From Pseudomonas fluorescens (GTDB lineage: Bacteria > Pseudomonadota > Gammaproteobacteria > Pseudomonadales > Pseudomonadaceae): DNA of 64,000 nt. This document shows positions 1-64,000 of the stretch, in pieces (positions within the stretch are counted from its first letter, which is position 1; the number at the start of each line of letters is the position of its first letter). The translations under genes were made by a program, and so were the position numbers. The notes below the pieces were generated by a model. That model made no database searches. It was not told the DNA's origin and was given only the letters and a program-made list of their open reading frames with translations. The stretch lies in NCBI RefSeq assembly GCF_000802965.1, contig NZ_JSAK01000001.1:124001-188000 (forward strand). The letters are read 5' to 3'.

Positions 1-407
1 GCTATCACCGCTGGCTGGCGTTTCTCGGCGACTCGGCCTACGAATTCACCCTGACCCTCAACCGCTGGCTCAACCATTGGCGCGCCCGTTATGGTTACGG
101 TTATTGGTCGCTGTCGGCGTACCTCAAACACAAAGTGAAAACTGCGGTCAGCTTCATCAGCGACTTCGAAGAAGCCATCGCCCATGAGTGCGTCAAGCGC
201 GAACTGCATGGCGTGGTGTGCGGGCACATTCACCATGCCGAGATTCGCAAGGTGGGCGAGGTGGACTACCTCAACTGCGGCGATTGGGTGGAGTCGTGCA
301 CGGCGCTGATCGAGCATTGGGATGGCACGATCGAGTTGTATCGGTTGGCGGATGCCCAGGCGCGGGAGGCAGTGTTGAAGTCATTGAAAATTGCCGAGCC
401 GGCATGA
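1..407 (+). CDS. UDP-2,3-diacylglucosamine diphosphatase-like metallophosphoesterase (C-terminal part)
   Basis: The gene enters from the left edge, with the reading frame starting at base 3, and stops at TGA 405-407, so only about 134 C-terminal residues are visible. The segment contains the metallophosphoesterase metal-site motif CGHIHHAEIR followed by NCGDWVESCTALIE, which is the end of the COG2908 (LpxH-like) calcineurin-type fold. Family members hydrolyse pyrophosphate or phosphate esters with two divalent metals; the residues N-terminal to the window, including the first Asp/His ligands, cannot be seen. Pseudomonads carry a true LpxH elsewhere, so this may be a paralogue with another substrate. 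A REP palindrome follows directly after the stop. Confidence 0.7.
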   Translation, partial: YHRWLAFLGDSAYEFTLTLNRWLNHWRARYGYGYWSLSAYLKHKVKTAVSFISDFEEAIAHECVKRELHGVVCGHIHHAEIRKVGEVDYLNCGDWVESCTALIEHWDGTIELYRLADAQAREAVLKSLKIAEPA

Positions 408-420
408 AGAGCAAAATCAA

Positions 421-492
421 AAGATCGCAGCCTGCGGCAGCTCCTACAGGGAAATGCATTCCTCTGTAGGAGCTGCCGCAGGCTGCGATCTT
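421..492. repeat. REP pair (inverted repeat) between convergent genes
   Basis: Two 29-base arms (421-449 and 464-492) are perfect reverse complements around a 14-base loop and carry the core GTAGGAGCTGCCGCAGGCTG. This is the paired REP (REPIN) form common in P. fluorescens-group genomes. It sits exactly between two convergent genes, and its last base is the first base of the HD gene's stop codon on the opposite strand, so it can act as a hairpin at the end of both transcripts. Confidence 0.9.
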
Positions 493-1088
493 CAGGCAGT
501 CGAATGCTCTTCCATCGCCGCCTTGTAAATCGAGTTCTTCGGCTGCGCAAACAACCGCGCCATCATCGGTTCAAAGAAACTCAGCGGCAGGGTGTCATAC
601 GCCGGGTCAAACGCTGCCGCATCGTACTTGGCACAAAACTCAATGGTCGTCTGGTATTGCGGGTGGTCGCTGAATTGCTCGCGCAGGTGCCGGTCCATGC
701 CCAGGTGATGGAAGAAGTAGTAGCCCTGGAAAATCCCGTGCTTCTCCACCATCCATAAATTCTCGGCACTGACGAACGGCTTGAGGATCGCCGCAGCGAT
801 GTCCGGATGGTTGTAGGAGCCCAGGGTGTCGCCGATGTCGTGGAGCAGGGCGCAGACCACATATTCTTCATCGCGGCCATCACGCCAGGCACGGGTGGCG
901 GTTTGCAGCGAGTGGGTCAGGCGATCCACCGGGAAACCGCCAAAATCACCCTCCAGCAGCTTCAGGTGCGCCACGATCCGGCTCGGCAATTGACGGGCGT
1001 AGGCACTGAAATCCGCGGCGATGATCGCCCAGTCTTCCTGCGTGCCATCTTTCATATGGGTGAAACGGGCATTGGCATTCATCGGCAA
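492..1088 (-). CDS. HD-domain protein (COG4341-type predicted phosphohydrolase/oxygenase)
   Basis: 198 residues with the HD signature LLHDIGDTLGSYNHPD (His83-Asp84) plus His59 and His94 as likely further metal ligands. The length and motif layout match the COG4341 group of small HD proteins, which includes the phosphonate-associated HDIG proteins and is related to the di-iron oxygenase PhnZ. No phosphonate genes are adjacent, so the substrate is unknown; hydrolase versus mixed-valent di-iron oxygenase cannot be decided here. The start lies 12 bases after the stop of the DUF962 gene on the same strand, so the two are probably co-transcribed. Confidence 0.8.
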   Translation of the reverse strand: MPMNANARFTHMKDGTQEDWAIIAADFSAYARQLPSRIVAHLKLLEGDFGGFPVDRLTHSLQTATRAWRDGRDEEYVVCALLHDIGDTLGSYNHPDIAAAILKPFVSAENLWMVEKHGIFQGYYFFHHLGMDRHLREQFSDHPQYQTTIEFCAKYDAAAFDPAYDTLPLSFFEPMMARLFAQPKNSIYKAAMEEHSTA

Positions 1089-1100
1089 TCCTCTTGTGAT

Positions 1101-1412
1101 CTAGAACGGCACGCGTCCCAGAATCATGTCCCGATACATGACGAAATCGCCGAGCAGGCTGTAGAAAGGGTGCTGAAAGGTTGCAGGACGATTCTTCTCA
1201 AAGAAGAAATGTCCGACCCAGGCGAAGCTGTAACCTGCGACCGGCAACACCCACAACAACATCCAGGCACCACGACCGATGGTCAGCGCCAAAATGAAAA
1301 TAACCAGCGTGGTCCCGATGAAGTGCAGTCGTCGGCAAGTGCTGTTGCTGTGTTCGCTGAGGTAATACGGGTAAAACTCAGCGAAGCTGTTGAAACGCTT
1401 GATGTTTTCCAC
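1101..1412 (-). CDS. Mpo1-like / DUF962 membrane protein
   Basis: A small integral membrane protein with the DUF962 pattern: NIKRFNSFAEFYPYYLSEH, then HFIGTTLV, a hydrophobic segment, and the end motif HPFYSLLGDFVMYRDMILG. The yeast relative Mpo1 is an Fe(II)-dependent dioxygenase in alpha-oxidation of 2-hydroxy fatty acids; the conserved histidines (in SEH, LHF, GHFFFE and QHPF) fit that family. I chose the GTG at 1412 (103 residues) because the conserved family block starts there. An ATG at 1487 would add 25 residues without family resemblance; neither start has a strong ribosome site. Probably an operon with the HD gene. Confidence 0.75.
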   Translation of the reverse strand: MENIKRFNSFAEFYPYYLSEHSNSTCRRLHFIGTTLVIFILALTIGRGAWMLLWVLPVAGYSFAWVGHFFFEKNRPATFQHPFYSLLGDFVMYRDMILGRVPF

Positions 1413-1573
1413 GACCGCGGTCTCTGTGGTTATTGTTCTGGCTGCAAGTTGTTCTGCGGGTAGCTTATTTGAGTCTAGAGTGATCATTGGCGCCAGCCAG
1501 TGACAATAGGCGCCACTTTAGTATCCTTCGGTAAATTCGCCGCGACAGACGGCTCACCAAGACAGTAAACGCC

Positions 1574-2635
1574 ATGAGCGAAAGAACGACTTCTGCAAGC
1601 TGGGCAATGGGGATTGTCAAAGCACTGGAAATGGACGGCCTGGATTGCCGGGCTCTGTTCAAACAGCTGGGGCTTGACTTCGCGGCACTGGATGATCCGG
1701 ATGCCCGCTTCCCGCAAGATTCCATGACACGACTGTGGCAACGTGCGGTTGAGCTGTCCGGCAACCCGGCGATCGGCCTCAACATGGGCAAAGTGGTGCG
1801 ACCGGCACAGTTTCATGTGACCGGCTACGCCTTGATGTCCAGTCAGACCCTGGCCGAAGGCTTCAAGCGACTGGTGCGCTACCAGCGGATCATTGCCGAA
1901 AGCGCTGATCTGAGTTTCCGCCTGCTGGATGAGGGCTACGCGTTGATCCTGACCGTGCACGGCGATCATCTGCCGCCAACCCGGCAAAGCGCTGAAGCCT
2001 CGCTGGCCTGCGCCCTGGCGCTGTGCGGCTGGCTGACCGGGCGCACGCTGCAGCCGCGCAAAGTGCTGGTGCAGGGCGATCAACCGGCCAATCTCGAACC
2101 TTACAAGCAAGCTTTCCATGCGCCGCTGGTGTTCAACGCGCCGTACGATGCATTGATTTTTGAACGCGCGGACATGGAAGCGCCGCTGCCGACCGCCAAC
2201 GAGGCCATGGCGCTGTTGCATGACCGCTTTGCCGGCGAATACCTGGCGCGGTTCTCCGAGAGTCGTGTCACGCACAAGGCGCGGCAGGTATTATGCCGAT
2301 TGCTGCCCCAGGGCGAACCCAAACGCGATGCGGTGGCGCAGACGCTGCACCTGTCGCAACGCACCTTGCAGCGGCGTTTACAGGAGGAGGGCACAAGTTT
2401 TCAGACGTTGCTCGACGATACCCGTCGTGAGCTGGCCGAGCAGTATCTGGCGCAACCGACCATGACCCTGCTGGAAATTGCCTACCTGCTGGGGTTCGCC
2501 GATCCGAGCAACTTCTTCCGCGCCTTCCGCCGCTGGTTCGACGCCACTCCCGGCGAGTACCGGGCGCGGTTGCTGGAAACGCCTGCGCCGGTCAGTGACG
2601 CCAGAACGCCGGAATACACAGCACAAACACCGTAA
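1574..2635 (+). CDS. AraC family transcriptional regulator (arabinose-binding-domain subgroup)
   Basis: 353 residues. The first ~200 form the AraC-type ligand-binding domain seen in OruR-like Pseudomonas regulators (GLNMGKVVRPAQFHVTGYALMS region). Residues ~235-335 carry two helix-turn-helix units: VAQTLHLSQRTLQRRLQEEG and the C-terminal IAYLLGFADPSNFFRAFRRW signature. It reads divergently from the DUF962/HD pair, whose control is a reasonable guess only. The 3' end overlaps the end of trkH by 44 bases on the opposite strand. Ligand and regulon unknown. Confidence 0.85.
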   Translation: MSERTTSASWAMGIVKALEMDGLDCRALFKQLGLDFAALDDPDARFPQDSMTRLWQRAVELSGNPAIGLNMGKVVRPAQFHVTGYALMSSQTLAEGFKRLVRYQRIIAESADLSFRLLDEGYALILTVHGDHLPPTRQSAEASLACALALCGWLTGRTLQPRKVLVQGDQPANLEPYKQAFHAPLVFNAPYDALIFERADMEAPLPTANEAMALLHDRFAGEYLARFSESRVTHKARQVLCRLLPQGEPKRDAVAQTLHLSQRTLQRRLQEEGTSFQTLLDDTRRELAEQYLAQPTMTLLEIAYLLGFADPSNFFRAFRRWFDATPGEYRARLLETPAPVSDARTPEYTAQTP

Positions 2636-4046
2636 TGATCTCCAGTCGGCCCAAGAGCATGCCGAACGAGAGAATCCACTTGGCCGCGTCCGGCAGGGAA
2701 GCGAAGTTACCTGCCGGGCCGATGGTCTCGCCCAGTCCCGGGCCGACGCCGGAAACGGTACTGGCCGCGCCGGTGAGGGCGGTCATCCAGTCCACACCGA
2801 GCAGCGACAGCAGCAGCGCGATCACGCAGATGGTGATGGCAAAGAAGAACGAAAAGGTCAGGATCGACCGCACAATCTCTTCGTCGAGTCGGTGACCGTT
2901 GTACTTCTGCTTGATCACCGCGCGGGGGTGAATCAACTGGTTAAGGTTGGCCTTGAGCAGGATGTAGGCGACCTGGAAACGGAAAATCTTGATCCCGCCC
3001 GCCGTCGAACCGGAACAGCCGCCAACAAAGCCCAGATAGAAGAACAGCATCAGCGAGAAATTTCCCCACAGGCTGTAGTCCCCCAGTGCGAAACCGGTGG
3101 TCGTTACCACTGACGTCACGTTCAGCGCCACATGTCGCAGCGCTTCCAGCCAATGCAGCTTGGTGGTCCACCAGTACCAGGTGCCCAACACCAGCCAGGT
3201 CACCAGCAACATGCCGAGCAAACCTTGAACCTGTTGATCCTTGATCAACGCGCGGCGGTTACCGCGCAGGGTCGCCACGTACAGGGTGAACGGCAGGCTG
3301 CCGAGAATCATGATGACGATTGCAACCCAGTGCACCGCCGGTTGCGTCCACTTGGCCAGGGATTGGTCCGAGGTGGAGAAACCGCCGGTGGAAATCGCCG
3401 ACATCGCATGGTTGATCGCATCGAACGGGCTCATCCCAGCCCACCAGAACGCCAGGCTGCCGAAAATGGTAATGCCGACGTAGGCCGCTACGATCAATCG
3501 CGCCACCATGTGCGAACGGGGCATGACTTTTTCGGAACGGTCTGACGACTCGGTCTGAAACAGCCTCATGCCACCGATGCGCAGCAGTGGCAGAATTGCA
3601 ACCGCCATGCCGATAAAGCCGATGCCGCCGATCCAGTGCAGCAATGAGCGCCACATCAGGATGCCGGGGGACATGTCGTCCAGGTGATTAAGGACTGTCG
3701 AACCGGTGGCAGTGATGCCGGACATGCTTTCGAAGAACGAGTCGGTATAGCTGATGTGTTGGGTCAACAAAAACGGCAGTGCGGCAAAGATGCACACCAC
3801 CAGCCAACTGCTGACGGTCAGCAGGTACATGTCCCGTGGTCGCAGGTGTACGTGCTCGGGGCGTCCGGGAACGACCATCGCCAGGCCGGCGACAAAGGTG
3901 ATCATGCTGGCCCAGAGAAACGAAGGCAGGTCGCCGGTGCGATCGAAGATCACCAGCGTGGCCATGGGCACGACCATGGCGATAGCCAGGGTTATCAGGA
4001 AGATGCCGATGATGAAACCAATGAGACGTAAGGTCGGCAACGCCAT
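2592..4046 (-). CDS. trkH: Trk potassium uptake protein TrkH/TrkG
   Basis: 484 residues, the usual TrkH length, and strongly hydrophobic throughout. Four pore-loop repeats are visible with the potassium filter glycines: GITATGSTVL, AISTGGFSTSD, VVTTTGFALGD and AASTVSGVGPGLGE, plus the conserved GGCSGSTAGGIKIFR segment. TrkH forms the inner-membrane channel-like subunit that imports K+ with the cytosolic NAD/ATP-binding protein TrkA, which is not in this window. Monocistronic here, convergent with the AraC gene. Confidence 0.95.
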   Translation of the reverse strand: MALPTLRLIGFIIGIFLITLAIAMVVPMATLVIFDRTGDLPSFLWASMITFVAGLAMVVPGRPEHVHLRPRDMYLLTVSSWLVVCIFAALPFLLTQHISYTDSFFESMSGITATGSTVLNHLDDMSPGILMWRSLLHWIGGIGFIGMAVAILPLLRIGGMRLFQTESSDRSEKVMPRSHMVARLIVAAYVGITIFGSLAFWWAGMSPFDAINHAMSAISTGGFSTSDQSLAKWTQPAVHWVAIVIMILGSLPFTLYVATLRGNRRALIKDQQVQGLLGMLLVTWLVLGTWYWWTTKLHWLEALRHVALNVTSVVTTTGFALGDYSLWGNFSLMLFFYLGFVGGCSGSTAGGIKIFRFQVAYILLKANLNQLIHPRAVIKQKYNGHRLDEEIVRSILTFSFFFAITICVIALLLSLLGVDWMTALTGAASTVSGVGPGLGETIGPAGNFASLPDAAKWILSFGMLLGRLEIITVFVLCIPAFWRH

Positions 4047-4167
4047 GAATTCCGCTCGGCTGAAATAAGGAAGGGCGCCATTCTACCTGCGGGGCAGGGC
4101 ATGTAAACCGGCACTCTGAAGGTGGATACCGCTAGAATAGCCAAACATTTTTTTCAGGAGGTGGCCG

Positions 4168-4734
4168 ATGCAGGCTCTCGACGTTTTGCTCAACCGTGTT
4201 TCCGTCCCGCGACTGATCGAGCCGGCCCCTACCCAGGAACAGCGCGAAGCGCTGTTTGGCGCCGCCATGCGGGCTCCGGATCACGGTCATTTGCAGCCTT
4301 GGCGTTTCCTGACTGTCGAAGGCGCGGCGCGTGAGCAAATGGGCGAGTTGCTGGCTGAAGCGGCGAAGCAGCAGGACGGCGAAGTCACTGAAGCGGCGAT
4401 CGACAAGGCGCGCAACGGTCCACTGCGTGCACCGCTGGTGGTCGTGGTGATTGCGCGTGTGCAGGATCACGTCAAATATCCGAAGTCCGAGCAGTTGCTG
4501 GCGGCGGGTTGTGCGGCGCACGGGATTTTGTTGGCGGCCTATGCGCAAGGGATTGGCGCGGTGTGGCGTACGGGTGATCTGGCTTACTCGCCGCATGTGG
4601 CCAAGGGGTTGGGCCTGGCGGAAGGGGAGGAGGTGATTGCGTTTCTTTACCTTGGCACGCCGCAGAAAGAACCTCGGGTAGCGGAGAAGGTTGATCTGGC
4701 GGAGTTTGTCAGCGCCTGGCCCGGTAAAGCCTGA
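4168..4734 (+). CDS. Nitroreductase family protein (YdjA-like)
   Basis: 188 residues beginning MQALDVLLNRVSVPRL and containing the FMN-contact block AMRAPDHGHLQPWRF, then GCAAHGILLAAYAQGIGAVWRTG, as in E. coli YdjA. YdjA-type enzymes are small dimeric NAD(P)H:FMN oxidoreductases whose physiological substrate is unsettled. The start is supported by the strong Shine-Dalgarno CAGGAGG about seven bases upstream. Single gene followed by a REP pair; nothing nearby suggests the substrate. Confidence 0.88.
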   Translation: MQALDVLLNRVSVPRLIEPAPTQEQREALFGAAMRAPDHGHLQPWRFLTVEGAAREQMGELLAEAAKQQDGEVTEAAIDKARNGPLRAPLVVVVIARVQDHVKYPKSEQLLAAGCAAHGILLAAYAQGIGAVWRTGDLAYSPHVAKGLGLAEGEEVIAFLYLGTPQKEPRVAEKVDLAEFVSAWPGKA

Positions 4735-4746
4735 CACCGCAAAACC

Positions 4747-4840
4747 TGTAGGAGCAAGCTTGCTCGCGATGGCGGCAGAAGCTTCAACACTGAAGTGACT
4801 GATAGACCGCTATCGCGAGCAGGCTCGCTCCCACAGGGGT
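4747..4840. repeat. REP pair between convergent nitroreductase and cpxS
   Basis: Arms TGTAGGAGCAAGCTTGCTCGCGA (about 4747) and TCGCGAGCAGGCTCGCTCCCACA (ending about 4837) are imperfect reverse complements around a ~45-base spacer. This is the 'GAGCNNGCTCGC' REP subtype, different from the 'GCTGCCGNAGGCTGC' subtype at the left edge. It occupies nearly all of the gap between two convergent genes. Confidence 0.88.
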
Positions 4841-6184
4841 TCAAGGTTGGACGACGGCCCCCGGCACCAACGGCAATTCCAGACTGGCAATAAACCCACC
4901 CTCCGGATGATTGGCCAGCACCAGACTCCCGCCGTGGCGCTCCGCCGCTCGGCGTGCAATGGCCAATCCCAAACCATGCCCCGCCGCTGTCTGCCCCGGC
5001 GCTCGGAAGAACGGCTCACCGAGCTGATTCAAATGCGCCGAATCGACCCCCGGCCCATGGTCGCGCACGGTCACCACAATCCGCTCCCCGTGACGCAACG
5101 CCTGCATTTCAATCGGCAGGCCGCCCACCGGATTGAAGCGTTGGGCGTTACGCAGCAGGTTGTCGACGGCGCGCTCGATCATGGTCGGCCAGCCTTTCAG
5201 ACTTAGTTGCGTCTCGGCCTCGAGATGGACGAGTTGATCCGGTGAACCCAGTTGCGCATCTTTTTGCAGGGTGTTGAGCAAAGCGTTGAGATCCACGTCT
5301 TCAGCGCTGGCGTTGTCGGCATCGACCCGCGCCAGCACCAGGATTTCACTGATCAGCGCTTCGAGCCGGTCGCATTCGCGAGTCAGGCGCGGCCAGAGTT
5401 TTTCCCGCTCTTCCGGATTGGCCCGCTCGGCCAACGCCAGCGCAATGCGCAGCCGGGCAAGCGGGGAGCGCAGTTCGTGAGACACGTCCCGCAGCAATTG
5501 CCGTTGGCTGCCGATCAGGCTTTGCAGGCGTGCGCCCATGCGGTTGAAGTCGTTGGCCAGCACGCCGAATTCGTCGCGGCGGTTGGCCAGTTTGACCAGG
5601 CTGTTTTGCTGGTAAGTGGTTTGCCCAAGGTCATGCACCGCGCCGCGCAATCGGCTGAGCGGGCGGGTGATGGAAAAGGTCACCAGCAGGCTGAACAGGG
5701 TCAATACCACAAGGGCGATACCTAGCGCACTCAACGGCCACAGCAAGCTTTCGCGATGCCAGGCGTCGAGTTCCGGGTGTGGAATGCGGTAGATGAACAG
5801 GTAGGTGTCACCACTTTTGTCGCTGGTGAACTCATCGGTGAGGCGCCGCCACGGCAGGCGACGATCATCGTTGTTCTGCCGCGCCTCAAACGCCGCCGCG
5901 CGCCTTGGGAAGGTGCCGCGCACCACCGGGTCGCCGCTCTCGTTGAGCACCTGGACGTCGATATGATATTGGCGTTTGCGCTGCTCAAGAATGTCCTGGG
6001 CTGCATCTTCGCCCTGGGTTTCGTAGGTCTGCGTCCATTGCTCGGCCAGCGTGTTAAGGCCCGGATGGCGACTGAGTATCCACGCGTCCTGGTTGAGCAT
6101 GTGCCCGAGCAGAATGGAGAGCCCTGCAACCAGAGCGATGGCCAGCCAGAAGCTGGCCAGAATCCGCCAGAACAATGAGCGCAC
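4841..6184 (-). CDS. cpxS: Cpx-type sensor histidine kinase
   Basis: 447 residues: a transmembrane helix at ~8-28, a periplasmic sensor region ~29-148, a second helix ~150-172, HAMP (ITRPLSRLRGAVHDLG), HisKA with phosphoacceptor His236 in RDVSHELRSPLARLR, and an HATPase with N-box DNLLRNAQRF and G-boxes DHGPGVD and GHGLGLAIARR. It is separated from the Spy-like gene by a terminator and a REP pair but faces the same way as cpxR, the order known for the P. aeruginosa CpxR/CpxS locus. The likely role is sensing envelope stress and phosphorylating the response regulator at 7086-7763. Confidence 0.88.
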   Translation of the reverse strand: MRSLFWRILASFWLAIALVAGLSILLGHMLNQDAWILSRHPGLNTLAEQWTQTYETQGEDAAQDILEQRKRQYHIDVQVLNESGDPVVRGTFPRRAAAFEARQNNDDRRLPWRRLTDEFTSDKSGDTYLFIYRIPHPELDAWHRESLLWPLSALGIALVVLTLFSLLVTFSITRPLSRLRGAVHDLGQTTYQQNSLVKLANRRDEFGVLANDFNRMGARLQSLIGSQRQLLRDVSHELRSPLARLRIALALAERANPEEREKLWPRLTRECDRLEALISEILVLARVDADNASAEDVDLNALLNTLQKDAQLGSPDQLVHLEAETQLSLKGWPTMIERAVDNLLRNAQRFNPVGGLPIEMQALRHGERIVVTVRDHGPGVDSAHLNQLGEPFFRAPGQTAAGHGLGLAIARRAAERHGGSLVLANHPEGGFIASLELPLVPGAVVQP

Positions 6185-6212
6185 AGAAAATCCTCAAACA
6201 AACATAAATCCA

Positions 6213-6312
6213 TGTAGGAGCGAGCCTGCTCGCGATGGACGTCAACGATAACGCGGGGGATCAGGCAACAGGTGTTGTCTATGCGCTTTTCGCGAGCAGG
6301 CTCGCTCCTACA
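6213..6312. repeat. REP pair upstream of cpxS
   Basis: Two near-perfect inverted arms (from 6213 and ending at 6312) with core TGTAGGAGCGAGCCTGCTCGCGA, separated by about 54 bases. It lies between cpxS and the terminator that follows the Spy-like gene, so it splits the cpx locus. Confidence 0.88.
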
Positions 6313-6329
6313 GTAGATCAAAAGCAATG

Positions 6330-6358
6330 AGGCCCAACGGTGTTCAACCGTTGGGCCT
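6330..6358 (-). terminator. Rho-independent terminator after the Spy-like gene
   Basis: A perfect 11-bp stem (AGGCCCAACGG, 6330-6340, with its complement 6348-6358) and a 7-base loop, followed on the minus strand by a T-rich stretch (CATTGCTTTT). It lies 12 bases beyond the stop of the Spy-like gene, so cpxS probably needs readthrough or its own promoter. Confidence 0.8.
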
Positions 6359-6370
6359 GGGGTTAGCGCA

Positions 6371-6820
6371 TTATTGCGCTTTTTGTGCCTGTTGCGCTTT
6401 CCAGGCCTTGAACTCGGCCCATTCGGCGCGACGCTCAGCTTGTTTCTTCTGGATCTCGTCGAATTGCTTCTGTTGATCCGGCTTCAGCAAGGCGCGTACG
6501 TCGGCTTCAGCTTTTTTGTGGTTGGCAGCCATTTCGTCTTTCATGGCTTTCTGATCGGCTGGCGAGAGTTTTTCCAGGTACTTGTCGACCACTTGCTTAC
6601 GCTCGTGCATCTGCTCGCCCATGATCTTGCGGATCTGTTCACGCTGTTCGCGGCTCAGGTCCAGTTGGCTGTACGGGCCTTTGCCGTGCATGCCGTGCAT
6701 CTGACCGCCGTGGCGCGAACCGTCCATCGGGCCACCCATCGGGCCGGCGCCTTCAGGCATGGCCATGGCAACGGTCGGCAGAGCGGCGGCGAACATCAGA
6801 GCGATAAGAGTCTTGCGCAT
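6371..6820 (-). CDS. Periplasmic Spy/CpxP family protein
   Basis: 149 residues with a signal peptide (cut after about AMA, residue 20), a Gly/Met/His-rich stretch with MGGPMDGSRHGGQMHGMHG, then helical LTxxQ-like repeats: LSREQREQIRKIM and LSPADQKAMKDEM. E. coli CpxP and Spy are periplasmic chaperones; CpxP also damps the sensor kinase. The gene sits between cpxR and cpxS on the same strand, the expected place for a CpxP-like regulator. The Met/His-rich N-terminal part could bind metal, which is inference only. Confidence 0.85.
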   Translation of the reverse strand: MRKTLIALMFAAALPTVAMAMPEGAGPMGGPMDGSRHGGQMHGMHGKGPYSQLDLSREQREQIRKIMGEQMHERKQVVDKYLEKLSPADQKAMKDEMAANHKKAEADVRALLKPDQQKQFDEIQKKQAERRAEWAEFKAWKAQQAQKAQ

Positions 6821-6950
6821 GGTGAATCTCCTTGTCTCATTCCCGGTACGTTCCGGATGAGTTCAGATTACGCAGATCAAGGTCAGTGGCGGTCAGCGGT
6901 ACGTAAAGCTTGGGTAAAGATGGTTTTCCGCCGACCTGACAAACATCAAC

Positions 6951-7040
6951 CCCGTAGGAGCTGCCGAAGGCTGCGATCTTTTGATTTTGTTTTTCAAGAT
7001 CAAGATCAAAAGATCGCAGACTTCGGCAGCTCCTACGGGG
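6951..7040. repeat. REP pair between cpxR and the Spy-like gene
   Basis: Long inverted repeat with arms beginning CCCGTAGGAGCTGCCGAAGG (6951) and ending in the complementary block at 7040. The central part (TTTTGATTTTG / AAGATCAAGATC) extends the stem, so the whole 90 bases can fold into one hairpin in the cpxR-spy intergenic region. Confidence 0.9.
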
Positions 7041-7085
7041 ACCGTGTAAAAGCCGGCTTGCTGGCGATCCAGGCGACGCGGTGTG

Positions 7086-7763
7086 TCAGAGGCTGTAGTA
7101 ATAACCGCGGCTACGCAGCGCAACGATGCGCGGACGGCCATCGGGGTGCGGGCCGATCTTCTTGCGCAGGTTGCTGACGTGCATGTCGAGGCTGCGGTCG
7201 TACAGGGTCAGCTTGCGGCCGAGGGCGATTTGCGCCAGTTCCTGTTTGTCCAGTGGCTCGCCGGGCTGCTTGAGCAAGGCTTCCAACAGACGGCTTTCGG
7301 AAACGGTGAGGGTGAATTCCTGTTCATCGATGCTGACCACGCCACGCACCGGGCTGAAACACAGGTCGCCCAGTTCCACCTGGCTGGACACCGCCGCCGG
7401 GTGGCTGCGGCGCAATACGGCGCGCAGGCGGGCGGTCAGTTCCCGAGGGTCGCAGGGTTTGGCCAGGTAATCGTCGGCGCCGAGTTCCAGGCCGAGGATG
7501 CGGTCCAGCGGTTCGCCGCGGGCCGACAGCATCAGCACCGGCAAGTCCGGATGATCGCTGCGCAACTGCTTGAGCAATTCCAGGCCGCTGCCATCGGGCA
7601 ACATCACATCCAGCACCACGGCCGCCGGGGAGGTTTCGGCCAGCGCCCGACGAGCGCTCTGGCCATCGTGACAGGCGCGGACCTGAAACCCTTCCTGGCT
7701 CAGCCAACTGCTCAGGAGCTCGCACAGCTCCTGGTCATCATCAATTAGTAACAGCTCGCTCAT
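7086..7763 (-). CDS. cpxR: OmpR-family response regulator, CpxR type
   Basis: 225 residues. Receiver domain: acidic pocket DDD (8-10), phosphoacceptor Asp52 in VVLDVMLPDGSG, Lys102 in YLAKPCD. C-terminal winged helix ~125-225 with LDMHVSNLRKKIG and RSRGYYY typical of OmpR/PhoB regulators. It is transcribed with the membrane-anchored coiled-coil gene upstream (gap 7 bases) and precedes the Spy-like gene and cpxS, so it should be the partner of that kinase in envelope-stress control. Confidence 0.9.
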   Translation of the reverse strand: MSELLLIDDDQELCELLSSWLSQEGFQVRACHDGQSARRALAETSPAAVVLDVMLPDGSGLELLKQLRSDHPDLPVLMLSARGEPLDRILGLELGADDYLAKPCDPRELTARLRAVLRRSHPAAVSSQVELGDLCFSPVRGVVSIDEQEFTLTVSESRLLEALLKQPGEPLDKQELAQIALGRKLTLYDRSLDMHVSNLRKKIGPHPDGRPRIVALRSRGYYYSL

Positions 7764-7770
7764 GACTCAC

Positions 7771-8184
7771 TCAATTTAGCCATTGTCGACGTTTTCGACT
7801 TGCCCCACTGGCGAAGATACCGCAGAGCAGGGCCAATAGCGCTACTCCGGCGCCGATGACAAACCACTGCTGCTGATCAGTCAACAAGCGCGGTATCGAA
7901 CTGCCGGCCTGCACTTCCTTGAGTTGCAGCTTCAGACGCTGGTTCTCCTGGCGCAACCGGACCAGTTGGGCGCTTTCGCGTTCACCATCGGCTGTTTGCA
8001 ATTGTTTGTTCAGCTCTTCCCGTTGCCGCTCGCTTTCCTTCAAGCGTTGCTGCAACTCGTTAATCTGGGTGCCGGCGCTCAGGGACAGCGGCGTCGAGCT
8101 TGCGCCCTCGGCGTGTTCTTCACCGTGGGCGGGGGCCACGATCGACAACGTGACCAACATCAGACACAACGGACCTTTGCGCAT
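7771..8184 (-). CDS. Membrane-anchored coiled-coil protein, unknown function
   Basis: 137 residues from the ATG at 8184, chosen for its AGGAG ribosome site and because a signal peptide (RKGPLCLMLVTLSIVAPAHG) follows at once; an upstream in-frame ATG at 8280 gives no signal peptide. The middle (about 40-100) is a coiled coil rich in Glu/Gln/Leu (INELQQRLKESERQREELNK), followed by one transmembrane helix (WFVIGAGVALLALLCGIF) and a short basic cytoplasmic tail. That layout resembles the C-terminal half of TIGR04211/YgiM-type proteins without their SH3 domain. It lies just upstream of cpxR; a role in envelope sensing is inference. Confidence 0.7.
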   Translation of the reverse strand: MRKGPLCLMLVTLSIVAPAHGEEHAEGASSTPLSLSAGTQINELQQRLKESERQREELNKQLQTADGERESAQLVRLRQENQRLKLQLKEVQAGSSIPRLLTDQQQWFVIGAGVALLALLCGIFASGASRKRRQWLN

Positions 8185-8295
8185 CGCGACTCCTGGTTCC
8201 AATACGAGTATTGGGGAAGTTGTCGGCCGGCAAACGAGAATAATGAGCGATTGAGAGCGCGATGAACCGACAAGGTTCACCGCGCAGAGAGGAAA

Positions 8296-8595
8296 TTACG
8301 GCAGGACTTGCTTGAACGGCTTGACCGAAACGTTGGCGTAGACGCCGGCGGCGATGTACGGATCGGCGTCGGCCCAGGCCTGGGCGGCGCTCAGGGAGTC
8401 GAATTCGGCAACGATCAGGCTGCCGGTGAAACCCGCCGCGCCCGGATCATTGCTGTCGACCGCCGGGTGCGGGCCGGCCAATACGATACGACCTTCGCCC
8501 TTGAGCACTTGCAGGCGCTCAAGGTGAGCAGGCCGTGCGGCCAGGCGGGCTTCCAGGGAGTTGGCGACGTCTGTGGCAATGATTGCGTAAAGCAT
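8296..8595 (-). CDS. yciI: YciI family protein
   Basis: 99 residues, [29 protein letters not shown], then the conserved [11 protein letters not shown] and [22 protein letters not shown]. These are the two hallmark segments of the YCII fold with its conserved His/Asp pair. E. coli YciI is a small dimeric protein of unproven enzymatic role. The gene begins one base from the end of yciB on the same strand, the usual Pseudomonas pairing. Confidence 0.92.
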
Positions 8596-8596
8596 G

Positions 8597-9193
8597 TCAG
8601 TCCTCGGTTTTCGGCGTTGTGGTATCGGCGTCGTGCAGATGGCGGGACAGGTAGATGCCCTGGCCGACCAGGAACAGCAAAGTCATGCCCAGGCTGCCGA
8701 AGACCTTGAAGTCGACCCAGTAGCTCTGGAAAGTGAACGCGACGAACAGATTGGCGGCGCCGCAAAACAGGAAAAACGCGATCCAGGCGATGTTCAGGCG
8801 CGTCCATACAGCATCAGGCAGCGTCAGTGCGTGGCCCATGATGCGTTTGATCAGCAGTTGTTCACCAATGAAATGACTGCCAATGAACGCCAGTGCGAAC
8901 AGCCAGTTCACCACCGGGGCTTTCCATTTCAGGAAGGTTTCGCTATGGAAGGCCAGAGTCAGGCTGCCGAAGACCAGGCAGGCGATGAGGGTCAGCCACT
9001 GGCTCTTCTCCAGCTTGCGCTGTTTGATGAACAGCGTGCCGTAGACCACCAGGGAGCTGATGATCAGCATCGCGGTGGCGCTGTAAATACCGCCTACAGT
9101 TACCTCGTGGCCGGCGATGTCGACGACCCGTGGATCGATTTTGAAGACGATGAAAAACAGCAGGAGCGGGATGAAATCGATGAATTGTTTCAC
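8597..9193 (-). CDS. yciB: Inner-membrane septation protein A (YciB/IspZ)
   Basis: 198 residues from a GTG start at 9193, selected because family members begin (M)[15 protein letters not shown]; the longer form from 9232 would add 13 non-family residues. Five hydrophobic segments and the conserved [19 protein letters not shown] and [19 protein letters not shown] blocks mark the family. YciB affects cell-envelope synthesis and septation in enterics; its mechanism is not known. It reads divergently from rnm and is translated with yciI. Confidence 0.92.
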
Positions 9194-9280
9194 AGTGGCA
9201 GCCAGAAGCAGGATGTGGCGGCATAATAACAAACATATGGGCGCGCGATAGCGCCAGCTGATTTGAGGTTACAAAGCCCT

Positions 9281-10144
9281 GTGAATGTTGATTTGCACTG
9301 CCATAGCACGGCCTCCGATGGCGCCCTGGCGCCTGCGGTTCTAGTCACGCGTGCGTTCGAGAACGGCGTGCGAGTCCTGGCGTTGACCGATCACGACACC
9401 CTTGAAGGCCTCGAAGAGGCGCGCAGCACGGCGAATTCGCTGGGCATGCAACTGGTCAACGGTGTCGAGTTGTCCTGCACCTGGGGTGGCGCGACCATTC
9501 ACGTGCTGGGCTACGGTTTCGACGTCAACGCCCCACCGTTGGTCGAGGCGATTGCCAAATTGCACGAGGGACGCTGGCTGCGCTCCGAAGAAATCGGCCG
9601 CAAACTGGCGCTGAAAGGCATGCCCGGCGCGCTGGAAGGCGCCCGGGAAATCCAGAAGGAACTGGGCGACAGCGGCAACGCGCCGGCCCGTCCGCACTTC
9701 GCCGACTGGATGGTGCGCGAAGGTTTCGTCAAGGATCGCGCCGAAGCGTTCCGCAAATGGCTGGGTGCCGGCAAGCTGGGCGACGTCAAGCAACACTGGC
9801 CGACCCTGGAAGATACCGTCGAAACCCTGCGCGCGGCCAAGGCCTGGGTCAGTCTGGCCCACCCTTGGCACTATGAATTCACCCGAAGCAAACGTCGGCG
9901 CCTGATTGCCGACTATATTCAAGCAGGGGGCCACGCAATCGAGGTGGTCAATGGCTTTCAGCCTGCCGAGCAAGTGGGCAGCCTGGCCATTCTGGCCCGC
10001 GAGTTCGGTCTGCTGGTCAGCGCCGGCAGTGATTTTCATGGCCCTGGAGGCTGGTCTGAGATCGGTGAGTACCGCCCGATTCCGGAGGATCTGCCACCCC
10101 TGTGGTGTCGATTCAAACATGACCCAATTATTGCCGCCGTCTGA
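9281..10144 (+). CDS. rnm: PHP-domain 5'-3' exoribonuclease, RNase AM (YciV/TrpH)
   Basis: 287 residues with PHP metal motifs DLHCHSTASDGAL near the N-terminus, LTDHDT, GVELSC, and LAHPWHY and SAGSDFHGPG towards the C-terminus. E. coli RNase AM trims the 5' ends of 5S, 16S and 23S rRNA and degrades 3',5'-bisphosphonucleotides. I start at the GTG at 9281 because the family starts at this Asp-Leu-His block; a TTG at 9263 would add six residues. First gene of a five-gene plus-strand run; its 3' end abuts yciO. Confidence 0.88.
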   Translation: MNVDLHCHSTASDGALAPAVLVTRAFENGVRVLALTDHDTLEGLEEARSTANSLGMQLVNGVELSCTWGGATIHVLGYGFDVNAPPLVEAIAKLHEGRWLRSEEIGRKLALKGMPGALEGAREIQKELGDSGNAPARPHFADWMVREGFVKDRAEAFRKWLGAGKLGDVKQHWPTLEDTVETLRAAKAWVSLAHPWHYEFTRSKRRRLIADYIQAGGHAIEVVNGFQPAEQVGSLAILAREFGLLVSAGSDFHGPGGWSEIGEYRPIPEDLPPLWCRFKHDPIIAAV

Positions 10145-10157
10145 ACAGGTAGAGAAT

Positions 10158-10787
10158 GTGAGTCAATTTTTCCAGATTCATCCGGAAAACCCGCAAGCGC
10201 GCCTGATCAAACAGGCTGTCGAAATCATCCGCAACGGCGGGGTGGTGATTTATCCCACAGACTCGTCCTACGCCATTGGTTGCCAGATCGGCGACAAGAA
10301 CGCCGTGGAGCGCGTGCGCCGTTTGCGCGGGCTGGATGACAAGCACAACTTCGCGCTGATTTGCAGCGACCTGTCGCAACTGGGGCTTTTCGCCAAGATC
10401 GACACCGGTCTGTTCCGCTTGCTCAAGGCGCACTTGCCTGGGCCGTACACCTTTATTCTCAACGCCACCCGCGAAGTCCCGCGGCTGTTGTTGCACCCGA
10501 AAAAACGCACCATCGGCCTGCGGGTGCCCAGCCATCCAATTGCCCTGGCCTTATTGGAAGAGCTCGGCGAACCGCTGATGAGCGTGACCCTGATTTTGCC
10601 CGGCGATACTGATCCGTTGACCGATCCCTATGAAATGCGCCAGTTGCTCGAGCATCAAGTCGACCTGATCATCGACGGCGGTTTCGGCGGGATCAAGGCG
10701 TCTACCGTGATCAACCTCGCCGATGGCGAGCCGGAAGTGATTCGCGTCGGTTGCGGCGACCCCACGCCGTTCATGGCCGAGGCCTAG
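10158..10787 (+). CDS. yciO: YciO/Sua5/YrdC family protein
   Basis: 209 residues from a GTG (10158), the site where the family block SQFFQIHPENPQ begins; an ATG at 10120 inside rnm would lengthen it by 13 residues. The YrdC fold is shown by GGVVIYPTDSSYAIGC, LPGPYTFIL, KKRTIGLRVPSH and the C-terminal ASTVINLADGEPEVIRVG. Relatives bind double-stranded RNA and TsaC/Sua5 members make threonylcarbamoyl-adenylate, but YciO-type proteins are paralogues with weak or different activity. The rnm-yciO-scpA-scpB-rluB order is usual in Pseudomonas. Confidence 0.88.
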   Translation: MSQFFQIHPENPQARLIKQAVEIIRNGGVVIYPTDSSYAIGCQIGDKNAVERVRRLRGLDDKHNFALICSDLSQLGLFAKIDTGLFRLLKAHLPGPYTFILNATREVPRLLLHPKKRTIGLRVPSHPIALALLEELGEPLMSVTLILPGDTDPLTDPYEMRQLLEHQVDLIIDGGFGGIKASTVINLADGEPEVIRVGCGDPTPFMAEA

Positions 10788-11606
10788 ATGTCCGCAGTCG
10801 AACCCGTCGACAGTCAGGCCGGAGCCCAGCAAGAGCTGCCCTTCGCCATGGTCTATGGCCAGGCGGTTCTGGAAATGCCGCTGGACTTGTACATCCCGCC
10901 GGATGCGCTGGAGGTGTTTCTCGAAGCCTTCGAAGGCCCGCTCGACCTGCTGCTGTACCTGATCCGCAAACAGAACATCAACATCCTCGACATCCCGGTG
11001 GCGGAAATCACCCGCCAGTACATGGGCTACGTCGAGTTGATGCAGTCGGTGCGCCTGGAACTGGCCGCCGAGTACCTGGTGATGGCCGCGATGCTGGCCG
11101 AGATCAAGTCACGGATGCTGTTGCCGCGCGCCGAAACCGTCGAAGACGAAGAAGACGACCCGCGCGCCGAACTGATCCGCCGCTTGCAGGAATACGAGCG
11201 CTTCAAGGCGGCCGCCGAAGGCATCGACGGCCTGAGCCGTGTCGGTCGTGACGTGGTGGTGCCCAAGCTCGATGCCCCGGAAGCGCGTGCGCGCAAGCTG
11301 TTGCCGGACGTGCGTCTGTCCGAGTTGCTGTTGTCCATGGCCGAGGTGCTGCGCCGTGGCGACATGTTCGAAAGCCACCAGGTCAGCCGCGAGGCGCTGT
11401 CCACCCGCGAGCGCATGAGTGATGTGCTGGAACGGCTCAAGGGCGGCGGATTCGTGCCGTTTGTCGAGCTGTTCACCGCTGAAGAAGGGCGCCTGGGGGT
11501 GGTGGTGACCTTCATGGCCATCCTCGAACTGGTCAAGGAATCTTTGGTCGAGCTGGTGCAGAATGAGCCGTTCGCGGCGATCCACGTGCGAGCCCGAGCC
11601 GAATAA
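10788..11606 (+). CDS. scpA: Segregation and condensation protein A
   Basis: 272 residues. The N-terminal block FLEAFEGPLDLLLYLIRKQNINILDIPVAEITRQY interacts with the Smc neck, and the C-terminal winged helix (LGVVVTFMAILELVKESLVELVQ) binds the Smc head. ScpA is the kleisin of the bacterial condensin Smc-ScpAB, which compacts and separates newly replicated chromosomes. Its ATG follows the yciO stop TAG with no gap, indicating translational coupling. Confidence 0.95.
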   Translation: MSAVEPVDSQAGAQQELPFAMVYGQAVLEMPLDLYIPPDALEVFLEAFEGPLDLLLYLIRKQNINILDIPVAEITRQYMGYVELMQSVRLELAAEYLVMAAMLAEIKSRMLLPRAETVEDEEDDPRAELIRRLQEYERFKAAAEGIDGLSRVGRDVVVPKLDAPEARARKLLPDVRLSELLLSMAEVLRRGDMFESHQVSREALSTRERMSDVLERLKGGGFVPFVELFTAEEGRLGVVVTFMAILELVKESLVELVQNEPFAAIHVRARAE

Positions 11607-11617
11607 CGAGTCGAATC

Positions 11618-12589
11618 ATGAACCTGAGTGAACCCCGCGAGCTGGCACCTTTGCTCGAAGCCTTTCTGTTGGCCTCGGGAAAACCGCAATCCCTGGAGCG
11701 CCTGTATGAACTCTTCGAAGAGGGCGAACGGCCCGAGCCGCCGGTTTTCAAGAAAGCACTGACGATTCTCGCCAAGTCCTGCGATGGCCGCGCCTTCGAA
11801 CTCAAGGAGGTTGCCTCGGGCTATCGCCTGCAAATCCGCGAAAAGTTTTCGCCGTGGGTCGGTCGTTTGTGGGAAGAGCGCCCGCAACGTTATTCCCGCG
11901 CAATGCTCGAAACCATCGCCCTGATCGCCTATCGCCAGCCGATCACCCGGGGCGAGATCGAGGACGTGCGGGGCGTGGCGGTCAACAGTCAGATCGTCAA
12001 AACGCTGATGGAGCGCGAGTGGATCCGCATCGTCGGTTACCGCGACGTGCCGGGCAAGCCGGCGATGTTCGCCACCACCAAGGCGTTTCTCGATCACTTC
12101 AACCTGAAAAACCTCGACGATCTGCCGCCACTGGCCGAACTGCGCGAACTGGAGCCCGATCCGGTACTCGATTTCGACGACGCGCCGGTGCCACCAGGCT
12201 TGCAAGAACTGGCGGACGCCAGCGCCGAGCCGGAAGAACCCAAGGAAGAGACCAGTTTCCATACGCTGTTGCTGGAACTGGACACCATGGAGGAGGGGCT
12301 CAAGACTGACTTCGATGACTTGTTGCGCGATGGTGAGGCGTCCGAGCCTGATGCGGAATTCGCTGACGTTCAGCCGGAGACCGAAGTCGTGCAGATCGAA
12401 GCGGAGTCTGAGCCAGAAATCGAACCTGAGCAGGAAGACGACATCCTCGGCGTTGCCGAAGCGCGCGAAAAACTCCTCGCTGCCGTCGCTGCCCTGGAAC
12501 ATCCGAAACCCGAGCTCAGTGACGAAGAAGCCGAAGCGCTGGCCCTGGCCGAAGCCATCGAAGCCGAACGCCGCGAGTTCGAAGACTGA
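11618..12589 (+). CDS. scpB: Segregation and condensation protein B with long acidic tail
   Basis: 323 residues. The first ~190 are the two winged-helix units of ScpB (SRAMLETIALIAYRQPITRGEIEDVRGVAVN is diagnostic). The remaining ~130 form a Glu/Asp-rich, probably disordered tail, so the protein is much longer than the ~190-residue Gram-positive ScpB. ScpB dimers clamp ScpA in the Smc complex. The gene starts 11 bases after scpA. Its last nine codons (AERREFED plus stop) lie inside a tandemly duplicated 178-bp unit, and a non-functional second copy follows at 12741-12767. Confidence 0.93.
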   Translation: MNLSEPRELAPLLEAFLLASGKPQSLERLYELFEEGERPEPPVFKKALTILAKSCDGRAFELKEVASGYRLQIREKFSPWVGRLWEERPQRYSRAMLETIALIAYRQPITRGEIEDVRGVAVNSQIVKTLMEREWIRIVGYRDVPGKPAMFATTKAFLDHFNLKNLDDLPPLAELRELEPDPVLDFDDAPVPPGLQELADASAEPEEPKEETSFHTLLLELDTMEEGLKTDFDDLLRDGEASEPDAEFADVQPETEVVQIEAESEPEIEPEQEDDILGVAEAREKLLAAVAALEHPKPELSDEEAEALALAEAIEAERREFED

Positions 12590-12912
12590 CCTAGATCCCG
12601 TAGGAGCCGGCTTGCTGGCGATCGCATCACCGCGTTCACTCAGATACACCGCGTTGACCGCATCGCTAGCAAGCCAGCTCCTACAGAAGGCCTACAGCGT
12701 CCGCACCACCGATCGGCGGAAAAACCAGGATCGCCGGCAAGCCGAGCGCCGCGAGTTCGAAGACTGACCTGGATCCCGTAGGAGCCGGCTTGCTGGCGAT
12801 CGCATCACCGCGGTCACTCAGATACACCGCGTTGACCGCATCGCTAGCAAGCCAGCTCCTACAGAAGGTCGGCACCCCCGCTATCACCGGCCGGCGGAAA
12901 AGCCAATAACCT
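12563..12912. repeat. 178-bp tandem duplication: scpB 3' end plus REP pair
   Basis: The block 12563-12690 recurs at 12741-12868 with a shift of exactly 178 bases and only a few differences. Each copy holds the last scpB codons (AERREFED-stop), the ATCCCGTAGGAGCCGGCTTG arm and its partner CAAGCCAGCTCCTACAG. The linker 12691-12740 also resembles 12869-12912 (CGGCGGAAAA...CCA shared) but is more diverged, so the duplicated unit probably spans the whole 178 bases. The first copy ends the real gene; the second stop copy (12765-12767) lies in DNA with no start of its own. No other gene is seen in 12590-13029. Confidence 0.92.
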
Positions 12913-13029
12913 TGCATTCATCAGCTAGTCTCTGATGCGCGAACGCCCGCATGAGCGTATGATTCGCGACCCTTCGGCGATCCCTTCGCCCAAGTACCCA
13001 GTTTTCAGAACACACCGGGAGGTGCCCAG

Positions 13030-14250
13030 ATGAGTATCAAAGACCAGAAAGACGACCAGGAAATCGGCCCAGCAGGCGAAAAACTGCAGAAAGTCCTCGC
13101 CCGTATCGGCGTCGGCTCGCGCCGTGACGTGGAAGCCTGGATCAGTCACGGCCGCATCAAGGTCAACGGCAAAGACGCCACCCTTGGCCAGCGCGTCGAC
13201 ATGCACGACGCCATCACCATCGATGGCAAGGTGATCAAGCGCGAAGAGGCTGCCGAGTCGGTCCGCCGCGTGATCATGTACAACAAGCCCGATGGCGAGA
13301 TTTGCACCCGTGTTGACCCGGAAGGTCGTCCGACCGTGTTCGACAAGATGCCGAAGCCGAAAGAAGGCCGCTGGATCAACATCGGTCGCCTCGACATCAA
13401 CACCACCGGTCTGCTGATGTTCACCACCGACGGTGAGCTGGCCAACCGCCTGATGCACCCTTCCTACGAAATGGACCGTGAATACGCGGTACGTGTGCGT
13501 GGCGAAGTCGATGACGAGATGATCGAGCGCCTGAAGGCTGGTGTTGTCCTTGAAGACGGCCCGGCCAAGTTCACCGACATCAAGCAGGCACCGGGTGGCG
13601 AAGGTTTCAACCACTGGTACCACTGCGTGGTGATGGAAGGTCGCAACCGCGAAGTTCGTCGTCTGTGGGAATCCCAGGGCCTGGTGGTCAGCCGTCTGAA
13701 GCGCGTGCGTTTCGGTCCGGTGTTCTTGAACTCCGACCTGCCGATGGGCCGCTGGCGCGAAATGAGCCAGTACGAAGTCGACATCCTGAGTGCCGAGGTC
13801 GGCCTGACGCCGGTCGCGATGCCGCAGATGAACGCCAAGAGCAAAGACAAGCTTGACCGGATGCAGCGTAAATCGTCGCGGCCGATGGCCAAGACCGAGC
13901 GCGTGCGTACCCTGCGTCCAGCCGCTGCTGCGCCGGGTGCACCCGCTGCTCCACGTGCAAGCCGCGAGCCGCATATCGAAGGCGAGCGTCCAGGCCGCAA
14001 ACCTGTTGCGCGTCAGGACGGTGAGCGCGGCCCGCGTACTCCGCGTCCGGCCAATGGACGTACCGAGCGTGGCGAAGGCCGCGGTACACCGGTAGCTGAT
14101 CGCCCAGCCGACACCAAGCGCCCGGCCAAGCCTGCGCCGAAGCGTCCGGGGATCAAACTGGTCGAGGGTGACAAGCCGTCGGGCAAGCGCCGCGGCGCAC
14201 CGGCCGGCTCCGGTCAGCGTCCAGGCTTTGGCCGTCGCAAGCCTGAGTAA
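13030..14250 (+). CDS. rluB: 23S rRNA pseudouridine(2605) synthase RluB
   Basis: 406 residues: an S4 RNA-binding domain at ~16-65 (LQKVLARIGVGSRRDVEAWI), then the RsuA-type catalytic domain with nucleophile Asp122 in GRLDINTTGLLMFTTDGEL, and a basic low-complexity tail from ~275 rich in Arg/Pro/Lys/Gly. RluB converts U2605 of 23S rRNA to pseudouridine. The GGGAGGTG ribosome site precedes the ATG. Last gene of the scpAB run, but about 440 bases of repeats separate it from scpB, so it may have its own promoter. Confidence 0.95.
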   Translation: MSIKDQKDDQEIGPAGEKLQKVLARIGVGSRRDVEAWISHGRIKVNGKDATLGQRVDMHDAITIDGKVIKREEAAESVRRVIMYNKPDGEICTRVDPEGRPTVFDKMPKPKEGRWINIGRLDINTTGLLMFTTDGELANRLMHPSYEMDREYAVRVRGEVDDEMIERLKAGVVLEDGPAKFTDIKQAPGGEGFNHWYHCVVMEGRNREVRRLWESQGLVVSRLKRVRFGPVFLNSDLPMGRWREMSQYEVDILSAEVGLTPVAMPQMNAKSKDKLDRMQRKSSRPMAKTERVRTLRPAAAAPGAPAAPRASREPHIEGERPGRKPVARQDGERGPRTPRPANGRTERGEGRGTPVADRPADTKRPAKPAPKRPGIKLVEGDKPSGKRRGAPAGSGQRPGFGRRKPE

Positions 14251-14302
14251 GCGGTAAGCTGCAAACAAGGTTGGCATTTTTTGGGGGGGGGGGGCACGCG
14301 CG

Positions 14303-14346
14303 CCACAGCATTGCGTTGAGCGTGAGCTCAACCAGTTTTGCTGTGG
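14303..14346. other. Large perfect-arm hairpin after a 12-G tract
   Basis: Outer arms CCACAGCA (14303-14310) and TGCTGTGG (14339-14346), inner arms TTGAGC (14316-14321) and GCTCAA (14326-14331) with a GTGA loop. It follows ATTTTTT plus twelve consecutive G (14283-14294) just beyond rluB and abuts the intron-like segment. It could be a terminator-like insertion target of a class C-type group II intron, or part of the mobile remnant. Confidence 0.6.
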
Positions 14347-14475
14347 TGGCCACGCTGGTGACCAGGAGGTGAAAGTCCTCTACACCCCCCCGCAAGGGGA
14401 AGTGTTAGCCGGAGCAAGGGTGTCGCGGGCGACCGCGGATCTGCAGGATGTCCGAGGCAAATGTATGGTCAGCCC
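14343..14475 (+). mobile_element. Group II intron 5' fragment (domain I remnant)
   Basis: The stretch starting about GTGGCCACGCTGGTGACC and containing AGGAGGTGAAAGTCCTCTAC, then GAAGTGTTAGCCGGAGCAAGG, GTGTCGCGGGCGACCGCGG and GTCCGAGGCAAATGTATGG, matches from memory the conserved 5' end (domain I) of proteobacterial group II introns. No reverse transcriptase/maturase gene and no domain V-like 3' end follow, so it is a truncated, immobile remnant. The start coordinate is estimated from the GTG-type 5' boundary; the right end is where I stop recognising intron sequence. Confidence 0.6.
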
Positions 14476-15019
14476 ATCTTCTGCAACCATGGACGATGAG
14501 CGCAAGAGCATGCTTGCGCTAATGTATCCGGGATCATGTTGGGCAGTTGCGCTTCCCCGCCCTTGAAGACTTTCCCGATGTCTCGGGCCGGGCTAACCAT
14601 CTCATTAATGCTGGCCTGACGAACAGGAAGAGGATTAGGCGGCGTCTAGATACTAATCCTCGCGAAATGAGCTTTACCGCGTGTACCTGGCCGAGCTTCC
14701 TGCCTTAGTCACGGCACTGGGTCCTGCCTCATCGACGAGAAGAATGTAGTTATCCCCGCCCCATCAGGCTTAAATCCCCGAAATATCCGATCAGAAATAA
14801 AAGTGGCAGCTTAACTGATTGGAGTTATCCAACTGGACGCCTTTTTTATATGTGGATTTAAGAGCCGGCGCGGGAGCAAGGGCTGTTCATTACATCGAGT
14901 TCATGCTAAAAATCCGATGTTTGCCAATCCGACTGTAGCGTTCGCGCAACAAGGGGGCATTACCGCGCCCCTCCATATGGATTGAGCGTTTTTATAGTCA
15001 TTTGCAGGTAAGGTTTTCC
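14476..15019. other. Non-coding 0.54-kb stretch, probably degenerate mobile DNA
   Basis: No reading frame with coding character is seen on either strand. Composition becomes more AT-rich towards 15000, and fragments look like broken sequence of unknown origin. A promoter for rfbF must lie near its right end (TATAGT at about 14993 is a possible -10), but no good -35 is visible. Confidence 0.5.
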
Positions 15020-15790
15020 ATGAAGGCGGTAATTCTGGCGGGTGGGCTGGGCACGCGTATTTCTGAAGAGTCTCATCTGCGCCCCAAGCCAATGATCGAA
15101 ATTGGTGGAAAACCGATTCTCTGGCATATCATGAAGCTCTACTCTTCTTACGGAATTAATGATTTCGTGATTTGCTGTGGCTACAAGGGCTATGTGATCA
15201 AGGAGTACTTCGCCAACTACTTCTTACATATGTCCGATGTTACCTTCGATATGTCCAATAACACCATGGAAGTTCATCAACGCTACGTCGAGCCGTGGCG
15301 TGTGACACTGGTAAATACGGGTGAAGATACCTTGACCGGGGGGCGCCTGAAGCGCGTCCGCGAGCACTTGGACAATGAGCCGTTCTGTTTTACCTATGGT
15401 GACGGTGTGTCGGATGTGAATATCCGCGAATTGATCGATTTTCACGATGCGCATGGCAAGCTTGCTACGGTCACTGCTATTCAGCCACCGGGAAGGTACG
15501 GCGCTTTGAATATGCAAGGCAGTCAGGTTAACAGCTTCCAGGAAAAACCGGCCGGTGATGGCGCGTGGATCAATGGCGGTTACTTTGTACTTGATCCGTC
15601 GGTCATTGATTACATTACTGACGATCAATCCAGCTGGGAAGCCGAGCCGCTGATGCAATTGGCTGTTGAGGGTAATCTCATGGCTTATCAGCACAGTGGT
15701 TTTTGGCAGGCGATGGATACTTTGCGGGACAAAAATCATCTCGAAGATTTGTGGAGCAAGGGTAATGCGCCCTGGAAGCGGTGGGCATGA
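15020..15790 (+). CDS. rfbF: Glucose-1-phosphate cytidylyltransferase
   Basis: 256 residues beginning [19 protein letters not shown] with the nucleotide-binding [19 protein letters not shown], then [10 protein letters not shown] (metal site) and GGYFVLDP. This is the full-length RfbF/DdhA family, which makes CDP-glucose from CTP and glucose-1-phosphate. Start set by AGGTAAGG seven bases upstream. It opens a ten-gene run in which most genes overlap by 4-14 bases; its stop overlaps the rfbG start (ATGA). Confidence 0.95.
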
Positions 15791-16866
15791 GACAGTTCGG
15801 CGATCTCTATCGGGGCCGCAAGGTCTTGCTCACCGGGCATACGGGTTTTAAGGGCAGTTGGTTGGCGACCTGGCTCTGCGAACTCGGAGCGCAAGTGACC
15901 GGTCTGGGTCTGGCGCCTGAAAGTGATCCGGCTCACTGGGATCTGCTGAACAACCTATCGATTGATTTACGCGGTGACATTCGCGATTCGGCGGTGGTTC
16001 GGGATGCATTCGAGCAAGCGCAGCCGGAAATCGTTTTTCACCTTGCGGCCCAGGCGCTGGTGCGTCGTTCCTACCGCGATCCGCTGGAAAGCTGGTCGAC
16101 CAATGTGATGGGCACTGCCAATGTGCTTGAGGCCTGCAGGCTAACGCCTAGTGTGCGGGCGGTAGTCGTCGTCACGACGGACAAGGTATACGCCAACAAT
16201 GAGTGGTCTTGGGGGTATCGTGAAAATGACCGCCTCGGCGGCCATGACCCCTACAGTGCTTCCAAAGCAGCCAGCGAACTGGTTGTCGACAGCTATCGAA
16301 AGGCTTTCTGGGGCAGTGATGGTGCACCGCTGGTCGCCTCGGCACGTGCCGGTAATGTCATTGGTGGTGGCGACTGGTCCGAAGATCGTCTGATCTCTGA
16401 CCTTGTCAGGGCCGTTCACGCCGGCGAGTCCCTGGAAATCCGTTCTCCCCAATCGACCCGACCTTGGCAGCATGTACTTGAATGCCTGTCCGGTTATCTT
16501 TTGCTTGGGCAGCATCTTCTGACACTCAATAAGGCTGCTGCGGTGGGATGGAACTTTGGTCCCGCGCCCCACGACAACCGTACGGTTGCAGAGGTATTAA
16601 CAGTACTGCAGAAATATTGGCCCGAACTCGCCTGGCATACCACATCGGCTCCGCAGCCACACGAAGCCAACCTGCTGTACCTCGACTGTGCACAGGCGAA
16701 AGCTCGTCTGGGTTGGCAGCCGGTCTGGAGCCTGGAGCAAAGCCTGGAAATGACGGCTGACTGGTACCGTCACCAATCCTCCACAGGTCAGGCGATCACC
16801 CGTGAACAACTGGCGAGGTATATCGACGCAGCAGCACAAGCTGGCTGTGTCTGGATTGGCTCATGA
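15787..16866 (+). CDS. rfbG: CDP-glucose 4,6-dehydratase
   Basis: 359 residues, extended SDR fold: NAD-binding [17 protein letters not shown] (Gly-rich loop), [31 protein letters not shown] and catalytic Tyr156-x3-Lys160 in [13 protein letters not shown]; the Trp-rich W...WGY segment is typical of RfbG/DdhB. It converts CDP-glucose to CDP-4-keto-6-deoxyglucose, the branch point for CDP-dideoxy and branched sugars. ATG at 15787 overlaps the rfbF stop; GTG at 15781 is a possible alternative. No ddhC (3-dehydrase) follows, so a 3-deoxy sugar is not indicated. Confidence 0.95.
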
Positions 16867-17414
16867 TTATCCGGCCTACAGCTATTAACGGAGTCCTGGT
16901 GGTTGAAGCCCAGCCTTACCAGGACCACCGTGGTGCTTTTAGTCGCTTGTTCTGCGAAAAAAGCCTGACTCAGGCTTTAGGTTCGCAACATATTGTACAG
17001 ATCAACCATTCTCGTACATCCACCGTGGGTGCCGTGCGAGGACTGCATTTTCAGCGTGCCCCTCATGCTGAGATGAAAATGGTCCGCTGCCTGAAAGGGC
17101 GCGTGTGGGATGTGGCCGTTGACCTGCGCGCAGGCTCCCCGACTTTTTTGCAGTGGCACGCTCAAGAACTGAGCCCGCAAGCCGATCATATGTTAGTGAT
17201 TCCTCAAGGCTGCGCGCACGGTTTTCAAGTGTTGGAAGCCGAGAGCGAACTGCTCTATCTGCACACCGCTTTCTACGAGCCGGCGGCCGAAGGGGCTGTT
17301 CGTTATGATGACCCTCGATTGGGAATCACCTGGCCATTGCCTGTCACCGATCTTTCCGAGCGCGACAAAAATCACGCTTTGTTATCTAACGAATTCGCTG
17401 GACTTCATGTATGA
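16863..17414 (+). CDS. RmlC-like NDP-4-keto-6-deoxyhexose 3,5- (or 3-) epimerase
   Basis: 183 residues of the dTDP-sugar isomerase cupin family: DHRGAFSRLFCEK, INHSRTSTVGAVRGLHFQ (catalytic His), MKMVRCLKGRVWDVAVDLR, VIPQGCAHGFQVLE and AVRYDDPRLGITWP. RmlC acts on dTDP-sugars, but next to rfbFG the substrate here should be CDP-4-keto-6-deoxyglucose. Whether it inverts C3, C5 or both cannot be told from sequence by eye. Starts inside the rfbG stop (ATGA), implying coupled translation. Confidence 0.9.
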   Translation: MIIRPTAINGVLVVEAQPYQDHRGAFSRLFCEKSLTQALGSQHIVQINHSRTSTVGAVRGLHFQRAPHAEMKMVRCLKGRVWDVAVDLRAGSPTFLQWHAQELSPQADHMLVIPQGCAHGFQVLEAESELLYLHTAFYEPAAEGAVRYDDPRLGITWPLPVTDLSERDKNHALLSNEFAGLHV

Positions 17415-18634
17415 AATGTCGCCACTGTTGTGAGCCGCTGCAGCGTACTTTTCTGGACCTGGGTTATGCTCCACCGTCCAATTCGTACCTCAGCGAGGCG
17501 GAGTTGAGCGCCCCGGAGATCTACTTTCCACTCAAATTGAAAGTGTGCGAGAACTGCTGGTTGGTGCAGACCGAGGATTACGCTCAGGCAGATCTGTTTT
17601 TTTCCAAGGATTACGCCTACTTCTCGTCCACTTCGACCAGTTGGCTCGAACATGCGGCTGCTTATTCGAAGGCTATGATCGAGCGCTTGGGCCTCGGAAC
17701 TGACAGCTTCGTCATTGAAGTGGCTTCAAATGACGGTTACCTGCTGAAGAATTTTCTGGCCGCCGATATCCCGTGCCTTGGTGTTGAGCCAACCGCCAGC
17801 ACGGCCGCTGCTGCGGAAAAAATCGGTATTCCAGTGTTGCGTGAGTTTTTCGGTGAGGAACTGGGCAAGCGGCTGGGGAAAGAGGGCCGACAGGCCGATC
17901 TGATTGCCGGCAACAATGTTTTTGCCCATGTGCCGGATATCAATGACTTCACTCGTGGCTTGAAAGCGGCTCTGAAACCGGGGGGAACCATTACGCTTGA
18001 GTTCCCGCATCTCATGCGTCTGATCCAGCATACCCAGTTCGACACTGTGTATCACGAGCACTTTTCCTATTTGTCGCTCTACACGGTAAACCGGATTTTT
18101 GCGCAGGCTGGTCTGCGGGTCGGTGATGTTGAAGAGTTGCCGACCCATGGGGGTAGCCTGCGTGTCTACGGCTGCCATGCTGAGGACAGTCGCAGTGACG
18201 GCCCTGGCGTTGCTCGTCTTCTGAATGCCGAGTTAGAGTTCGGGCTGCGGGATCTCGAGGTTTATCGAGGTTTTCAAGTGAGGGCCGATGAAGTCAAGAA
18301 TGGTCTGCTCAGTTTCCTGATCGAGCAGAAGCGCGCGGGCAAGCAGGTCGTGGCGTATGGTGCTGCTGCCAAGGGCAACACGCTGTTGAACTATGCAGGC
18401 GTCAAACCAGATCTCCTGGCCTATGTGTGTGATGCTGCGCCGTCCAAGCAAGGTAAATACCTTCCCGGGAGCCATATCCCGGTTTACTCGCCACAGAAAC
18501 TGAAAGAAACCCAACCCGACACCGTGGTGATTCTGCCCTGGAACATCGCCGACGAAGTGATCAGGCATCACGGCTACGTCAGAGAATGGGGCGGACAGTT
18601 TGTCAAAGCTGTTCCCGCGCTGGAGGTCGAATGA
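17411..18634 (+). CDS. SAM-dependent sugar C-methyltransferase (TylC3/NovU type)
   Basis: 407 residues in the three-part layout of NDP-hexose C-methyltransferases: an N-terminal zinc motif (CRHCCEPL...CENCWLVQ), a class I SAM domain with VIEVASNDGYLLKNF and ITLEFPHL, then YHEHFSYLSL and a C-terminal Rossmann-like domain (VVAYGAAAKGNTLLNYAG). Relatives place a methyl branch on C3 of a 4-keto-6-deoxyhexose. Following rfbFG and the epimerase, it predicts a C-methyl-branched CDP sugar. Overlaps both neighbours by 4 bases. Confidence 0.88.
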   Translation: MKCRHCCEPLQRTFLDLGYAPPSNSYLSEAELSAPEIYFPLKLKVCENCWLVQTEDYAQADLFFSKDYAYFSSTSTSWLEHAAAYSKAMIERLGLGTDSFVIEVASNDGYLLKNFLAADIPCLGVEPTASTAAAAEKIGIPVLREFFGEELGKRLGKEGRQADLIAGNNVFAHVPDINDFTRGLKAALKPGGTITLEFPHLMRLIQHTQFDTVYHEHFSYLSLYTVNRIFAQAGLRVGDVEELPTHGGSLRVYGCHAEDSRSDGPGVARLLNAELEFGLRDLEVYRGFQVRADEVKNGLLSFLIEQKRAGKQVVAYGAAAKGNTLLNYAGVKPDLLAYVCDAAPSKQGKYLPGSHIPVYSPQKLKETQPDTVVILPWNIADEVIRHHGYVREWGGQFVKAVPALEVE

Positions 18635-19731
18635 GCGAGCGGATTTTCTACACCAAGCCTTCGATTACCGAACTGGAAGTCGAGTACGCCACTGACGCGG
18701 CCAGAAATGGTTGGGGCGACAAGTGCTACGAATATATTGTGCGTTTCGAGAATGCATTCAAGGCCCACCTCGGCGTTGAGTATGCGATTGCCACATCGAG
18801 CTGTACGGGGGCCCTGCACATGGGCATGGCGGCCTTGGGCATAGGGCCAGGTGACGAAGTGATCATGGCGGACACCAACTGGATCGCCACCGTTTCCCCG
18901 GTCGAGCATCTGGGTGCTACGCCCGTATTCGTCGATATTCTTCCCGACACCTGGTGCCTTGACCCCGAGCAGGTCGAATCAGCCATCACCGCTAAAACCA
19001 AAGCCATTGTCGCGGTACACCTGTACGGTAATCTCTGCGATATGGATCGCCTGCTGGAGATCGGCGAGCGTCATGGTATTCCCGTGATCGAGGACGCGGC
19101 CGAGGCGATCGGTTCTCAGTATCACGGCAAGCGGGCTGGCAGCATGGGGGCTTTTGGCAGCTTTTCTTTCCATGGCACCAAAACCCTGACGACGGGCGAA
19201 GGTGGCATGTTCGTCACCAACGATGCCACCCTCTACGAGAAAGTACTGACACTTTCGAACCATGGCAGGGCCAGAGGGCAGACCAAGCAGTTCTGGCCGG
19301 ACGTAGTTGGCTTCAAATACAAGATGTCGAATATTCAGGCGGCGATCGGATGTGCGCAAACGGAGCGCATTGACGACTTGATCCGGCGCAAGCAGGAGAT
19401 CATGAGTCTCTATCGGGAAGGGTTGAAGGCCTACTCGGGCATTGCACTCAATGCGCAGCCTGAAGGAGTGATTATTGGCGCGTGGATGCCAACAGTCGTA
19501 TTTGCAGAGCATACCGGGATGACCCGTGAGCGTTTGCAGGCGGCTTTTCAGGCAGCCAATATCGACGCTCGGGTATTTTTTCACCCGCTGTCCAGCTTAC
19601 CGATGTTCGAACCGCGGGCTGAGAATGTGAACGCTTATTCCATTGTGCGTCGTGCAATGAATCTGCCGAGTTATCACGACCTGACCGCTGTTGAACTAGA
19701 GCGGGTGTGTTCGGTTTTTTCGACATTGTAA
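18631..19731 (+). CDS. DegT/DnrJ/EryC1 sugar aminotransferase (perosamine-synthase-like)
   Basis: 366 residues. PLP lysine Lys184 in SFHGTKTLTTGEGGMFVT, plus the ATSSCTGALHMGMAALGIGPGDEV and VIEDAAEAIGSQYHGKRAG segments of the family. The His-Gly-Thr-Lys context resembles GDP-perosamine synthase, which aminates C4 of a 4-keto-6-deoxy sugar; here the CDP-4-keto sugar is the likely substrate. Start at 18631 (ATGA overlap, GGAGG upstream) because the family sequence begins there; an upstream GTG at 18586 lies inside the preceding gene. Confidence 0.9.
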   Translation: MSERIFYTKPSITELEVEYATDAARNGWGDKCYEYIVRFENAFKAHLGVEYAIATSSCTGALHMGMAALGIGPGDEVIMADTNWIATVSPVEHLGATPVFVDILPDTWCLDPEQVESAITAKTKAIVAVHLYGNLCDMDRLLEIGERHGIPVIEDAAEAIGSQYHGKRAGSMGAFGSFSFHGTKTLTTGEGGMFVTNDATLYEKVLTLSNHGRARGQTKQFWPDVVGFKYKMSNIQAAIGCAQTERIDDLIRRKQEIMSLYREGLKAYSGIALNAQPEGVIIGAWMPTVVFAEHTGMTRERLQAAFQAANIDARVFFHPLSSLPMFEPRAENVNAYSIVRRAMNLPSYHDLTAVELERVCSVFSTL

Positions 19732-19779
19732 TGTCTTCAAATTGGTCGAGTATTCGTAGACCCTGATCCAGAGCGCGCC

Positions 19780-20622
19780 ATGAATAAATACTTGAGGCCA
19801 GAGCAGATTACCGAGTTTGAACGCAATGGCGTTTTAATTATTCGGAATTTTTATAACGAGTTCGACATTGGGGCGGTTCAGCGCGGAATCCACGATGTCA
19901 TTGGTCAGGTCATGTTCAAGTACGGTATTGCCGATCTGAGAGGCGCTTATAACCCGTTGGAGTTCGACAAGGGTTATCTGGACCTGATCAAAATAAATCG
20001 CTGCTGGGGCGGCGAGATCTATGATGCGGTGAAACAAATTCCTGCCTTCATGCGACTGGTTGCACATCCTCGGCACGAGTCGTTATTTTCGGAACTGAGG
20101 CTAGGGTCTATTCCAGGTATTGCGGCGGGGGGATACGGTATTCGTATCGATTGCCCTTTCGAGGACAAATACCGTGCGATGTGGCATCAGGAATACCCCG
20201 CTCAGCTGCGAAGTGTGGATGGCCTGGTTTTCTGGAGCCCACTACTCGATGTGACCGAGGCGCTGGGGCCGGTAGTGTTCTGCCCTGAGTCGCATAAGCT
20301 GGGACCGTTGCCTGTTTGTAATGCCGACCCCGAGGGCGCAGGGCGTTCCGGTGCTTACGCGTTGATGATTAAAGACGAGCAACGGTACCTGGAAAAGTAC
20401 AGCAAAATCGCGCCTCTGACTTCTCCGGGTGATCTGGTCATCATCGATTTCATGCTTTTGCATTGCTCTGGTTATAACAAGAGTGATCGGGCGCGCTGGT
20501 CCATGCAGTTCAGATACTTCAATTTTGCAGATCCCGTCGGCCGTTCACACGGCTGGAAAGGGTCGTATGCAGCCGGCGTTGATTTTCGCGCCGTACATCC
20601 AGAGTTATTTCACGCGGAGTAA
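19780..20622 (+). CDS. Phytanoyl-CoA dioxygenase (PhyH) family oxygenase
   Basis: 280 residues of the PhyH family of Fe(II)/2-oxoglutarate oxygenases. The metal triad is visible as His136-x-Glu138 in WHQEYP and His228 in LLHCSGYNKSD, with a following Arg (RARWSMQFRYF) for 2-oxoglutarate. Such enzymes hydroxylate small molecules; the location suggests hydroxylation of the sugar or of its acyl group. This is AT-richer than the flagellar genes. A 48-base gap before it is the largest inside the island. Confidence 0.85.
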   Translation: MNKYLRPEQITEFERNGVLIIRNFYNEFDIGAVQRGIHDVIGQVMFKYGIADLRGAYNPLEFDKGYLDLIKINRCWGGEIYDAVKQIPAFMRLVAHPRHESLFSELRLGSIPGIAAGGYGIRIDCPFEDKYRAMWHQEYPAQLRSVDGLVFWSPLLDVTEALGPVVFCPESHKLGPLPVCNADPEGAGRSGAYALMIKDEQRYLEKYSKIAPLTSPGDLVIIDFMLLHCSGYNKSDRARWSMQFRYFNFADPVGRSHGWKGSYAAGVDFRAVHPELFHAE

Positions 20623-20625
20623 AAA

Positions 20626-21780
20626 ATGATGCACTGCAATGTTTGTCTCACTGAAATCGAGAAGCCTGTCTATGTGGCTAACTCGAATCAGTCCCTGACT
20701 TCGCTGTGTGAACTTCGCGATGGACAAGTGAATGTGTGGTCGTGCCCGGTGTGCTCGCATCTGCGTAGCGAGGCCTTCGCCGACACCGTTGCTTATTATG
20801 AGTCCGATTACAAGATTCTTCTGAGTGACGAAGAAGAAGATCAGATTTACGAAGTAAAAGAAGGTGAGATTGTCTATCGGACGGATCATCAGATAACAAC
20901 TTTGCTGCATAAATTGAATTTGCCCGCTGGCGCTACGGTTTTGGACTATGGCTGCGCCAAGGCCTCTACCCTCAAGAAGTTGGGCGCGGTACGTACTGAT
21001 TTGAATATCCATTTATTCGATGTCAGTTCCATGTACAAAGAGTATTGGAATAAATTCGTCAGTGCCGATAAGTACGCGATTCACACCACACCTGAATCCT
21101 GGGCATCCAGCTTTGACGTCCTGACCTCCTTCTTCGCCCTCGAGCATATCCCTGAGCCGATCGATACCGTGAAAAAGGTTCATGCCTTGCTCAAGGACGA
21201 TGGTGTGTTTTATGGCATTGTTCCCGATACCTTCGGCAACGTTGCGGACTTTGTAGTGATTGACCATGTCAACCACTTCACTGCTCCTTCACTAGCTTAC
21301 CTGCTTGATACTGCCGGGTTCACCGATATTCAGATCGACGATGCCGTACACCGCGGCGCTCTTGTATTTACCGCTCGTAAAGGCGTTCAGAGCTCAGCAG
21401 GGTTCAACGTAGCCGAAACCATCGCACGATCAGAAGAACTGGCTCGTTATTGGGAGGCTGTTAACCAGCGTATCTCCCATACTTCGCTAGCTTATGCAGG
21501 TGTCACCAAGGCCATTTACGGCTCTGGCTTCTATGGCGCCTATATCGCCAGCGCAATGAATGACTTTGATGGTGTTGCCTGCTTTTTGGACGCTAGTCCT
21601 TTCCAGCAAGGAAAAGAGCTGCTTGGCAAGCCGATACTTTCTCCTCAGTCGCTTCCGCAAGACGTGAAGGTACTTTACGTGGGCTTGAACCCCAGCATTG
21701 CTCGCACCGTCATGGATGACATGCACTGGCTGCAAGACCGAGACATCTCCTTGGTGTTCCTTGATGAGCAGCTTGTATGA
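20626..21780 (+). CDS. Class I SAM methyltransferase with N-terminal zinc motif and C-terminal Rossmann domain
   Basis: 384 residues: two CxxC pairs at the N-terminus (CNVCL, CPVCSHLRSE), a SAM-binding core (ATVLDYGCAKASTLKKLG, DVLTSFFALEHIPEP) and a C-terminal nucleotide-binding-like domain (KAIYGSGFYGAYIASAM). The layout parallels the C-methyltransferase at 17411 but the sequence is clearly different, so it may act on a different position or on oxygen. Begins three bases after the PhyH gene and overlaps the GNAT gene by 4. An in-frame second ATG (20629) is equally possible as start. Confidence 0.82.
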   Translation: MMHCNVCLTEIEKPVYVANSNQSLTSLCELRDGQVNVWSCPVCSHLRSEAFADTVAYYESDYKILLSDEEEDQIYEVKEGEIVYRTDHQITTLLHKLNLPAGATVLDYGCAKASTLKKLGAVRTDLNIHLFDVSSMYKEYWNKFVSADKYAIHTTPESWASSFDVLTSFFALEHIPEPIDTVKKVHALLKDDGVFYGIVPDTFGNVADFVVIDHVNHFTAPSLAYLLDTAGFTDIQIDDAVHRGALVFTARKGVQSSAGFNVAETIARSEELARYWEAVNQRISHTSLAYAGVTKAIYGSGFYGAYIASAMNDFDGVACFLDASPFQQGKELLGKPILSPQSLPQDVKVLYVGLNPSIARTVMDDMHWLQDRDISLVFLDEQLV

Positions 21781-22289
21781 TCACTGGGGAAAACGTTCTG
21801 CTACGTAGCTGGAAAGAGGGCGATCTCGCGCTACTCCGGAACATGCGTAATGACGTTTCGTTGCAAGCTCAGTTGCTGGCACGCCCGCGGGGCAGCGATG
21901 AAAACCAGGTGCGTGAATGGCTGAAAAGTTTTTCGGCGGCCTCCGATAGTTTCATTTTCATTCTGGCGGATCCTGCCGATGACACGGCCTTGGGGTTTTT
22001 ACAGTTTAAAAACACCGATTTTGTCAGTCGAAATACAGAGCTGGGTATCTGCTTGGCTTCCAGTGCCCAAGGGCGTGGTATCGGCGTAGAGGTGCTTGCC
22101 CTGGCCTGCGCGTATATGCGTGATACTTGGGGGCTAGGCAAAGTTTGGCTGAAAGTCAGAGATGACAATACTGCAGCAATAAAGTGTTATGAAAAAGCTG
22201 GCTTCAAGCACTGTGGAAAGCTCTCGAGTCACGTATTCATTTCAGGGGCTTGGCATGATGTAGCGCTTATGGAACTCTTTTTGAGTTAA
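21777..22289 (+). CDS. GNAT family N-acetyltransferase
   Basis: 170 residues resembling RimJ/RimL-type GNATs: LRSWKEGDLALLRNMRND at the start, ELGICLASSAQGRGIGVEVLALACAYM (acetyl-CoA loop Q-x-R-G-x-G), and NTAAIKCYEKAGFKHCGK near the end. Behind an aminotransferase in a sugar island, the simplest role is N-acylation of the amino sugar. Overlaps its neighbour by 4 bases; GC content is visibly lower than in the flagellar half. Confidence 0.85.
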   Translation: MITGENVLLRSWKEGDLALLRNMRNDVSLQAQLLARPRGSDENQVREWLKSFSAASDSFIFILADPADDTALGFLQFKNTDFVSRNTELGICLASSAQGRGIGVEVLALACAYMRDTWGLGKVWLKVRDDNTAAIKCYEKAGFKHCGKLSSHVFISGAWHDVALMELFLS

Positions 22290-22296
22290 GTGAATT

Positions 22297-23019
22297 ATGA
22301 ATATCGTCATTTCACAATCGATGCTTTTTCCATGGGTAGGCCTCCTGGAACAAGTACGCCTGGCCAACGTTTTTGTTCATTACGATGACGTACAGTTTTC
22401 CAAAGGCAGCTTTGTCAATCGCGTACAAATCAAGACACCTCAGGGTATGCGTTGGATGACGGTCCCTTTAGTGGACCTGCATCTGGGTCAAAAGATAAAT
22501 GAAGTTCAGGTACCTCCCACTTCGACATGGCGAGAAACACACATGGCGTTGCTGGAAAACAGCTTTGCGAGCACTCCATTTCGTCAGGATGCCCTTGAAC
22601 TCGTTGCGAATGTCTATGCTGGCGATTATGAAAATGTCGGAGCGCTGGCTCGTGCGTCGTTGATGGCGCTGGTCGAGTATTTTGGCTTGGATATCAACTG
22701 TCGTTTTATCGATGTGCAGTCGCTGGATGTTCCGGGAAGTAGCAGTGATCGTGTCCTTTCAGTCGTGAAGCGCCTGGAAGGGGACAAATACATCACCGGT
22801 CATGGCGCCGGACGTTACCTCGATCACGAGTTATTCGAGCGTTCGGACGTTGCCGTCGAATATATGGCCTATAACTGCACGCCTTACCCCCAAGCCCATG
22901 GCGATTTTACGCCCTATGTTTCCGCCCTGGATCTGGTGGCGAACTGTGGCAAGCTCGGGCTTGAGTTTATAAATTCTGGAACTACAGATTGGAGAAGCTT
23001 TAAAAATGAATCCGCATGA
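22297..23019 (+). CDS. WbqC-like family protein
   Basis: 240 residues with the WbqC (PF08889) pattern: MNIVISQSMLFPWVGLLEQ, FVHYDDVQFSKGSFVNRVQIKT, WMTVPL, ITGHGAGRYLD and VSALDLVANCG. WbqC-like genes occur in O-antigen and flagellin-glycan loci; their biochemical role is poorly defined, although the family has been linked to transfer of acyl or amino acid groups on sugars. Located directly after the GNAT gene and overlapping the last island gene by 14 bases. Confidence 0.85.
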   Translation: MNIVISQSMLFPWVGLLEQVRLANVFVHYDDVQFSKGSFVNRVQIKTPQGMRWMTVPLVDLHLGQKINEVQVPPTSTWRETHMALLENSFASTPFRQDALELVANVYAGDYENVGALARASLMALVEYFGLDINCRFIDVQSLDVPGSSSDRVLSVVKRLEGDKYITGHGAGRYLDHELFERSDVAVEYMAYNCTPYPQAHGDFTPYVSALDLVANCGKLGLEFINSGTTDWRSFKNESA

Positions 23020-23785
23020 GCAGTTTCGTCAGGAAGTCGCAGAAAACATTGAAGCGCTGGGGGCTGACACCGATCTGCAAGCGTTGTCTCGTGTTTGGGT
23101 TCGCGAGATCAGCCGGCACAAATGGGCCTATAACTTTTCCTGGTTCGGTCGTCCAGCGATTCAATTCCCTAACGACACTTGGGCAATGCAGGAACTGATC
23201 TGGGACATCAAACCGGATCTGATCATCGAGACCGGCATCGCCCACGGCGGGTCATTGATTTTTAGTGCTTCGATGCTGGCGATGCTCGACTATTGCGAGG
23301 CTGTTGAACAAGGCAAGAGCCTCGATCCGCGTGCAAGTAAGCGCCGTGTACTTGGTATCGATATCGATATCCGTCAGCATAACCATGATGCGATTAAAGC
23401 TCATCCGATGTCGCATATGATTGAAATGGTTCAGGGCTCGAGTATCGATAATAATACGATTTCAAAAGTCCGGGAGTTTGCCAAAGACTACAAGCGCATC
23501 TTGGTCTGCCTGGATTCAAACCATACCCATGATCATGTGTTGGCGGAGCTTGAGGCTTATGCCGATCTTGTCAGCGTTGACAGTTATTGCGTGGTGTTTG
23601 ATACCTTGATCGAAGACATGCCTGTCGATCTGATCCAGGAGCGTCCATGGGGTCCAGGGAACAGCCCGAAAAGCGCAGTTAAAGAATACTTGAAGCAACA
23701 TGCTGAATTTGAAATCGACAAAAAAATTGATCATAAACTCCAGATCAGCGTGGCGCCTGATGGTTTCTTGAAGCGCGTAAGTTAA
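23006..23785 (+). CDS. CmcI-like (cephalosporin hydroxylase family) methyltransferase
   Basis: 259 residues of the CmcI/rhamnosyl O-methyltransferase family: WQELIWDIKPDLI-type segment (here MQELIWDIKPDLIIETGIAHGG), VLGIDIDIRQHNHDAI, LVCLDSNHTHDHVLAELEAY and ERPWGPGNSPKSAVKEYLK. Despite the family name, members are SAM-dependent, metal-linked O-methyltransferases, several of them acting on sugars. Last gene of the island; no glycosyltransferase follows. It overlaps the WbqC gene by 14 bases, so translation is coupled. Confidence 0.85.
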   Translation: MNPHEQFRQEVAENIEALGADTDLQALSRVWVREISRHKWAYNFSWFGRPAIQFPNDTWAMQELIWDIKPDLIIETGIAHGGSLIFSASMLAMLDYCEAVEQGKSLDPRASKRRVLGIDIDIRQHNHDAIKAHPMSHMIEMVQGSSIDNNTISKVREFAKDYKRILVCLDSNHTHDHVLAELEAYADLVSVDSYCVVFDTLIEDMPVDLIQERPWGPGNSPKSAVKEYLKQHAEFEIDKKIDHKLQISVAPDGFLKRVS

Positions 23786-23943
23786 GGCTGGTATGGCAGG
23801 ATGCTTCGAAGGAGCTTGATGCCAGTGTTATTGGGCAAGGCTGGGCCGCGGTTCTGGGGCTGGCCTTTGTACATCAAATATACGGGTATTGAGCAACGCC
23901 CCTCATCTTTCGGCTCATCTGCAGCGGAAATTTTATGTTCCGC

Positions 23944-23965
23944 TTCGTAAAAAAATATTTACGAA
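23944..23965. promoter_or_regulatory. PhhR/TyrR-type operator upstream of aroP
   Basis: Perfect palindrome TTCGTAAA-N6-TTTACGAA. It matches the site at 31241-31262 between phhA and phhR in 15 of 16 arm bases with identical spacing. PhhR is a TyrR-like activator/repressor recognising TGTAAA-N6-TTTACA-type sites, so this is a strong candidate for aromatic-amino-acid control of aroP. A short hairpin (AGCGGAA / TTCCGCT, 23923-23944) abuts it on the left. It lies about 670 bases before the aroP start. Confidence 0.75.
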
Positions 23966-24136
23966 TTTCCCGCTTTTCACCCATGGAGTCGATGGACCTT
24001 TAGCCCCGTAAGGAAATCCTGCCGAATTCGCGCCGTCATTGCTGATTGCGAGGCTCTTTCCCGGTTGTTTCGCAGGGCGGGTGAGGGTGTTATGCGCCCA
24101 TGCCTGTCGTGCAGGCCCTAACAACAAGGAGGCGCA

Positions 24137-24274
24137 ATGAACGCCGTGACTGACTTTCTCCGAGGCGACATCGACTTCGCCTTCAGTGACAACCCCTGCG
24201 GGTCTGTCCATTCCTTTGCCGCTATTGAACACCTTCTTGCAAGCCCCGGCCTGACGCTGCGCTATCCGCGCTGA
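24137..24274 (+). CDS. Possible 45-residue small protein in the aroP leader
   Basis: ATG with an ideal AAGGAGG ribosome site four to ten bases upstream, reading MNAVTDFLRGDIDFAFSDNP and ending LASPGLTLRYPR-stop. Phe is frequent (5 of 45). No homologue is recognised. It lies between the PhhR palindrome and a putative sigma-70 promoter. It could be a regulatory leader ORF or a real small protein; the strong ribosome site is the main evidence. Confidence 0.45.
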   Translation: MNAVTDFLRGDIDFAFSDNPCGSVHSFAAIEHLLASPGLTLRYPR

Positions 24275-24285
24275 TCAAGCGATGT

Positions 24286-24314
24286 CTGGCAGCAGGCGGT
24301 TACGGGTGTACAAT
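24286..24314 (+). promoter_or_regulatory. Putative sigma-70 promoter for aroP
   Basis: CTGGCA (24286-24291), 17-base spacer, TACAAT (24309-24314). Transcripts from here would have a leader of about 310 bases before aroP, including the short Trp-containing reading frame at 24510. Confidence 0.5.
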
Positions 24315-24509
24315 GCGCGGCGTTTTAACTGTGACTCAACTGCGTATCCGCGCATTTTGCGCCTGTCGGCTGTCATGACTCGTTTGCTTCCAGCATTCAG
24401 TTCGATTGCCCAAGGCCAATAAACTCAAGGCTATCCGCCTTGTTCACTCCGCCGCGTCACGAGCGTGTCGGGTTCGATTTCGTCACAGATAAAAACAAGC
24501 AGGTGACGC

Positions 24510-24572
24510 ATGACCGTTGTAAATACGCTGAACTCCTGGTGCCTGCGCTGGGGTTTGATCGGTGCCGCTTAA
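24510..24572 (+). CDS. Candidate 20-residue leader peptide with two Trp codons
   Basis: ATG...TAA encoding MTVVNTLNSWCLRWGLIGAA, with CAGGTGAC as ribosome site just upstream and ending 60 bases before the aroP start. Trp10 and Trp14 in so short a peptide directly upstream of an aromatic amino acid permease suggest a translation-sensing leader. No clear terminator/antiterminator pair is seen, so a TnaC-like arrest or Rho-dependent mechanism would be needed. Function is inference. Confidence 0.45.
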   Translation: MTVVNTLNSWCLRWGLIGAA

Positions 24573-24632
24573 TGCCGTTTCCAAGCAGCAACGTCTACTG
24601 AACATCATCAAACCTTGCGTGAGACCCTTTTC

Positions 24633-26045
24633 ATGAGTGGACAAAACTCGCATTCAGGCGAGCTGAAACGCGGCCTGAAAAATCGCCACATTCAATTGAT
24701 CGCCCTCGGTGGCGCGATTGGTACCGGTTTGTTCCTCGGCTCGGCCGGGGTACTGAAATCCGCCGGCCCGTCGATGATCCTCGGCTACGCCATTTGCGGC
24801 TTCATTGCCTTCATGATCATGCGCCAACTGGGCGAAATGATCGTCGAAGAGCCAGTGGCCGGTTCCTTCAGCCACTTCGCGCACAAATACTGGGGTGGTT
24901 TCGCCGGTTTCCTGTCGGGCTGGAACTGCTGGATTTTGTACATTCTGGTGGGCATGTCCGAGCTGACCGCAGTCGGCAAGTACATCCACTACTGGGCGCC
25001 GGACATCCCGACCTGGGCCAGCGCCGCTGCGTTCTTCGTGCTGATCAACGCGATCAACCTGGCCAACGTCAAAGTGTTTGGCGAAGCGGAGTTCTGGTTC
25101 GCGATCATCAAGGTCGTGGCGATTGTCGGGATGATTGGCCTGGGTAGCTACCTTCTGGTCAGCGGCAATGGCGGCCCGCAAGCGGCGGTCAGCAACCTGT
25201 GGACCCACGGCGGCTTTTTCCCGAACGGTGTCAGCGGTCTGGTGATGGCCATGGCGATCATCATGTTCTCCTTCGGCGGCCTGGAAATGCTCGGTTTCAC
25301 CGCAGCTGAAGCCGACAAGCCGAAAACCGTGATCCCGAAAGCGATCAACCAGGTGATCTACCGGATCCTGATTTTCTACATCGGCGCCCTGGTGATCCTG
25401 CTGTCGTTGACCCCATGGGACAGCCTGCTGACCACGTTGAACGCCTCCGGCGACTCCTACAGCGGCAGCCCGTTCGTGCAAGTGTTCTCGATGCTCGGCA
25501 GCAACACCGCCGCGCATATCCTTAACTTCGTGGTCCTGACGGCGGCGTTGTCGGTGTACAACAGCGGCACCTACTGCAACAGCCGTATGCTGCTGGGCAT
25601 GGCCGAACAGGGTGATGCGCCGAAAGCGCTGGCGAAGATCGACAAGCGCGGCGTGCCGGTGCGTTCGATCCTGGCCTCGGCTGCCGTGACACTGATCGCG
25701 GTACTGCTGAACTACCTGATCCCGCAACACGCGCTGGAACTGTTGATGTCGCTGGTCGTGGCCACCCTGGTGATCAACTGGGCGATGATCAGCTTCTCGC
25801 ACTTCAAGTTCCGCCAGCACATGAACAAGACCAAGCAGACGCCGCTGTTCAAGGCCCTGTGGTACCCCTACGGGAACTACGTTTGCCTGGCGTTCGTGGT
25901 GTTTATCCTTGGCGTGATGCTGTTGATTCCGGGGATCCAGATCTCGGTGTACGCGATTCCGGTGTGGGTCGTGTTCATGTGGGTTTGCTATGGCATCAAG
26001 AACAAGCGCAGTGCACAACGCGCCTTGCAGCCAGCAGTGGAATAA
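24633..26045 (+). CDS. aroP: Amino acid permease, aromatic (AroP-like)
   Basis: 470 residues of the APC/AAT family: LKRGLKNRHIQLIALGGAIGTGLFLGSAG in the first helix, GEMIVEEPVAGSFSHFA, FSFGGLEMLGFTAAEADKPKTVIPKAINQV, VYNSGTYCNSRMLLGMAEQGDAPKAL. About 12 membrane segments. The subfamily includes AroP, PheP and ProY; assignment to aromatic substrates rests on the PhhR-like operator upstream and the phh genes 2.6 kb away. Start at 24633 (SGQNSHSGELK...) because the upstream in-frame start at 24615 lacks a ribosome site. Confidence 0.85.
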   Translation: MSGQNSHSGELKRGLKNRHIQLIALGGAIGTGLFLGSAGVLKSAGPSMILGYAICGFIAFMIMRQLGEMIVEEPVAGSFSHFAHKYWGGFAGFLSGWNCWILYILVGMSELTAVGKYIHYWAPDIPTWASAAAFFVLINAINLANVKVFGEAEFWFAIIKVVAIVGMIGLGSYLLVSGNGGPQAAVSNLWTHGGFFPNGVSGLVMAMAIIMFSFGGLEMLGFTAAEADKPKTVIPKAINQVIYRILIFYIGALVILLSLTPWDSLLTTLNASGDSYSGSPFVQVFSMLGSNTAAHILNFVVLTAALSVYNSGTYCNSRMLLGMAEQGDAPKALAKIDKRGVPVRSILASAAVTLIAVLLNYLIPQHALELLMSLVVATLVINWAMISFSHFKFRQHMNKTKQTPLFKALWYPYGNYVCLAFVVFILGVMLLIPGIQISVYAIPVWVVFMWVCYGIKNKRSAQRALQPAVE

Positions 26046-26060
26046 CTTCACGCAGAATCA

Positions 26061-26093
26061 ACAAACCCGGCCAAGTGCCGGGTTTGTTGTTTT
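26061..26093 (+). terminator. Rho-independent terminator of aroP
   Basis: Perfect 11-bp stem ACAAACCCGGC (26061-26071) with its complement (26077-26087), 5-base loop, then TGTTTT. Sixteen bases after the aroP stop. Confidence 0.85.
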
Positions 26094-26105
26094 ACACACC
26101 ACCCC

Positions 26106-26192
26106 CTGTAGGAGCTGCCGAAGGCTGCGATCTTTTGATCTTGATCTTAAAAAGCAAGATCAAAAGATCGCAGCCTTCGGCAGCTCCTACAG
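26106..26192. repeat. REP pair between aroP and arfB
   Basis: Long inverted repeat, arms CTGTAGGAGCTGCCGAAGGC (from 26106) and the complement ending at 26192; like the one at 6951-7040 the stem continues into a GATC-rich centre, giving a nearly unbroken 40-bp hairpin. Confidence 0.9.
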
Positions 26193-26258
26193 TTGTGAGT
26201 CCGTATTTAGGTCCATCATTCGCGGTATCCTGCACGCTCTGAATACGGACGCTTTTCC

Positions 26259-26672
26259 ATGCTGGTGATTTCCAACAACGTGCATCTGCCGGATGCCGAG
26301 ATCGAGTTGACTGCCATTCGCGCCCAGGGCGCCGGTGGGCAGAACGTCAACAAGGTTTCCAGCGCTGTGCACCTGCGCTTCGACATTCCGGCCTCGTCCT
26401 TGCCCGACTTCTACAAGGAACGGCTGCTGGCGCTGCGCGACAGCCGCATCACCAGCGAAGGCGTGCTGATCATCAAGGCCCAGCAGTATCGGACCCAGGA
26501 ACAGAATCGTGCCGATGCGCTGGAACGTCTGACCGAGCTGATCCTCAGCGCCACCAAGGTCGAAAAGAAACGCCGCCCGACCAAACCGACGCTCGGCTCA
26601 AAGACCCGTCGACTCGAATCCAAAAGCAAACGCGGCAACATCAAGGCCGGGCGCGGCAAGGTGGATTTCTAA
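26259..26672 (+). CDS. arfB: Alternative ribosome-rescue factor ArfB (YaeJ)
   Basis: 137 residues with the catalytic GGQ loop (Gly26-Gly27-Gln28 in [22 protein letters not shown]) and a basic C-terminal tail ([35 protein letters not shown]) that enters the empty mRNA channel. ArfB hydrolyses peptidyl-tRNA on ribosomes stalled at mRNA ends, a backup to tmRNA. Length matches the family. Convergent with, and overlapping by 4 bases, the MFS gene. Confidence 0.95.
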
Positions 26673-27868
26673 CGGGTTTGCCTGGCTTCGCGGTGTTTCG
26701 GAGCCTGGCGGTAAAGGTAGATGCAGAGGATCAAGCTGCTGACGGCAGCCAGCGCGGCGAACAGGAAAATCGACGCAAAGCCAAAGCCTGATGCAACCGC
26801 TCCCGCCAATGGCCCGGTGATCCCCAGCGACAAATCAATGAACAGCGAATAGGCGCCAACCGCCGCGCCACGGCTCGAAGCCGGAACCAGATTGACCGCT
26901 TCAACGCCAAGCGCCGGAAACACCAGCGAGAAGCCGAACCCACTGAGCGCCGCACCCGCCAGCGCCCAATGCGCGTCCGGCGCCAGCCACAGCAGCAACA
27001 ATCCCAGGGTTTCCACCGACAGGCAGGCGATCGCTACGCGAAAGCCGCCGAGGCGGTTGATCAGGTTGCCGAACAACAGCCGCGCACCAATGAAACTGGC
27101 GCCGAACAGGCTCAGGCACAGCACGGCGTTGTCCCAGTGCTGGGTGGCGTAATACAGGGTGATGAAGGTGGCGATGGTGCCGAAACCGATGGAACCCAAC
27201 GCCAGTCCGCAGCCGTGGGGCAGCACCCGCCCAAGCACGTGCATGAACGGCAAGCGCTCACCCACCACAATCGGCGCGGCGGTATTCGGCCAGGCCAGCA
27301 GCAAACCTAAAGCGGCCAGCAGCACAATGCTGACGCCCATGCTCCACAAGCCCATCTGACTGACCAGCAGCACGCCCAGCGGCGCACCGACCGCCAGCGC
27401 GCCGTAACTGGCGATGCCGTTCCACGAGATGACCTTGGCAGTGTTCGCTGCACCAACCCGGCCGATGCCCCAGCCAATCGAGCCGGAGCCCACCAGGCTT
27501 TCCGCGCTGCCAAGCACCAGACGGCCGATCAACAAGCTGATCAGGCTCAGCATCGGCAGGCTTTGGGTCCAGGCCGAAATCAGCATGAACACACCGCTCA
27601 AGCCGCAACCGGCCAGGCCATACATCACCGCCAGTTTGCTGCCCTTGTTGTCGATGATTTTCCCGGCGTACGGGCGGCTGAGCAGGGTGGCGAGGTATTG
27701 CACGCTGATCACCAGCCCGGCGATCACCGCACCAAATCCGAGTTCGCTGTGGACGTAGCCCGGCAGCACCGCCAGGGGAATGCCGATATTCAGGTAGCCG
27801 ATGAAGGTAAACAGAACGATGGAAACAACTTGCAGCGTGACCGCCAGGGGGCGCTGGTTTTCAGACAT
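26669..27868 (-). CDS. MFS transporter (YhhS/UPF0226-like)
   Basis: 399 residues with 12 predicted hydrophobic segments and MFS loop motifs: [21 protein letters not shown] (loop 2-3) and the intrahelical [20 protein letters not shown] block typical of the YhhS-like family. Substrate unknown; relatives are proton-driven efflux or sugar transporters. Single gene, no regulator adjacent. Confidence 0.85.
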
Positions 27869-27971
27869 GGGTAAAGGTCCACGGGAAAGCAGGATAGATA
27901 GGCTGCTTATGATAACGGCGTGAACGCGGGTGGGTTGTGAAAAAGTAAAACTATTTGCCGGACGGAATCAG

Positions 27972-28154
27972 TCAGGGCTTGGCAGGGGCGACCAGTTGCG
28001 TGGTGACCAGAGCGGCCAACGCATTTTCTTCACTGCCAAAGCGCGCCAGTAAAGCGGCTTGTTTCTCGGGGGAGAGGCGGTTCCAGATCTCGATCATTTT
28101 CTCGGCGGTGCCGATCAGGACGCTGGCTTGTGTTTCAGTGAAGTCATCGGTCAT
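27972..28154 (-). CDS. Small conserved-looking protein, unknown function
   Basis: 60 residues, MTDDFTETQASVLIGTAEKM, predicted mostly helical with the pattern IWNRLSPEKQAALLARFGSEENALAALV. GGGAG lies about eight bases before the ATG. Soluble, no signal peptide, no metal motif. I do not recognise a family; codon use fits the genome, which supports a real gene. Confidence 0.65.
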   Translation of the reverse strand: MTDDFTETQASVLIGTAEKMIEIWNRLSPEKQAALLARFGSEENALAALVTTQLVAPAKP

Positions 28155-28228
28155 GGGGTGGGCTCCCGGTTCAGGCGGTGTGGAAAGCGCATGTTAGCGC
28201 TTTCCACACGGTCTGTACGGCAGGTGTT

Positions 28229-28360
28229 TCAGTCTTCGCTGTCAGCCTGGCGGCTGTCAGGTGCTTCTTTGGGCTCGGGCTGTTGGGCGCCGGCTTGTTG
28301 CGTGGTCGTCTGCTCAGGTTCGTGCAGGCTTGGGAAGGGGAGATTAGGAATCTCGTGCAT
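28229..28360 (-). CDS. 43-residue Pro/Gln/Glu-rich small protein
   Basis: ATG at 28360 with a GAGGAG ribosome site eight bases upstream; reads MHEIPNLPFPSLHEPEQTTT and ends QADSED-stop. It is strongly hydrophilic and probably disordered. It lies 74 bases upstream of, and on the same strand as, the 60-residue gene, so the two may form one transcript. Function unknown. Confidence 0.5.
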   Translation of the reverse strand: MHEIPNLPFPSLHEPEQTTTQQAGAQQPEPKEAPDSRQADSED

Positions 28361-28513
28361 AGTCGCGCTCCTCGCTAAGTCTGTTGATAGATCTGGTAGA
28401 TCCGCGCTTTAAAAAAGCCTGGGCAGGATACAGCAGGAGAAATGACAAATAGACTTTTATATCCATTTGTTTCGACGGATGGGGTTGTATAGACAGGTTT
28501 GTTGCAGAAAAGC

Positions 28514-28662
28514 AAAGATCGCTGCCTGCGGCAGCTCCTACATGGGATCGGTGTTAATCCTGTAGGAGCTGCCGCAGGCTGCGATCTTTTAAGCGGAGTG
28601 TCATTCGACGTTGATGTCGACTGATGAACCGCTATCGCGAGCAAGCTTGCTCCTACAGGGGA
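28514..28662. repeat. REP pair plus a single REP upstream of phhC end
   Basis: Arms 28514-28542 and 28561-28589 are reverse complements with one mismatch (GTAGGAGCTGCCGCAGGCTGC type); about 35 bases further a lone REP of the other type (ATCGCGAGCAAGCTTGCTCC) ends at about 28660. Together they fill the gap between the small-protein genes and the 3' end of phhC. Nothing else is seen in 28361-28675. Confidence 0.88.
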
Positions 28663-28675
28663 GTGGTGCTGCTGG

Positions 28676-29869
28676 TTATTTGCAGACTTCGGCAATCGCC
28701 TCGGCCAACAAATCCAGGCGCGTCGCGTCAATCCCCGCCACGTTTGCCCGGCCGGAGCTGACCATGTACACGCTGTGGTGGTCCCGCAGGTTTTTCACTT
28801 GCTCCGGCGTCAGCCCGGTGTAGGAAAACATTCCGCGTTGTACTCCAATATGCGCAAAACGCTCGCGCAAACCGTGAGGCTCCAGCGCTTCCACCAAACC
28901 GCTGCGCAGTTGGGCGATGCGCAGACGCATGGTTTCCACTTCGTCGGCCCAAAGGCTTTTCAGCTCCGGGTCGCCGAGGATGGTTGCCACCACGGCGGCG
29001 CCGTGATCCGGTGGTGTCGACCACAGGTTACGGGCGATGTTGGCCAGTTGGCTGCGGATGTCGGTCAGCTTGTCGGCGCTTTTCGCGCAGACAATCAGCG
29101 CGCCGGTGCGGTCGCGGTAGAGGCCGAAGTTTTTCGAGCAGGAACTGGTGATCAATACTTCCGGCAACTCGGCGGCGAACAACCGGGTCGACCAGGCGTC
29201 CTGTTCCAGGCCATCGCCGAAGCCCTGGTAGGCGAAGTCGATCAGTGGCAAGAGTTCACGCTGACGCACCACGTCCAGTACCCGGCGCCAATCGTCGTGG
29301 GACAGATCGAAACCGGTCGGGTTGTGGCAGCAGGCGTGCAACAACACCACGTCGCCCTTGGGGGCTTCATTGAGCACCGCGAGCATCGCTTCGACGTCGA
29401 GGCGGTTGTCACTGCCCACGTACGGGTAGTGGCTGACCTTGACCTTGGCTGCCGCGAAAATGGTTTCGTGGATTGGCCAGGTCGGGTTGCTCAACCACAC
29501 GCCACGGCCCGGCAGGCACTGGGCGATGAAGTCCGCGCTGAGGCGCAACGCGCCAGTGCCGCCCGGAGTCTGGGTGGCGCCTGCGCGTTGTTCGCTGATC
29601 AGCTTCGAGTCGGCGCCGAGCACCAGCTCACTGATGACCTTACCGAAAGCCGCGTCGCCATGACCGCCGATGTAGGTCTTGGTGGTCTGACGATCCACCA
29701 GTCGCGCCTCGGCGAGTTTCACCGCCTGGGGAATCGAAGTCAGCCCTTGGGCGTCTTTATAGACACCCACGCCGAGGTCGAATTTGCGCGGGTTCGGGTC
29801 CTGCGCATAGGCCTCCATCAGGCCGAGGATCGGGTCGCCGGGCACCCGGCCGATGGCGTCGAAATGCAT
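28676..29869 (-). CDS. phhC: Aromatic amino acid aminotransferase
   Basis: 397 residues, class I aminotransferase of the AspC/TyrB branch: YIGGHGDAAFGK, LHACCHNPTGFDLS, and PLP lysine Lys246 in TSSCSKNFGLYRDRTGAL; the conserved Arg near the end binds the carboxylate. Following phhB and phhA it is PhhC/TyrB, which transaminates tyrosine to 4-hydroxyphenylpyruvate. Its ATG overlaps the phhB stop by one base, so it belongs to the phhABC operon. Confidence 0.93.
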   Translation of the reverse strand: MHFDAIGRVPGDPILGLMEAYAQDPNPRKFDLGVGVYKDAQGLTSIPQAVKLAEARLVDRQTTKTYIGGHGDAAFGKVISELVLGADSKLISEQRAGATQTPGGTGALRLSADFIAQCLPGRGVWLSNPTWPIHETIFAAAKVKVSHYPYVGSDNRLDVEAMLAVLNEAPKGDVVLLHACCHNPTGFDLSHDDWRRVLDVVRQRELLPLIDFAYQGFGDGLEQDAWSTRLFAAELPEVLITSSCSKNFGLYRDRTGALIVCAKSADKLTDIRSQLANIARNLWSTPPDHGAAVVATILGDPELKSLWADEVETMRLRIAQLRSGLVEALEPHGLRERFAHIGVQRGMFSYTGLTPEQVKNLRDHHSVYMVSSGRANVAGIDATRLDLLAEAIAEVCK

Positions 29870-30225
29870 TACTTGCGGCCCTCGGCGTCCTTGGCCACTT
29901 CGTCAGTGCGCGCGGCCATGATGAAGTCGTTGCGGTGCAGGCCCTTGATCGAGTGGCTCCACCAGGTCACGGTGACTTTGCCCCACTCGGTCAGCAGGCC
30001 TGGGTGGTGACCTTCGGCCTCGGAGATTTCACCGACGGCGTTGGTGAACGCCAGGGCGTGCTTGAAGTTTTTGAACAGGAAGACTTTTTCCAGCTGCATG
30101 ATGCTGTCGCGAACTTCGATGTTCCAGTCCGGGATCTGCTTGATCAGTACCGGCAGCTCTTCGTCGCTGACTTGTGGAGCATCGGCGCGGCAGGCTTCGC
30201 AGTGGGCTTGGTTCAATGTGGACAT
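29869..30225 (-). CDS. phhB: Pterin-4a-carbinolamine dehydratase
   Basis: 118 residues with the PCD signature: [27 protein letters not shown]-type core, [32 protein letters not shown] (His-His-Pro active site). It regenerates the pterin cofactor after phenylalanine hydroxylation. It has a GGAA-type ribosome site and sits 104 bases after phhA in the same operon. Confidence 0.96.
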
Positions 30226-30329
30226 GATGAATTCCTGAAATCGAATAAATGGAAATCGGCCGTCAGTGGCACCACGCTAAAGCAAAGCGATGGTTCCTGA
30301 CAGACTCACTTGATCTTAAAAGTCGCGGA

Positions 30330-31121
30330 TCACGCTGCTTTTGGTTTTGGCGGAAACTTGGGTGTGTGCAGACCCATCTGCATCGCTTGCTTGACCATGC
30401 CCATGATGTCTTCGTGGGCCAGGTCGAACAGGCGCTTGAGGTTCGGCAGCGCGAAATACAGGGGTTGCAGGATGTCGATGCGGTACGGCGTGCGCATGCA
30501 TTCCAGCGGATCGAATGCTTGATGTTCAGGCTCATCCGACAGGCAATAAACGGTTTCTTTCGGTGAAGACAGAATGCCGCCGCCGTAGATGCGCTGGCCT
30601 TGCGGGGTATCGACCAGGCCGAACTCGATGGTCATCCAGTACAGGCGCGCCAGATACACGCGTTCTTCCTTGGAAGCCTGTAGGCCAAGTTTGCCGTAGG
30701 TGTGGGTAAATTCGGCGAACCAAGGGTTGGTCAGCAGCGGACAGTGGCCGAAGATCTCGTGGAAAATATCCGGCTCTTGCAGGTAATCCAGCTCTTCGCG
30801 GGTACGAATAAAGGTGGCTACTGGAAACTGCTTGCTGGCGAGCAATTCAAAAAAGGTCTGGAAGGGGATCAGCGCCGGCACGCGGGCGACCTGCCAACCG
30901 GTGGTTTCACCGAGGACCTTGTTGATCTCGCCCAGTTGCGGAATGCGGTCGTGGGGCAGACCGAGTTTTTCGATACCGTCCAGGTACTCCTGGCACGCAC
31001 GCCCTTCGATCACTTTCAGTTGGCGAGTGATCAGCGTGTTCCACACCGCGTGTTCTTCGGCGGGGTAGTCGATAAAACCTTGCGCATCGGGCTCGCGAGC
31101 CACGTATTGCGTCTGCTTCAT
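30330..31121 (-). CDS. phhA: Phenylalanine-4-hydroxylase
   Basis: 263 residues, single catalytic domain as in bacterial enzymes. Iron ligands His121 and His126 (PDIFHEIFGHCPLL) and Glu166 (YWMTIEFGLV). Uses tetrahydropterin and O2 to make tyrosine from phenylalanine. First gene of phhABC; a PhhR-type palindrome lies about 120 bases upstream, and GAGAGCAGC precedes the ATG. Confidence 0.97.
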   Translation of the reverse strand: MKQTQYVAREPDAQGFIDYPAEEHAVWNTLITRQLKVIEGRACQEYLDGIEKLGLPHDRIPQLGEINKVLGETTGWQVARVPALIPFQTFFELLASKQFPVATFIRTREELDYLQEPDIFHEIFGHCPLLTNPWFAEFTHTYGKLGLQASKEERVYLARLYWMTIEFGLVDTPQGQRIYGGGILSSPKETVYCLSDEPEHQAFDPLECMRTPYRIDILQPLYFALPNLKRLFDLAHEDIMGMVKQAMQMGLHTPKFPPKPKAA

Positions 31122-31239
31122 GCTGCTCTCCTGCTAAGGGATTTCGTTCTTGTTATGTGCTGCTATGGACCTAGAAATAACCCAAGGATTGCAGTGTTGC
31201 AGCAAGCGGTACGCGCAACGCGTAGGAAAAATCCACGAT

Positions 31240-31263
31240 ATTCGTAAAGTTTTCGTTACGAAT
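31240..31263. promoter_or_regulatory. PhhR/TyrR-type operator between phhA and phhR
   Basis: Palindrome ATTCGTAA-N8-TTACGAAT (TTCGTAAA-N6-GTTACGAA in TyrR-box alignment). It lies in the divergent phhA-phhR region, placed to activate phhA and possibly to autoregulate phhR, and matches the aroP site at 23944. Confidence 0.8.
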
Positions 31264-31298
31264 CGGCAGCCGTCGCGTGGTTGCTGAGATTTGCGGGT

Positions 31299-31326
31299 TT
31301 GAAAAGCGCTATGGCTGTCACATAAT
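31299..31326 (+). promoter_or_regulatory. Putative sigma-70 promoter of phhR
   Basis: TTGAAA (31299-31304), 16-base spacer, CATAAT (31321-31326). Points towards phhR; the PhhR palindrome lies 36 bases upstream of the -35. Confidence 0.55.
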
Positions 31327-31372
31327 CTTGACGACTATCTGAGCGCTTAATCAGAAAAGTCGAGCGCTAACC

Positions 31373-31464
31373 CTGTGGGAGCCAGCCTGCTGGCGATAGC
31401 GGTGTGTCATTCGACATCAACATCGACTGATGCGACGTCATCGCCAGCAGGCCGGCTCCCACAG
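31373..31464. repeat. REP pair in the phhR leader
   Basis: Arms CTGTGGGAGCCAGCCTGCTG (from 31373) and CAGCAGGCCGGCTCCCACAG (ending 31464) are inverted around a ~50-base spacer. It lies between the putative phhR promoter and the phhR start, so it would be transcribed in the 5' leader. Confidence 0.88.
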
Positions 31465-31492
31465 GTCAATCATCGTTTATCAGGTGTTTCAT

Positions 31493-33052
31493 ATGCGTAT
31501 CAAAGTCCACTGCCAGAACCGCATCGGCATCCTGCGCGACATTCTCAACCTGCTGGTGGAATACGGCATCAACGTCGCGCGTGGCGAGGTGGGCGGCGAG
31601 CATGGCAATGCGATTTACCTCCACTGTCCGAACCTGATCAACATTCAGTTCCAAGCGTTGCGTCCGAAATTCGAGGCAATTACCGGAGTCTTTGGCGTCA
31701 AGCGCGTAGGACTCATGCCCAGCGAGCGTCGGCATATGGAGCTCAACGCCTTGCTCGGCGCACTGGAGTTTCCGGTGCTGTCGATCGACATGGGGGGCTC
31801 CATCGTCGCGGCCAACCGTGCGGCGGCGCAGTTGCTGGGTGTTCGGGTCGATGAAGTGCCGGGGATTCCGCTGTCGCGGTACGCCGAGGATTTCGACTTG
31901 CCGGAATTGGTCCGTGCCAACAAATCGCGGATCAACGGGCTGCGGGTCAAGGTCAAGGGCGACGTGTTTCTGGCCGATATCGCCCCTCTGCAATCGGAGC
32001 ATGACGACAGCGAAGCCATGGCCGGCGCGGTGCTGACGCTGCATCGCGCCGACCGCGTGGGCGAGCGCATCTATAACGTACGCAAGCAGGAATTGCGCGG
32101 ATTCGACAGCATCTTCCAGAGTTCGAAAGTGATGGCGGCGGTGGTCCGTGAAGCACGGCGCATGGCCCCGCTCGACGCGCCACTATTGATAGAAGGCGAA
32201 ACCGGCACCGGTAAAGAGCTGTTGGCGCGAGCCTGCCACTTGGCCAGTCCGCGTGGGCAGTCACCGTTGATGGCGCTCAATTGCGCCGGCTTGCCGGAGT
32301 CCATGGCCGAGACTGAACTGTTCGGCTACGGCCCGGGCGCCTTCGAAGGGGCGCGGGCTGAAGGCAAGCTCGGGCTGCTGGAGCTGACGGCGGGCGGTAC
32401 GCTGTTTCTCGATGGCGTCGGGGAAATGAGCCCGCGCTTGCAGGTGAAATTGCTGCGCTTCTTGCAGGACGGCTGCTTCCGTCGTGTAGGCAGTGATGAA
32501 GAGGTTTATCTGGATGTTCGGGTGATCTGCGCGACCCAGGTCGATCTGTCCGAGTTGTGCGCCCGTGGCGAGTTTCGCCAGGATCTGTATCACCGCTTGA
32601 ACGTGTTGTCGCTGCACATCCCGCCGCTGCGCGAATGCCTCGACGGGTTGACGCCGCTGGTGGGGCACTTCCTCGATCAGGCCAGTCGGCAGATCGGTTG
32701 CCCGCTGCCGAAACTTGCACCGGCGGCCATGGACCGGCTCAGTCATTACCATTGGCCGGGCAACGTGCGGCAGCTTGAGAACGTGCTGTTCCAGGCGGTT
32801 TCACTGTGTGAGGGCGGGACGGTCAAGGCCGAGCACATTCGATTGCCGGACTACGGCGTGCGTCAGCCGCTTGGCGATTTTTCCCTGGAGGGTAGATTGG
32901 ACGAAATCGTCGGGCGCTTCGAGAAAGCGGTGCTGGAGCGCTTGTATTCCGAACATCCTAGCAGTCGGCAACTGGGTAAGCGGTTGGGGGTTTCGCATAC
33001 GACCATTGCCAATAAGCTGCGCGATTATGAGGTGGGCAAGGACAGCACTTGA
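31493..33052 (+). CDS. phhR: TyrR-family transcriptional regulator PhhR
   Basis: 519 residues: N-terminal ACT domain ~1-75 (CQNRIGILRDILNLLVEYGINVARGEV), PAS ~80-190, AAA+ domain with Walker A GETGTGKE (235-242), a C-terminal Fis-type HTH (RQLGKRLGVSHTTIANKLRDYEVG). The sigma-54 contact loop GAFTGA is replaced by GAFEGA (282-287), as expected for TyrR proteins that work with sigma-70. Start at 31493 because the ACT domain begins there; an in-frame start at 31430 lies in the REP. Responds to aromatic amino acids. Confidence 0.95.
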   Translation: MRIKVHCQNRIGILRDILNLLVEYGINVARGEVGGEHGNAIYLHCPNLINIQFQALRPKFEAITGVFGVKRVGLMPSERRHMELNALLGALEFPVLSIDMGGSIVAANRAAAQLLGVRVDEVPGIPLSRYAEDFDLPELVRANKSRINGLRVKVKGDVFLADIAPLQSEHDDSEAMAGAVLTLHRADRVGERIYNVRKQELRGFDSIFQSSKVMAAVVREARRMAPLDAPLLIEGETGTGKELLARACHLASPRGQSPLMALNCAGLPESMAETELFGYGPGAFEGARAEGKLGLLELTAGGTLFLDGVGEMSPRLQVKLLRFLQDGCFRRVGSDEEVYLDVRVICATQVDLSELCARGEFRQDLYHRLNVLSLHIPPLRECLDGLTPLVGHFLDQASRQIGCPLPKLAPAAMDRLSHYHWPGNVRQLENVLFQAVSLCEGGTVKAEHIRLPDYGVRQPLGDFSLEGRLDEIVGRFEKAVLERLYSEHPSSRQLGKRLGVSHTTIANKLRDYEVGKDST

Positions 33053-33192
33053 CCCTGTGGTGAGGGAGCTTGCTCCCGCTCGGGCGCGAAGCGGCCGCAA
33101 AGAGAGCCTGCGCGATCTGCCAGTTGAAATTCGGTCAGCCATTTTGGGGCTGCTTTGCAGCCCAGCGGGAGCAAGCTCCCTCGCCACAGGTG
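33053..33192. repeat. REP-like inverted repeat after phhR
   Basis: Arms GGGAGCTTGCTCCCGCT (33065 region) and GCGGGAGCAAGCTCCC (ending about 33181), both flanked by CCTGTGG/CCACAGG, spaced by ~80 bases. A third REP subtype, common at P. fluorescens gene ends. The rest of 33193-33403 has only the sigma-54 site listed next. Confidence 0.85.
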
Positions 33193-33330
33193 TTTGTGTT
33201 GCTGCAACAGGTCAAGCCTTGCCACTTAACGGCATAACACCGCCGGTTTTTCGTCTCTGATACAAATCCTCTACACCCCCTCAATCTCCCAAGTCCTTTG
33301 TTTACCGGGCCCAGCGCGGCCAAAAACAAG

Positions 33331-33348
33331 TTGGTCTGCAAATTGCTT
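33331..33348 (+). promoter_or_regulatory. Sigma-54 promoter of the flgFGHIJKL operon
   Basis: TTGGTCTGCAAATTGCTT: GG (33333-33334) and GC (33345-33346) separated by exactly 10 bases, with TTGCTT at -12. About 45 bases lie between the expected transcription start and flgF. In P. aeruginosa the flg late rod/hook genes are RpoN- and FleR-dependent. Confidence 0.7.
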
Positions 33349-33403
33349 ATGCCTCGTCAGTACAGCAGTGGGCGGCAAACGTCCGGCAGGCAGAGGAAAG
33401 ATT

Positions 33404-34144
33404 GTGGACAAGTACCTTTATGTGGCAATGACCGGCGCCAGCCAGAATGCACTGGCGCAAAAGGCTCATGCCAACAACCTCGCGAACATCTCCACCAACG
33501 GCTTTCAGAAAGACCTGGAGCAGGCTCGTTCGATGCCGGTGTTCGGTGACAGCTTTCCGGCGCGTGCGTTTGCCATGTCTGAACGCCCGGCCACCGACTT
33601 TTCCCCTGGCAGCCTGGTAGAAACCGGTCGCGACCTTGATGTCGCCGTGCAAGGCAACGGCTGGCTGGCAGTGCAGAACCCGGATGGCGGTGAAAGCTAC
33701 GTGCGCACCGGCAGCCTGGTGGTTGACGCCCTGGGTGTGCTGCGCGCCGGCAACGGCATGCCGGTGATTGGCAACGGCGGACCGATTGCCGTGCCGCCCG
33801 AGCAACAGATTGAAGTGGGTGAGGACGGCACCATCAGCATTCGTGCGATGGGCGAAGGGCCTCGCGTCATGGCGGAAGTCGATCGCATCAAGCTGGTCAA
33901 CCCTGACATCAAGAACATGACCAAAGGCCTGGACGGTTCGATTCACACCAAGGATGGCCAGCCGGCGCAAGCCGATGCCAACGTCAAGCTGGTGTCCGGG
34001 TTCCTTGAGTCGAGCAACGTCAACGCCGTGGACGAGATGACCTCGGTGCTGGCCCTGGCCAAGCAGTTTGAGCTGCACATCAAGATGATGAACACCGCCA
34101 AAGACGATGACCAGGCCATGGCTCGGGTCTTGCAGATCAGCTAA
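33404..34144 (+). CDS. flgF: Flagellar proximal rod protein FlgF
   Basis: 246 residues from a GTG at 33404 (AGAGGAAAG upstream), the site where the family begins (M)DKYLYVAMTGASQN; an ATG-less extension to 33368 lacks family sequence. N-terminal rod signature ANNLANISTNGFQKDL and C-terminal NAVDEMTSVLALAKQFELHIKMMNTA. FlgF builds the proximal rod. First gene of flgFGHIJKL. Confidence 0.96.
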   Translation: MDKYLYVAMTGASQNALAQKAHANNLANISTNGFQKDLEQARSMPVFGDSFPARAFAMSERPATDFSPGSLVETGRDLDVAVQGNGWLAVQNPDGGESYVRTGSLVVDALGVLRAGNGMPVIGNGGPIAVPPEQQIEVGEDGTISIRAMGEGPRVMAEVDRIKLVNPDIKNMTKGLDGSIHTKDGQPAQADANVKLVSGFLESSNVNAVDEMTSVLALAKQFELHIKMMNTAKDDDQAMARVLQIS

Positions 34145-34189
34145 TTATCAGAACGTCGCGCCGTAAAACAGGCGCACGAGGAGAATCGA

Positions 34190-34975
34190 ATGCTTCCGGC
34201 TCTATGGGTTGCCAAAACCGGTCTGTCCGCCCAGGACACCAACCTGACCACCATTTCCAACAACCTGGCCAACGTCTCGACCACGGGTTTCAAACGTGAC
34301 CGCGCCGAGTTCCAGGACTTGCTCTACCAGATCAAACGCCAGCCAGGCGCCCAGTCGACCCAGGACAGCGAACTGCCGTCGGGTCTGCAATTGGGTACCG
34401 GTGTGCGCATTGTCGGCACCCAGAAAAACTTCAGCGCCGGCAGCCTGCAAACCACCGAGCAGCCACTGGACATGGCCATCGACGGTCGCGGTTTCTTCCA
34501 GATCCTGCAACCGGACGGCACCACGTCCTACACCCGTGACGGTACATTCCACCTGGACTCCAACGGCCAGATCGTCAACGCCAGCGGCTTCGCCCTGGAA
34601 CCGGCGATTGTGATTCCGAACGACGCGCAGACCTTCACGGTCGGTCGCGACGGCACTGTGTCCATCACCGTTGCCGGCAACCCGGCGTCCCAGGTGATCG
34701 GCAACCTGCAAACCGCCGACTTCATCAACCCGGCCGGCCTGCAAGCCGTGGGCAACAACCTGTTCCTGGAAACCGCCGCCAGCGGTGCGCCGCAAGTCGG
34801 CACGCCTGGCCTGGCCGGTTTCGGTACCACGCTGCAGAACACCCTGGAAACTTCCAACGTCAGCACCGTTGAAGAGATGGTCAACATGATCACCACTCAG
34901 CGCGCCTACGAGATGAACTCCAAGGTGATCTCCACCGCCGACCAGATGCTCTCGTTCGTAACGCAGAATCTGTAA
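34190..34975 (+). CDS. flgG: Flagellar distal rod protein FlgG
   Basis: 261 residues, the standard FlgG length. N-terminal LWVAKTGLSAQDTNLTTISNNLANVSTTGFKRDRAEFQDL and C-terminal SNVSTVEEMVNMITTQRAYEMNSKVISTADQML are the rod/hook family helices that form the coiled-coil core. It is assembled on FlgF and passes through the L and P rings. Ribosome site GAGGAG nine bases upstream. Confidence 0.98.
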   Translation: MLPALWVAKTGLSAQDTNLTTISNNLANVSTTGFKRDRAEFQDLLYQIKRQPGAQSTQDSELPSGLQLGTGVRIVGTQKNFSAGSLQTTEQPLDMAIDGRGFFQILQPDGTTSYTRDGTFHLDSNGQIVNASGFALEPAIVIPNDAQTFTVGRDGTVSITVAGNPASQVIGNLQTADFINPAGLQAVGNNLFLETAASGAPQVGTPGLAGFGTTLQNTLETSNVSTVEEMVNMITTQRAYEMNSKVISTADQMLSFVTQNL

Positions 34976-35027
34976 TCAAGTCTATGAGGTGGCCATGAGG
35001 TCGCCTGCAACACCGTGAGGTAGGGTC

Positions 35028-35723
35028 ATGAATCGCTTCGTTTCTGTTCTGGCACTGAGTGGGATCACCGCGCTCGCAGGCTGCGTGCCTGTGACGCCCA
35101 AGCCCAATGATCCTTACTACGCCCCGGTGTTGCCGCGCACGCCGCTGCCGGCTGCCGCGAATAACGGCTCGATCTACCAGGCCGGTTTCGAACAGAACCT
35201 CTACAGCGACCGCAAGGCGTTCCGGGTCGGTGACATCATTACCATCACCCTGAACGAGAAGACCCAGGCCAGCAAAAACGCCAACTCGCAGATCGACAAG
35301 ACCAGCAAGACCGGCATTGGGCTGACTTCGCTGTTTGGCAGCAGCGCCACCACCAACAACCCGTTTGGCAGCAATGACCTGAGCTTGAGTGCGAGTTATG
35401 AAGGCGACCGCGCGACCAAGGGTGACAGCAAGGCCGGGCAGGGCAACAGCCTGACCGGTTCGATCACGGTGACGGTTGCCGACGTCTTGCCCAACGGCAT
35501 CATCGCCGTGCGCGGCGAGAAGTGGCTGACGCTCAATACCGGCGACGAACTGGTACGGATTGCTGGCCTGGTTCGCGCGGATGACATCGCCACCGACAAC
35601 ACCGTGTCGTCGACCCGTGTCGCCGATGCGCGCATCACCTATTCGGGCACCGGTTCGTTTGCCGATGCGAGTCAGCCAGGCTGGTTCGACCGTTTCTTCC
35701 TCAGCCCGCTGTTCCCTTTCTAG
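35028..35723 (+). CDS. flgH: Flagellar L-ring lipoprotein FlgH
   Basis: 231 residues with a lipoprotein signal peptide: hydrophobic core LSGITALAG then Cys19. The mature part has the FlgH blocks [18 protein letters not shown] and [34 protein letters not shown]. It forms the outer-membrane bushing of the flagellar rod. The stop TAG is followed at once by flgI sequence. Confidence 0.98.
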
Positions 35724-35741
35724 GTGGCTTTCCAGTTGAGC

Positions 35742-36851
35742 ATGTTGAACTTCAAACACCTTATGGTGGCCGCCCTGATGCTGTGCGCAGCCTTCAACGC
35801 TCAAGCCGAGCGGCTGAAGGACATCGCCAGTATTTCCGGCGTGCGTTCCAACCAATTGATCGGTTACGGCCTGGTGGTCGGGCTTAACGGTACCGGCGAC
35901 CAGACGACGCAAACCCCGTTCACCCTGCAGACCTTCAACAACATGCTCTCGCAGTTCGGCATCAAGGTGCCGCCGGGCTCGGGCAACGTGCAGTTGAAGA
36001 ACGTCGCGGCGGTGTCGATCAGTGCCGATTTGCCGCCATTCGCCAAACCGGGTCAGCAAGTCGACATCACCGTATCGTCGATCGGTAACTCCAAGAGCCT
36101 GCGCGGCGGTACGTTGCTGCTGACGCCGCTCAAGGGTATTGACGGCAACGTCTACGCGGTCGCCCAGGGCAACCTGGTGGTTGGCGGTTTCGATGCCGAA
36201 GGTCGTGACGGTTCGAAGATTACCGTCAACGTTCCGTCGGCCGGTCGCATTCCGGGCGGTGCGTCGGTCGAGCGAGCGGTGCCGAGCGGTTTCAACCAGG
36301 GCAACAGCCTGACCTTGAACCTCAACCGTTCCGACTTCACCACGGCCAAGCGCATCGTCGACAAGATCAACAACATGCTCGGCCCTGGCGTGGCCCAGGC
36401 CATCGATGGCGGTTCGATTCGCGTCAGCGCGCCGCTGGATCCGAGCCAGCGTGTCGACTACCTGTCGATCCTGGAAAACCTCGAAATCGATCCAGGTCAA
36501 GCGGTGGCGAAAGTCATCATCAACTCCCGAACCGGCACCATCGTGATCGGTCAGAACGTCAAGGTTTCACCGGCCGCCGTGACCCACGGCAGCCTGACCG
36601 TCACCATCACCGAAGACCCGATCGTCAGTCAGCCAGGCCCGTTGTCCAACGGTCAGACAGCGGTCGTGCCACGCTCGCGGGTCAACGCCGAGCAGGAAGC
36701 CAAGCCAATGTTCAAGTTCGGCCCGGGCACCACCCTCGACGAAATCGTCCGTGCGGTGAACCAGGTCGGCGCGGCACCGGGTGACTTGATGGCCATCCTC
36801 GAAGCACTGAAACAGGCCGGCGCCTTGCAAGCCGACCTGATCGTGATCTGA
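35742..36851 (+). CDS. flgI: Flagellar P-ring protein FlgI
   Basis: 369 residues from ATG 35742, giving a clean Sec signal peptide ([19 protein letters not shown]) and the family length; a GTG at 35724, right after the flgH stop, has no ribosome site. Family blocks: [30 protein letters not shown] and [33 protein letters not shown]. It forms the periplasmic ring in the peptidoglycan layer. Confidence 0.97.
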
Positions 36852-36862
36852 GGATAGCGAGC

Positions 36863-38146
36863 ATGGATATGCGCAAGAGCGGTCTGGTCAGCAGTAGCGA
36901 TTCGGGATCGTATTCGGACCTCAATCGCCTGAACCAACTCAAGGTCGGCGACAAGAACAGCGATGGCAACCTGCGCAAGGTCGCGCAGGAATTCGAATCG
37001 CTGTTTCTCGGTGAAATGCTCAAGTCCATGCGCTCGGCCACCGACGCGTTGGGACAGGACAACCCGCTGAACACGCCCGCGGCCAAGCAATACCAGGAAA
37101 TGTACGACCAGCAGTTGGCCGTTTCCATGTCCCGCGAGGGCGGTGGTATTGGTCTGGCGGACGTGCTGATGCGGCAAATGTCGAAGAACAAACCGCTGGC
37201 TCCGGGTGAAGCGGCCGCCGCGTCGGCCGCCAAGCAGGAGGCCGCGAAAGCAGCGGTCCAAACACCGGTGGCTGCCGGAACTATTGCCACCAACGGACCG
37301 CTGTCGCGGGTCAACGGCGAGCGTCCGTTGTGGGCTTCGCGGTCGGTCAAGGCGCCGACGGGCGAGAGCGCGCATCGCAATGACATGGCACTGATCAATC
37401 AGCGACGCCTGGCATTGCCACCGAAACTGGCTGATCGGTTGCTGGCGGGACTGGTGCCTTCGGCGACGACTGCGGCCACGACGATGGTCAACAAGACACC
37501 GTTGCCTGAGCGTACGACGACCACCGGCGCGGGGCCGCTGTACAACGGCGACTGGCTGGCGAGCGCGCAGCAGGCATCCACTGGAAGCATGCAGGTTTAC
37601 GGTCGCGCCATGGCGCAAATTCCGTTGGCGCCGGCGAAAAAAGCCTTCAGTTCCGCCGACGAATTTGTCAACACCATGTTGCCGATGGCCAAGGAAGCCG
37701 CCGACCGCATTGGCGTTGATCCGCGTTACCTGGTGGCCCAGGCTGCGCTGGAAACCGGATGGGGCAAGTCGGTCATGCGCGCCCAGGATGGCAGCAGCAG
37801 TCATAACCTGTTCGGCATCAAGGCTGGCAGCAGTTGGCAGGGTGATTCGGCGCGGGCGATTACCAGCGAATTCAGGAATGGCGCGATGGTCAGGGAGACG
37901 GCCGAGTTCCGCTCCTACGGCTCCTACAAGGACAGTTTCCATGACCTTGTGACTTTGCTGCAGACCAATAATCGCTATCAAGATGTCGTGAAGTCGGCCG
38001 ATAACCCGGAACAGTTTGTACGCGAGTTGCAAAAGGCCGGTTACGCAACCGACCCGGACTACGCAAGCAAGATTTCGCAGATAGCCAGGCAGATGACGAG
38101 TTACCAGAACTACGCTGCGGCGGGCGCTTCCACCACGCCTTTATAG
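36863..38146 (+). CDS. flgJ: Flagellar rod-capping/peptidoglycan hydrolase FlgJ
   Basis: 427 residues. N-terminal rod-binding domain ~25-100 (VAQEFESLFLGEMLKSMRSATD), a long Ala/Thr-rich linker (~110-260), and a C-terminal glucosaminidase-type domain (~270-427) with LVAQAALETGWGKSVM and SHNLFGIKAGSSWQG. Its role is to open the peptidoglycan for rod growth and assist rod assembly. The extended linker makes it longer than the ~313-residue enteric FlgJ, as is usual in Pseudomonas. Confidence 0.96.
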   Translation: MDMRKSGLVSSSDSGSYSDLNRLNQLKVGDKNSDGNLRKVAQEFESLFLGEMLKSMRSATDALGQDNPLNTPAAKQYQEMYDQQLAVSMSREGGGIGLADVLMRQMSKNKPLAPGEAAAASAAKQEAAKAAVQTPVAAGTIATNGPLSRVNGERPLWASRSVKAPTGESAHRNDMALINQRRLALPPKLADRLLAGLVPSATTAATTMVNKTPLPERTTTTGAGPLYNGDWLASAQQASTGSMQVYGRAMAQIPLAPAKKAFSSADEFVNTMLPMAKEAADRIGVDPRYLVAQAALETGWGKSVMRAQDGSSSHNLFGIKAGSSWQGDSARAITSEFRNGAMVRETAEFRSYGSYKDSFHDLVTLLQTNNRYQDVVKSADNPEQFVRELQKAGYATDPDYASKISQIARQMTSYQNYAAAGASTTPL

Positions 38147-38169
38147 GCACAAGGATTAAGGTCTGAACC

Positions 38170-40215
38170 ATGAGTTTGCTAAACATCGGGATGTCGGGAC
38201 TGGCTGCTGGCCATTCTTCGTTGGTGACTACCGGCAACAACATTGCCAACGTCGACACCGCTGGGTACTCGCGCCAGCAAACCGTGCAGAGCACCAAGGG
38301 CTCGATTCAGTACGGCAACGTGTTCATCGGCACCGGCACGACGCTGGCCGATGTGCGTCGGGTGTACAACTCCTATCTCGATTCGCAGCTGCGCACGGCG
38401 ACTTCGCTCAACAGTGAAGCGTCCAGCTATGGCGCTCAGGTCACGCCGCTGGATGCCACGCTGTCAGACACCAACACGGGTTTGACCGCCGTACTGCAGA
38501 AGTTCTTCACGTCCATGCAGGGCGTAGCGACATCGGCTACGGATGACACGTCTCGTCAATCGGTAATCACCGGTGCCCAGGGGCTGGCCAGTCGCTTCAA
38601 TGCCATCGCCAAGCAGTTGAACGACCAGAACACGACCCTCAACGGCAACCTGTCGGACATGGCGGCGCAGGTCAACAAGCTCGCCAATTCGATTGCCGGC
38701 CTCAACCAGAAAATTGCCGAGCTCTCCACCGGCACCAACCAGCCCAACGATCTGCTCGACAGCCGTAACGAAGCGGTGCGTCAATTGTCCGAACTGGTCG
38801 GCGCGCAAGTCGTGGAGCGTGGCAACAGCTACGACATCTACGTCGGTACCGGCCAGCCGCTGGTTATCGGCAACACCACCAATACCCTGGAAGCTGTGCC
38901 GAGCAAGGACGATCCGTCGCGCATGGCGCTGCAGATGAACCGTGGCTCCAGCACCATCGACATCACGTCGGTAATCAGTGGTGGCGAAATCGGTGGTCTG
39001 CTGTCTTACCGCAAGGAAGTCCTCGACCCGTCGCTCAATGAGCTGGGACGTGTGGCGTTGGTGGTAGCTGATCAGATCAACCGTCAACAAGCCCAAGGCA
39101 TCGACAAGAACGGCGACTTCGGCGCGGCGATTTTCAATAACATCAACAGTGCCGCCCTGATCAGTCAGCGCAGCATTGCCCAGGCGGGCAACAGCACCGG
39201 TTCCGGCAACCTGGATGTCACCATCAAAGACACCGGCAAACTGACCACCAGCGACTACCAGGTGACGTTCACCAGCGCGACCAACTACAGCGTCAAGCGT
39301 TCTGACGGCACCGACATGGGCAGCTTCAGCACCACGACCACGCCGCCTCCGGTGATCGACGGGTTCAGCCTGAATCTCAACGGCGGTGCATTGAGTGCTG
39401 GTGACTCGTTCAAGGTGACCCCGACCCGTGGCGCAGCGAGCAACATTCAGGCTGTCCTCACCGACCCGAAAAAAATCGCTGCCGCCGCACCGTTGACTGG
39501 CGTGACGACTGCCAATAACACCGGCACTTACACCCAGCCGACGCTGACCAGCACCATCGACATCTACAACCCGGCGGCCCAGGCAGAAATGCAGACCGCG
39601 CTCAAGTATTCGACACCGGTCAAACTGGTGTTTGGTGCCGCGAGCGGCGGTAGCCAGAGCTACAACATGGTCGATGCCAAAGGCAACTCGATCGGTACCG
39701 GCACCATTGTTCCAGGCCAGAGCAACACCCTGAGCCTGAAAGTGGGGATGGTCGACTCCACTGGCGCTCCGGTCATGGACAACAGCGTTGCTCCGCCGGT
39801 GCAGAAGACCTTCACCGTCGAGACCACAGTCGGTGCCACCCCGGCGTCCGGTGAAAGTTTCACGATCAACCTGACCGGCGCAGCATCCTCGGACAACCGC
39901 AACGCTCAAGCGCTGGTGGGGTTGCAGACCAAGCAGACCGTGGACACCGGCAGCGCGAGCAAAGGCATTAGCCTGACTGACGCCTATAACAAACTGGTGA
40001 CCAACGTCGGCACCAAGGCAGCCCAGGGCAAATCCGACAGCGAGGCCACCACGGCGATCCTGACCAATGCCAAAGGCGCCCGTGATTCGGTGTCCGGGGT
40101 CGACCTGGATGAAGAAACCGGCAACCTGGTCAAATACCAGCAGTACTACACCGCCTCTTCGCAGATCATCAAGGCTGCGCAGGAAATTTTCAGCACGCTG
40201 ATCAACAGCCTTTAA
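38170..40215 (+). CDS. flgK: Flagellar hook-associated protein 1 FlgK
   Basis: 681 residues. N-terminal helix MSLLNIGMSGLAAGHSSLVT plus NNIANVDTAGYSRQQTV, and C-terminal SGVDLDEETGNLVKYQQYYTASSQIIKAAQEIF; the middle 350-600 is Thr/Ser/Gly-rich and variable. FlgK joins the hook to the filament with FlgL. Spaced 13 bases from flgL. Confidence 0.98.
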   Translation: MSLLNIGMSGLAAGHSSLVTTGNNIANVDTAGYSRQQTVQSTKGSIQYGNVFIGTGTTLADVRRVYNSYLDSQLRTATSLNSEASSYGAQVTPLDATLSDTNTGLTAVLQKFFTSMQGVATSATDDTSRQSVITGAQGLASRFNAIAKQLNDQNTTLNGNLSDMAAQVNKLANSIAGLNQKIAELSTGTNQPNDLLDSRNEAVRQLSELVGAQVVERGNSYDIYVGTGQPLVIGNTTNTLEAVPSKDDPSRMALQMNRGSSTIDITSVISGGEIGGLLSYRKEVLDPSLNELGRVALVVADQINRQQAQGIDKNGDFGAAIFNNINSAALISQRSIAQAGNSTGSGNLDVTIKDTGKLTTSDYQVTFTSATNYSVKRSDGTDMGSFSTTTTPPPVIDGFSLNLNGGALSAGDSFKVTPTRGAASNIQAVLTDPKKIAAAAPLTGVTTANNTGTYTQPTLTSTIDIYNPAAQAEMQTALKYSTPVKLVFGAASGGSQSYNMVDAKGNSIGTGTIVPGQSNTLSLKVGMVDSTGAPVMDNSVAPPVQKTFTVETTVGATPASGESFTINLTGAASSDNRNAQALVGLQTKQTVDTGSASKGISLTDAYNKLVTNVGTKAAQGKSDSEATTAILTNAKGARDSVSGVDLDEETGNLVKYQQYYTASSQIIKAAQEIFSTLINSL

Positions 40216-40228
40216 GGAGTCGTAATTC

Positions 40229-41800
40229 ATGCGCATTTCTACCGCCCAGTATTACGAGATAACCGCTGCCAACTACCAGCGCAACTTCAACAAGGCGATC
40301 GCGACCAGTAATGAAGCCAGCAGCCTGGTGCGCATCAACACCGCCGCCGATGATCCGATCGGTGCCGGGCGTTTGCTCAATCTTGGCCAGCAGAGTGCGG
40401 CGCTGGATCAGTACAACACCAACATCGACAACACCAAGAGTGCGTTGAGCCTGCAGGAAACCACGCTGACTTCCATTGGCACGGCTCTGCAACGCGCCAA
40501 GGAACTCGCCCTTGCCGCCAATAACGGTATTGCCACGGACGCGGACCGCAAGGCCTATGCGGCGGAATTGGGCCAGATCCAGCAACAAGTACTGGGCCTG
40601 ATGAACACCAGGGACTCGAACGGCAACTACCTGTTTTCCGGTTCGAAAACCGACACGGCGCCTTACTCGCAGAATTCGGACGGCACCTATACCTACAACG
40701 GTGACCAGACCAACATCAATCTGGGCATTGGCGATGGCATGTCGGTGGCTACCAACACCACCGGTTGGGACGCGTTCCAGCAGACCATCAACACCAGCCG
40801 CACCCAGACCACCATGACCGCTCCTGCGGTGGACGATGGCCGCGTGGTGCTGTCCAACGGCACGGTCGGCACCAGCGCCACCTACAACGCGAAGTTCTCC
40901 GGCGGCCAGCCATACACCGTGAATTTCCTCGGCAGTACCCAGTTGCAGATCACCGACGCACTGGGTAACGACGTGACTGCCGAAGCCAGTCAGAACGGCG
41001 TAATCAGCAACGCCAACGGCGCCAACCAGACGGTCAGTTTCCGTGGCGTTGACCTGAAGCTGAACATCAACCTTAAAACGGGTGATACCAACCCGGATGC
41101 GGTCATCGCCGGTCACAGCTTCACGTTGACGGGCACCTCGGACACCTTCAACACTTCGCGCAGTGCCGGCAACCCGTCGACAGCGGTCATCACCGGCTCC
41201 AGCGTGACGAACCAGGCGAACTACACCAACGCCTTCCCGGCGGGCGGGGCGATTCTCAAGTTCACCAGCGCCACCAATTTCGACCTGTACGCAGCACCGA
41301 TTACCGCCGATAGCAAGCCGGTTTCGTCGGGCACCGTGGCAGCTGGCACCGCCACCGCCGCGGGTGTGACCTTTGCCTTGGGCGGTGGTACCCCGGCTTC
41401 CGGTGACCAGTTCGTGATTCAGGCCAACAATCATCAGACCCAGAACGTGTTGGACACCCTGGGCCAGATGATGACCGCGCTGAATACGCCGATCGATGGC
41501 GACCCGGTGGCCAAGCAGAAGTTTCTGGGTGCCATGGAGGCGGGCCTCGGTAACATCGACAGCGCTGCCAACCAGATCAGCTCGGCCATTACCTCGATCG
41601 GTGCTCGCGGTCAGGCGCTGGATAACCAGTCCGCGACCAACGAGAGTCTGAGCCTGGCCAATACTCAGAGTCAGTCGTCGATTCGGGATTCGGACCCGGC
41701 GGAAGTCATGACTCGCCTGACGTTGCAGCAGACCATGTTGCAAGCTGCGCAACTGGCGTTCAGCAAGATTTCTCAGCTGGGTCTGTTTAACAAGATCTGA
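40229..41800 (+). CDS. flgL: Flagellar hook-associated protein 3 FlgL
   Basis: 523 residues, somewhat longer than the ~300-440 seen in many FlgL because of an enlarged Thr/Asn-rich central domain. N-terminal TAQYYEITAANYQRNFNKAI and RINTAADDPIGAGRLLNL; C-terminal DSDPAEVMTRLTLQQTMLQAAQLAFSKISQLGLF. Second hook-filament junction protein, flagellin-like ends. A small terminator-like hairpin follows, then the glycosylation island. Confidence 0.97.
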   Translation: MRISTAQYYEITAANYQRNFNKAIATSNEASSLVRINTAADDPIGAGRLLNLGQQSAALDQYNTNIDNTKSALSLQETTLTSIGTALQRAKELALAANNGIATDADRKAYAAELGQIQQQVLGLMNTRDSNGNYLFSGSKTDTAPYSQNSDGTYTYNGDQTNINLGIGDGMSVATNTTGWDAFQQTINTSRTQTTMTAPAVDDGRVVLSNGTVGTSATYNAKFSGGQPYTVNFLGSTQLQITDALGNDVTAEASQNGVISNANGANQTVSFRGVDLKLNINLKTGDTNPDAVIAGHSFTLTGTSDTFNTSRSAGNPSTAVITGSSVTNQANYTNAFPAGGAILKFTSATNFDLYAAPITADSKPVSSGTVAAGTATAAGVTFALGGGTPASGDQFVIQANNHQTQNVLDTLGQMMTALNTPIDGDPVAKQKFLGAMEAGLGNIDSAANQISSAITSIGARGQALDNQSATNESLSLANTQSQSSIRDSDPAEVMTRLTLQQTMLQAAQLAFSKISQLGLFNKI

Positions 41801-41806
41801 CGGTGG

Positions 41807-41826
41807 TCGGGCGCGCAGGCGCCCGA
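41807..41826 (+). terminator. Hairpin after flgL (terminator or attenuator)
   Basis: Perfect 8-bp stem TCGGGCGC / GCGCCCGA with a GCAG loop, seven bases after the flgL stop, followed by TTGCCTTGCCCCTT, a weak T tract. Likely partial termination between the flg operon and the glycosyltransferase genes. Confidence 0.6.
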
Positions 41827-41915
41827 TTGCCTTGCCCCTTCAGTATTTATCGACTTTTTTGCGGTTTCAGAGGGCTCGCTTTTCAGGGCGGGCTCGCGCC
41901 GCCTGTGAGCCCGCC

Positions 41916-44900
41916 GTGAATTCACTCCCTCTTGTCAGCCTGGTCATTCCCGCCTTCAATCCACGCTTTTTCGGTCGTGCTTTGCACACGGCTGTGAGTC
42001 AGGGCTACGGCAATCTGGAGATCATCGTTTGCGACGACAGTCGCGGTCATGAGATCGAAGACATCGTTGCTTCGGTGATCGAGGAGGGCGCGCGCGTGCG
42101 CTACGTGCGCAACGCACAAACCCTGGGGTTGGTGGGCAACCTGCAGGCGTGCCTGGAGCAGGCGCAAGGCGAGTTCATCAAGTTTCTTTGTGACGATGAC
42201 CAGTTGTTCTCCGCCTGCGTCGAGCGTCAGGCACAGGCGCTCATCGAGTGTGCGGACGTCAACCTGGTGGTGGCGCAGCGGCTGTTCTGGGATGCCGATG
42301 ATATGCCGCTGCCTTCACGCCTCGAAAACACCCCGCTTTCCCCGGTCGGCGGAGTGTTCAAGGGCGACGATCTGTTGGCGATTTTTGAAAACTTCCCGGT
42401 CAATATCCTCGGTGGCTTCAGCAACGCCCTGTTCCGTCGGGCGGACTTGCTCGAACTGTTCCCGGCATTGACACAGCCCGGTCATTGCTTTGTTGCAACG
42501 CTCGATTTTGCCTTGTACGTCTGCCTGATGCGGCGTGGCAATCTGGCGGTGTCCAACCATGTGCTCGGCGTCGAGCGCTTGTACCCGGAGCGTTTGAGCA
42601 GTCAGCAGGCGATGAGGGACGCGGCCCAAACCGAGCGTGAATGGCTGTCGCAGATGCTCAAGGCGCGCAGCGGTGAATCCGCGCCGGCTCCGGGCTGGGT
42701 TCGCTATATACCTTTGACCCGGGTCGACGAGACGCCGCGGGTTTGGGAAGAGTTGCCGTTGAGCCGAACGCTGGGCACAAAGCAGACCACCCAGGATTGG
42801 CATGTCGGTATCGCCAGCGTCAGTTTCTCCGAACTGTATGCCCAATGGCTGGCGTGCCGCCAGTTGACGGAGGGCCAGCGGGACTTGCTGCCAGACACAC
42901 TGGCCGCCTGGCCAAGCGTGCCGAAAATCGTTCCGGTCATCATTGATGAAGACGGCAGTCGCTCGGCGCTGGAGCTCACTCTGCAGTCGCTCGCGGCGCA
43001 GGATTATCCGCCGGAGCTAACGCTGGTTCTGTCGGCTTCCTGCACGCAAGCCGAGCTGGATGAACGGGTTTTCCGCGTGCCGCTGCAAGACGACTGGCAG
43101 CAGCAGCTCAACGAATTATTGCCACAACTGCAAGGTGCAGACTGGTTCTATCCGTTGCGGGCAGGTGATCGTTTGGTGGTGCCGGCCTTGCTGGTGATGG
43201 CTGAGCGAATTGCCCTCACGCCGACGCTGGCGTGCTTGTACAGCGACGAAGGTGGACTGAATCAGGGCGAATCGGCAGAACCTGCGTTCAAGCCCGATTT
43301 CAACCTGGACCTGATGCGCAGCTACCCCTATGTCGGACGAGCCCTGGCATTCGAGCGTGAACGTTTCCTGGCTGTGGGCGGTTTCGATTCGCAGTTCGGC
43401 GAACTGGCGCCTCACGACGTTCTGTGGCGGATGGTCGAGAATGAAGGCACTGGCGCGATCGGCCATATCGCCGAAATCCTGCTGGAGTCGGCACTGGATC
43501 TGGCCAAATGGTTGTCCCAGCCGCAAGTGCTGGATACCAATCCACTTGTGCTCGAAGCGCACCTGCAGCGTCTGGGCATCGCCCACGAGATTCGCCCTGG
43601 CAGTTCGGCGATACTCAATCGTGTCGATTACCTGCATGGCGATCGCCCGCTGGTGTCGATCATCATCGCCGGTAAAGACCAGACCAGTGCCATGCAGCGC
43701 TGCGTCGAGAGTCTTCTGGAAAAGACGGCCTACGGCGAGTACGAGTTGCTGCTGGTGGACAATGGCTGTGAAGGTGCCGAGGCGCGCGCCTGGTTCGATG
43801 GCATGGCGCAGTTGGGCAGTGAGCGGATTCGTGTATTGAGTTGCGAGCAGCAGGGAACTGTGGCGCAGGTGCGCAACTTTGCCGTGAGTCAGGCCGCTGG
43901 CGATTACGTCCTGATGCTCAACCCATACGCCGTGATCACCCAGGGCGAGTGGCTTGCCGAGTTGCTCAATCACGCACAGCGTCCGGAAGTCGGTGTGGTC
44001 GGGGCCAAGCTGTTCAATCCCGATGGTCGAGTGCTGCATGCCGGCCTGATCCTTGGCTTGCAAGGTCCGGCCGGGGTGCCGTTCTATGGTGAGTCGGTGC
44101 AGGCAGCGGGTTACATGTTCCGGTTGCAGGTGGCTCACGATTTCAGTGCTGTGGGTGGCGATTGCCTGATGGTGCGCAAAGCGGTTTTTGATGCTGTCGG
44201 CGGTCTGGATGAGCAGGGTCTGGCGCAGTCTCTCAACGAGGTCGACCTGTGCTTGCGCATTGGCCAGGAAGGTTACCTGGTGGTATGGACGCCTTACGCC
44301 CAATTGGCCCTGGGGGCGCAACCGGTAGCGGCTGCGCAGGAGGGTGATCAGGCTCGCAGCGAGCAGGAACAGGAAACTTTTTATAAGCGCTGGCTGCCGA
44401 TCGTGGCCCGTGATCCGGCCTACAACGCCAACCTCGCGCTGCAAGGGTTAGGCGGGGCAAGTTTTAGTCTTGAGCCGGGTCTGCGCTCCGGTTGGAGCCC
44501 GTTTTCCAGGGCTCAGTTGCCGAAGATTCTCGCGTTGCCGGTGAATGCCTCCGCCATTGGTCATTACCGGGTGACTCAGCCGTTGATCGAGTTGGAAGCT
44601 GCGGGCAGGGCGCAAGGACATATTCACTACAACCTGCCGACCATCATTGAAGTCGAGCGTCATTCGCCTGACGTGATTATCTTGCAGGGGCGCTATTCCG
44701 AAGGACCGATCAACGAAATTCCGAGCCTGCAAAAATACGCCAGTGCGCGACGCATCTACGAGCTGGATGACTACGTGATCAACGTCCCTCATCGCAACGC
44801 CCATATTCGCAACATGCCGGGCAAGGACGAGATGGAGAAACTGGTCCGCCGCGCCATCGGCATGTGCGACCGCGTGGTGGTTTCTACCGAGCCACTGGGC

Positions 44901-45509
44901 AATGCATTGTCGGACATGCATCACGACATTCGCGTGGTGCCGAACATGCTGGCGTCCCACCTGTGGACGGACCTGCGCAGCCACCGCCGCACTTCGAAGA
45001 AACCGCGGGTCGGTTGGGGTGGCGGCACCAGTCACCACGGCGATCTGGCGGTCATCACCGATGTGGTCCGTGAGTTGGCCAATGAAGTTGATTGGGTATT
45101 CTTCGGCATGTGTCCGGATGATCTGCGTCCGTACATGCATGAATTCCACGGGGTGATCGGGCTGGACGTCTACCCGGCCAAACTGGCGAGCCTGAACCTG
45201 GACCTGGCCCTGGCGCCACTGGAGTTCCACATCTTCAACGACTGCAAGAGCAACCTGCGCTTGTTGGAGTACGGCGCTTGCGGCTACCCGGTGATCTGCA
45301 CCGATACGGCTGCCTACCGAGGTTACTTGCCTTGTACTCGCGTGATGACCAACACCACCGATGAGTGGCTGCAGGCTATTCGCATGCACCTGGCCGACCC
45401 GGACGCCAGTTACCGTATGGGCGATGAGTTGCGCGAGGTGGTGTTGCGCGACTACATCCTGCGCGGGGATAACCTGCGGTACTGGGAGCATGGCTGGTTG
45501 GCGGACTGA
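41916..45509 (+). CDS. Large multidomain flagellin glycosyltransferase (Fgt1-like)
   Basis: About 1197 residues. Part 1 (1-~250): GT-A/GT2 fold, LVSLVIPAFNPRFF with CDD at 39-41 and DDD at 93-95. Part 2 (~460-850): second GT2-like unit (PLVSIIIAGKDQTSAMQRCVESLL). Part 3 (~870-1197): GT-B/GT4-like domain with ILALPVNASAIGHYRVTQPL, ELDDYVINVPHRN, VGWGGGTSHHGDL and NLRLLEYGACGYPVICTD. Position right after flgL equals P. syringae fgt1 and P. aeruginosa fgtA, needed for flagellin O-glycosylation. Start uncertain: GTG 41916 opens the GT2 fold; a TTG at 41832 would add 28 residues. Confidence 0.88.
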   Translation: MNSLPLVSLVIPAFNPRFFGRALHTAVSQGYGNLEIIVCDDSRGHEIEDIVASVIEEGARVRYVRNAQTLGLVGNLQACLEQAQGEFIKFLCDDDQLFSACVERQAQALIECADVNLVVAQRLFWDADDMPLPSRLENTPLSPVGGVFKGDDLLAIFENFPVNILGGFSNALFRRADLLELFPALTQPGHCFVATLDFALYVCLMRRGNLAVSNHVLGVERLYPERLSSQQAMRDAAQTEREWLSQMLKARSGESAPAPGWVRYIPLTRVDETPRVWEELPLSRTLGTKQTTQDWHVGIASVSFSELYAQWLACRQLTEGQRDLLPDTLAAWPSVPKIVPVIIDEDGSRSALELTLQSLAAQDYPPELTLVLSASCTQAELDERVFRVPLQDDWQQQLNELLPQLQGADWFYPLRAGDRLVVPALLVMAERIALTPTLACLYSDEGGLNQGESAEPAFKPDFNLDLMRSYPYVGRALAFERERFLAVGGFDSQFGELAPHDVLWRMVENEGTGAIGHIAEILLESALDLAKWLSQPQVLDTNPLVLEAHLQRLGIAHEIRPGSSAILNRVDYLHGDRPLVSIIIAGKDQTSAMQRCVESLLEKTAYGEYELLLVDNGCEGAEARAWFDGMAQLGSERIRVLSCEQQGTVAQVRNFAVSQAAGDYVLMLNPYAVITQGEWLAELLNHAQRPEVGVVGAKLFNPDGRVLHAGLILGLQGPAGVPFYGESVQAAGYMFRLQVAHDFSAVGGDCLMVRKAVFDAVGGLDEQGLAQSLNEVDLCLRIGQEGYLVVWTPYAQLALGAQPVAAAQEGDQARSEQEQETFYKRWLPIVARDPAYNANLALQGLGGASFSLEPGLRSGWSPFSRAQLPKILALPVNASAIGHYRVTQPLIELEAAGRAQGHIHYNLPTIIEVERHSPDVIILQGRYSEGPINEIPSLQKYASARRIYELDDYVINVPHRNAHIRNMPGKDEMEKLVRRAIGMCDRVVVSTEPLGNALSDMHHDIRVVPNMLASHLWTDLRSHRRTSKKPRVGWGGGTSHHGDLAVITDVVRELANEVDWVFFGMCPDDLRPYMHEFHGVIGLDVYPAKLASLNLDLALAPLEFHIFNDCKSNLRLLEYGACGYPVICTDTAAYRGYLPCTRVMTNTTDEWLQAIRMHLADPDASYRMGDELREVVLRDYILRGDNLRYWEHGWLAD

Positions 45510-45796
45510 CAATAAACCGTCTTCAACAGCCAGGCGCCAGCTACGACAGACTTTCCCGTCTCGGGCAATTCGAGATGGCGCGCTTCCTGCACGTCCCCTC
45601 TATATCGCCATAAATCGTGCATTTTCGGCGCAGCCAGAAGGCTGTGCGCTTGGCTTGAAGCGTTGCACTTCAGGTTCGAGCCAATTCTCTGGCACATCAA
45701 TGGATGCCGAGTGGGGCAAGGGTCACCACGCCGCCGTTGTGTCAAAAACATCATTGTTAAGTTCATCGGGCGATTCGCCGATTCTGGGGACACGTT

Positions 45797-48721
45797 ATGC
45801 AAGGCAAGTACGGTTCTGAACACGCTTTACCATTGAACGAGCAGTTGACGGTGGTGGTAATCACCCATAACAGACCCGCCTTCTTGCGCAGGGCGTTGCA
45901 GTTCTACAGTCCCTTGCCTTGCCGGATCATTGTGCTGGACTCCTCGACCCAGGCCAGCGAGGGCATTGCCGACGCTTTTCCAAGCGTCGATTATCTGCAC
46001 CTGCCACAGTTTGGATACTGGGATGCCCAGGCCAAGGTCGTCTACGGTATCGATCAGGTCACCACACCCTATATCGTGTTTGCCGCGGACGATGATTTCC
46101 TCGTGCATGAGTCACTGAAAGAGTCGGTGGCATTTCTGGAGGCGAACCAGGACTATGGCATGTGCCATGGTTACTGCCTGATGTACCTGTCGCTGGCGGG
46201 TAGCGTGACCTACTATCGCCGCGACAAAAAAGTCTGCGAAGACTATTCGTCCGAGCGGGCTCAGGACCGTGTGCTGGACTTCATGGGCCAGTTCATTCCG
46301 CCCTTCTATGCCGTTCACCGTACCTCGCTGTTTCGCGACTGGTATGCGGCCATGCCACATGACGCGAAGTTCGAGTGGCAGGAAATCGGCCACTCGTACT
46401 ACATGCTGGCCCGGGCCAAGGCACGGATTCTGCCGATCCCGTACGTGGTGCGTGAGATCAACTACATGCAGTCGGAACACAAGACTGATGTGTATCACTC
46501 ACTCTCCTTCACCGATGCCAAATCAGTGGGCGAGCGCGAGGCTTTTGCCGAGTTCCTGGCGGCGCTGCCCACCGAGATCACTGATCTGGAACCTGAGCAG
46601 GGCAAACAATTCGCGCTGCAGTGTTTCGAAGCGATGGCCGAGAGTTTGAGAACGGGGAAGGCGCTGGTAGTCGAAATCATTTTCGAGTCCTACTGGAACA
46701 GCGTCTTGAAAGTGCCGGAGCGACGTTTCTCGCCCAGGCAGTACGTCGAAATGCCCTTTTATAACCAGACCTTTTTCGATCAGTTGACCCACATCGAGTT
46801 TCTGCTCCATGGGATGCCAGCGGGACGTGTTCAGCTACAGCAGCTTGAAGGGGTGTGGACCCATCAGTACAACTTGATGCGTGCACGCAACAACGATACG
46901 CCCGAGAGTGTCGTCGACCGTCTGTGGAGTGCCCACGATCTCAATATGTTCAACCGGCACCTGCTCCAGTGCCTGGTGGACAAGTTGCAAGGTCTTGGCG
47001 AGGAAGAAGAGGCGCAAAAGATACTCGCCTGGGCCGAGCGTCTGGATACGCTCCCACCTCAGCTCATCCGTCAGACATTCGAATCCACGCTATCCGGGCG
47101 TTTGCTCAAGTGGCTCGAGGCGCGAGAGCTGGATGCCGGGCAGCGAGAGGCAATCGCCCAGCATCTGGCGGCCCATCACGGCGGCCCGCAGTTTGGCATC
47201 CTGATCCTGGACCTGGAGAACGATATCGGCAAATTGCAGGTGACCCTCGACAGTCTTCTGGAGGGGCACTGCAAGGCGTTCAAGATCGTGGTCTTCACCA
47301 CCGGCGAACCGTTGGCGGCGACGACGGCGCAAAACACTCTGCACTTTGTCCGGGTCACCCAGGGCAATTACGTCGACAAACTGAATCAGGTCGCTCGGCA
47401 GTCGACCTGCGACTGGTTGTTGCTGGCAGAAGTGGGTGACGAATTCACCGCCAGTGGTTTGTTGCGAGCGAGTGTGGAACTGTTGGAGGCGACGCATTGC
47501 CGTGCGGTGGCGACAGATGAAATCCAGCGTCAGGCCAGTGGCTCGCTGGTGGATGTGTTCCGACCGGGCTTCAACCTGGACCTGCTGCAAAGTTTCCCGG
47601 CGTTGATGTCACGCCATTGGTTGCTACGCCGTGAGGTGCTGCTGGAAGCTGGCGGTTATTCTGCGGATTTCAGCAAGGCCCTGGAGTTCGACCTGCTGCT
47701 GCGCATCATCGAGCAGGGCGGCCTCAACGGGCTGGCTCACCTCGACGAACCGTTGCTGATCACTCAGGCTCCGGTGCCGGGAGAAAACGCTCACGAACGC
47801 CTGGCATTGTTGCGCCACCTGGGCAACCGTGGCTATAAGGCCAAGATTACTTCGGCGGTGCCGGGCACCTACCAGATCGATTATCGCCACACCGAGCGTC
47901 CGCTGGTTTCGATCATTGTGCCGGCCGGCGACGATCTGTCCGCGCTGCAGCAGTGCCTGCAAGGTGTGCTGCTGCGAACCCGCTACACCCAATACGAAGT
48001 GTTGATCGCGGTCAACCCGGATCAGGCAGCCGACATCAACGACTGGCTGGGTACCTATCAACATTCGAAGGTTCACGTTCTGCGCACCGACCACACCATG
48101 AATGATGTGGCGTTGTACAACGCCGCCGCTCAGCAGGCCCAGGGTGAATACCTGGTATTGCTGGCCGCCGACAGCGAACTGGTCAACCCGAACTGGCTGG
48201 AGTCATTGCTCAATCACGCCCAGCGTCCGGAAGTTGGAGTGGTCGGTCCCAAGTTGATCGATCGTGAGGGCAAGGTCACCCAGGCCGGCCTGATTCTGGG
48301 TATGAACGGCGGTGTCGGCTCGGCCTTCGTCGGTGAAAATCAGGATGCCACCGGCTACCTGCATCGCCTGGCGCTGGAGCAGAACTGCTCGGCGGTCTCG
48401 AAGGTGTGCCTGATGATCAGCAAAGGCTTGTTCAGCGCGCTGGGTGGTCTGGACAACTCGGCCTTCGCTGAAGGTTTCAGCGATGTCGATCTGTGCCTCA
48501 AAGTGGGCCAGGCCGGATACCTCACCGTGTGGACGCCACTGGTTCAAGTCATTCACAACGCTGAAATGCCGCAGGCGCCACAAGCACTCCAGGCCCTGCG
48601 TGAAAAATGGGCCGCTGCATTTGCTCAGGACCAGGCCTACAACGCCAATCTGAGCTTGAGTGGCAAGGGCTACACGCTGGGTCAAAGCGCCCCGGTGAAC
48701 TGGGCGCAGTTGCTCGGGTAA
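45797..48721 (+). CDS. Second large flagellin glycosyltransferase (Fgt2-like)
   Basis: 974 residues. N-terminal ~300: TIGR00180-type transferase with LTVVVITHNRPAFLRRAL and DDD at 98-100 (FAADDDFLVHESL). Linker ~300-590 helical. C-terminal ~590-974: GT2-like unit (PLVSIIVPAGDDLSALQQCLQGVLL, then LLNHAQRPEVGVVGPKL) that is clearly homologous to the middle unit of the upstream transferase. Preceded by a 287-base gap (45510-45796) with hairpins but no gene seen. Likely acts after Fgt1 to extend the flagellin glycan; specificity unknown. A TTG 12 codons in is an alternative start. Confidence 0.85.
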   Translation: MQGKYGSEHALPLNEQLTVVVITHNRPAFLRRALQFYSPLPCRIIVLDSSTQASEGIADAFPSVDYLHLPQFGYWDAQAKVVYGIDQVTTPYIVFAADDDFLVHESLKESVAFLEANQDYGMCHGYCLMYLSLAGSVTYYRRDKKVCEDYSSERAQDRVLDFMGQFIPPFYAVHRTSLFRDWYAAMPHDAKFEWQEIGHSYYMLARAKARILPIPYVVREINYMQSEHKTDVYHSLSFTDAKSVGEREAFAEFLAALPTEITDLEPEQGKQFALQCFEAMAESLRTGKALVVEIIFESYWNSVLKVPERRFSPRQYVEMPFYNQTFFDQLTHIEFLLHGMPAGRVQLQQLEGVWTHQYNLMRARNNDTPESVVDRLWSAHDLNMFNRHLLQCLVDKLQGLGEEEEAQKILAWAERLDTLPPQLIRQTFESTLSGRLLKWLEARELDAGQREAIAQHLAAHHGGPQFGILILDLENDIGKLQVTLDSLLEGHCKAFKIVVFTTGEPLAATTAQNTLHFVRVTQGNYVDKLNQVARQSTCDWLLLAEVGDEFTASGLLRASVELLEATHCRAVATDEIQRQASGSLVDVFRPGFNLDLLQSFPALMSRHWLLRREVLLEAGGYSADFSKALEFDLLLRIIEQGGLNGLAHLDEPLLITQAPVPGENAHERLALLRHLGNRGYKAKITSAVPGTYQIDYRHTERPLVSIIVPAGDDLSALQQCLQGVLLRTRYTQYEVLIAVNPDQAADINDWLGTYQHSKVHVLRTDHTMNDVALYNAAAQQAQGEYLVLLAADSELVNPNWLESLLNHAQRPEVGVVGPKLIDREGKVTQAGLILGMNGGVGSAFVGENQDATGYLHRLALEQNCSAVSKVCLMISKGLFSALGGLDNSAFAEGFSDVDLCLKVGQAGYLTVWTPLVQVIHNAEMPQAPQALQALREKWAAAFAQDQAYNANLSLSGKGYTLGQSAPVNWAQLLG

Positions 48722-48751
48722 GCCCGGCGATCAGGTATTAGGACTCAAGGC

Positions 48752-49753
48752 ATGTTCAACGGTAAATCGATTTTCATCTCGGGCGGCACCGGTTCGTTCG
48801 GGCGCAATTTCATCCGTCGCCTGCTGGAGCAATACCAGCCCAAGCGAGTGGTGGTGTTCTCCCGGGACGAGCTCAAGCAATACGAGATGCAGCAAACGTT
48901 CAACGCACCCTGCATGCGTTACTTCCTTGGTGATGTGCGCGATGCCGATCGTTTGCGCCAGGCCATGCGCGGCATTGATTACGTGGTGCATGCCGCGGCC
49001 CTCAAACAAGTGCCGGCGGCGGAGTACAACCCCACCGAATGCATTCGCACTAACGTCAACGGTGCGGAAAACATCATCGCCGCCGCCATCGACAACGGCG
49101 TGAAGCAAGTCGTCGCGCTGTCCACCGACAAGGCGGCCAGCCCGATCAACCTGTACGGCGCGACCAAGTTGCTGTCAGACAAACTGTTCGTGGCCGCCAA
49201 CAACATTGCCGGAGAACAGCAGACCCGTTTTTCCGTGGTTCGCTACGGTAACGTTGCCGGCTCGCGAGGCTCGGTGGTGCCGTTCTTCAGCAAGCTGATC
49301 GGCGAGGGCGCCGAAGAGTTGCCGATCACTGACGAGCGTATGACCCGCTTCTGGATCACTCTCGATCACGGCGTGCAATTCGTGCTCGACAGCTTCGCGC
49401 GCATGCACGGCGGTGAAGTGTTCGTACCGAAGATTCCGTCAATTCGCATTGTCGATCTGGCGTTGGGCATGGCCGAGCATCTGCCGCACAAACAGGTGGG
49501 CATTCGTCCGGGTGAAAAACTCCATGAGCTGATGGTGCCGCTGGATGACGCGCGCATGACCCTGGAGTTTGCCGATCACTACACGATCCAGCCGTCGATC
49601 CGCTTCACCAGCGTCGATGTGGATTTCGCCATGGACAAGTTGGGCGAGCGGGGCATACCGGTCAGTGAAGACTTTGAGTACCGTTCCGACACCAACCCGC
49701 ACTTTTTGTCGGTGGGGCAGATCGCTGATCTGCATGCGCGGTTGTCGGCATGA
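48752..49753 (+). CDS. pseB: UDP-N-acetylglucosamine 4,6-dehydratase (inverting)
   Basis: 333 residues, PseB/FlaA1-type SDR: NADP loop ISGGTGSFGRNF, catalytic Asp126-Lys127 (LSTDKAASPINLYGATK) with Tyr135-x3-Lys139. It removes water and inverts C5 of UDP-GlcNAc, the first step to pseudaminic acid. Overlaps pseC by 4 bases; the following genes complete the pathway, which fixes the assignment. Confidence 0.97.
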   Translation: MFNGKSIFISGGTGSFGRNFIRRLLEQYQPKRVVVFSRDELKQYEMQQTFNAPCMRYFLGDVRDADRLRQAMRGIDYVVHAAALKQVPAAEYNPTECIRTNVNGAENIIAAAIDNGVKQVVALSTDKAASPINLYGATKLLSDKLFVAANNIAGEQQTRFSVVRYGNVAGSRGSVVPFFSKLIGEGAEELPITDERMTRFWITLDHGVQFVLDSFARMHGGEVFVPKIPSIRIVDLALGMAEHLPHKQVGIRPGEKLHELMVPLDDARMTLEFADHYTIQPSIRFTSVDVDFAMDKLGERGIPVSEDFEYRSDTNPHFLSVGQIADLHARLSA

Positions 49754-50907
49754 TTCCCTACGGTCGGCAAAGTCTCGATCAGGCGGACATCGACGCGGTG
49801 GTCGCCGTGTTGCAATCCGACTGGCTGACCCAGGGGCCGACCATCGAGCGTTTTGAACGGGCGATGGCCGAACGCTGCGAGGCTGATTTTGCCGTCGCGG
49901 TATGCAACGCCACGGCGGCGTTGCACATTGCTTGCCTGGCGGCCGGGCTCGGGCCGGGTGATCGTCTGTGGACCACGCCAAACACCTTTTTGGCCTCAGC
50001 CAATTGCGGTCGTTATTGCGGTGCCGAGGTGGACTTTGTCGACATCGACCCGCTGACCTGGAACCTCGACGCCGACGCGTTGGCCGCCAGACTGGCGCAA
50101 GCCGAGCTCGACGGCACGCTGCCAAAAGTGCTGGTGGCGGTGGCCTTCTCCGGTCAGAGCTGCGACATGCGCAGGATCGCCGGTCTGGCCGAGCGTTACG
50201 GTTTCACGGTGATCGAGGATGCGTCCCACGCGGTTGGCGCGCGCTACGCCGGGCGCCCGGTGGGGTGTGGTGAGTTCGCGGCGATGACGGTGTTCAGCTT
50301 TCATCCGGTGAAGATCATCACCAGTGCCGAAGGCGGCATGGTCCTGACCAATCGCCCGGATCTCGCCGAGCGTTTGCAGCGCCTGCGCAGCCATGGCATG
50401 ACCCGCGACCCGCAACAGATGACCGAGCCCAGCCACGGACCCTGGTACTACCAGCAAGTCGAGTTGGGCTTCAATTACCGCATCACCGACTTGCAAGCGG
50501 CCCTCGGTCTGTCGCAGTTGGGCAAGCTTGATGAATTCGTTGGACGGCGGCGTGAGCTGGCGGCACGTTATGAGCGTTTTTTGGCGGACTTGCCGTTGAC
50601 CCTGCCAAGCGCTCAGCCGGAGGCTGAGTCGGCGTGGCATCTGTACGTGGTGCGCCTGCAACTCGACCGTATCAAGCTCAGTCATCGGCAAGTGTTCGAA
50701 GGATTGTGGGCCGCTGGCGTCGGCGTAAACCTGCACTACATTCCCGTGCATTTGCAGCCGTACTATCGCGAACTGGGATTCGCCACGGGTGACTTCCCGC
50801 AAGCCGAACGCTACTACGCCGAAGCCATCAGCCTGCCGCTGTTTCCGTTGCTCAGTGACGAGCAGCAAAACCATGTGGTCGAGCAACTGCGACGGTTGAC
50901 CGAATAA
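49750..50907 (+). CDS. pseC: UDP-4-amino-4,6-dideoxy-N-acetyl-beta-L-altrosamine transaminase
   Basis: 385 residues, DegT-type aminotransferase; PLP lysine Lys188 in SFHPVKIITSAEGGMVLTN, plus IEDASHAVGARYAGRPVG and LGFNYRITDLQAALGLSQL. It aminates C4 of the PseB product. Sequence and order separate it from the aminotransferase of the CDP-sugar island (18631-19731). Confidence 0.96.
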   Translation: MIPYGRQSLDQADIDAVVAVLQSDWLTQGPTIERFERAMAERCEADFAVAVCNATAALHIACLAAGLGPGDRLWTTPNTFLASANCGRYCGAEVDFVDIDPLTWNLDADALAARLAQAELDGTLPKVLVAVAFSGQSCDMRRIAGLAERYGFTVIEDASHAVGARYAGRPVGCGEFAAMTVFSFHPVKIITSAEGGMVLTNRPDLAERLQRLRSHGMTRDPQQMTEPSHGPWYYQQVELGFNYRITDLQAALGLSQLGKLDEFVGRRRELAARYERFLADLPLTLPSAQPEAESAWHLYVVRLQLDRIKLSHRQVFEGLWAAGVGVNLHYIPVHLQPYYRELGFATGDFPQAERYYAEAISLPLFPLLSDEQQNHVVEQLRRLTE

Positions 50908-50938
50908 TTGCCGCCATGCGGCGGGTGGAAGATGGGCG

Positions 50939-51559
50939 ATGCGTGAACTGACCGAGCAGGAACAATTCTGGCAGGGTGACTTCGGCAATCAATACGTCGA
51001 GCGCAACGTCGGACAACCACTGGTGGCGGCCAATCTGGCGTTGTTTACCAAGGCGTTGACGCGAGCTGGACGCATTGAAAGCCTGATGGAACTGGGCACC
51101 AATGCCGGGAACAACTTGCAGGCATTGCATCAGTTGTTGTCGCAGTGCGAATTGTTCGGCGTCGAGATCAACGCCAATGCCTGTGCCAAGGCGCAGGCGT
51201 TGGGAATTGCGCAGATTTGGCACGGTTCGCTGTTTGATTTTCCCCGCGAACGCACCTACGACCTGACCCTGAGCAAAGGCGTGCTGATCCACCTGGCACC
51301 GGAGCTGCTGCCGGCCGCTTATGCGCAGCTGTATGCGTTGAGCCGGCGTTACATCCTGATCGCCGAGTACTACAACCCGTCGCCGGTCGAAGTCTCGTAT
51401 CGCGGTAACAGCGACAAGCTGTTCAAGCGTGATTTTGCCGGCGAAATGCTCGATCGTCATGACGACCTGCAACTGGTCGATTATGGTTTTGGCTACCATC
51501 GCGACCCGCAATTCCCGCTGGACGATATCACCTGGTTCCTACTGGAAAAACGCCCTTGA
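50939..51559 (+). CDS. Pseudaminic acid biosynthesis-associated methylase
   Basis: 206 residues, small SAM methyltransferase matching the TIGR03587 type that travels with pse genes: TEQEQFWQGDFGNQYVERN, SLMELGTNAGNNLQALHQLL (SAM loop), LSKGVLIHLAPELLPAAYAQLY. Likely methylates pseudaminic acid or an intermediate, but the target is unproven in the family. GGAAG ribosome site; overlaps pseF by 4 bases. Confidence 0.88.
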   Translation: MRELTEQEQFWQGDFGNQYVERNVGQPLVAANLALFTKALTRAGRIESLMELGTNAGNNLQALHQLLSQCELFGVEINANACAKAQALGIAQIWHGSLFDFPRERTYDLTLSKGVLIHLAPELLPAAYAQLYALSRRYILIAEYYNPSPVEVSYRGNSDKLFKRDFAGEMLDRHDDLQLVDYGFGYHRDPQFPLDDITWFLLEKRP

Positions 51560-52263
51560 ACAGCGTCGCAATCATCCCTGCTCGCGGTGGCAGCAAACGC
51601 ATCCCGCGCAAGAATCTCAAGCCGTTCGATGGCGTGCCGATGATTGTCCGCTCGATTCAAACGGCCATCGACTCAGGACTGTTCTCTCAGGTCGTGGTCA
51701 GTACCGACGACGAAGAAATCGCCGAACTGGCGCGTGCGCACGGCGCTCGGGTGCCGTTCTTGCGCCCGGCGGTACTGGCCGACGATTTCACCGGCACTGC
51801 CGCAGTGATTGTCCATGCACTTCAATCCCTGCGCGAGCAAGGCGACCTGTTTGATTACGCCTGCTGCATTTATGCTACCGCGCCGCTGTTGCAACCGCGC
51901 TTTCTCCGGCAGGGGCTGCAACTGCTGGAACAACATCCGGACAAGTCCTATGCGTTCTCGGTATGCGACTTCGGTTTTCCCGTACAGCGAGCCCTGACCG
52001 TTGACGAGCAGGGCGCCCTGACCGCGCTTTACCCGGAGTTTCGCGACACCCGCTCGCAGGATTTACCGACGGCGTTTCAGGACGCGGGACAGTTCTACTG
52101 GGGGCGCAGCAGTGCCTGGTCGAGCGGGGAAGTGTTGTACTCACCGGTGAGCCTGCCGGTGGTTCTCCCGCGTTTTCTGGTACAGGACATCGACACGCCT
52201 GGAGACTGGAAACGTGCCGAATACCTCTATGCCGCCCTGAAGGCGGGTGGTGAGCTGCAATGA
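51556..52263 (+). CDS. pseF: Pseudaminic acid cytidylyltransferase
   Basis: 235 residues from a TTG start at 51556 that overlaps the methylase stop. CMP-sugar synthase signature IIPARGGSKRIPRKNLKPFDGVPMI and AFQDAGQFYWGR. It makes CMP-pseudaminic acid from CTP, giving the donor for flagellin glycosylation. Placed before pseG and pseI, all coupled by 4-8-base overlaps. Confidence 0.95.
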   Translation: MNSVAIIPARGGSKRIPRKNLKPFDGVPMIVRSIQTAIDSGLFSQVVVSTDDEEIAELARAHGARVPFLRPAVLADDFTGTAAVIVHALQSLREQGDLFDYACCIYATAPLLQPRFLRQGLQLLEQHPDKSYAFSVCDFGFPVQRALTVDEQGALTALYPEFRDTRSQDLPTAFQDAGQFYWGRSSAWSSGEVLYSPVSLPVVLPRFLVQDIDTPGDWKRAEYLYAALKAGGELQ

Positions 52264-53762
52264 GAGTGCTGATCCGTGTCGATGCTTCGCCCACCATCGG
52301 CAGTGGCCACATTGCCCGTTGCCTGACCCTGGCCCGGGTGTTGCGCGAGCAGGGCAGTCACGTCGCCTTCGCCTGTCGTCTGTTGCCGGGGCATCGCCTG
52401 GAGGCGTTGCAGGCCGAAGGCTTCGAAACCTTCGCGCTCGCCGGGTGCTATGACGGTGAAGACGCCCGGCAAGCGATCGAATCCCTGCTGCCGTGGCAGG
52501 CGGACATTGTGGCTATGGGGCAGGCGCTGGAAAGTCATGCGGCGTTCGACTGGATCATTGTCGACCACTACGGCCTCGATCATCACTGGCAGACCGCAGC
52601 CCGCCGTTGGGCATCACGAATCGCGGCGGTGGACGATCTCGCCACCCGCACCTACAGCGTCGATCTGCTGCTTAACCAGAACCTTTCAGGTACAGCAGAT
52701 GCTTACGTGTCGCTGGCGCCCGGTTGCCGGATGTTGCTCGGCCCACGGTTTGCACTGCTGCGCGAGGAGTTCAGTGGCCCGGCTATCGAGATCAAGCCTC
52801 AGGCCAAACGGGTACTGGTGAATTTCGGTGGTTTCGATGCGGCCATGCAGACCCACCACGCGATGCTGGCGCTGGCGGATTTTCATGAGCTGGAAGTTGA
52901 TTTTGTTGCCGGTGCGGATAACCCCGCATGGGAACAGATGGAGGCCTTGGCGGCGAGTCGTCCGAATTGGCGGTTGCATCGTTTTGTCAGCGATTTTTAC
53001 CGGTTGATGAGCGAAGCGGACCTGTTTATCGGTGCGGGTGGCGGTACCAGTTGGGAGCGCGCGGCCCTGGGCCTGCCAACGATTTGTATTGCCGTGTCGA
53101 ATAACCAGCAGGCCAACGCAGACGTGATGGCCGCGATGGGGGCGCATGTTTTCATGGGCGCCCGCGAGCAGGTCGGCATCGAGCAACTGCGTCTGGCTAT
53201 CGGCTTTGTCGCCGCCAATCAAGGCCTGCGTCAGAGCCTGGCGGCACGTTCGCGAGAGTTGGTCGATGGCCGTGGTGCACGACGAGTCGCGGCGGCGCTG
53301 GCCGGCGCAGTATTGAACCTGCGTGCGGCGACCCTGGCCGATGCCCGATTGTTGTTTGACGGACGCAATGCCGAGTCGGTACGACGCTGGTCGCTGGAGA
53401 GCGGCGTGATCGATTGGCCTGCGCATCTGAACTGGCTGACCGCGAGCCTGAGTAACGCCAGGCGGCTGTTGCTGATCGCCGAGGCCGATGAGGGTCCGGT
53501 CGGCGTGTTGCGTTATGACGTGCGCGGTTTTGCGGCCGAAGTATCGATTTATCTGTTCGAAGACCGGCTCGGCCTGGGATGGGGCAGGGCGCTGCTGGAG
53601 CGGGGCGAAGCCTTGGTAATGGCTCATTGGCCGCAACTGCAATTGCTCAACGCGACGATAATGCCCGGCAACCAGCCATCGCTGAAGGTTTTTCGCGAAG
53701 CCGGTTTCACCCAGAGTGCTTGCGCGTTCACGCGCGTATTGAAGGATCACAGAAATGACTAG
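52260..53762 (+). CDS. pseG: PseG-PseH fusion: UDP-sugar hydrolase plus GNAT acetyltransferase
   Basis: 500 residues. Residues 1-~345 are PseG: IRVDASPTIGSGHIARCLTLA with catalytic His17, IVDHYGLDHHW, FVSDFYRLMSEADLFIGAGGGTSWERAALGLPTI; it releases UDP. Residues ~350-500 are a GNAT domain (LRAATLADARLLFDGRNAESVRRWS, LGLGWGRALLERGEALV, NQPSLKVFREAGFTQS) like PseH, which acetylates the 4-amino group. There is no separate pseH gene in the cluster, so this fusion should supply both steps. Confidence 0.92.
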   Translation: MRVLIRVDASPTIGSGHIARCLTLARVLREQGSHVAFACRLLPGHRLEALQAEGFETFALAGCYDGEDARQAIESLLPWQADIVAMGQALESHAAFDWIIVDHYGLDHHWQTAARRWASRIAAVDDLATRTYSVDLLLNQNLSGTADAYVSLAPGCRMLLGPRFALLREEFSGPAIEIKPQAKRVLVNFGGFDAAMQTHHAMLALADFHELEVDFVAGADNPAWEQMEALAASRPNWRLHRFVSDFYRLMSEADLFIGAGGGTSWERAALGLPTICIAVSNNQQANADVMAAMGAHVFMGAREQVGIEQLRLAIGFVAANQGLRQSLAARSRELVDGRGARRVAAALAGAVLNLRAATLADARLLFDGRNAESVRRWSLESGVIDWPAHLNWLTASLSNARRLLLIAEADEGPVGVLRYDVRGFAAEVSIYLFEDRLGLGWGRALLERGEALVMAHWPQLQLLNATIMPGNQPSLKVFREAGFTQSACAFTRVLKDHRND

Positions 53763-54807
53763 CTTCAAGATTGGCGAGCGCCTGATCGGTGCCGAAGCGC
53801 CGCCGTTCATCATTGCCGAGATGAGTGGCAACCATAATCAATCCCTTGAAGTAGCGCTGCAGATCGTCGAAGCCGCGGCCAGGGCCGGCGCCCATGCCTT
53901 GAAGTTGCAAACCTACACCGCCGAGACCATGACTCTGGACATGTCCGACGGAGAGTTTTTTATCAAGGACCCCAACAGCCTCTGGGCGGGTTCTTCGTTG
54001 TACGCGTTGTATGAGAAGGCCCATACGCCATGGGAATGGCACGCGCCGATTTTTGCCCGAGCCAAAGAGCTGGGCATGTTGGCGTTTTCGACCCCTTTCG
54101 ATGACACCGCAGTGGATTTCCTCGAAAGCCTTGACGTGCCGGCGTACAAAATTGCCAGTTTCGAAAACACCGACTTGCCGCTGATTCGGCGGGTTGCCGC
54201 GACGGGCAAGCCGCTGATCATCTCCACCGGCATGGCCAGCATCGCCGAGCTCGATGAAACCGTGCGCGCCGCCCGAGAGGCCGGTTGCAAGGACCTGGTA
54301 CTGCTCAAGTGCACCAGCACGTATCCAGCGACGCCGGCCAACAGCAATGTGCGGACGATTCCCCATCTGCGCGATATGTTTGGCTGTGAGGTGGGATTGT
54401 CTGACCACTCCATGGGCGTCGGGGTTTCCGTTGCAGCGGTGGCGCTGGGCGCCACGGTGATTGAAAAACATTTCACCCTGGATCGTGCCGCTGGTGGTGT
54501 AGACGCCAGTTTCTCGCTGGAACCAGCGGAATTGGCCAGCCTGGTAATCGAAACCGAGCGGGCCTGGCAGTCCATGGGGCAGGTGCATTACGGCGTCACC
54601 GAGGCCGAGCGCAAGTCCCTGGTGTACCGCCGTTCGCTGTACGTGACTGAGGACATGGCGGCCGGCGAGCCCTTCACTGCCGCCAATCTGCGGGCCATTC
54701 GACCAGGCCTGGGACTCGCCCCCAAACACACTGAGACCCTTATGGGCCACCGCGCTCGTCAGGCCATCAAGCGTGGAACGCCGCTGGATTGGTCGATGGT
54801 CGAATGA
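53755..54807 (+). CDS. pseI: Pseudaminic acid synthase
   Basis: 350 residues, NeuB/PseI family: FIIAEMSGNHNQSLEVALQIVE, ALKLQTYTAETMTLDMS, GCEVGLSDHSMG, VIEKHFTLDR and a C-terminal SAF (antifreeze-like) domain (SLYVTEDMAAGEPFTAANLRAIRPG). It condenses the PseG product with phosphoenolpyruvate. Overlaps the pseG/H fusion by 8 bases. Last gene of the pse run; 227 bases of non-coding DNA follow. Confidence 0.97.
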   Translation: MTSFKIGERLIGAEAPPFIIAEMSGNHNQSLEVALQIVEAAARAGAHALKLQTYTAETMTLDMSDGEFFIKDPNSLWAGSSLYALYEKAHTPWEWHAPIFARAKELGMLAFSTPFDDTAVDFLESLDVPAYKIASFENTDLPLIRRVAATGKPLIISTGMASIAELDETVRAAREAGCKDLVLLKCTSTYPATPANSNVRTIPHLRDMFGCEVGLSDHSMGVGVSVAAVALGATVIEKHFTLDRAAGGVDASFSLEPAELASLVIETERAWQSMGQVHYGVTEAERKSLVYRRSLYVTEDMAAGEPFTAANLRAIRPGLGLAPKHTETLMGHRARQAIKRGTPLDWSMVE

Positions 54808-55034
54808 CTTGTCGTGGGGCTGATTCGGCAAAATAGCGTGACCTGCGAGTCATAACGCGCATCTTCACTGTATTGTATTAATCGGGAAGGTGGCGCCTGA
54901 GGTCTGTCAGACTCAGTGATGGCCTTTTATTCTTCCCGTTGTCGCCGCCTCGGGGTGACGTTTTCTCTGTTTGTCGGCGCCCCTCGATTCCTTGCGAGCG
55001 GTGGTATTGGGCTGTTTATTATTGGGAAGCCGTA

Positions 55035-55961
55035 ATGATTGGCATAAAAAGCATTGCGAGCTACGTTCCTGTAGCCGGCGTGGACAATTACGCACAAGGT
55101 GCAAAATTCGAAAAGGATGAAGAGTTCATCCTGGGCAAGATCGGCTCGGCCTTCCTGCCACGCAAAGACGCCGAGCAGGAAACCTCCGATCTGTGCGTTG
55201 AAGCGGCCAATGCGCTGTTTGCCAACAACCCTGATCTGAAACGCGAATCCATTGATGCGCTGATCGTTGTCACCCAGAACGGTGACGAAGAAGGTCTGCC
55301 TCACACGGCTGCCATCGTTCAGGACAAACTGGGCCTGCCGACTACCGTGGCGGCATTCGATATTTCACTGGGCTGCTCCGGCTACGTCTATGGCATTTAT
55401 GCGATCAAGGGCTTCATGGAAGCTGCCGGCCTCAAGAACGGTCTGTTGATCACCGCCGACCCGTACTCGAAGATTGTCGACCCGGAAGACCGCAACACCA
55501 CCATGCTGTTCGGTGACGCGGCCACCGCTACCTGGATGGGCGAAGACGCGCCTTGGCAGTTGGGCAAGGCGAAGTTCGGTACTGACGGTTCCGGTGCGCC
55601 GCATTTGAAAGTCACCGATGGCGTGTTCTTCATGAACGGTCGTCAGGTGTTCAACTTTGCCTTGATCAAGGTGCCTGCGCATCTGCACGAACTGCTCGAC
55701 GAGTCAGGACTGAAATCCGACGACATCGATGCGTTCTGCATTCACCAGGGCAGTGCGGCGATCGTCGACGCGGTGGCTCGGCGCTTCGAAGGTGAGCCGG
55801 AAAAGTTCGTCAAGGACATGGTCGAGACCGGCAATACGGTGTCGTCGAGTATTCCGTTGCTGCTGGAAAAACGTATTCTCGATTCCTCCTGGAAGCGAGT
55901 TGCGCTCAGCGGTTTCGGCGTGGGGCTTTCCTGGGGTTCGGCGATTATCTATCGTCCCTGA
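55035..55961 (+). CDS. Ketoacyl-ACP synthase III (FabH-like) of the flagellin glycosylation island
   Basis: 308 residues with the KAS III triad Cys114 (DISLGCSGYVYG), His237 (FCIHQGSAAIV) and Asn267 (ETGNTVSSSIPLLL). Housekeeping FabH starts fatty acid synthesis, but a FabH-like gene (orf3) also follows fgt2 in P. syringae and is tied to flagellin glycan modification. It may build a short acyl group for an amino sugar. Start at 55035, where the family sequence MIGIKSIASYVP begins; an upstream GTG-type start at 54939 is unlikely. A terminator follows. Confidence 0.9.
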   Translation: MIGIKSIASYVPVAGVDNYAQGAKFEKDEEFILGKIGSAFLPRKDAEQETSDLCVEAANALFANNPDLKRESIDALIVVTQNGDEEGLPHTAAIVQDKLGLPTTVAAFDISLGCSGYVYGIYAIKGFMEAAGLKNGLLITADPYSKIVDPEDRNTTMLFGDAATATWMGEDAPWQLGKAKFGTDGSGAPHLKVTDGVFFMNGRQVFNFALIKVPAHLHELLDESGLKSDDIDAFCIHQGSAAIVDAVARRFEGEPEKFVKDMVETGNTVSSSIPLLLEKRILDSSWKRVALSGFGVGLSWGSAIIYRP

Positions 55962-55990
55962 GTGAAAGTTCTTTCATAAAAGGCCGATAC

Positions 55991-56028
55991 AAAAAAAGCG
56001 TTCAAGGGTTAACCTTGAGCGCTTTTTT
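55991..56028 (+). terminator. Rho-independent terminator after the KAS III gene
   Basis: Stem AGCGTTCAAGG / CCTTGAGCGCT with a GTTAA loop, flanked by A and T runs (GCTTTTTT), so it can work in either direction. It lies 30 bases after the stop and 24 before the Maf-like gene, marking an operon end. Confidence 0.9.
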
Positions 56029-56051
56029 GCTTAAAAGGAATGCGAGGCTGC

Positions 56052-57341
56052 ATGAGCGAATGGTTTGAAGACAATGCTCAGGTAATACAGCGGCGCTGGC
56101 CGGCGCTGTATTCGAGATTGTTAATGCAGGATGGAGCCGTTCAGGTCGAGCTGCTTGAAGGTAGAGACTCGACCCTGACCGTGGATGGCATTCAGCTGAC
56201 AAGCCGACATGATCGTCTTCGCGAAGCCCGTGTGCAGGCCGCCAGCCTGCCGCTCGACAAGTCGCAGTTGCACGTCTACGGCACTGGCCTCGGGGACTTG
56301 CCTCGGGTGTTGCTGGAGCGCCCCGGACTTGAGCGGTTGTATGTACACATCCTCAATGGCGCGCTGTTCAAACTGGTGCTGCAACTCCTTGATCATCGGC
56401 AATGGCTTGACCATCCGCGCGTGGAGCTGTTGTTCGCCGGTGATCTGTCAGATATTTGCACGCCATTTTTTGCGTTGCCGGCCGAAATGCTGCTGGCTGA
56501 CGACTTCAATGCGAAAATTCGTGATCGACTGGTCAGCGAAGTGCATTTGAGCTTCAATAACCGAGAATTCGATCCGCAGTCACCGTTCATTCAGCAGCGG
56601 TTGCAGGATTGCCTTGACGTGTTGCTCGCCGACGACGATGTGGCGCAACTGTTTGGCTCTTGTGTTGGTCGGGAGGTCTATGTGATCGGTACCGGGCCGA
56701 CGCTCGAACATCATTTTCAACAGTTGGCAGCGGTACACGGACAGGCCGAGCGGCCACTGTTCATTTGTGTCGATACGGCCTATCGGCCCTTGCGCGAGAA
56801 CGGGATTACGCCGGATCTGGTGGTGAGCATCGACCAGCGCATCAGCTTTCGGCATTTGCCCTTCGAGGAGTCCGACAACATCCCGCTGGTGTACATGCCC
56901 ATGAGCGATCCGCAGGTGTTGAGGGCCTGGAAGGGCAAGCGCTATGGTGGTTATTCCGCCAGTCCGATTTACGCGCAGTTGCGTCAGCAGCACCCAAGGG
57001 CACACTTGCATGTGGGAGGCAGCGTGATCCATCCGGCGGTAGACCTGGCAGTGAAAATGGGTGCTGCGAGCATTACGCTGTTCGGCGCCGACTTTGCCTT
57101 TCCGATGAACAAGACACATGCCGGCTGGAATGACGGCGACCTTGGGCCGGCGGTCAGCCAGGCTCGGCACTGGGTGCTGGACGGGAAGGGTGAGCGCGTC
57201 AGGACGCAGCTGAATTTCCGCGGCTACCTGTGTGTTCTTGAACGTTATATCGCCAGGCACCCGCAAGTGAGTTTCTTCAACAGCAGCCGCGGGGGGGCGA
57301 TGATTGCCGGGACACAGTTCAACACGGAGTTCGAGCAATGA
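56052..57341 (+). CDS. Maf-type motility accessory factor (DUF115), flagellin glycosyltransferase
   Basis: 429 residues. The DUF115/MAF_flag10 core is at ~200-380: REVYVIGTGPTLEHHFQQL, FICVDTAYRPLRENGITPDLVVSIDQRISF, LHVGGSVIHPAVDLAVKMGAASITLFGADFAFP. In Campylobacter, Aeromonas and others, Maf proteins transfer pseudaminic acid onto flagellin; the pse genes 1-8 kb upstream fit this. Start at 56052 (GAGG upstream); ATG 56040 is too close to its own ribosome site. Overlaps the following small gene by 4 bases. Confidence 0.85.
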   Translation: MSEWFEDNAQVIQRRWPALYSRLLMQDGAVQVELLEGRDSTLTVDGIQLTSRHDRLREARVQAASLPLDKSQLHVYGTGLGDLPRVLLERPGLERLYVHILNGALFKLVLQLLDHRQWLDHPRVELLFAGDLSDICTPFFALPAEMLLADDFNAKIRDRLVSEVHLSFNNREFDPQSPFIQQRLQDCLDVLLADDDVAQLFGSCVGREVYVIGTGPTLEHHFQQLAAVHGQAERPLFICVDTAYRPLRENGITPDLVVSIDQRISFRHLPFEESDNIPLVYMPMSDPQVLRAWKGKRYGGYSASPIYAQLRQQHPRAHLHVGGSVIHPAVDLAVKMGAASITLFGADFAFPMNKTHAGWNDGDLGPAVSQARHWVLDGKGERVRTQLNFRGYLCVLERYIARHPQVSFFNSSRGGAMIAGTQFNTEFEQ

Positions 57342-57604
57342 ATGCCGGGTTGAAATGCATCAATGGATGCCGTCAGTGCGCCGGATTGTTCCGGTTGGGG
57401 CGTGATGTCGAGGCTGCATTGACCATGGTCGATGTGTTCGATGAGGCGCAGGCGTTGGTGTTGTCCGCATCTCAGGATGTTCAACAGGCATGGACATGCA
57501 TGTTGACCAAAATGCTGGCCTGCCAGGAGCGCCAGGATTGGTTGGGGCTTGCCGACTTCCTTGAGTATGAGTTGGTTGATCTGCTGGAAAGTGTGCCGGA
57601 CTGA
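57338..57604 (+). CDS. Small protein of unknown function, coupled to the Maf-like gene
   Basis: 88 residues, MNAGLKCINGCRQCAGLFRL at the start, then predicted helices (VDVFDEAQALVLSASQDVQQAW...LGLADFLEYELVDLLESV). Start overlaps the Maf stop (ATGA), so it is translated with it. Four Cys in the first ~20 plus further Cys, but no clear zinc motif. No family recognised; a partner or chaperone of the glycosyltransferase, or a FliS/FliT-like helper, would fit its place between the island and fliC. Confidence 0.7.
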   Translation: MNAGLKCINGCRQCAGLFRLGRDVEAALTMVDVFDEAQALVLSASQDVQQAWTCMLTKMLACQERQDWLGLADFLEYELVDLLESVPD

Positions 57605-57674
57605 GGTTGGCCGGTCGCGCTGGCGCGCGGGTTTGCGTCGCGGATGGTTTTATGACGTCATTTTTCTGCGGTTG

Positions 57675-57697
57675 AGGGGCGCTAAGCCCCTGTTTTC
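57675..57697 (+). terminator. Likely terminator before the fliC promoter
   Basis: Perfect 6-bp GC stem AGGGGC / GCCCCT with GCTAA loop, followed by GTTTTC. It separates the island transcript from fliC. Confidence 0.6.
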
Positions 57698-57739
57698 TCG
57701 GGGGTGGCAGGATGATGGCGATTTTTTTTAAAAAAGCCC

Positions 57740-57766
57740 TCAAGCAACCTGCCAACCCGACGATAA
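57740..57766 (+). promoter_or_regulatory. Sigma-28 (FliA) promoter of fliC
   Basis: TCAAGCAA-N11-GACGATAA against the flagellar consensus TAAAGTTT-N11-GCCGATAA, about 80 bases before the fliC ATG. Spacing is exact. Confidence 0.85.
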
Positions 57767-57846
57767 CTATTACGAAGGTTCTCTAGGCCATACCCGGCGG
57801 TTGCCAGGGCCGGAAGCCGCAGTACCCAACCAACGAGGAATTCGTC

Positions 57847-58707
57847 ATGGCTTTAACAGTAAACACCAACACCACGTCGTTGAACGTTCAGAAAAACCTG
57901 AACCGTGCTACCGACGCTCTGTCGACTTCGATGGCTCGCCTGTCTTCCGGCCTGAAAATTAACAGCGCCAAAGACGACGCTGCTGGCCTGCAAATCGCAA
58001 CTCGCATGACTTCGCAGATCCGTGGTGGTACCCAGGCAATCCAGAACGCCAACGACGGTATCTCCGTTGCCCAGACCGCTGAAGGCGCTCTGCAAGCATC
58101 GACCGACATTCTGCAGCGTATGCGTGAACTGGCTGTTAAAGCACGTAACGGCACCAACGGTACTGCTGACCAGACCGCTACCAACTCCGAATTCGCTCAG
58201 ATGTCTGACGAATTGACCCGTATCGCTGCCTCCACCAACCTGAACGGCAAAAACCTGCTGGATGGTTCGGCTGGTACGGTACAACTGCAAGTCGGTGCCA
58301 ACGTTGGTTCGGCCAACCGCATCGACCTGGTGCTGAGCTCCAAGTTCGACGCTGTCAGCCTGTCGGTAGCCAGCGGTGGTGCTGGTGCTGTTGTTCTGAC
58401 TGGTGCTACCTCCGCCACTCTGTCTGCGAACATCGACAACGCTATCACCGCGATTGACGCTGCTCTGGCATCGATCAACGCCACCCGCGCAAACCTGGGT
58501 GCTTCGCAAAACCGTCTGACCAGCACCATCTCCAACCTGCAGAACATCGTGGAAAACACCACTGCAGCACAAGGTCGTGTACAAGACACCGACTTCGCCG
58601 CAGAAACCGCGAACCTGACCAAGCAGCAAACCCTGCAACAGGCTTCTACCTCTGTTCTGGCTCAAGCCAACCAACTGCCTTCCGCTGTACTGAAACTGCT
58701 TCAGTAA
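57847..58707 (+). CDS. fliC: Flagellin FliC
   Basis: 286 residues, a short flagellin: conserved D0/D1 ends (MALTVNTNTTSLNVQKNLNR at the start; TKQQTLQQASTSVLAQANQL near the end) with only a small central region (~145-200), so the D2/D3 domains are almost absent. Residues 30-51 correspond to the flg22 epitope, reading RLSSGLKINSAKDDAAGLQI from Arg31, with four substitutions against the usual peptide. Several Ser/Thr in the 140-200 region are candidate glycosylation sites. Monocistronic behind a sigma-28 promoter. Confidence 0.97.
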   Translation: MALTVNTNTTSLNVQKNLNRATDALSTSMARLSSGLKINSAKDDAAGLQIATRMTSQIRGGTQAIQNANDGISVAQTAEGALQASTDILQRMRELAVKARNGTNGTADQTATNSEFAQMSDELTRIAASTNLNGKNLLDGSAGTVQLQVGANVGSANRIDLVLSSKFDAVSLSVASGGAGAVVLTGATSATLSANIDNAITAIDAALASINATRANLGASQNRLTSTISNLQNIVENTTAAQGRVQDTDFAAETANLTKQQTLQQASTSVLAQANQLPSAVLKLLQ

Positions 58708-58780
58708 TTTCGGAATGAGTTCAGGCGGGGGGGTGTGCTGGTCACGCTCTCTCGCTTTTTACGTTTAAGAGGTGATGGGC

Positions 58781-59134
58781 ATGGACATGAGCGTAAAGCT
58801 TAACGTGTCTTATCCGGCTCCCCAGCAAGCGAGTACCGTTTCGGAAAAAGCACCAGAAAAGCCTCAAGCCGACAGTGTTACTCCTGTGGCGTATAAAAAC
58901 GAGGATTCGGATGGCGCCAACCTGAAGCATGCGGTGCAGCAGATCGAGAAGTTTGTACAGTCGATCAAGCGCAATCTGGAGTTCTCGATAGACGAACAAT
59001 CCGGAAAGGTCATCGTCAAGGTGATTGCAAGCGAGACGGGCGAAGTCGTGCGACAGATCCCTTCTGCAGAGGCCCTCAAGCTGGCAGAGAGCCTGAATAA
59101 TGCAAGCCACGTGTTGTTCGACGCCAAAGTCTGA
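58781..59134 (+). CDS. flaG: FlaG family flagellar protein
   Basis: 117 residues: a variable N-terminus (VKLNVSYPAPQQASTVSEK), then the FlaG core LKHAVQQIEKFVQSIKRNLEFSIDEQSGKVIVKVI and GEVVRQIPSAEALKLAESL. FlaG influences filament length in several species. Start at 58781 based on AAGAGG 7-10 bases upstream; GTG 58772 and ATG 58787 are alternatives. Lies between fliC and fliD as usual. Confidence 0.9.
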   Translation: MDMSVKLNVSYPAPQQASTVSEKAPEKPQADSVTPVAYKNEDSDGANLKHAVQQIEKFVQSIKRNLEFSIDEQSGKVIVKVIASETGEVVRQIPSAEALKLAESLNNASHVLFDAKV

Positions 59135-59223
59135 TTCCGATAGATGGCATGAATAATGTTTGTACGTTCTTTGAGCGCTGGTAAGGGTCAAAAGACTGGC
59201 AACAACCTGGAGGGAGACGCAAC

Positions 59224-60660
59224 ATGGCAAGTCCAATTTTACCGGGTTCGGGCTTAGGCACTGGCCTGGATATCGGTGCGATCGTTACTGCGCTGGTTAA
59301 CGCCGACAAGTCGGCCAAGCAGACGCAGATCACTAACCTGACCAAAACCAACACGCTGAAGATTTCCGGTGTCGGTTCGTTGAAAAGTGCACTGACGGCC
59401 TTCCAGACGGCGCTGACCAACCTTGGCAGCAAGACCAATACCGCATTCGCGGGTTTTACGGCAACGTCCGGTACTCCATCGATCCTCGGTGCGACTTCCG
59501 ATAACACCGCAGTTGCCGGCACCTACAGCGTTGTTGTGAATAACCTGGCCACCAGTTCGAAAGTAGCCAGTGCTTCTTTTGCCGGCGGTGCAACCAGTGC
59601 CATTCCGAGTGGTACTCTGAAAATCAGTCAGAATGGCACTGATTACAATGTCACGATTCCAGCCAATTCGACCTTGCAGAGCACTCGCGATGCCATCAAC
59701 ACGGTGCAGGCGAGCAATGGTATTTCTGCGAACATCGTGACCGACAGCAACGGTGCGTCGCGTCTGGTTATCAGCTCTACCAAGACCGGTTCGGGTTCCG
59801 ACCTTAAGGTCAGCGGTATTACGGGGCTTGTAATCGATGGTACTCAACCGATGGGCACCAATCCCCCGGCCTCCAGTTCAGGGGCTGTCAATGGGGTTGC
59901 CACGGATGCAAGCCTGACGATCGATGGTCTTGCGGTGACTAGCAAGAGCAATACGGTTACCGGTGCAGTGAGTGGTTTGACCTTGAACCTGGCGTCCGTG
60001 AGCCCAGGTACTCCGCCGGCGGCTGCCACCGTTACCGTTGCGACCAATACCACCGGTTTGCAGACCTCGATTCAGACGTTCGTAGATTCCTACAACACAC
60101 TGATGAAAACCATCAATACCCTGTCCAAGGCAACACAGGACGCCGATGGCAAGCTGACGGTTTCGGCAGCGTTTACCGGCGACTCAATGCCACGTTCGCT
60201 GATTTCCGATATCCGCAGCGTACTGACTGCACCCGGGGCGGGGGGGCCACTGGCCGTGCTGTCGCAACTGGGTGTAATGACAGACCGCAACACCGGCAAC
60301 CTCGCGTTCGACACTACCGCATTCGGCAAGACGATGGCCGCCAATGGCATGAGCGGCCAGGTACAGCAGTTTTTCAATGGTACCGACGCTACCAACGGCC
60401 TGCTGGCGCGTATGGGCAAGGCTATTACGCCTTATGTGCAGACGGGGGGGGTGCTCGATCAGCGCAATACCAGCCTGCAGACCTTGAGCAAGAACCTTAC
60501 GGATCAGCAGGCAGCACTGGACTTGCGTGTTACCAACCTGACGGCCACATTGACCGCCAAATACAACGCCATGGACTTGCTGGTCGGGCAAATGAAGGCC
60601 ACGGGGAATAGCATTACCTCGTTCTTCAACACCTTGAACGCTCAGAAATCCAGCGACTAG
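59224..60660 (+). CDS. fliD: Flagellar filament cap protein FliD
   Basis: 478 residues. N-terminal MASPILPGSGLGTGLDIGAIVTALVNADKS and C-terminal SKNLTDQQAALDLRVTNLTATLTAKYNAMDLLVGQMKATGNSITSFF are the FliD coiled-coil ends. It folds exported flagellin at the filament tip. GGAGGGAG ribosome site. Followed by a strong terminator. Confidence 0.97.
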   Translation: MASPILPGSGLGTGLDIGAIVTALVNADKSAKQTQITNLTKTNTLKISGVGSLKSALTAFQTALTNLGSKTNTAFAGFTATSGTPSILGATSDNTAVAGTYSVVVNNLATSSKVASASFAGGATSAIPSGTLKISQNGTDYNVTIPANSTLQSTRDAINTVQASNGISANIVTDSNGASRLVISSTKTGSGSDLKVSGITGLVIDGTQPMGTNPPASSSGAVNGVATDASLTIDGLAVTSKSNTVTGAVSGLTLNLASVSPGTPPAAATVTVATNTTGLQTSIQTFVDSYNTLMKTINTLSKATQDADGKLTVSAAFTGDSMPRSLISDIRSVLTAPGAGGPLAVLSQLGVMTDRNTGNLAFDTTAFGKTMAANGMSGQVQQFFNGTDATNGLLARMGKAITPYVQTGGVLDQRNTSLQTLSKNLTDQQAALDLRVTNLTATLTAKYNAMDLLVGQMKATGNSITSFFNTLNAQKSSD

Positions 60661-60671
60661 TCATGAGTGAC

Positions 60672-60720
60672 GACAAAAACCCGGCTACGCATTTCGGCGT
60701 GCGCCGGGTTTTTGTCTTTT
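60672..60720 (+). terminator. Rho-independent terminator of fliD
   Basis: 14-bp perfect stem GACAAAAACCCGGC (60672-60685) with its complement (60703-60716), 17-base loop, ending in TTTT. The A-rich left and T-rich right arms make it work in both directions. Confidence 0.9.
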
Positions 60721-60724
60721 GATC

Positions 60725-60751
60725 TAAAGTTTTCTGGCTCGCAGACGATAC
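60725..60751 (+). promoter_or_regulatory. Sigma-28 (FliA) promoter of fliS
   Basis: TAAAGTTT-N11-GACGATAC, a perfect -35 and near-perfect -10 for the flagellar sigma factor, nine bases after the fliD terminator and 38 before the fliS ATG. Confidence 0.9.
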
Positions 60752-60788
60752 ACTGGTCATACGAGTCATTGTGGCAATGAGGTAGAAC

Positions 60789-61184
60789 ATGAATCCAATG
60801 TTAGCCCTTCGGCAGTATCAGAAAGTGGGTGCGCACGCCCAGGCGTCCGAAGCGAGCCCGCATCGTTTGGTGCAAATGTTGATGGAAGGTGGTCTGGACC
60901 GCATCGCCCAGGCCAAAGGCGCCATGGAGCGCAAGGATATTCCTGGCAAGTGCGTGTCGATCGGTAAGGCGATTGGCATCATCGGTGGCCTGCGTGAAGG
61001 CCTGGATCTCGAAAATTGCGCCGATACCCTTGGCGAACTCGACAGTCTCTATATCTACATGATGAAGCGCCTGACCGAGGCGAACATCAGCAGCGATTCG
61101 AAGATTCTCGATGAGGTCGCCGGGTTGCTTCGCACGGTGAAAGAAGGCTGGGACGGCATTGCTGGGCCAGGTCCGCAGTTCTAA
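60789..61184 (+). CDS. fliS: Flagellin export chaperone FliS
   Basis: 131 residues: MLALRQYQKVGAHAQASEASPHRLVQMLMEGGLDRIAQAKGAM, then ISIGKAIGIIGGLREGLDLE-type helix (here CVSIGKAIGIIGGLREGLDL) and YMMKRLTEANISSDSKILDEVAGLLRTVKEGWDGI. FliS binds the C-terminus of flagellin until export. Leads a two-gene unit with the fliT-like gene. Confidence 0.96.
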   Translation: MNPMLALRQYQKVGAHAQASEASPHRLVQMLMEGGLDRIAQAKGAMERKDIPGKCVSIGKAIGIIGGLREGLDLENCADTLGELDSLYIYMMKRLTEANISSDSKILDEVAGLLRTVKEGWDGIAGPGPQF

Positions 61185-61194
61185 GGAGACCACC

Positions 61195-61491
61195 ATGAGT
61201 CTTGTATTGCAGCGAATAGAACGGACCCGTGAAGCGCTGGTTGATGCTTTGGCCGAGCGCAATTGGGAGGCAATCGGTCAATTGGATCTGGATTGCCGTT
61301 CCTGCATGGAAGACGTCTTGAGTGAGCCTTCGCTGGACGAAGGTGCGCTGCGTGGCAATCTTGAGGAGTTGCTGTTTGTGTACAAGCAATTACTTGAGGT
61401 GGCTATGGGGGAGAGGCAAGCGATTGTCGACGAGATGTCGCAGATCAACCAAGCACAAAAGGCGTCAAAGGTTTACCATCTGTTTGGTTAA
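61195..61491 (+). CDS. fliT: FliT-like flagellar chaperone
   Basis: 98 residues, helical: MSLVLQRIERTREALVDALAE-type start, then NWEAIGQLDLDCRSCMEDVLSE and a C-terminal helix (LLEVAMGERQAIVDEMSQINQAQKASKVYHLF). Starts 10 bases after fliS with AAGGAGAC. FliT members bind FliD; the Pseudomonas forms are divergent and often called hypothetical, so the symbol rests partly on position. Confidence 0.75.
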   Translation: MSLVLQRIERTREALVDALAERNWEAIGQLDLDCRSCMEDVLSEPSLDEGALRGNLEELLFVYKQLLEVAMGERQAIVDEMSQINQAQKASKVYHLFG

Positions 61492-61529
61492 TTAATCCCC
61501 GGTTAATCCAAACATAGTGCGCCATAAAT

Positions 61530-61558
61530 TTGACTGTGCACGGTTTTTTGACTTAACT
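61530..61558 (+). promoter_or_regulatory. Weak sigma-70 promoter candidate for fleQ
   Basis: TTGACT (61530-61535), 17-base spacer, TTAACT (61553-61558), 106 bases before fleQ. Good -35, poor -10. A second, weaker pair is nearer the gene. Confidence 0.4.
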
Positions 61559-61664
61559 AGTGGCTGGTTCCAGATTTCAGTCGTCTTCAGGCATAACGTG
61601 CCTGCGAGCGTTTAGCTTGCCCCAGCATTTTGGGCATTGAGTTGACTAGGGAAGTTGCTATTGC

Positions 61665-63140
61665 ATGTGGCGTGAAACCAAAATTCTGCTGATTGATGAC
61701 GATAGCGTCCGCCGCCGCGATTTGGCGGTGATTTTAAATTTTCTCGGTGAAGAAAATTTACCCTGCGGTAGCCATGACTGGCAGCAGGCGGTCGGCTCTT
61801 TGTCATCTAGTCGTGAAGTCATCTGTGTCCTCATCGGGACGGTCAACGCTCCTGGCGTATTGACGGGCTTGTTAAAGACACTCGCCACATGGGATGAGTT
61901 CCTTCCGGTTTTGTTGATGGGCGATAATTCTTCCATTGACCTGCCTGAAGACCAGCGTCGCCGCGTGCTTTCGACCCTGGAAATGCCGCCAAGCTATAGC
62001 AAATTGCTTGACTCCCTGCACCGTGCCCAGGTCTATCGCGAGATGTACGACCAGGCCCGCGAGCGCGGTCGTCATCGCGAACCCAATCTTTTCCGCAGTC
62101 TCGTCGGCACCAGCCGGGCGATTCAGCACGTGCGTCAGATGATGCAGCAAGTGGCCGACACCGATGCCAGCGTATTGATCCTCGGAGAGTCCGGGACCGG
62201 CAAGGAAGTGGTCGCGCGTAACCTTCATTACCATTCCAAGCGTCGTGAAGCGCCCTTCGTGCCGGTCAACTGCGGCGCGATTCCGGCAGAGTTGCTGGAA
62301 AGCGAATTGTTCGGCCATGAGAAGGGCGCCTTTACGGGGGCGATCACCAGCCGTGCCGGGCGTTTTGAATTGGCCAACGGCGGCACCTTGTTTCTCGACG
62401 AAATCGGCGACATGCCGTTGCCGATGCAGGTCAAGCTGCTGCGCGTGTTGCAGGAGCGCACCTTCGAGCGCGTGGGCAGCAACAAGACTCAAAGCGTTGA
62501 TGTGCGCATCATCGCCGCGACCCACAAGAATCTTGAAAGCATGATCGAGGTCGGCACTTTCCGCGAAGACCTGTACTACCGTCTGAACGTGTTCCCGATC
62601 GAAATGGCACCGCTGCGCGAACGCGTCGAAGACATTCCGCTGCTGATGAACGAGTTGATCTCGCGCATGGAGCACGAGAAGCGTGGTTCGATCCGTTTCA
62701 ACTCGGCGGCAATCATGTCGCTGTGCCGTCACGGCTGGCCAGGTAACGTCCGCGAACTGGCGAACTTGGTAGAGCGCATGGCGATCATGCATCCGTACGG
62801 TGTAATCGGTGTGGTGGAGTTGCCGAAGAAATTCCGCTACGTCGACGATGAAGACGAGCAACTGGTCGACAGTTTGCGCAACGATCTCGAAGAGCGGGTG
62901 GCCATCAACGGGCATACCCCGGATTTCACTGCCAATGCCTTGCTGCCGCCGGAAGGCTTGGACCTCAAGGATTATCTCGGTGGTCTTGAGCAAGGGCTGA
63001 TTCAGCAGGCGCTGGATGATGCCAACGGTATCGTGGCGCGCGCTGCCGAGCGGTTGCGTATCCGTCGCACCACGCTGGTGGAAAAGATGCGCAAATACGG
63101 CATGAGCCGTCGTGACGGTGATGAGCAGGCGGATGATTGA
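61665..63140 (+). CDS. fleQ: Flagellar master regulator FleQ
   Basis: 491 residues. N-terminal FleQ (degenerate receiver) domain 1-~130 beginning [23 protein letters not shown]+ with Walker A GESGTGKE (174-181), GAFTGA loop (221-226) for sigma-54, Walker [10 protein letters not shown]-terminal Fis-type HTH ([20 protein letters not shown]). In Pseudomonas it binds c-di-GMP, activates the flagellar cascade and represses exopolysaccharide genes. The gene is placed between fliT and fleS as in other pseudomonads. Confidence 0.98.
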
Positions 63141-63180
63141 CGCCTGTTTTTCAAACCCTTCATTTATAGGCATTTTTTTT

Positions 63181-63197
63181 TAGGCACGGGTATTGCT
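63181..63197 (+). promoter_or_regulatory. Sigma-54 promoter of fleSR
   Basis: TAGGCACGGGTATTGCT: GG (63183-63184) and GC (63195-63196) separated by 10 bases, near-perfect GGCACG and TTGCT boxes, 54 bases before fleS. This fits the known activation of fleSR by FleQ with RpoN. Confidence 0.88.
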
Positions 63198-63250
63198 AAG
63201 TCCCTCGCAACGTTCCGTTTCAATGACGGTCAGCCAAGCGAGAGAGCACG

Positions 63251-64000
63251 ATGCCCCAAGCCGCCCAGATGTCTCCTGTCCCTGATGCCCTGGGGCAATC
63301 GTCGTCCGTAGAACAGGCAAGCCGGCTTGGCCTTGAGCATGCATTTGCGCTGTTCAACCAGATGTCGAGCCAGTTGACCGATTCCTACAGCATGCTCGAA
63401 GCACGGGTCAGCGAACTCAAGGGCGAGCTGGCGGTGGTCAGCGCCCAGCGCATGCAAGAGCTGGCGGAAAAAGAACGCCTGGCCAACCGACTGCAAAACC
63501 TCCTCGATCTATTGCCCGGTGGCGTCATCGTCATCGACGCCCAGGGCATCGTGCGCGAAGCCAACCCCGCCGCATGCGAGTTGCTCGGTCTGCCACTTGA
63601 AGGCGAACTGTGGCGGCAAGTCATTACTCGTTGTTTTGCGCCCCGTGAAGACGACGGTCACGAAATTTCCCTCAAGGATGGCCGGCGTCTGTCGATTGCC
63701 ACGCGCTCACTGGATGCCGAGCCTGGTCAGTTGGTGCTGCTCAACGACCTGACTGAAACCCGTCATCTCCAGGATCAACTGGCCCGCCATGAACGCCTGT
63801 CGTCCCTCGGTCGTATGGTCGCTTCCCTGGCTCACCAGATTCGCACGCCGTTATCCGCCGCCTTGCTCTACGCCAGTCATTTGACTGAGCAGGAGTTGCC
63901 GGTCGAGACCCAGCAACGTTTTGCCGGACGTCTCAAAGAACGTCTGCATGAGCTGGAGCATCAAGTGCGCGACATGTTGGTATTCGCCCGCGGCGAGTTG
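63251..64000 (+). CDS. fleS: Flagellar sensor kinase FleS (N-terminal 250 residues)
   Basis: ATG 63251 reading MPQAAQMSPVPDALGQSSSV; open to the window edge. No membrane segment in this part. PAS domain ~80-170 (LLDLLPGGVIVIDAQGIVREANPAACELLG) and the start of HisKA with phosphoacceptor His in RMVASLAHQIRTPLSAALLY at about 195. FleS phosphorylates FleR, which activates the next flagellar gene class with sigma-54. The ATPase domain lies beyond the window. Confidence 0.95.
   Translation, partial: MPQAAQMSPVPDALGQSSSVEQASRLGLEHAFALFNQMSSQLTDSYSMLEARVSELKGELAVVSAQRMQELAEKERLANRLQNLLDLLPGGVIVIDAQGIVREANPAACELLGLPLEGELWRQVITRCFAPREDDGHEISLKDGRRLSIATRSLDAEPGQLVLLNDLTETRHLQDQLARHERLSSLGRMVASLAHQIRTPLSAALLYASHLTEQELPVETQQRFAGRLKERLHELEHQVRDMLVFARGEL

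Follow-up and report, generated by a model that had tools for sequence, protein, structure and literature searches.

Leader frames whose translation opens a structure over the start of the next gene form a known class, including translational coupling and the erm-type attenuators, and TnaC and the trp leader peptides are known tryptophan leader systems. In Pseudomonas aeruginosa, PhhR controls hpd, and in Vibrionales a COG0733 tyrosine transporter is predicted to be under TyrR, both according to one study (PMC5343134). A second study reports that Crc regulation of P. aeruginosa aroP2 was lost once the CA motif had been removed (PMC3480352), and the table of Crc-affected genes in a third gives a value of 2.6 for P. 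putida AroP2 (PP_4495) (PMC3003667). The open-licence literature on aroP, Crc/Hfq, PhhR, hpd/maiA/hmgA and riboswitches, taken at the level of titles and abstract starts among the matches listed, holds no description of the leader or the element reported here.

The locus that we analysed lies in a 64,000-nucleotide stretch of Pseudomonas fluorescens DNA (contig NZ_JSAK01000001.1, positions 124,001 to 188,000 of the forward strand; hereafter ‘the window’) and resembles each of these systems in part. With the PhhR-controlled hpd operons of Pseudomonas it shares the box, the approximate distance from box to start and a match to the hpd start, whereas hpd, maiA and NSS are gone here and aroP is the sole intact gene left. 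With P. aeruginosa aroP2, likewise an aromatic amino acid transporter gene, it shares an A-rich AANAANAA beside the ribosome site, a likeness in motif; here, in contrast, it is the loop of a conserved hairpin that carries the motif, a covarying hairpin lies before this one, and in the present clade a 20-codon frame follows ahead of aroP. Like erm-type attenuators and cases of translational coupling, the locus has a short upstream frame, a stem from its codons to the downstream start and little spacer; unlike in those systems, the frame is a relic of another transporter gene, and we found no evidence of a stalling signal. A small Trp-containing frame before a Trp-related gene also recalls TnaC and the trp leader peptides, from which the locus differs in that no terminator-like site was found on the + strand of 23786-24640 and in that the Trp codons are inherited and replaceable.

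The four features that the original prediction had singled out in the 850-base aroP leader are all present: the palindrome at 23944, the 45-codon frame at 24137 behind AAGGAGG, CTGGCA-N17-TACAAT at 24286, and the 20-codon frame with Trp10 and Trp14, whose end is separated from the aroP ATG (24633) by exactly 60 bases. Together with those that our comparisons added, the features are as follows (window coordinates):

23944-23965, no strand: PhhR/TyrR-type palindrome TTCGTAAA-N6-TTTACGAA, an exact site, inherited from the hpd promoter region
24119-24148, + strand: hpd relic (ribosome site plus first codons)
24137-24274, + strand: 45-codon frame behind AAGGAGG, codons 1-5 corresponding to hpd
24286-24314, + strand: sigma-70-like site CTGGCA-N17-TACAAT, its -10 hexamer coinciding with maiA Tyr-Asn codons
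24302-24370, + strand: relic of the 3' part of maiA (..YNARRFNCD..)
24416-24514, + strand: structured 5'UTR element, model R1 (own-genome match G000:C1:148416-148514)
24426-24442, + strand: hairpin P1 CAAGGCTATCCGCCTTG, with two-sided base changes seen by eye, uncounted
24448-24472, + strand: hairpin H1, with a CAYRA-type loop and covarying pairs
24481-24508, + strand: hairpin H2, nearly invariant, containing part of the Shine-Dalgarno sequence
24491-24498, + strand: AAAAACAA in the H2 loop, an Hfq/Crc CA motif (AANAANAA) by comparison across element loops
24510-24572, + strand: 20-codon leader frame MTVVNTLNSWCLRWGLIGAA with Trp10 and Trp14, a relic of the SNF/NSS start by nucleotide alignment
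24544-24559, + strand: 5' strand of stem P4 (leader-frame codons 12-17), from alignment pairing
24607-24621, + strand: 3' strand of stem P4, from alignment pairing, adjoining the weak aroP Shine-Dalgarno sequence GUGAG
24633-26045, + strand: aroP, aromatic amino acid permease

The aroP product is an AA_permease whose best NCBIfam model is AroP, with a score below that model’s cut-off; aroP-like matches, paralogues included, occur in 225 of 249 same-genus genomes. The leader DNA at 24434-24640 is matched fully or partly in 212 of the 249, and some of these copies precede an NSS gene. A paralogue of aroP in the same genome (L002, G000:C6:133988-134118), 82% identical over 131 start bases, is without this leader.

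That the leader is the scar of a tyrosine-catabolism operon of the order hpd-(hmgA-fahA)-maiA-NSS-aroP, most of which has been deleted, is at the level of sequence comparison well shown, since the leader holds relics of the hpd start, the maiA end and the NSS start, and operons in all stages are found. The listed features are, on this evidence, leftovers of the operon and not four independent inventions. The hpd start of L407 matches the window with 93% identity over 30 nt (E 2e-7), covering the ribosome site and the first codons, and among eight leaders compared with the hpd start, L008, L011 and L030 match it with 97% over 32 nt; the sequence around the -10 hexamer matches maiA of L072 with 88.6% over 70 nt (E 2.7e-19). 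We identified hpd and maiA by the NCBIfam models TIGR01263 and TIGR01262, respectively; fahA and hmgA are presumptive names, and fahA has no NCBIfam match at 1e-20. An hmgA-like ORF sits between hpd and fahA in L371.

The 20-codon frame aligns gap-free with 37 NSS starts, with 29-35 of 54 nt identical (mean 32.9), against a mean of 14.8 and a maximum of 30 in 20000 for codon-shuffled frames compared with two of the 37; the two Trp codons of the leader frame fall opposite Trp10 and Trp14 in the start of the SNF transporter. In the 45 NSS loci examined by script, NSS is preceded by a maiA end, and in some genomes without an aroP match the leader precedes an intact SNF transporter gene (PF00209; sodium-dependent transporter in NCBIfam). 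The closest solved relative of this transporter by sequence is 4us3, a sodium-dependent transporter that we take to be MhsT, and COG0733 is presumably the SNF family. An NSS orthologue at ≥87% identity is found in 18 of 249 genomes, and at E 1e-100 the number is 136, more distant paralogues included. The 14 aligned NSS loci have the 5'UTR in common; 12 of them begin MTREKPKNLWLSRWGF and two begin MPRE.

Gene orders were scored by tblastn at ≥60% identity in the 118 loci listed from a pattern scan and in 10 others. The scan demanded an ATG right after the ribosome site, so its class counts are lower bounds and no census, and its loci span at most 8 kb, so gene orders may be incomplete. Among the matches listed, hpd-fahA-maiA-NSS occurs at least 12 times, fahA-maiA-NSS at least 7, maiA-NSS at least 4, hpd-maiA-aroP at least 3, hpd-maiA-NSS, fahA-maiA-NSS-aroP and NSS-aroP at least twice each, fahA-maiA-aroP-aroP at least once, other partial orders at least 5 times and aroP alone at least 87 times; three loci gave no match. 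Our own genome lacks hpd of the operon type, its best hpd match being 55% identical and located elsewhere.

On this evidence, internal deletions removed most of hpd through maiA, and most of NSS, from an ancestral hpd-hmgA-fahA-maiA-NSS-aroP operon. Before aroP they left the promoter region of hpd including the PhhR-type box, the start of hpd, the end of maiA and, from NSS, the 5'UTR and the opening 20 codons. The order and number of the deletions we infer from break points that differ. In this case the ends of deleted genes have been put together into a regulatory leader, with former neighbours supplying the promoter region, the ribosome site, the leader frame and also the partners in pairing. 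The intact, half-deleted and fully joined forms in related species amount to a natural deletion series, and the function of each leader part is therefore directly testable.

Two observations on individual loci may be added here. In the window, 150 bases (24152-24301) separate hpd codon 5 from the maiA relic, and relatives carry at this position a strong hairpin, CCGCCCGAG..CTCGGGGCGG, that the window is without. Pseudotabrizicola is an alphaproteobacterium; a MAG bearing this label (L303) contains hpd-fahA-maiA-NSS together with the element, and is probably a mis-binned Pseudomonas contig.

The original prediction had placed aroP under PhhR control. A PhhR-type site does occupy the same place in 30 of 30 aligned leaders, with the left GT and the right AC kept, but the GTAAA/TTTAC pair is exact in only three of them, the window included, and imperfect but in place in the other 27; what is supported is the conserved place of a PhhR-type site, with control by PhhR as a possibility. 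The distance from box to hpd start is 194-205 bases in hpd loci and 190 in the window, and upstream of hpd a strict GTAA-N8-TTAC is found in 5 of 10 loci and a loose one in 9 of 10. The sigma-70-like match at 24286-24314 is the sole one in 23786-24640, and weak on its own because shuffles expect 0.4 (sd 0.7). Mean pairwise difference is 0.056 at 24285-24315 as compared to 0.204 at 24335-24352, and the -10 hexamer TACAAT is, by alignment, a relic of the maiA Tyr-Asn codons. By the same kind of comparison, the 45-codon frame starts as an hpd relic, and all 30 leaders compared preserve its ribosome site and opening codons. As a conserved small protein we rejected this frame: the product is found in 1 of 249 genomes (our own), and the frames diverge past the first codons. 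In place of the 20-codon frame, all 164 distinct long leaders have an open frame of at least 19 codons, and in 147 of them it is exactly 20 codons long.

A search with a model (R1) built from 42 UTRs found the 5'UTR element that precedes this frame in 196 of 298 family genomes, which belong to 9 of the 19 genera sampled. In all 47 family loci that we inspected (52 inspected in all), the element precedes aroP or NSS; at one weak match (L259), aroP lies about 200 bases further on. In the pattern scan, it is followed by aroP or NSS in each of the 118 loci listed (aroP at least 91, NSS at least 27, two of the 27 listed NSS loci ending inside the gene). An order-wide search matched 16 of 293 genomes, 11 of them family members; the five matches outside the family (E 3e-4 or worse) have other genes as neighbours, and we regard them as chance matches. 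Rfam 15 gave no match at gathering in the window and none at E up to 10 in 24250-24700.

In a MAFFT alignment of 42 sequences, H1 shows two-sided changes in 5 of 9 pairs with 97.1% of cells paired, and in a model-fitted alignment of 75 in 8 of 9 pairs with 94.9% of cells paired. For the whole structure, cells with two-sided changes number 33 against 8.6 in shuffles (MAFFT, 42) and 59 against 14.4 (model-fitted, 75), the set of 75 being hand-picked and its alignment fitted to the model, while the MAFFT alignment is independent of the model. H2, in which 98.8% and 97.8% of cells are paired, respectively, shows little covariation because it is nearly invariant (0.006 differences per site in linker and H2). 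These comparisons point to a structured RNA without an Rfam entry, which may tie catabolite control to aromatic amino acid uptake. L403 (G118) and L400 (G485) have a second, weaker element that precedes a further transporter gene (an aroP that follows either aroP or NSS), and leader frames of 15-17 codons follow such elements in G154, G485 and G486.

The CA motif AANAANAA fits 65 of 75 element H2 loops (it is missing from the other 10) and 22 of 30 distinct loops, with a shuffled mean of 6.0 and maximum of 12. Our own genome contains Hfq once and CrcZ twice above cut-off (CrcZ-type RNAs at G000:C34:97930-98338 and G000:C5:219640-220033). In both respects, a CA motif near the ribosome site and Hfq plus CrcZ-type RNA in the genome, the locus agrees with Hfq/Crc targets. 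A pattern with the P. aeruginosa aroP2 motif found nothing in the 25 genomes of genus g9.

The best reading of these data, we infer, is catabolite-controlled translation of the leader frame, coupled to that of aroP; joined to the operon-scar origin, it makes a combined explanation that we consider likely to be right. Transcription of aroP would start at the promoter that once served hpd, at the conserved site derived from maiA, or at both, and ribosomes would load at AGGTGA in hairpin H2, where Hfq with Crc would bind the A-rich loop and block loading while better carbon sources are present. Translating the 20-codon frame would open P4, in which codons 12-17 would otherwise be paired with the region just before aroP, and aroP, with its own poor ribosome site, would then be translated by coupling or reinitiation. 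In lineages without the 20-codon frame, the same ribosome site is followed directly by aroP.

P4 comprises 15 pairs and one bulged U, with 98.4% of cells paired in 42 leaders, and was also found independently by RNAalifold; the alignment took in 42 of 44 representative leaders, L082 and L340, both without P4, being left out. Leader codons thus pair with the downstream start region, as in translational coupling, in 42 of 44 representatives; the pairing shows no covariation because it hardly varies. Across 25 leaders, the P4 strands have 0.014 and 0.000 differences per site, whereas codons 8-12 have 0.083 and the loop 0.186; since the stretch from the 3' strand to aroP varies little as well (0.020), conservation of that strand may stem from the ribosome site, and codon 7, which lies outside P4, is as invariant (CTG in 147 of 147). 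The distance from ATG to stem is 40 nt in 133 of 135 leaders, a count restricted to leaders with both P4 strands, and nine different loop lengths occur. None of 37 NSS starts has the G at nt 48 by which P4 is completed, and P4 therefore probably arose after NSS was lost. The minimum-energy fold of the whole leader contains P4 and H1, not H2, and is no better than that of shuffles (z 0.00); the energy of the frame-spacer duplex is likewise ordinary (0.363 of shuffles reach it). P4 is lost in L302 through a 5-base gap and, by eye, broken in L184.

Among the 118 pattern-scan loci listed, aroP stands behind the 20-codon frame in at least 73, behind another leader frame in at least 12, and fused to the leader start codon in at least 6; at least 27 have NSS instead. 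In L078-L080, aroP’s own ATG lies right behind the leader ribosome site. The 13-codon frames of L010, L013, L304, L355 and L394 stop within the aroP start (ATGA); in L311 the frame has 12 codons and ends just before that start, and a shifted frame in L166 also ends at the start. In L081, L082 and L340 the leader frame has 33 codons (MTR..NAWRP..GLV), through 15 additional bases in frame; in L082 and L340 (both checked) it is without a stem to aroP.

The 20-codon frame might instead be a slowly decaying relic without function, with conservation near aroP owed to the gene’s own ribosome site and to recent ancestry, and with aroP starting independently. Such decay would account for the lack of covariation in P4, the near-equal conservation of the bases between P4 and aroP, the absence of the frame in several lineages and a pN/pS of 0.66 overall and 1.62 in codons 2-7 (0.40 in codons 8-20), values on which we rejected a conserved peptide (the tally took 19-, 20- and 29-codon frames containing Arg/Trp-Gly-Leu; a repeat without these demands again gave 147). 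With the peptide so loosely constrained, nucleotide-level constraint seems to dominate. Several observations speak against decay: in the same leaders synonymous differences are 0.139 in the frame against 0.388 in aroP, codons 13, 15 and 16 show zero synonymous change in 147 leaders (69 distinct frames), and the distance to the stem is fixed while the loop length varies freely. Frame lengths in the 164 long leaders are 19 (1), 20 (147), 28 (1), 29 (2), 33 (4), 34 (8) and 37 codons (1), none being shorter than 19. We regard decay as unlikely, if a reading still to be reckoned with. The other reading of the frame puts the original prediction in translational terms, as attenuation by tryptophan: ribosomes short of Trp would stall at Trp10 or Trp14, hold P4 open and so raise aroP translation. 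Trp10 does lie just before the P4 5' strand and Trp14 inside it, and Trp is kept at codon 10 in 136 and at codon 14 in 145 of 147 leaders. Both, however, are inherited from the NSS start, and the strict conservation characteristic of a Trp attenuator is not found: codon 10 is Phe in 6, Arg in 4 and Gly in 1 of the 147 distinct leaders (11 non-Trp), changing more than codons 9 and 11 (3 each) and less than codon 8, and codon 14 is Arg in two, exceptions that alter just the bulged base. The conservation of codon 14 is explicable because its nucleotides are needed for P4, and several lineages are without the frame carrying both codons. Sensing by the paired Trp codons is therefore poorly supported and very unlikely, and of the predicted control by leader translation we retain the coupling of aroP, which the kept frame and the conserved stem make plausible.

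Further upstream, the element itself could be read as a metabolite-sensing riboswitch for aromatic amino acids, in which H1, the CAYRA loop and the invariant linker would form the pocket, and the H2 5' strand GUCACAG would have two alternative partners, GUGAC at the ribosome site (off) and CUGUGAC at 24329-24335 (on). If true, this would make the element a new class of riboswitch responding to an aromatic amino acid, its sensor being H1 and linker and its switch H2, for which the upstream CUGUGAC would compete. The covarying H1, the near-invariant linker and H2, and the tie to two unrelated transporter families would fit, as would a full 7-base upstream complement within 260 bases in 148 of 168 aroP copies and 38 of 39 NSS copies and the CUGUGAC/GUCACAG pair in the minimum-energy fold. 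CUGUGAC, however, consists of maiA Asn-Cys-Asp codons, which is enough to explain its presence in NSS copies, and we therefore keep the pairing as part of this alternative only; moreover, CUGUGAC is absent in 20 of 168 aroP copies, some of them in g9 genomes, the H2 loop is already explained by the Hfq/Crc motif, and the element is confined to its nine genera of one family. We give a riboswitch a small chance, and prefer catabolite control acting through the H2 loop.

Just behind aroP, at window positions 26107-26191, lies a long and nearly perfect REP-like inverted repeat (GTAGGAGCTGCCGAAGGCTGCGATC...), the left arm of which recurs at window position 6954.
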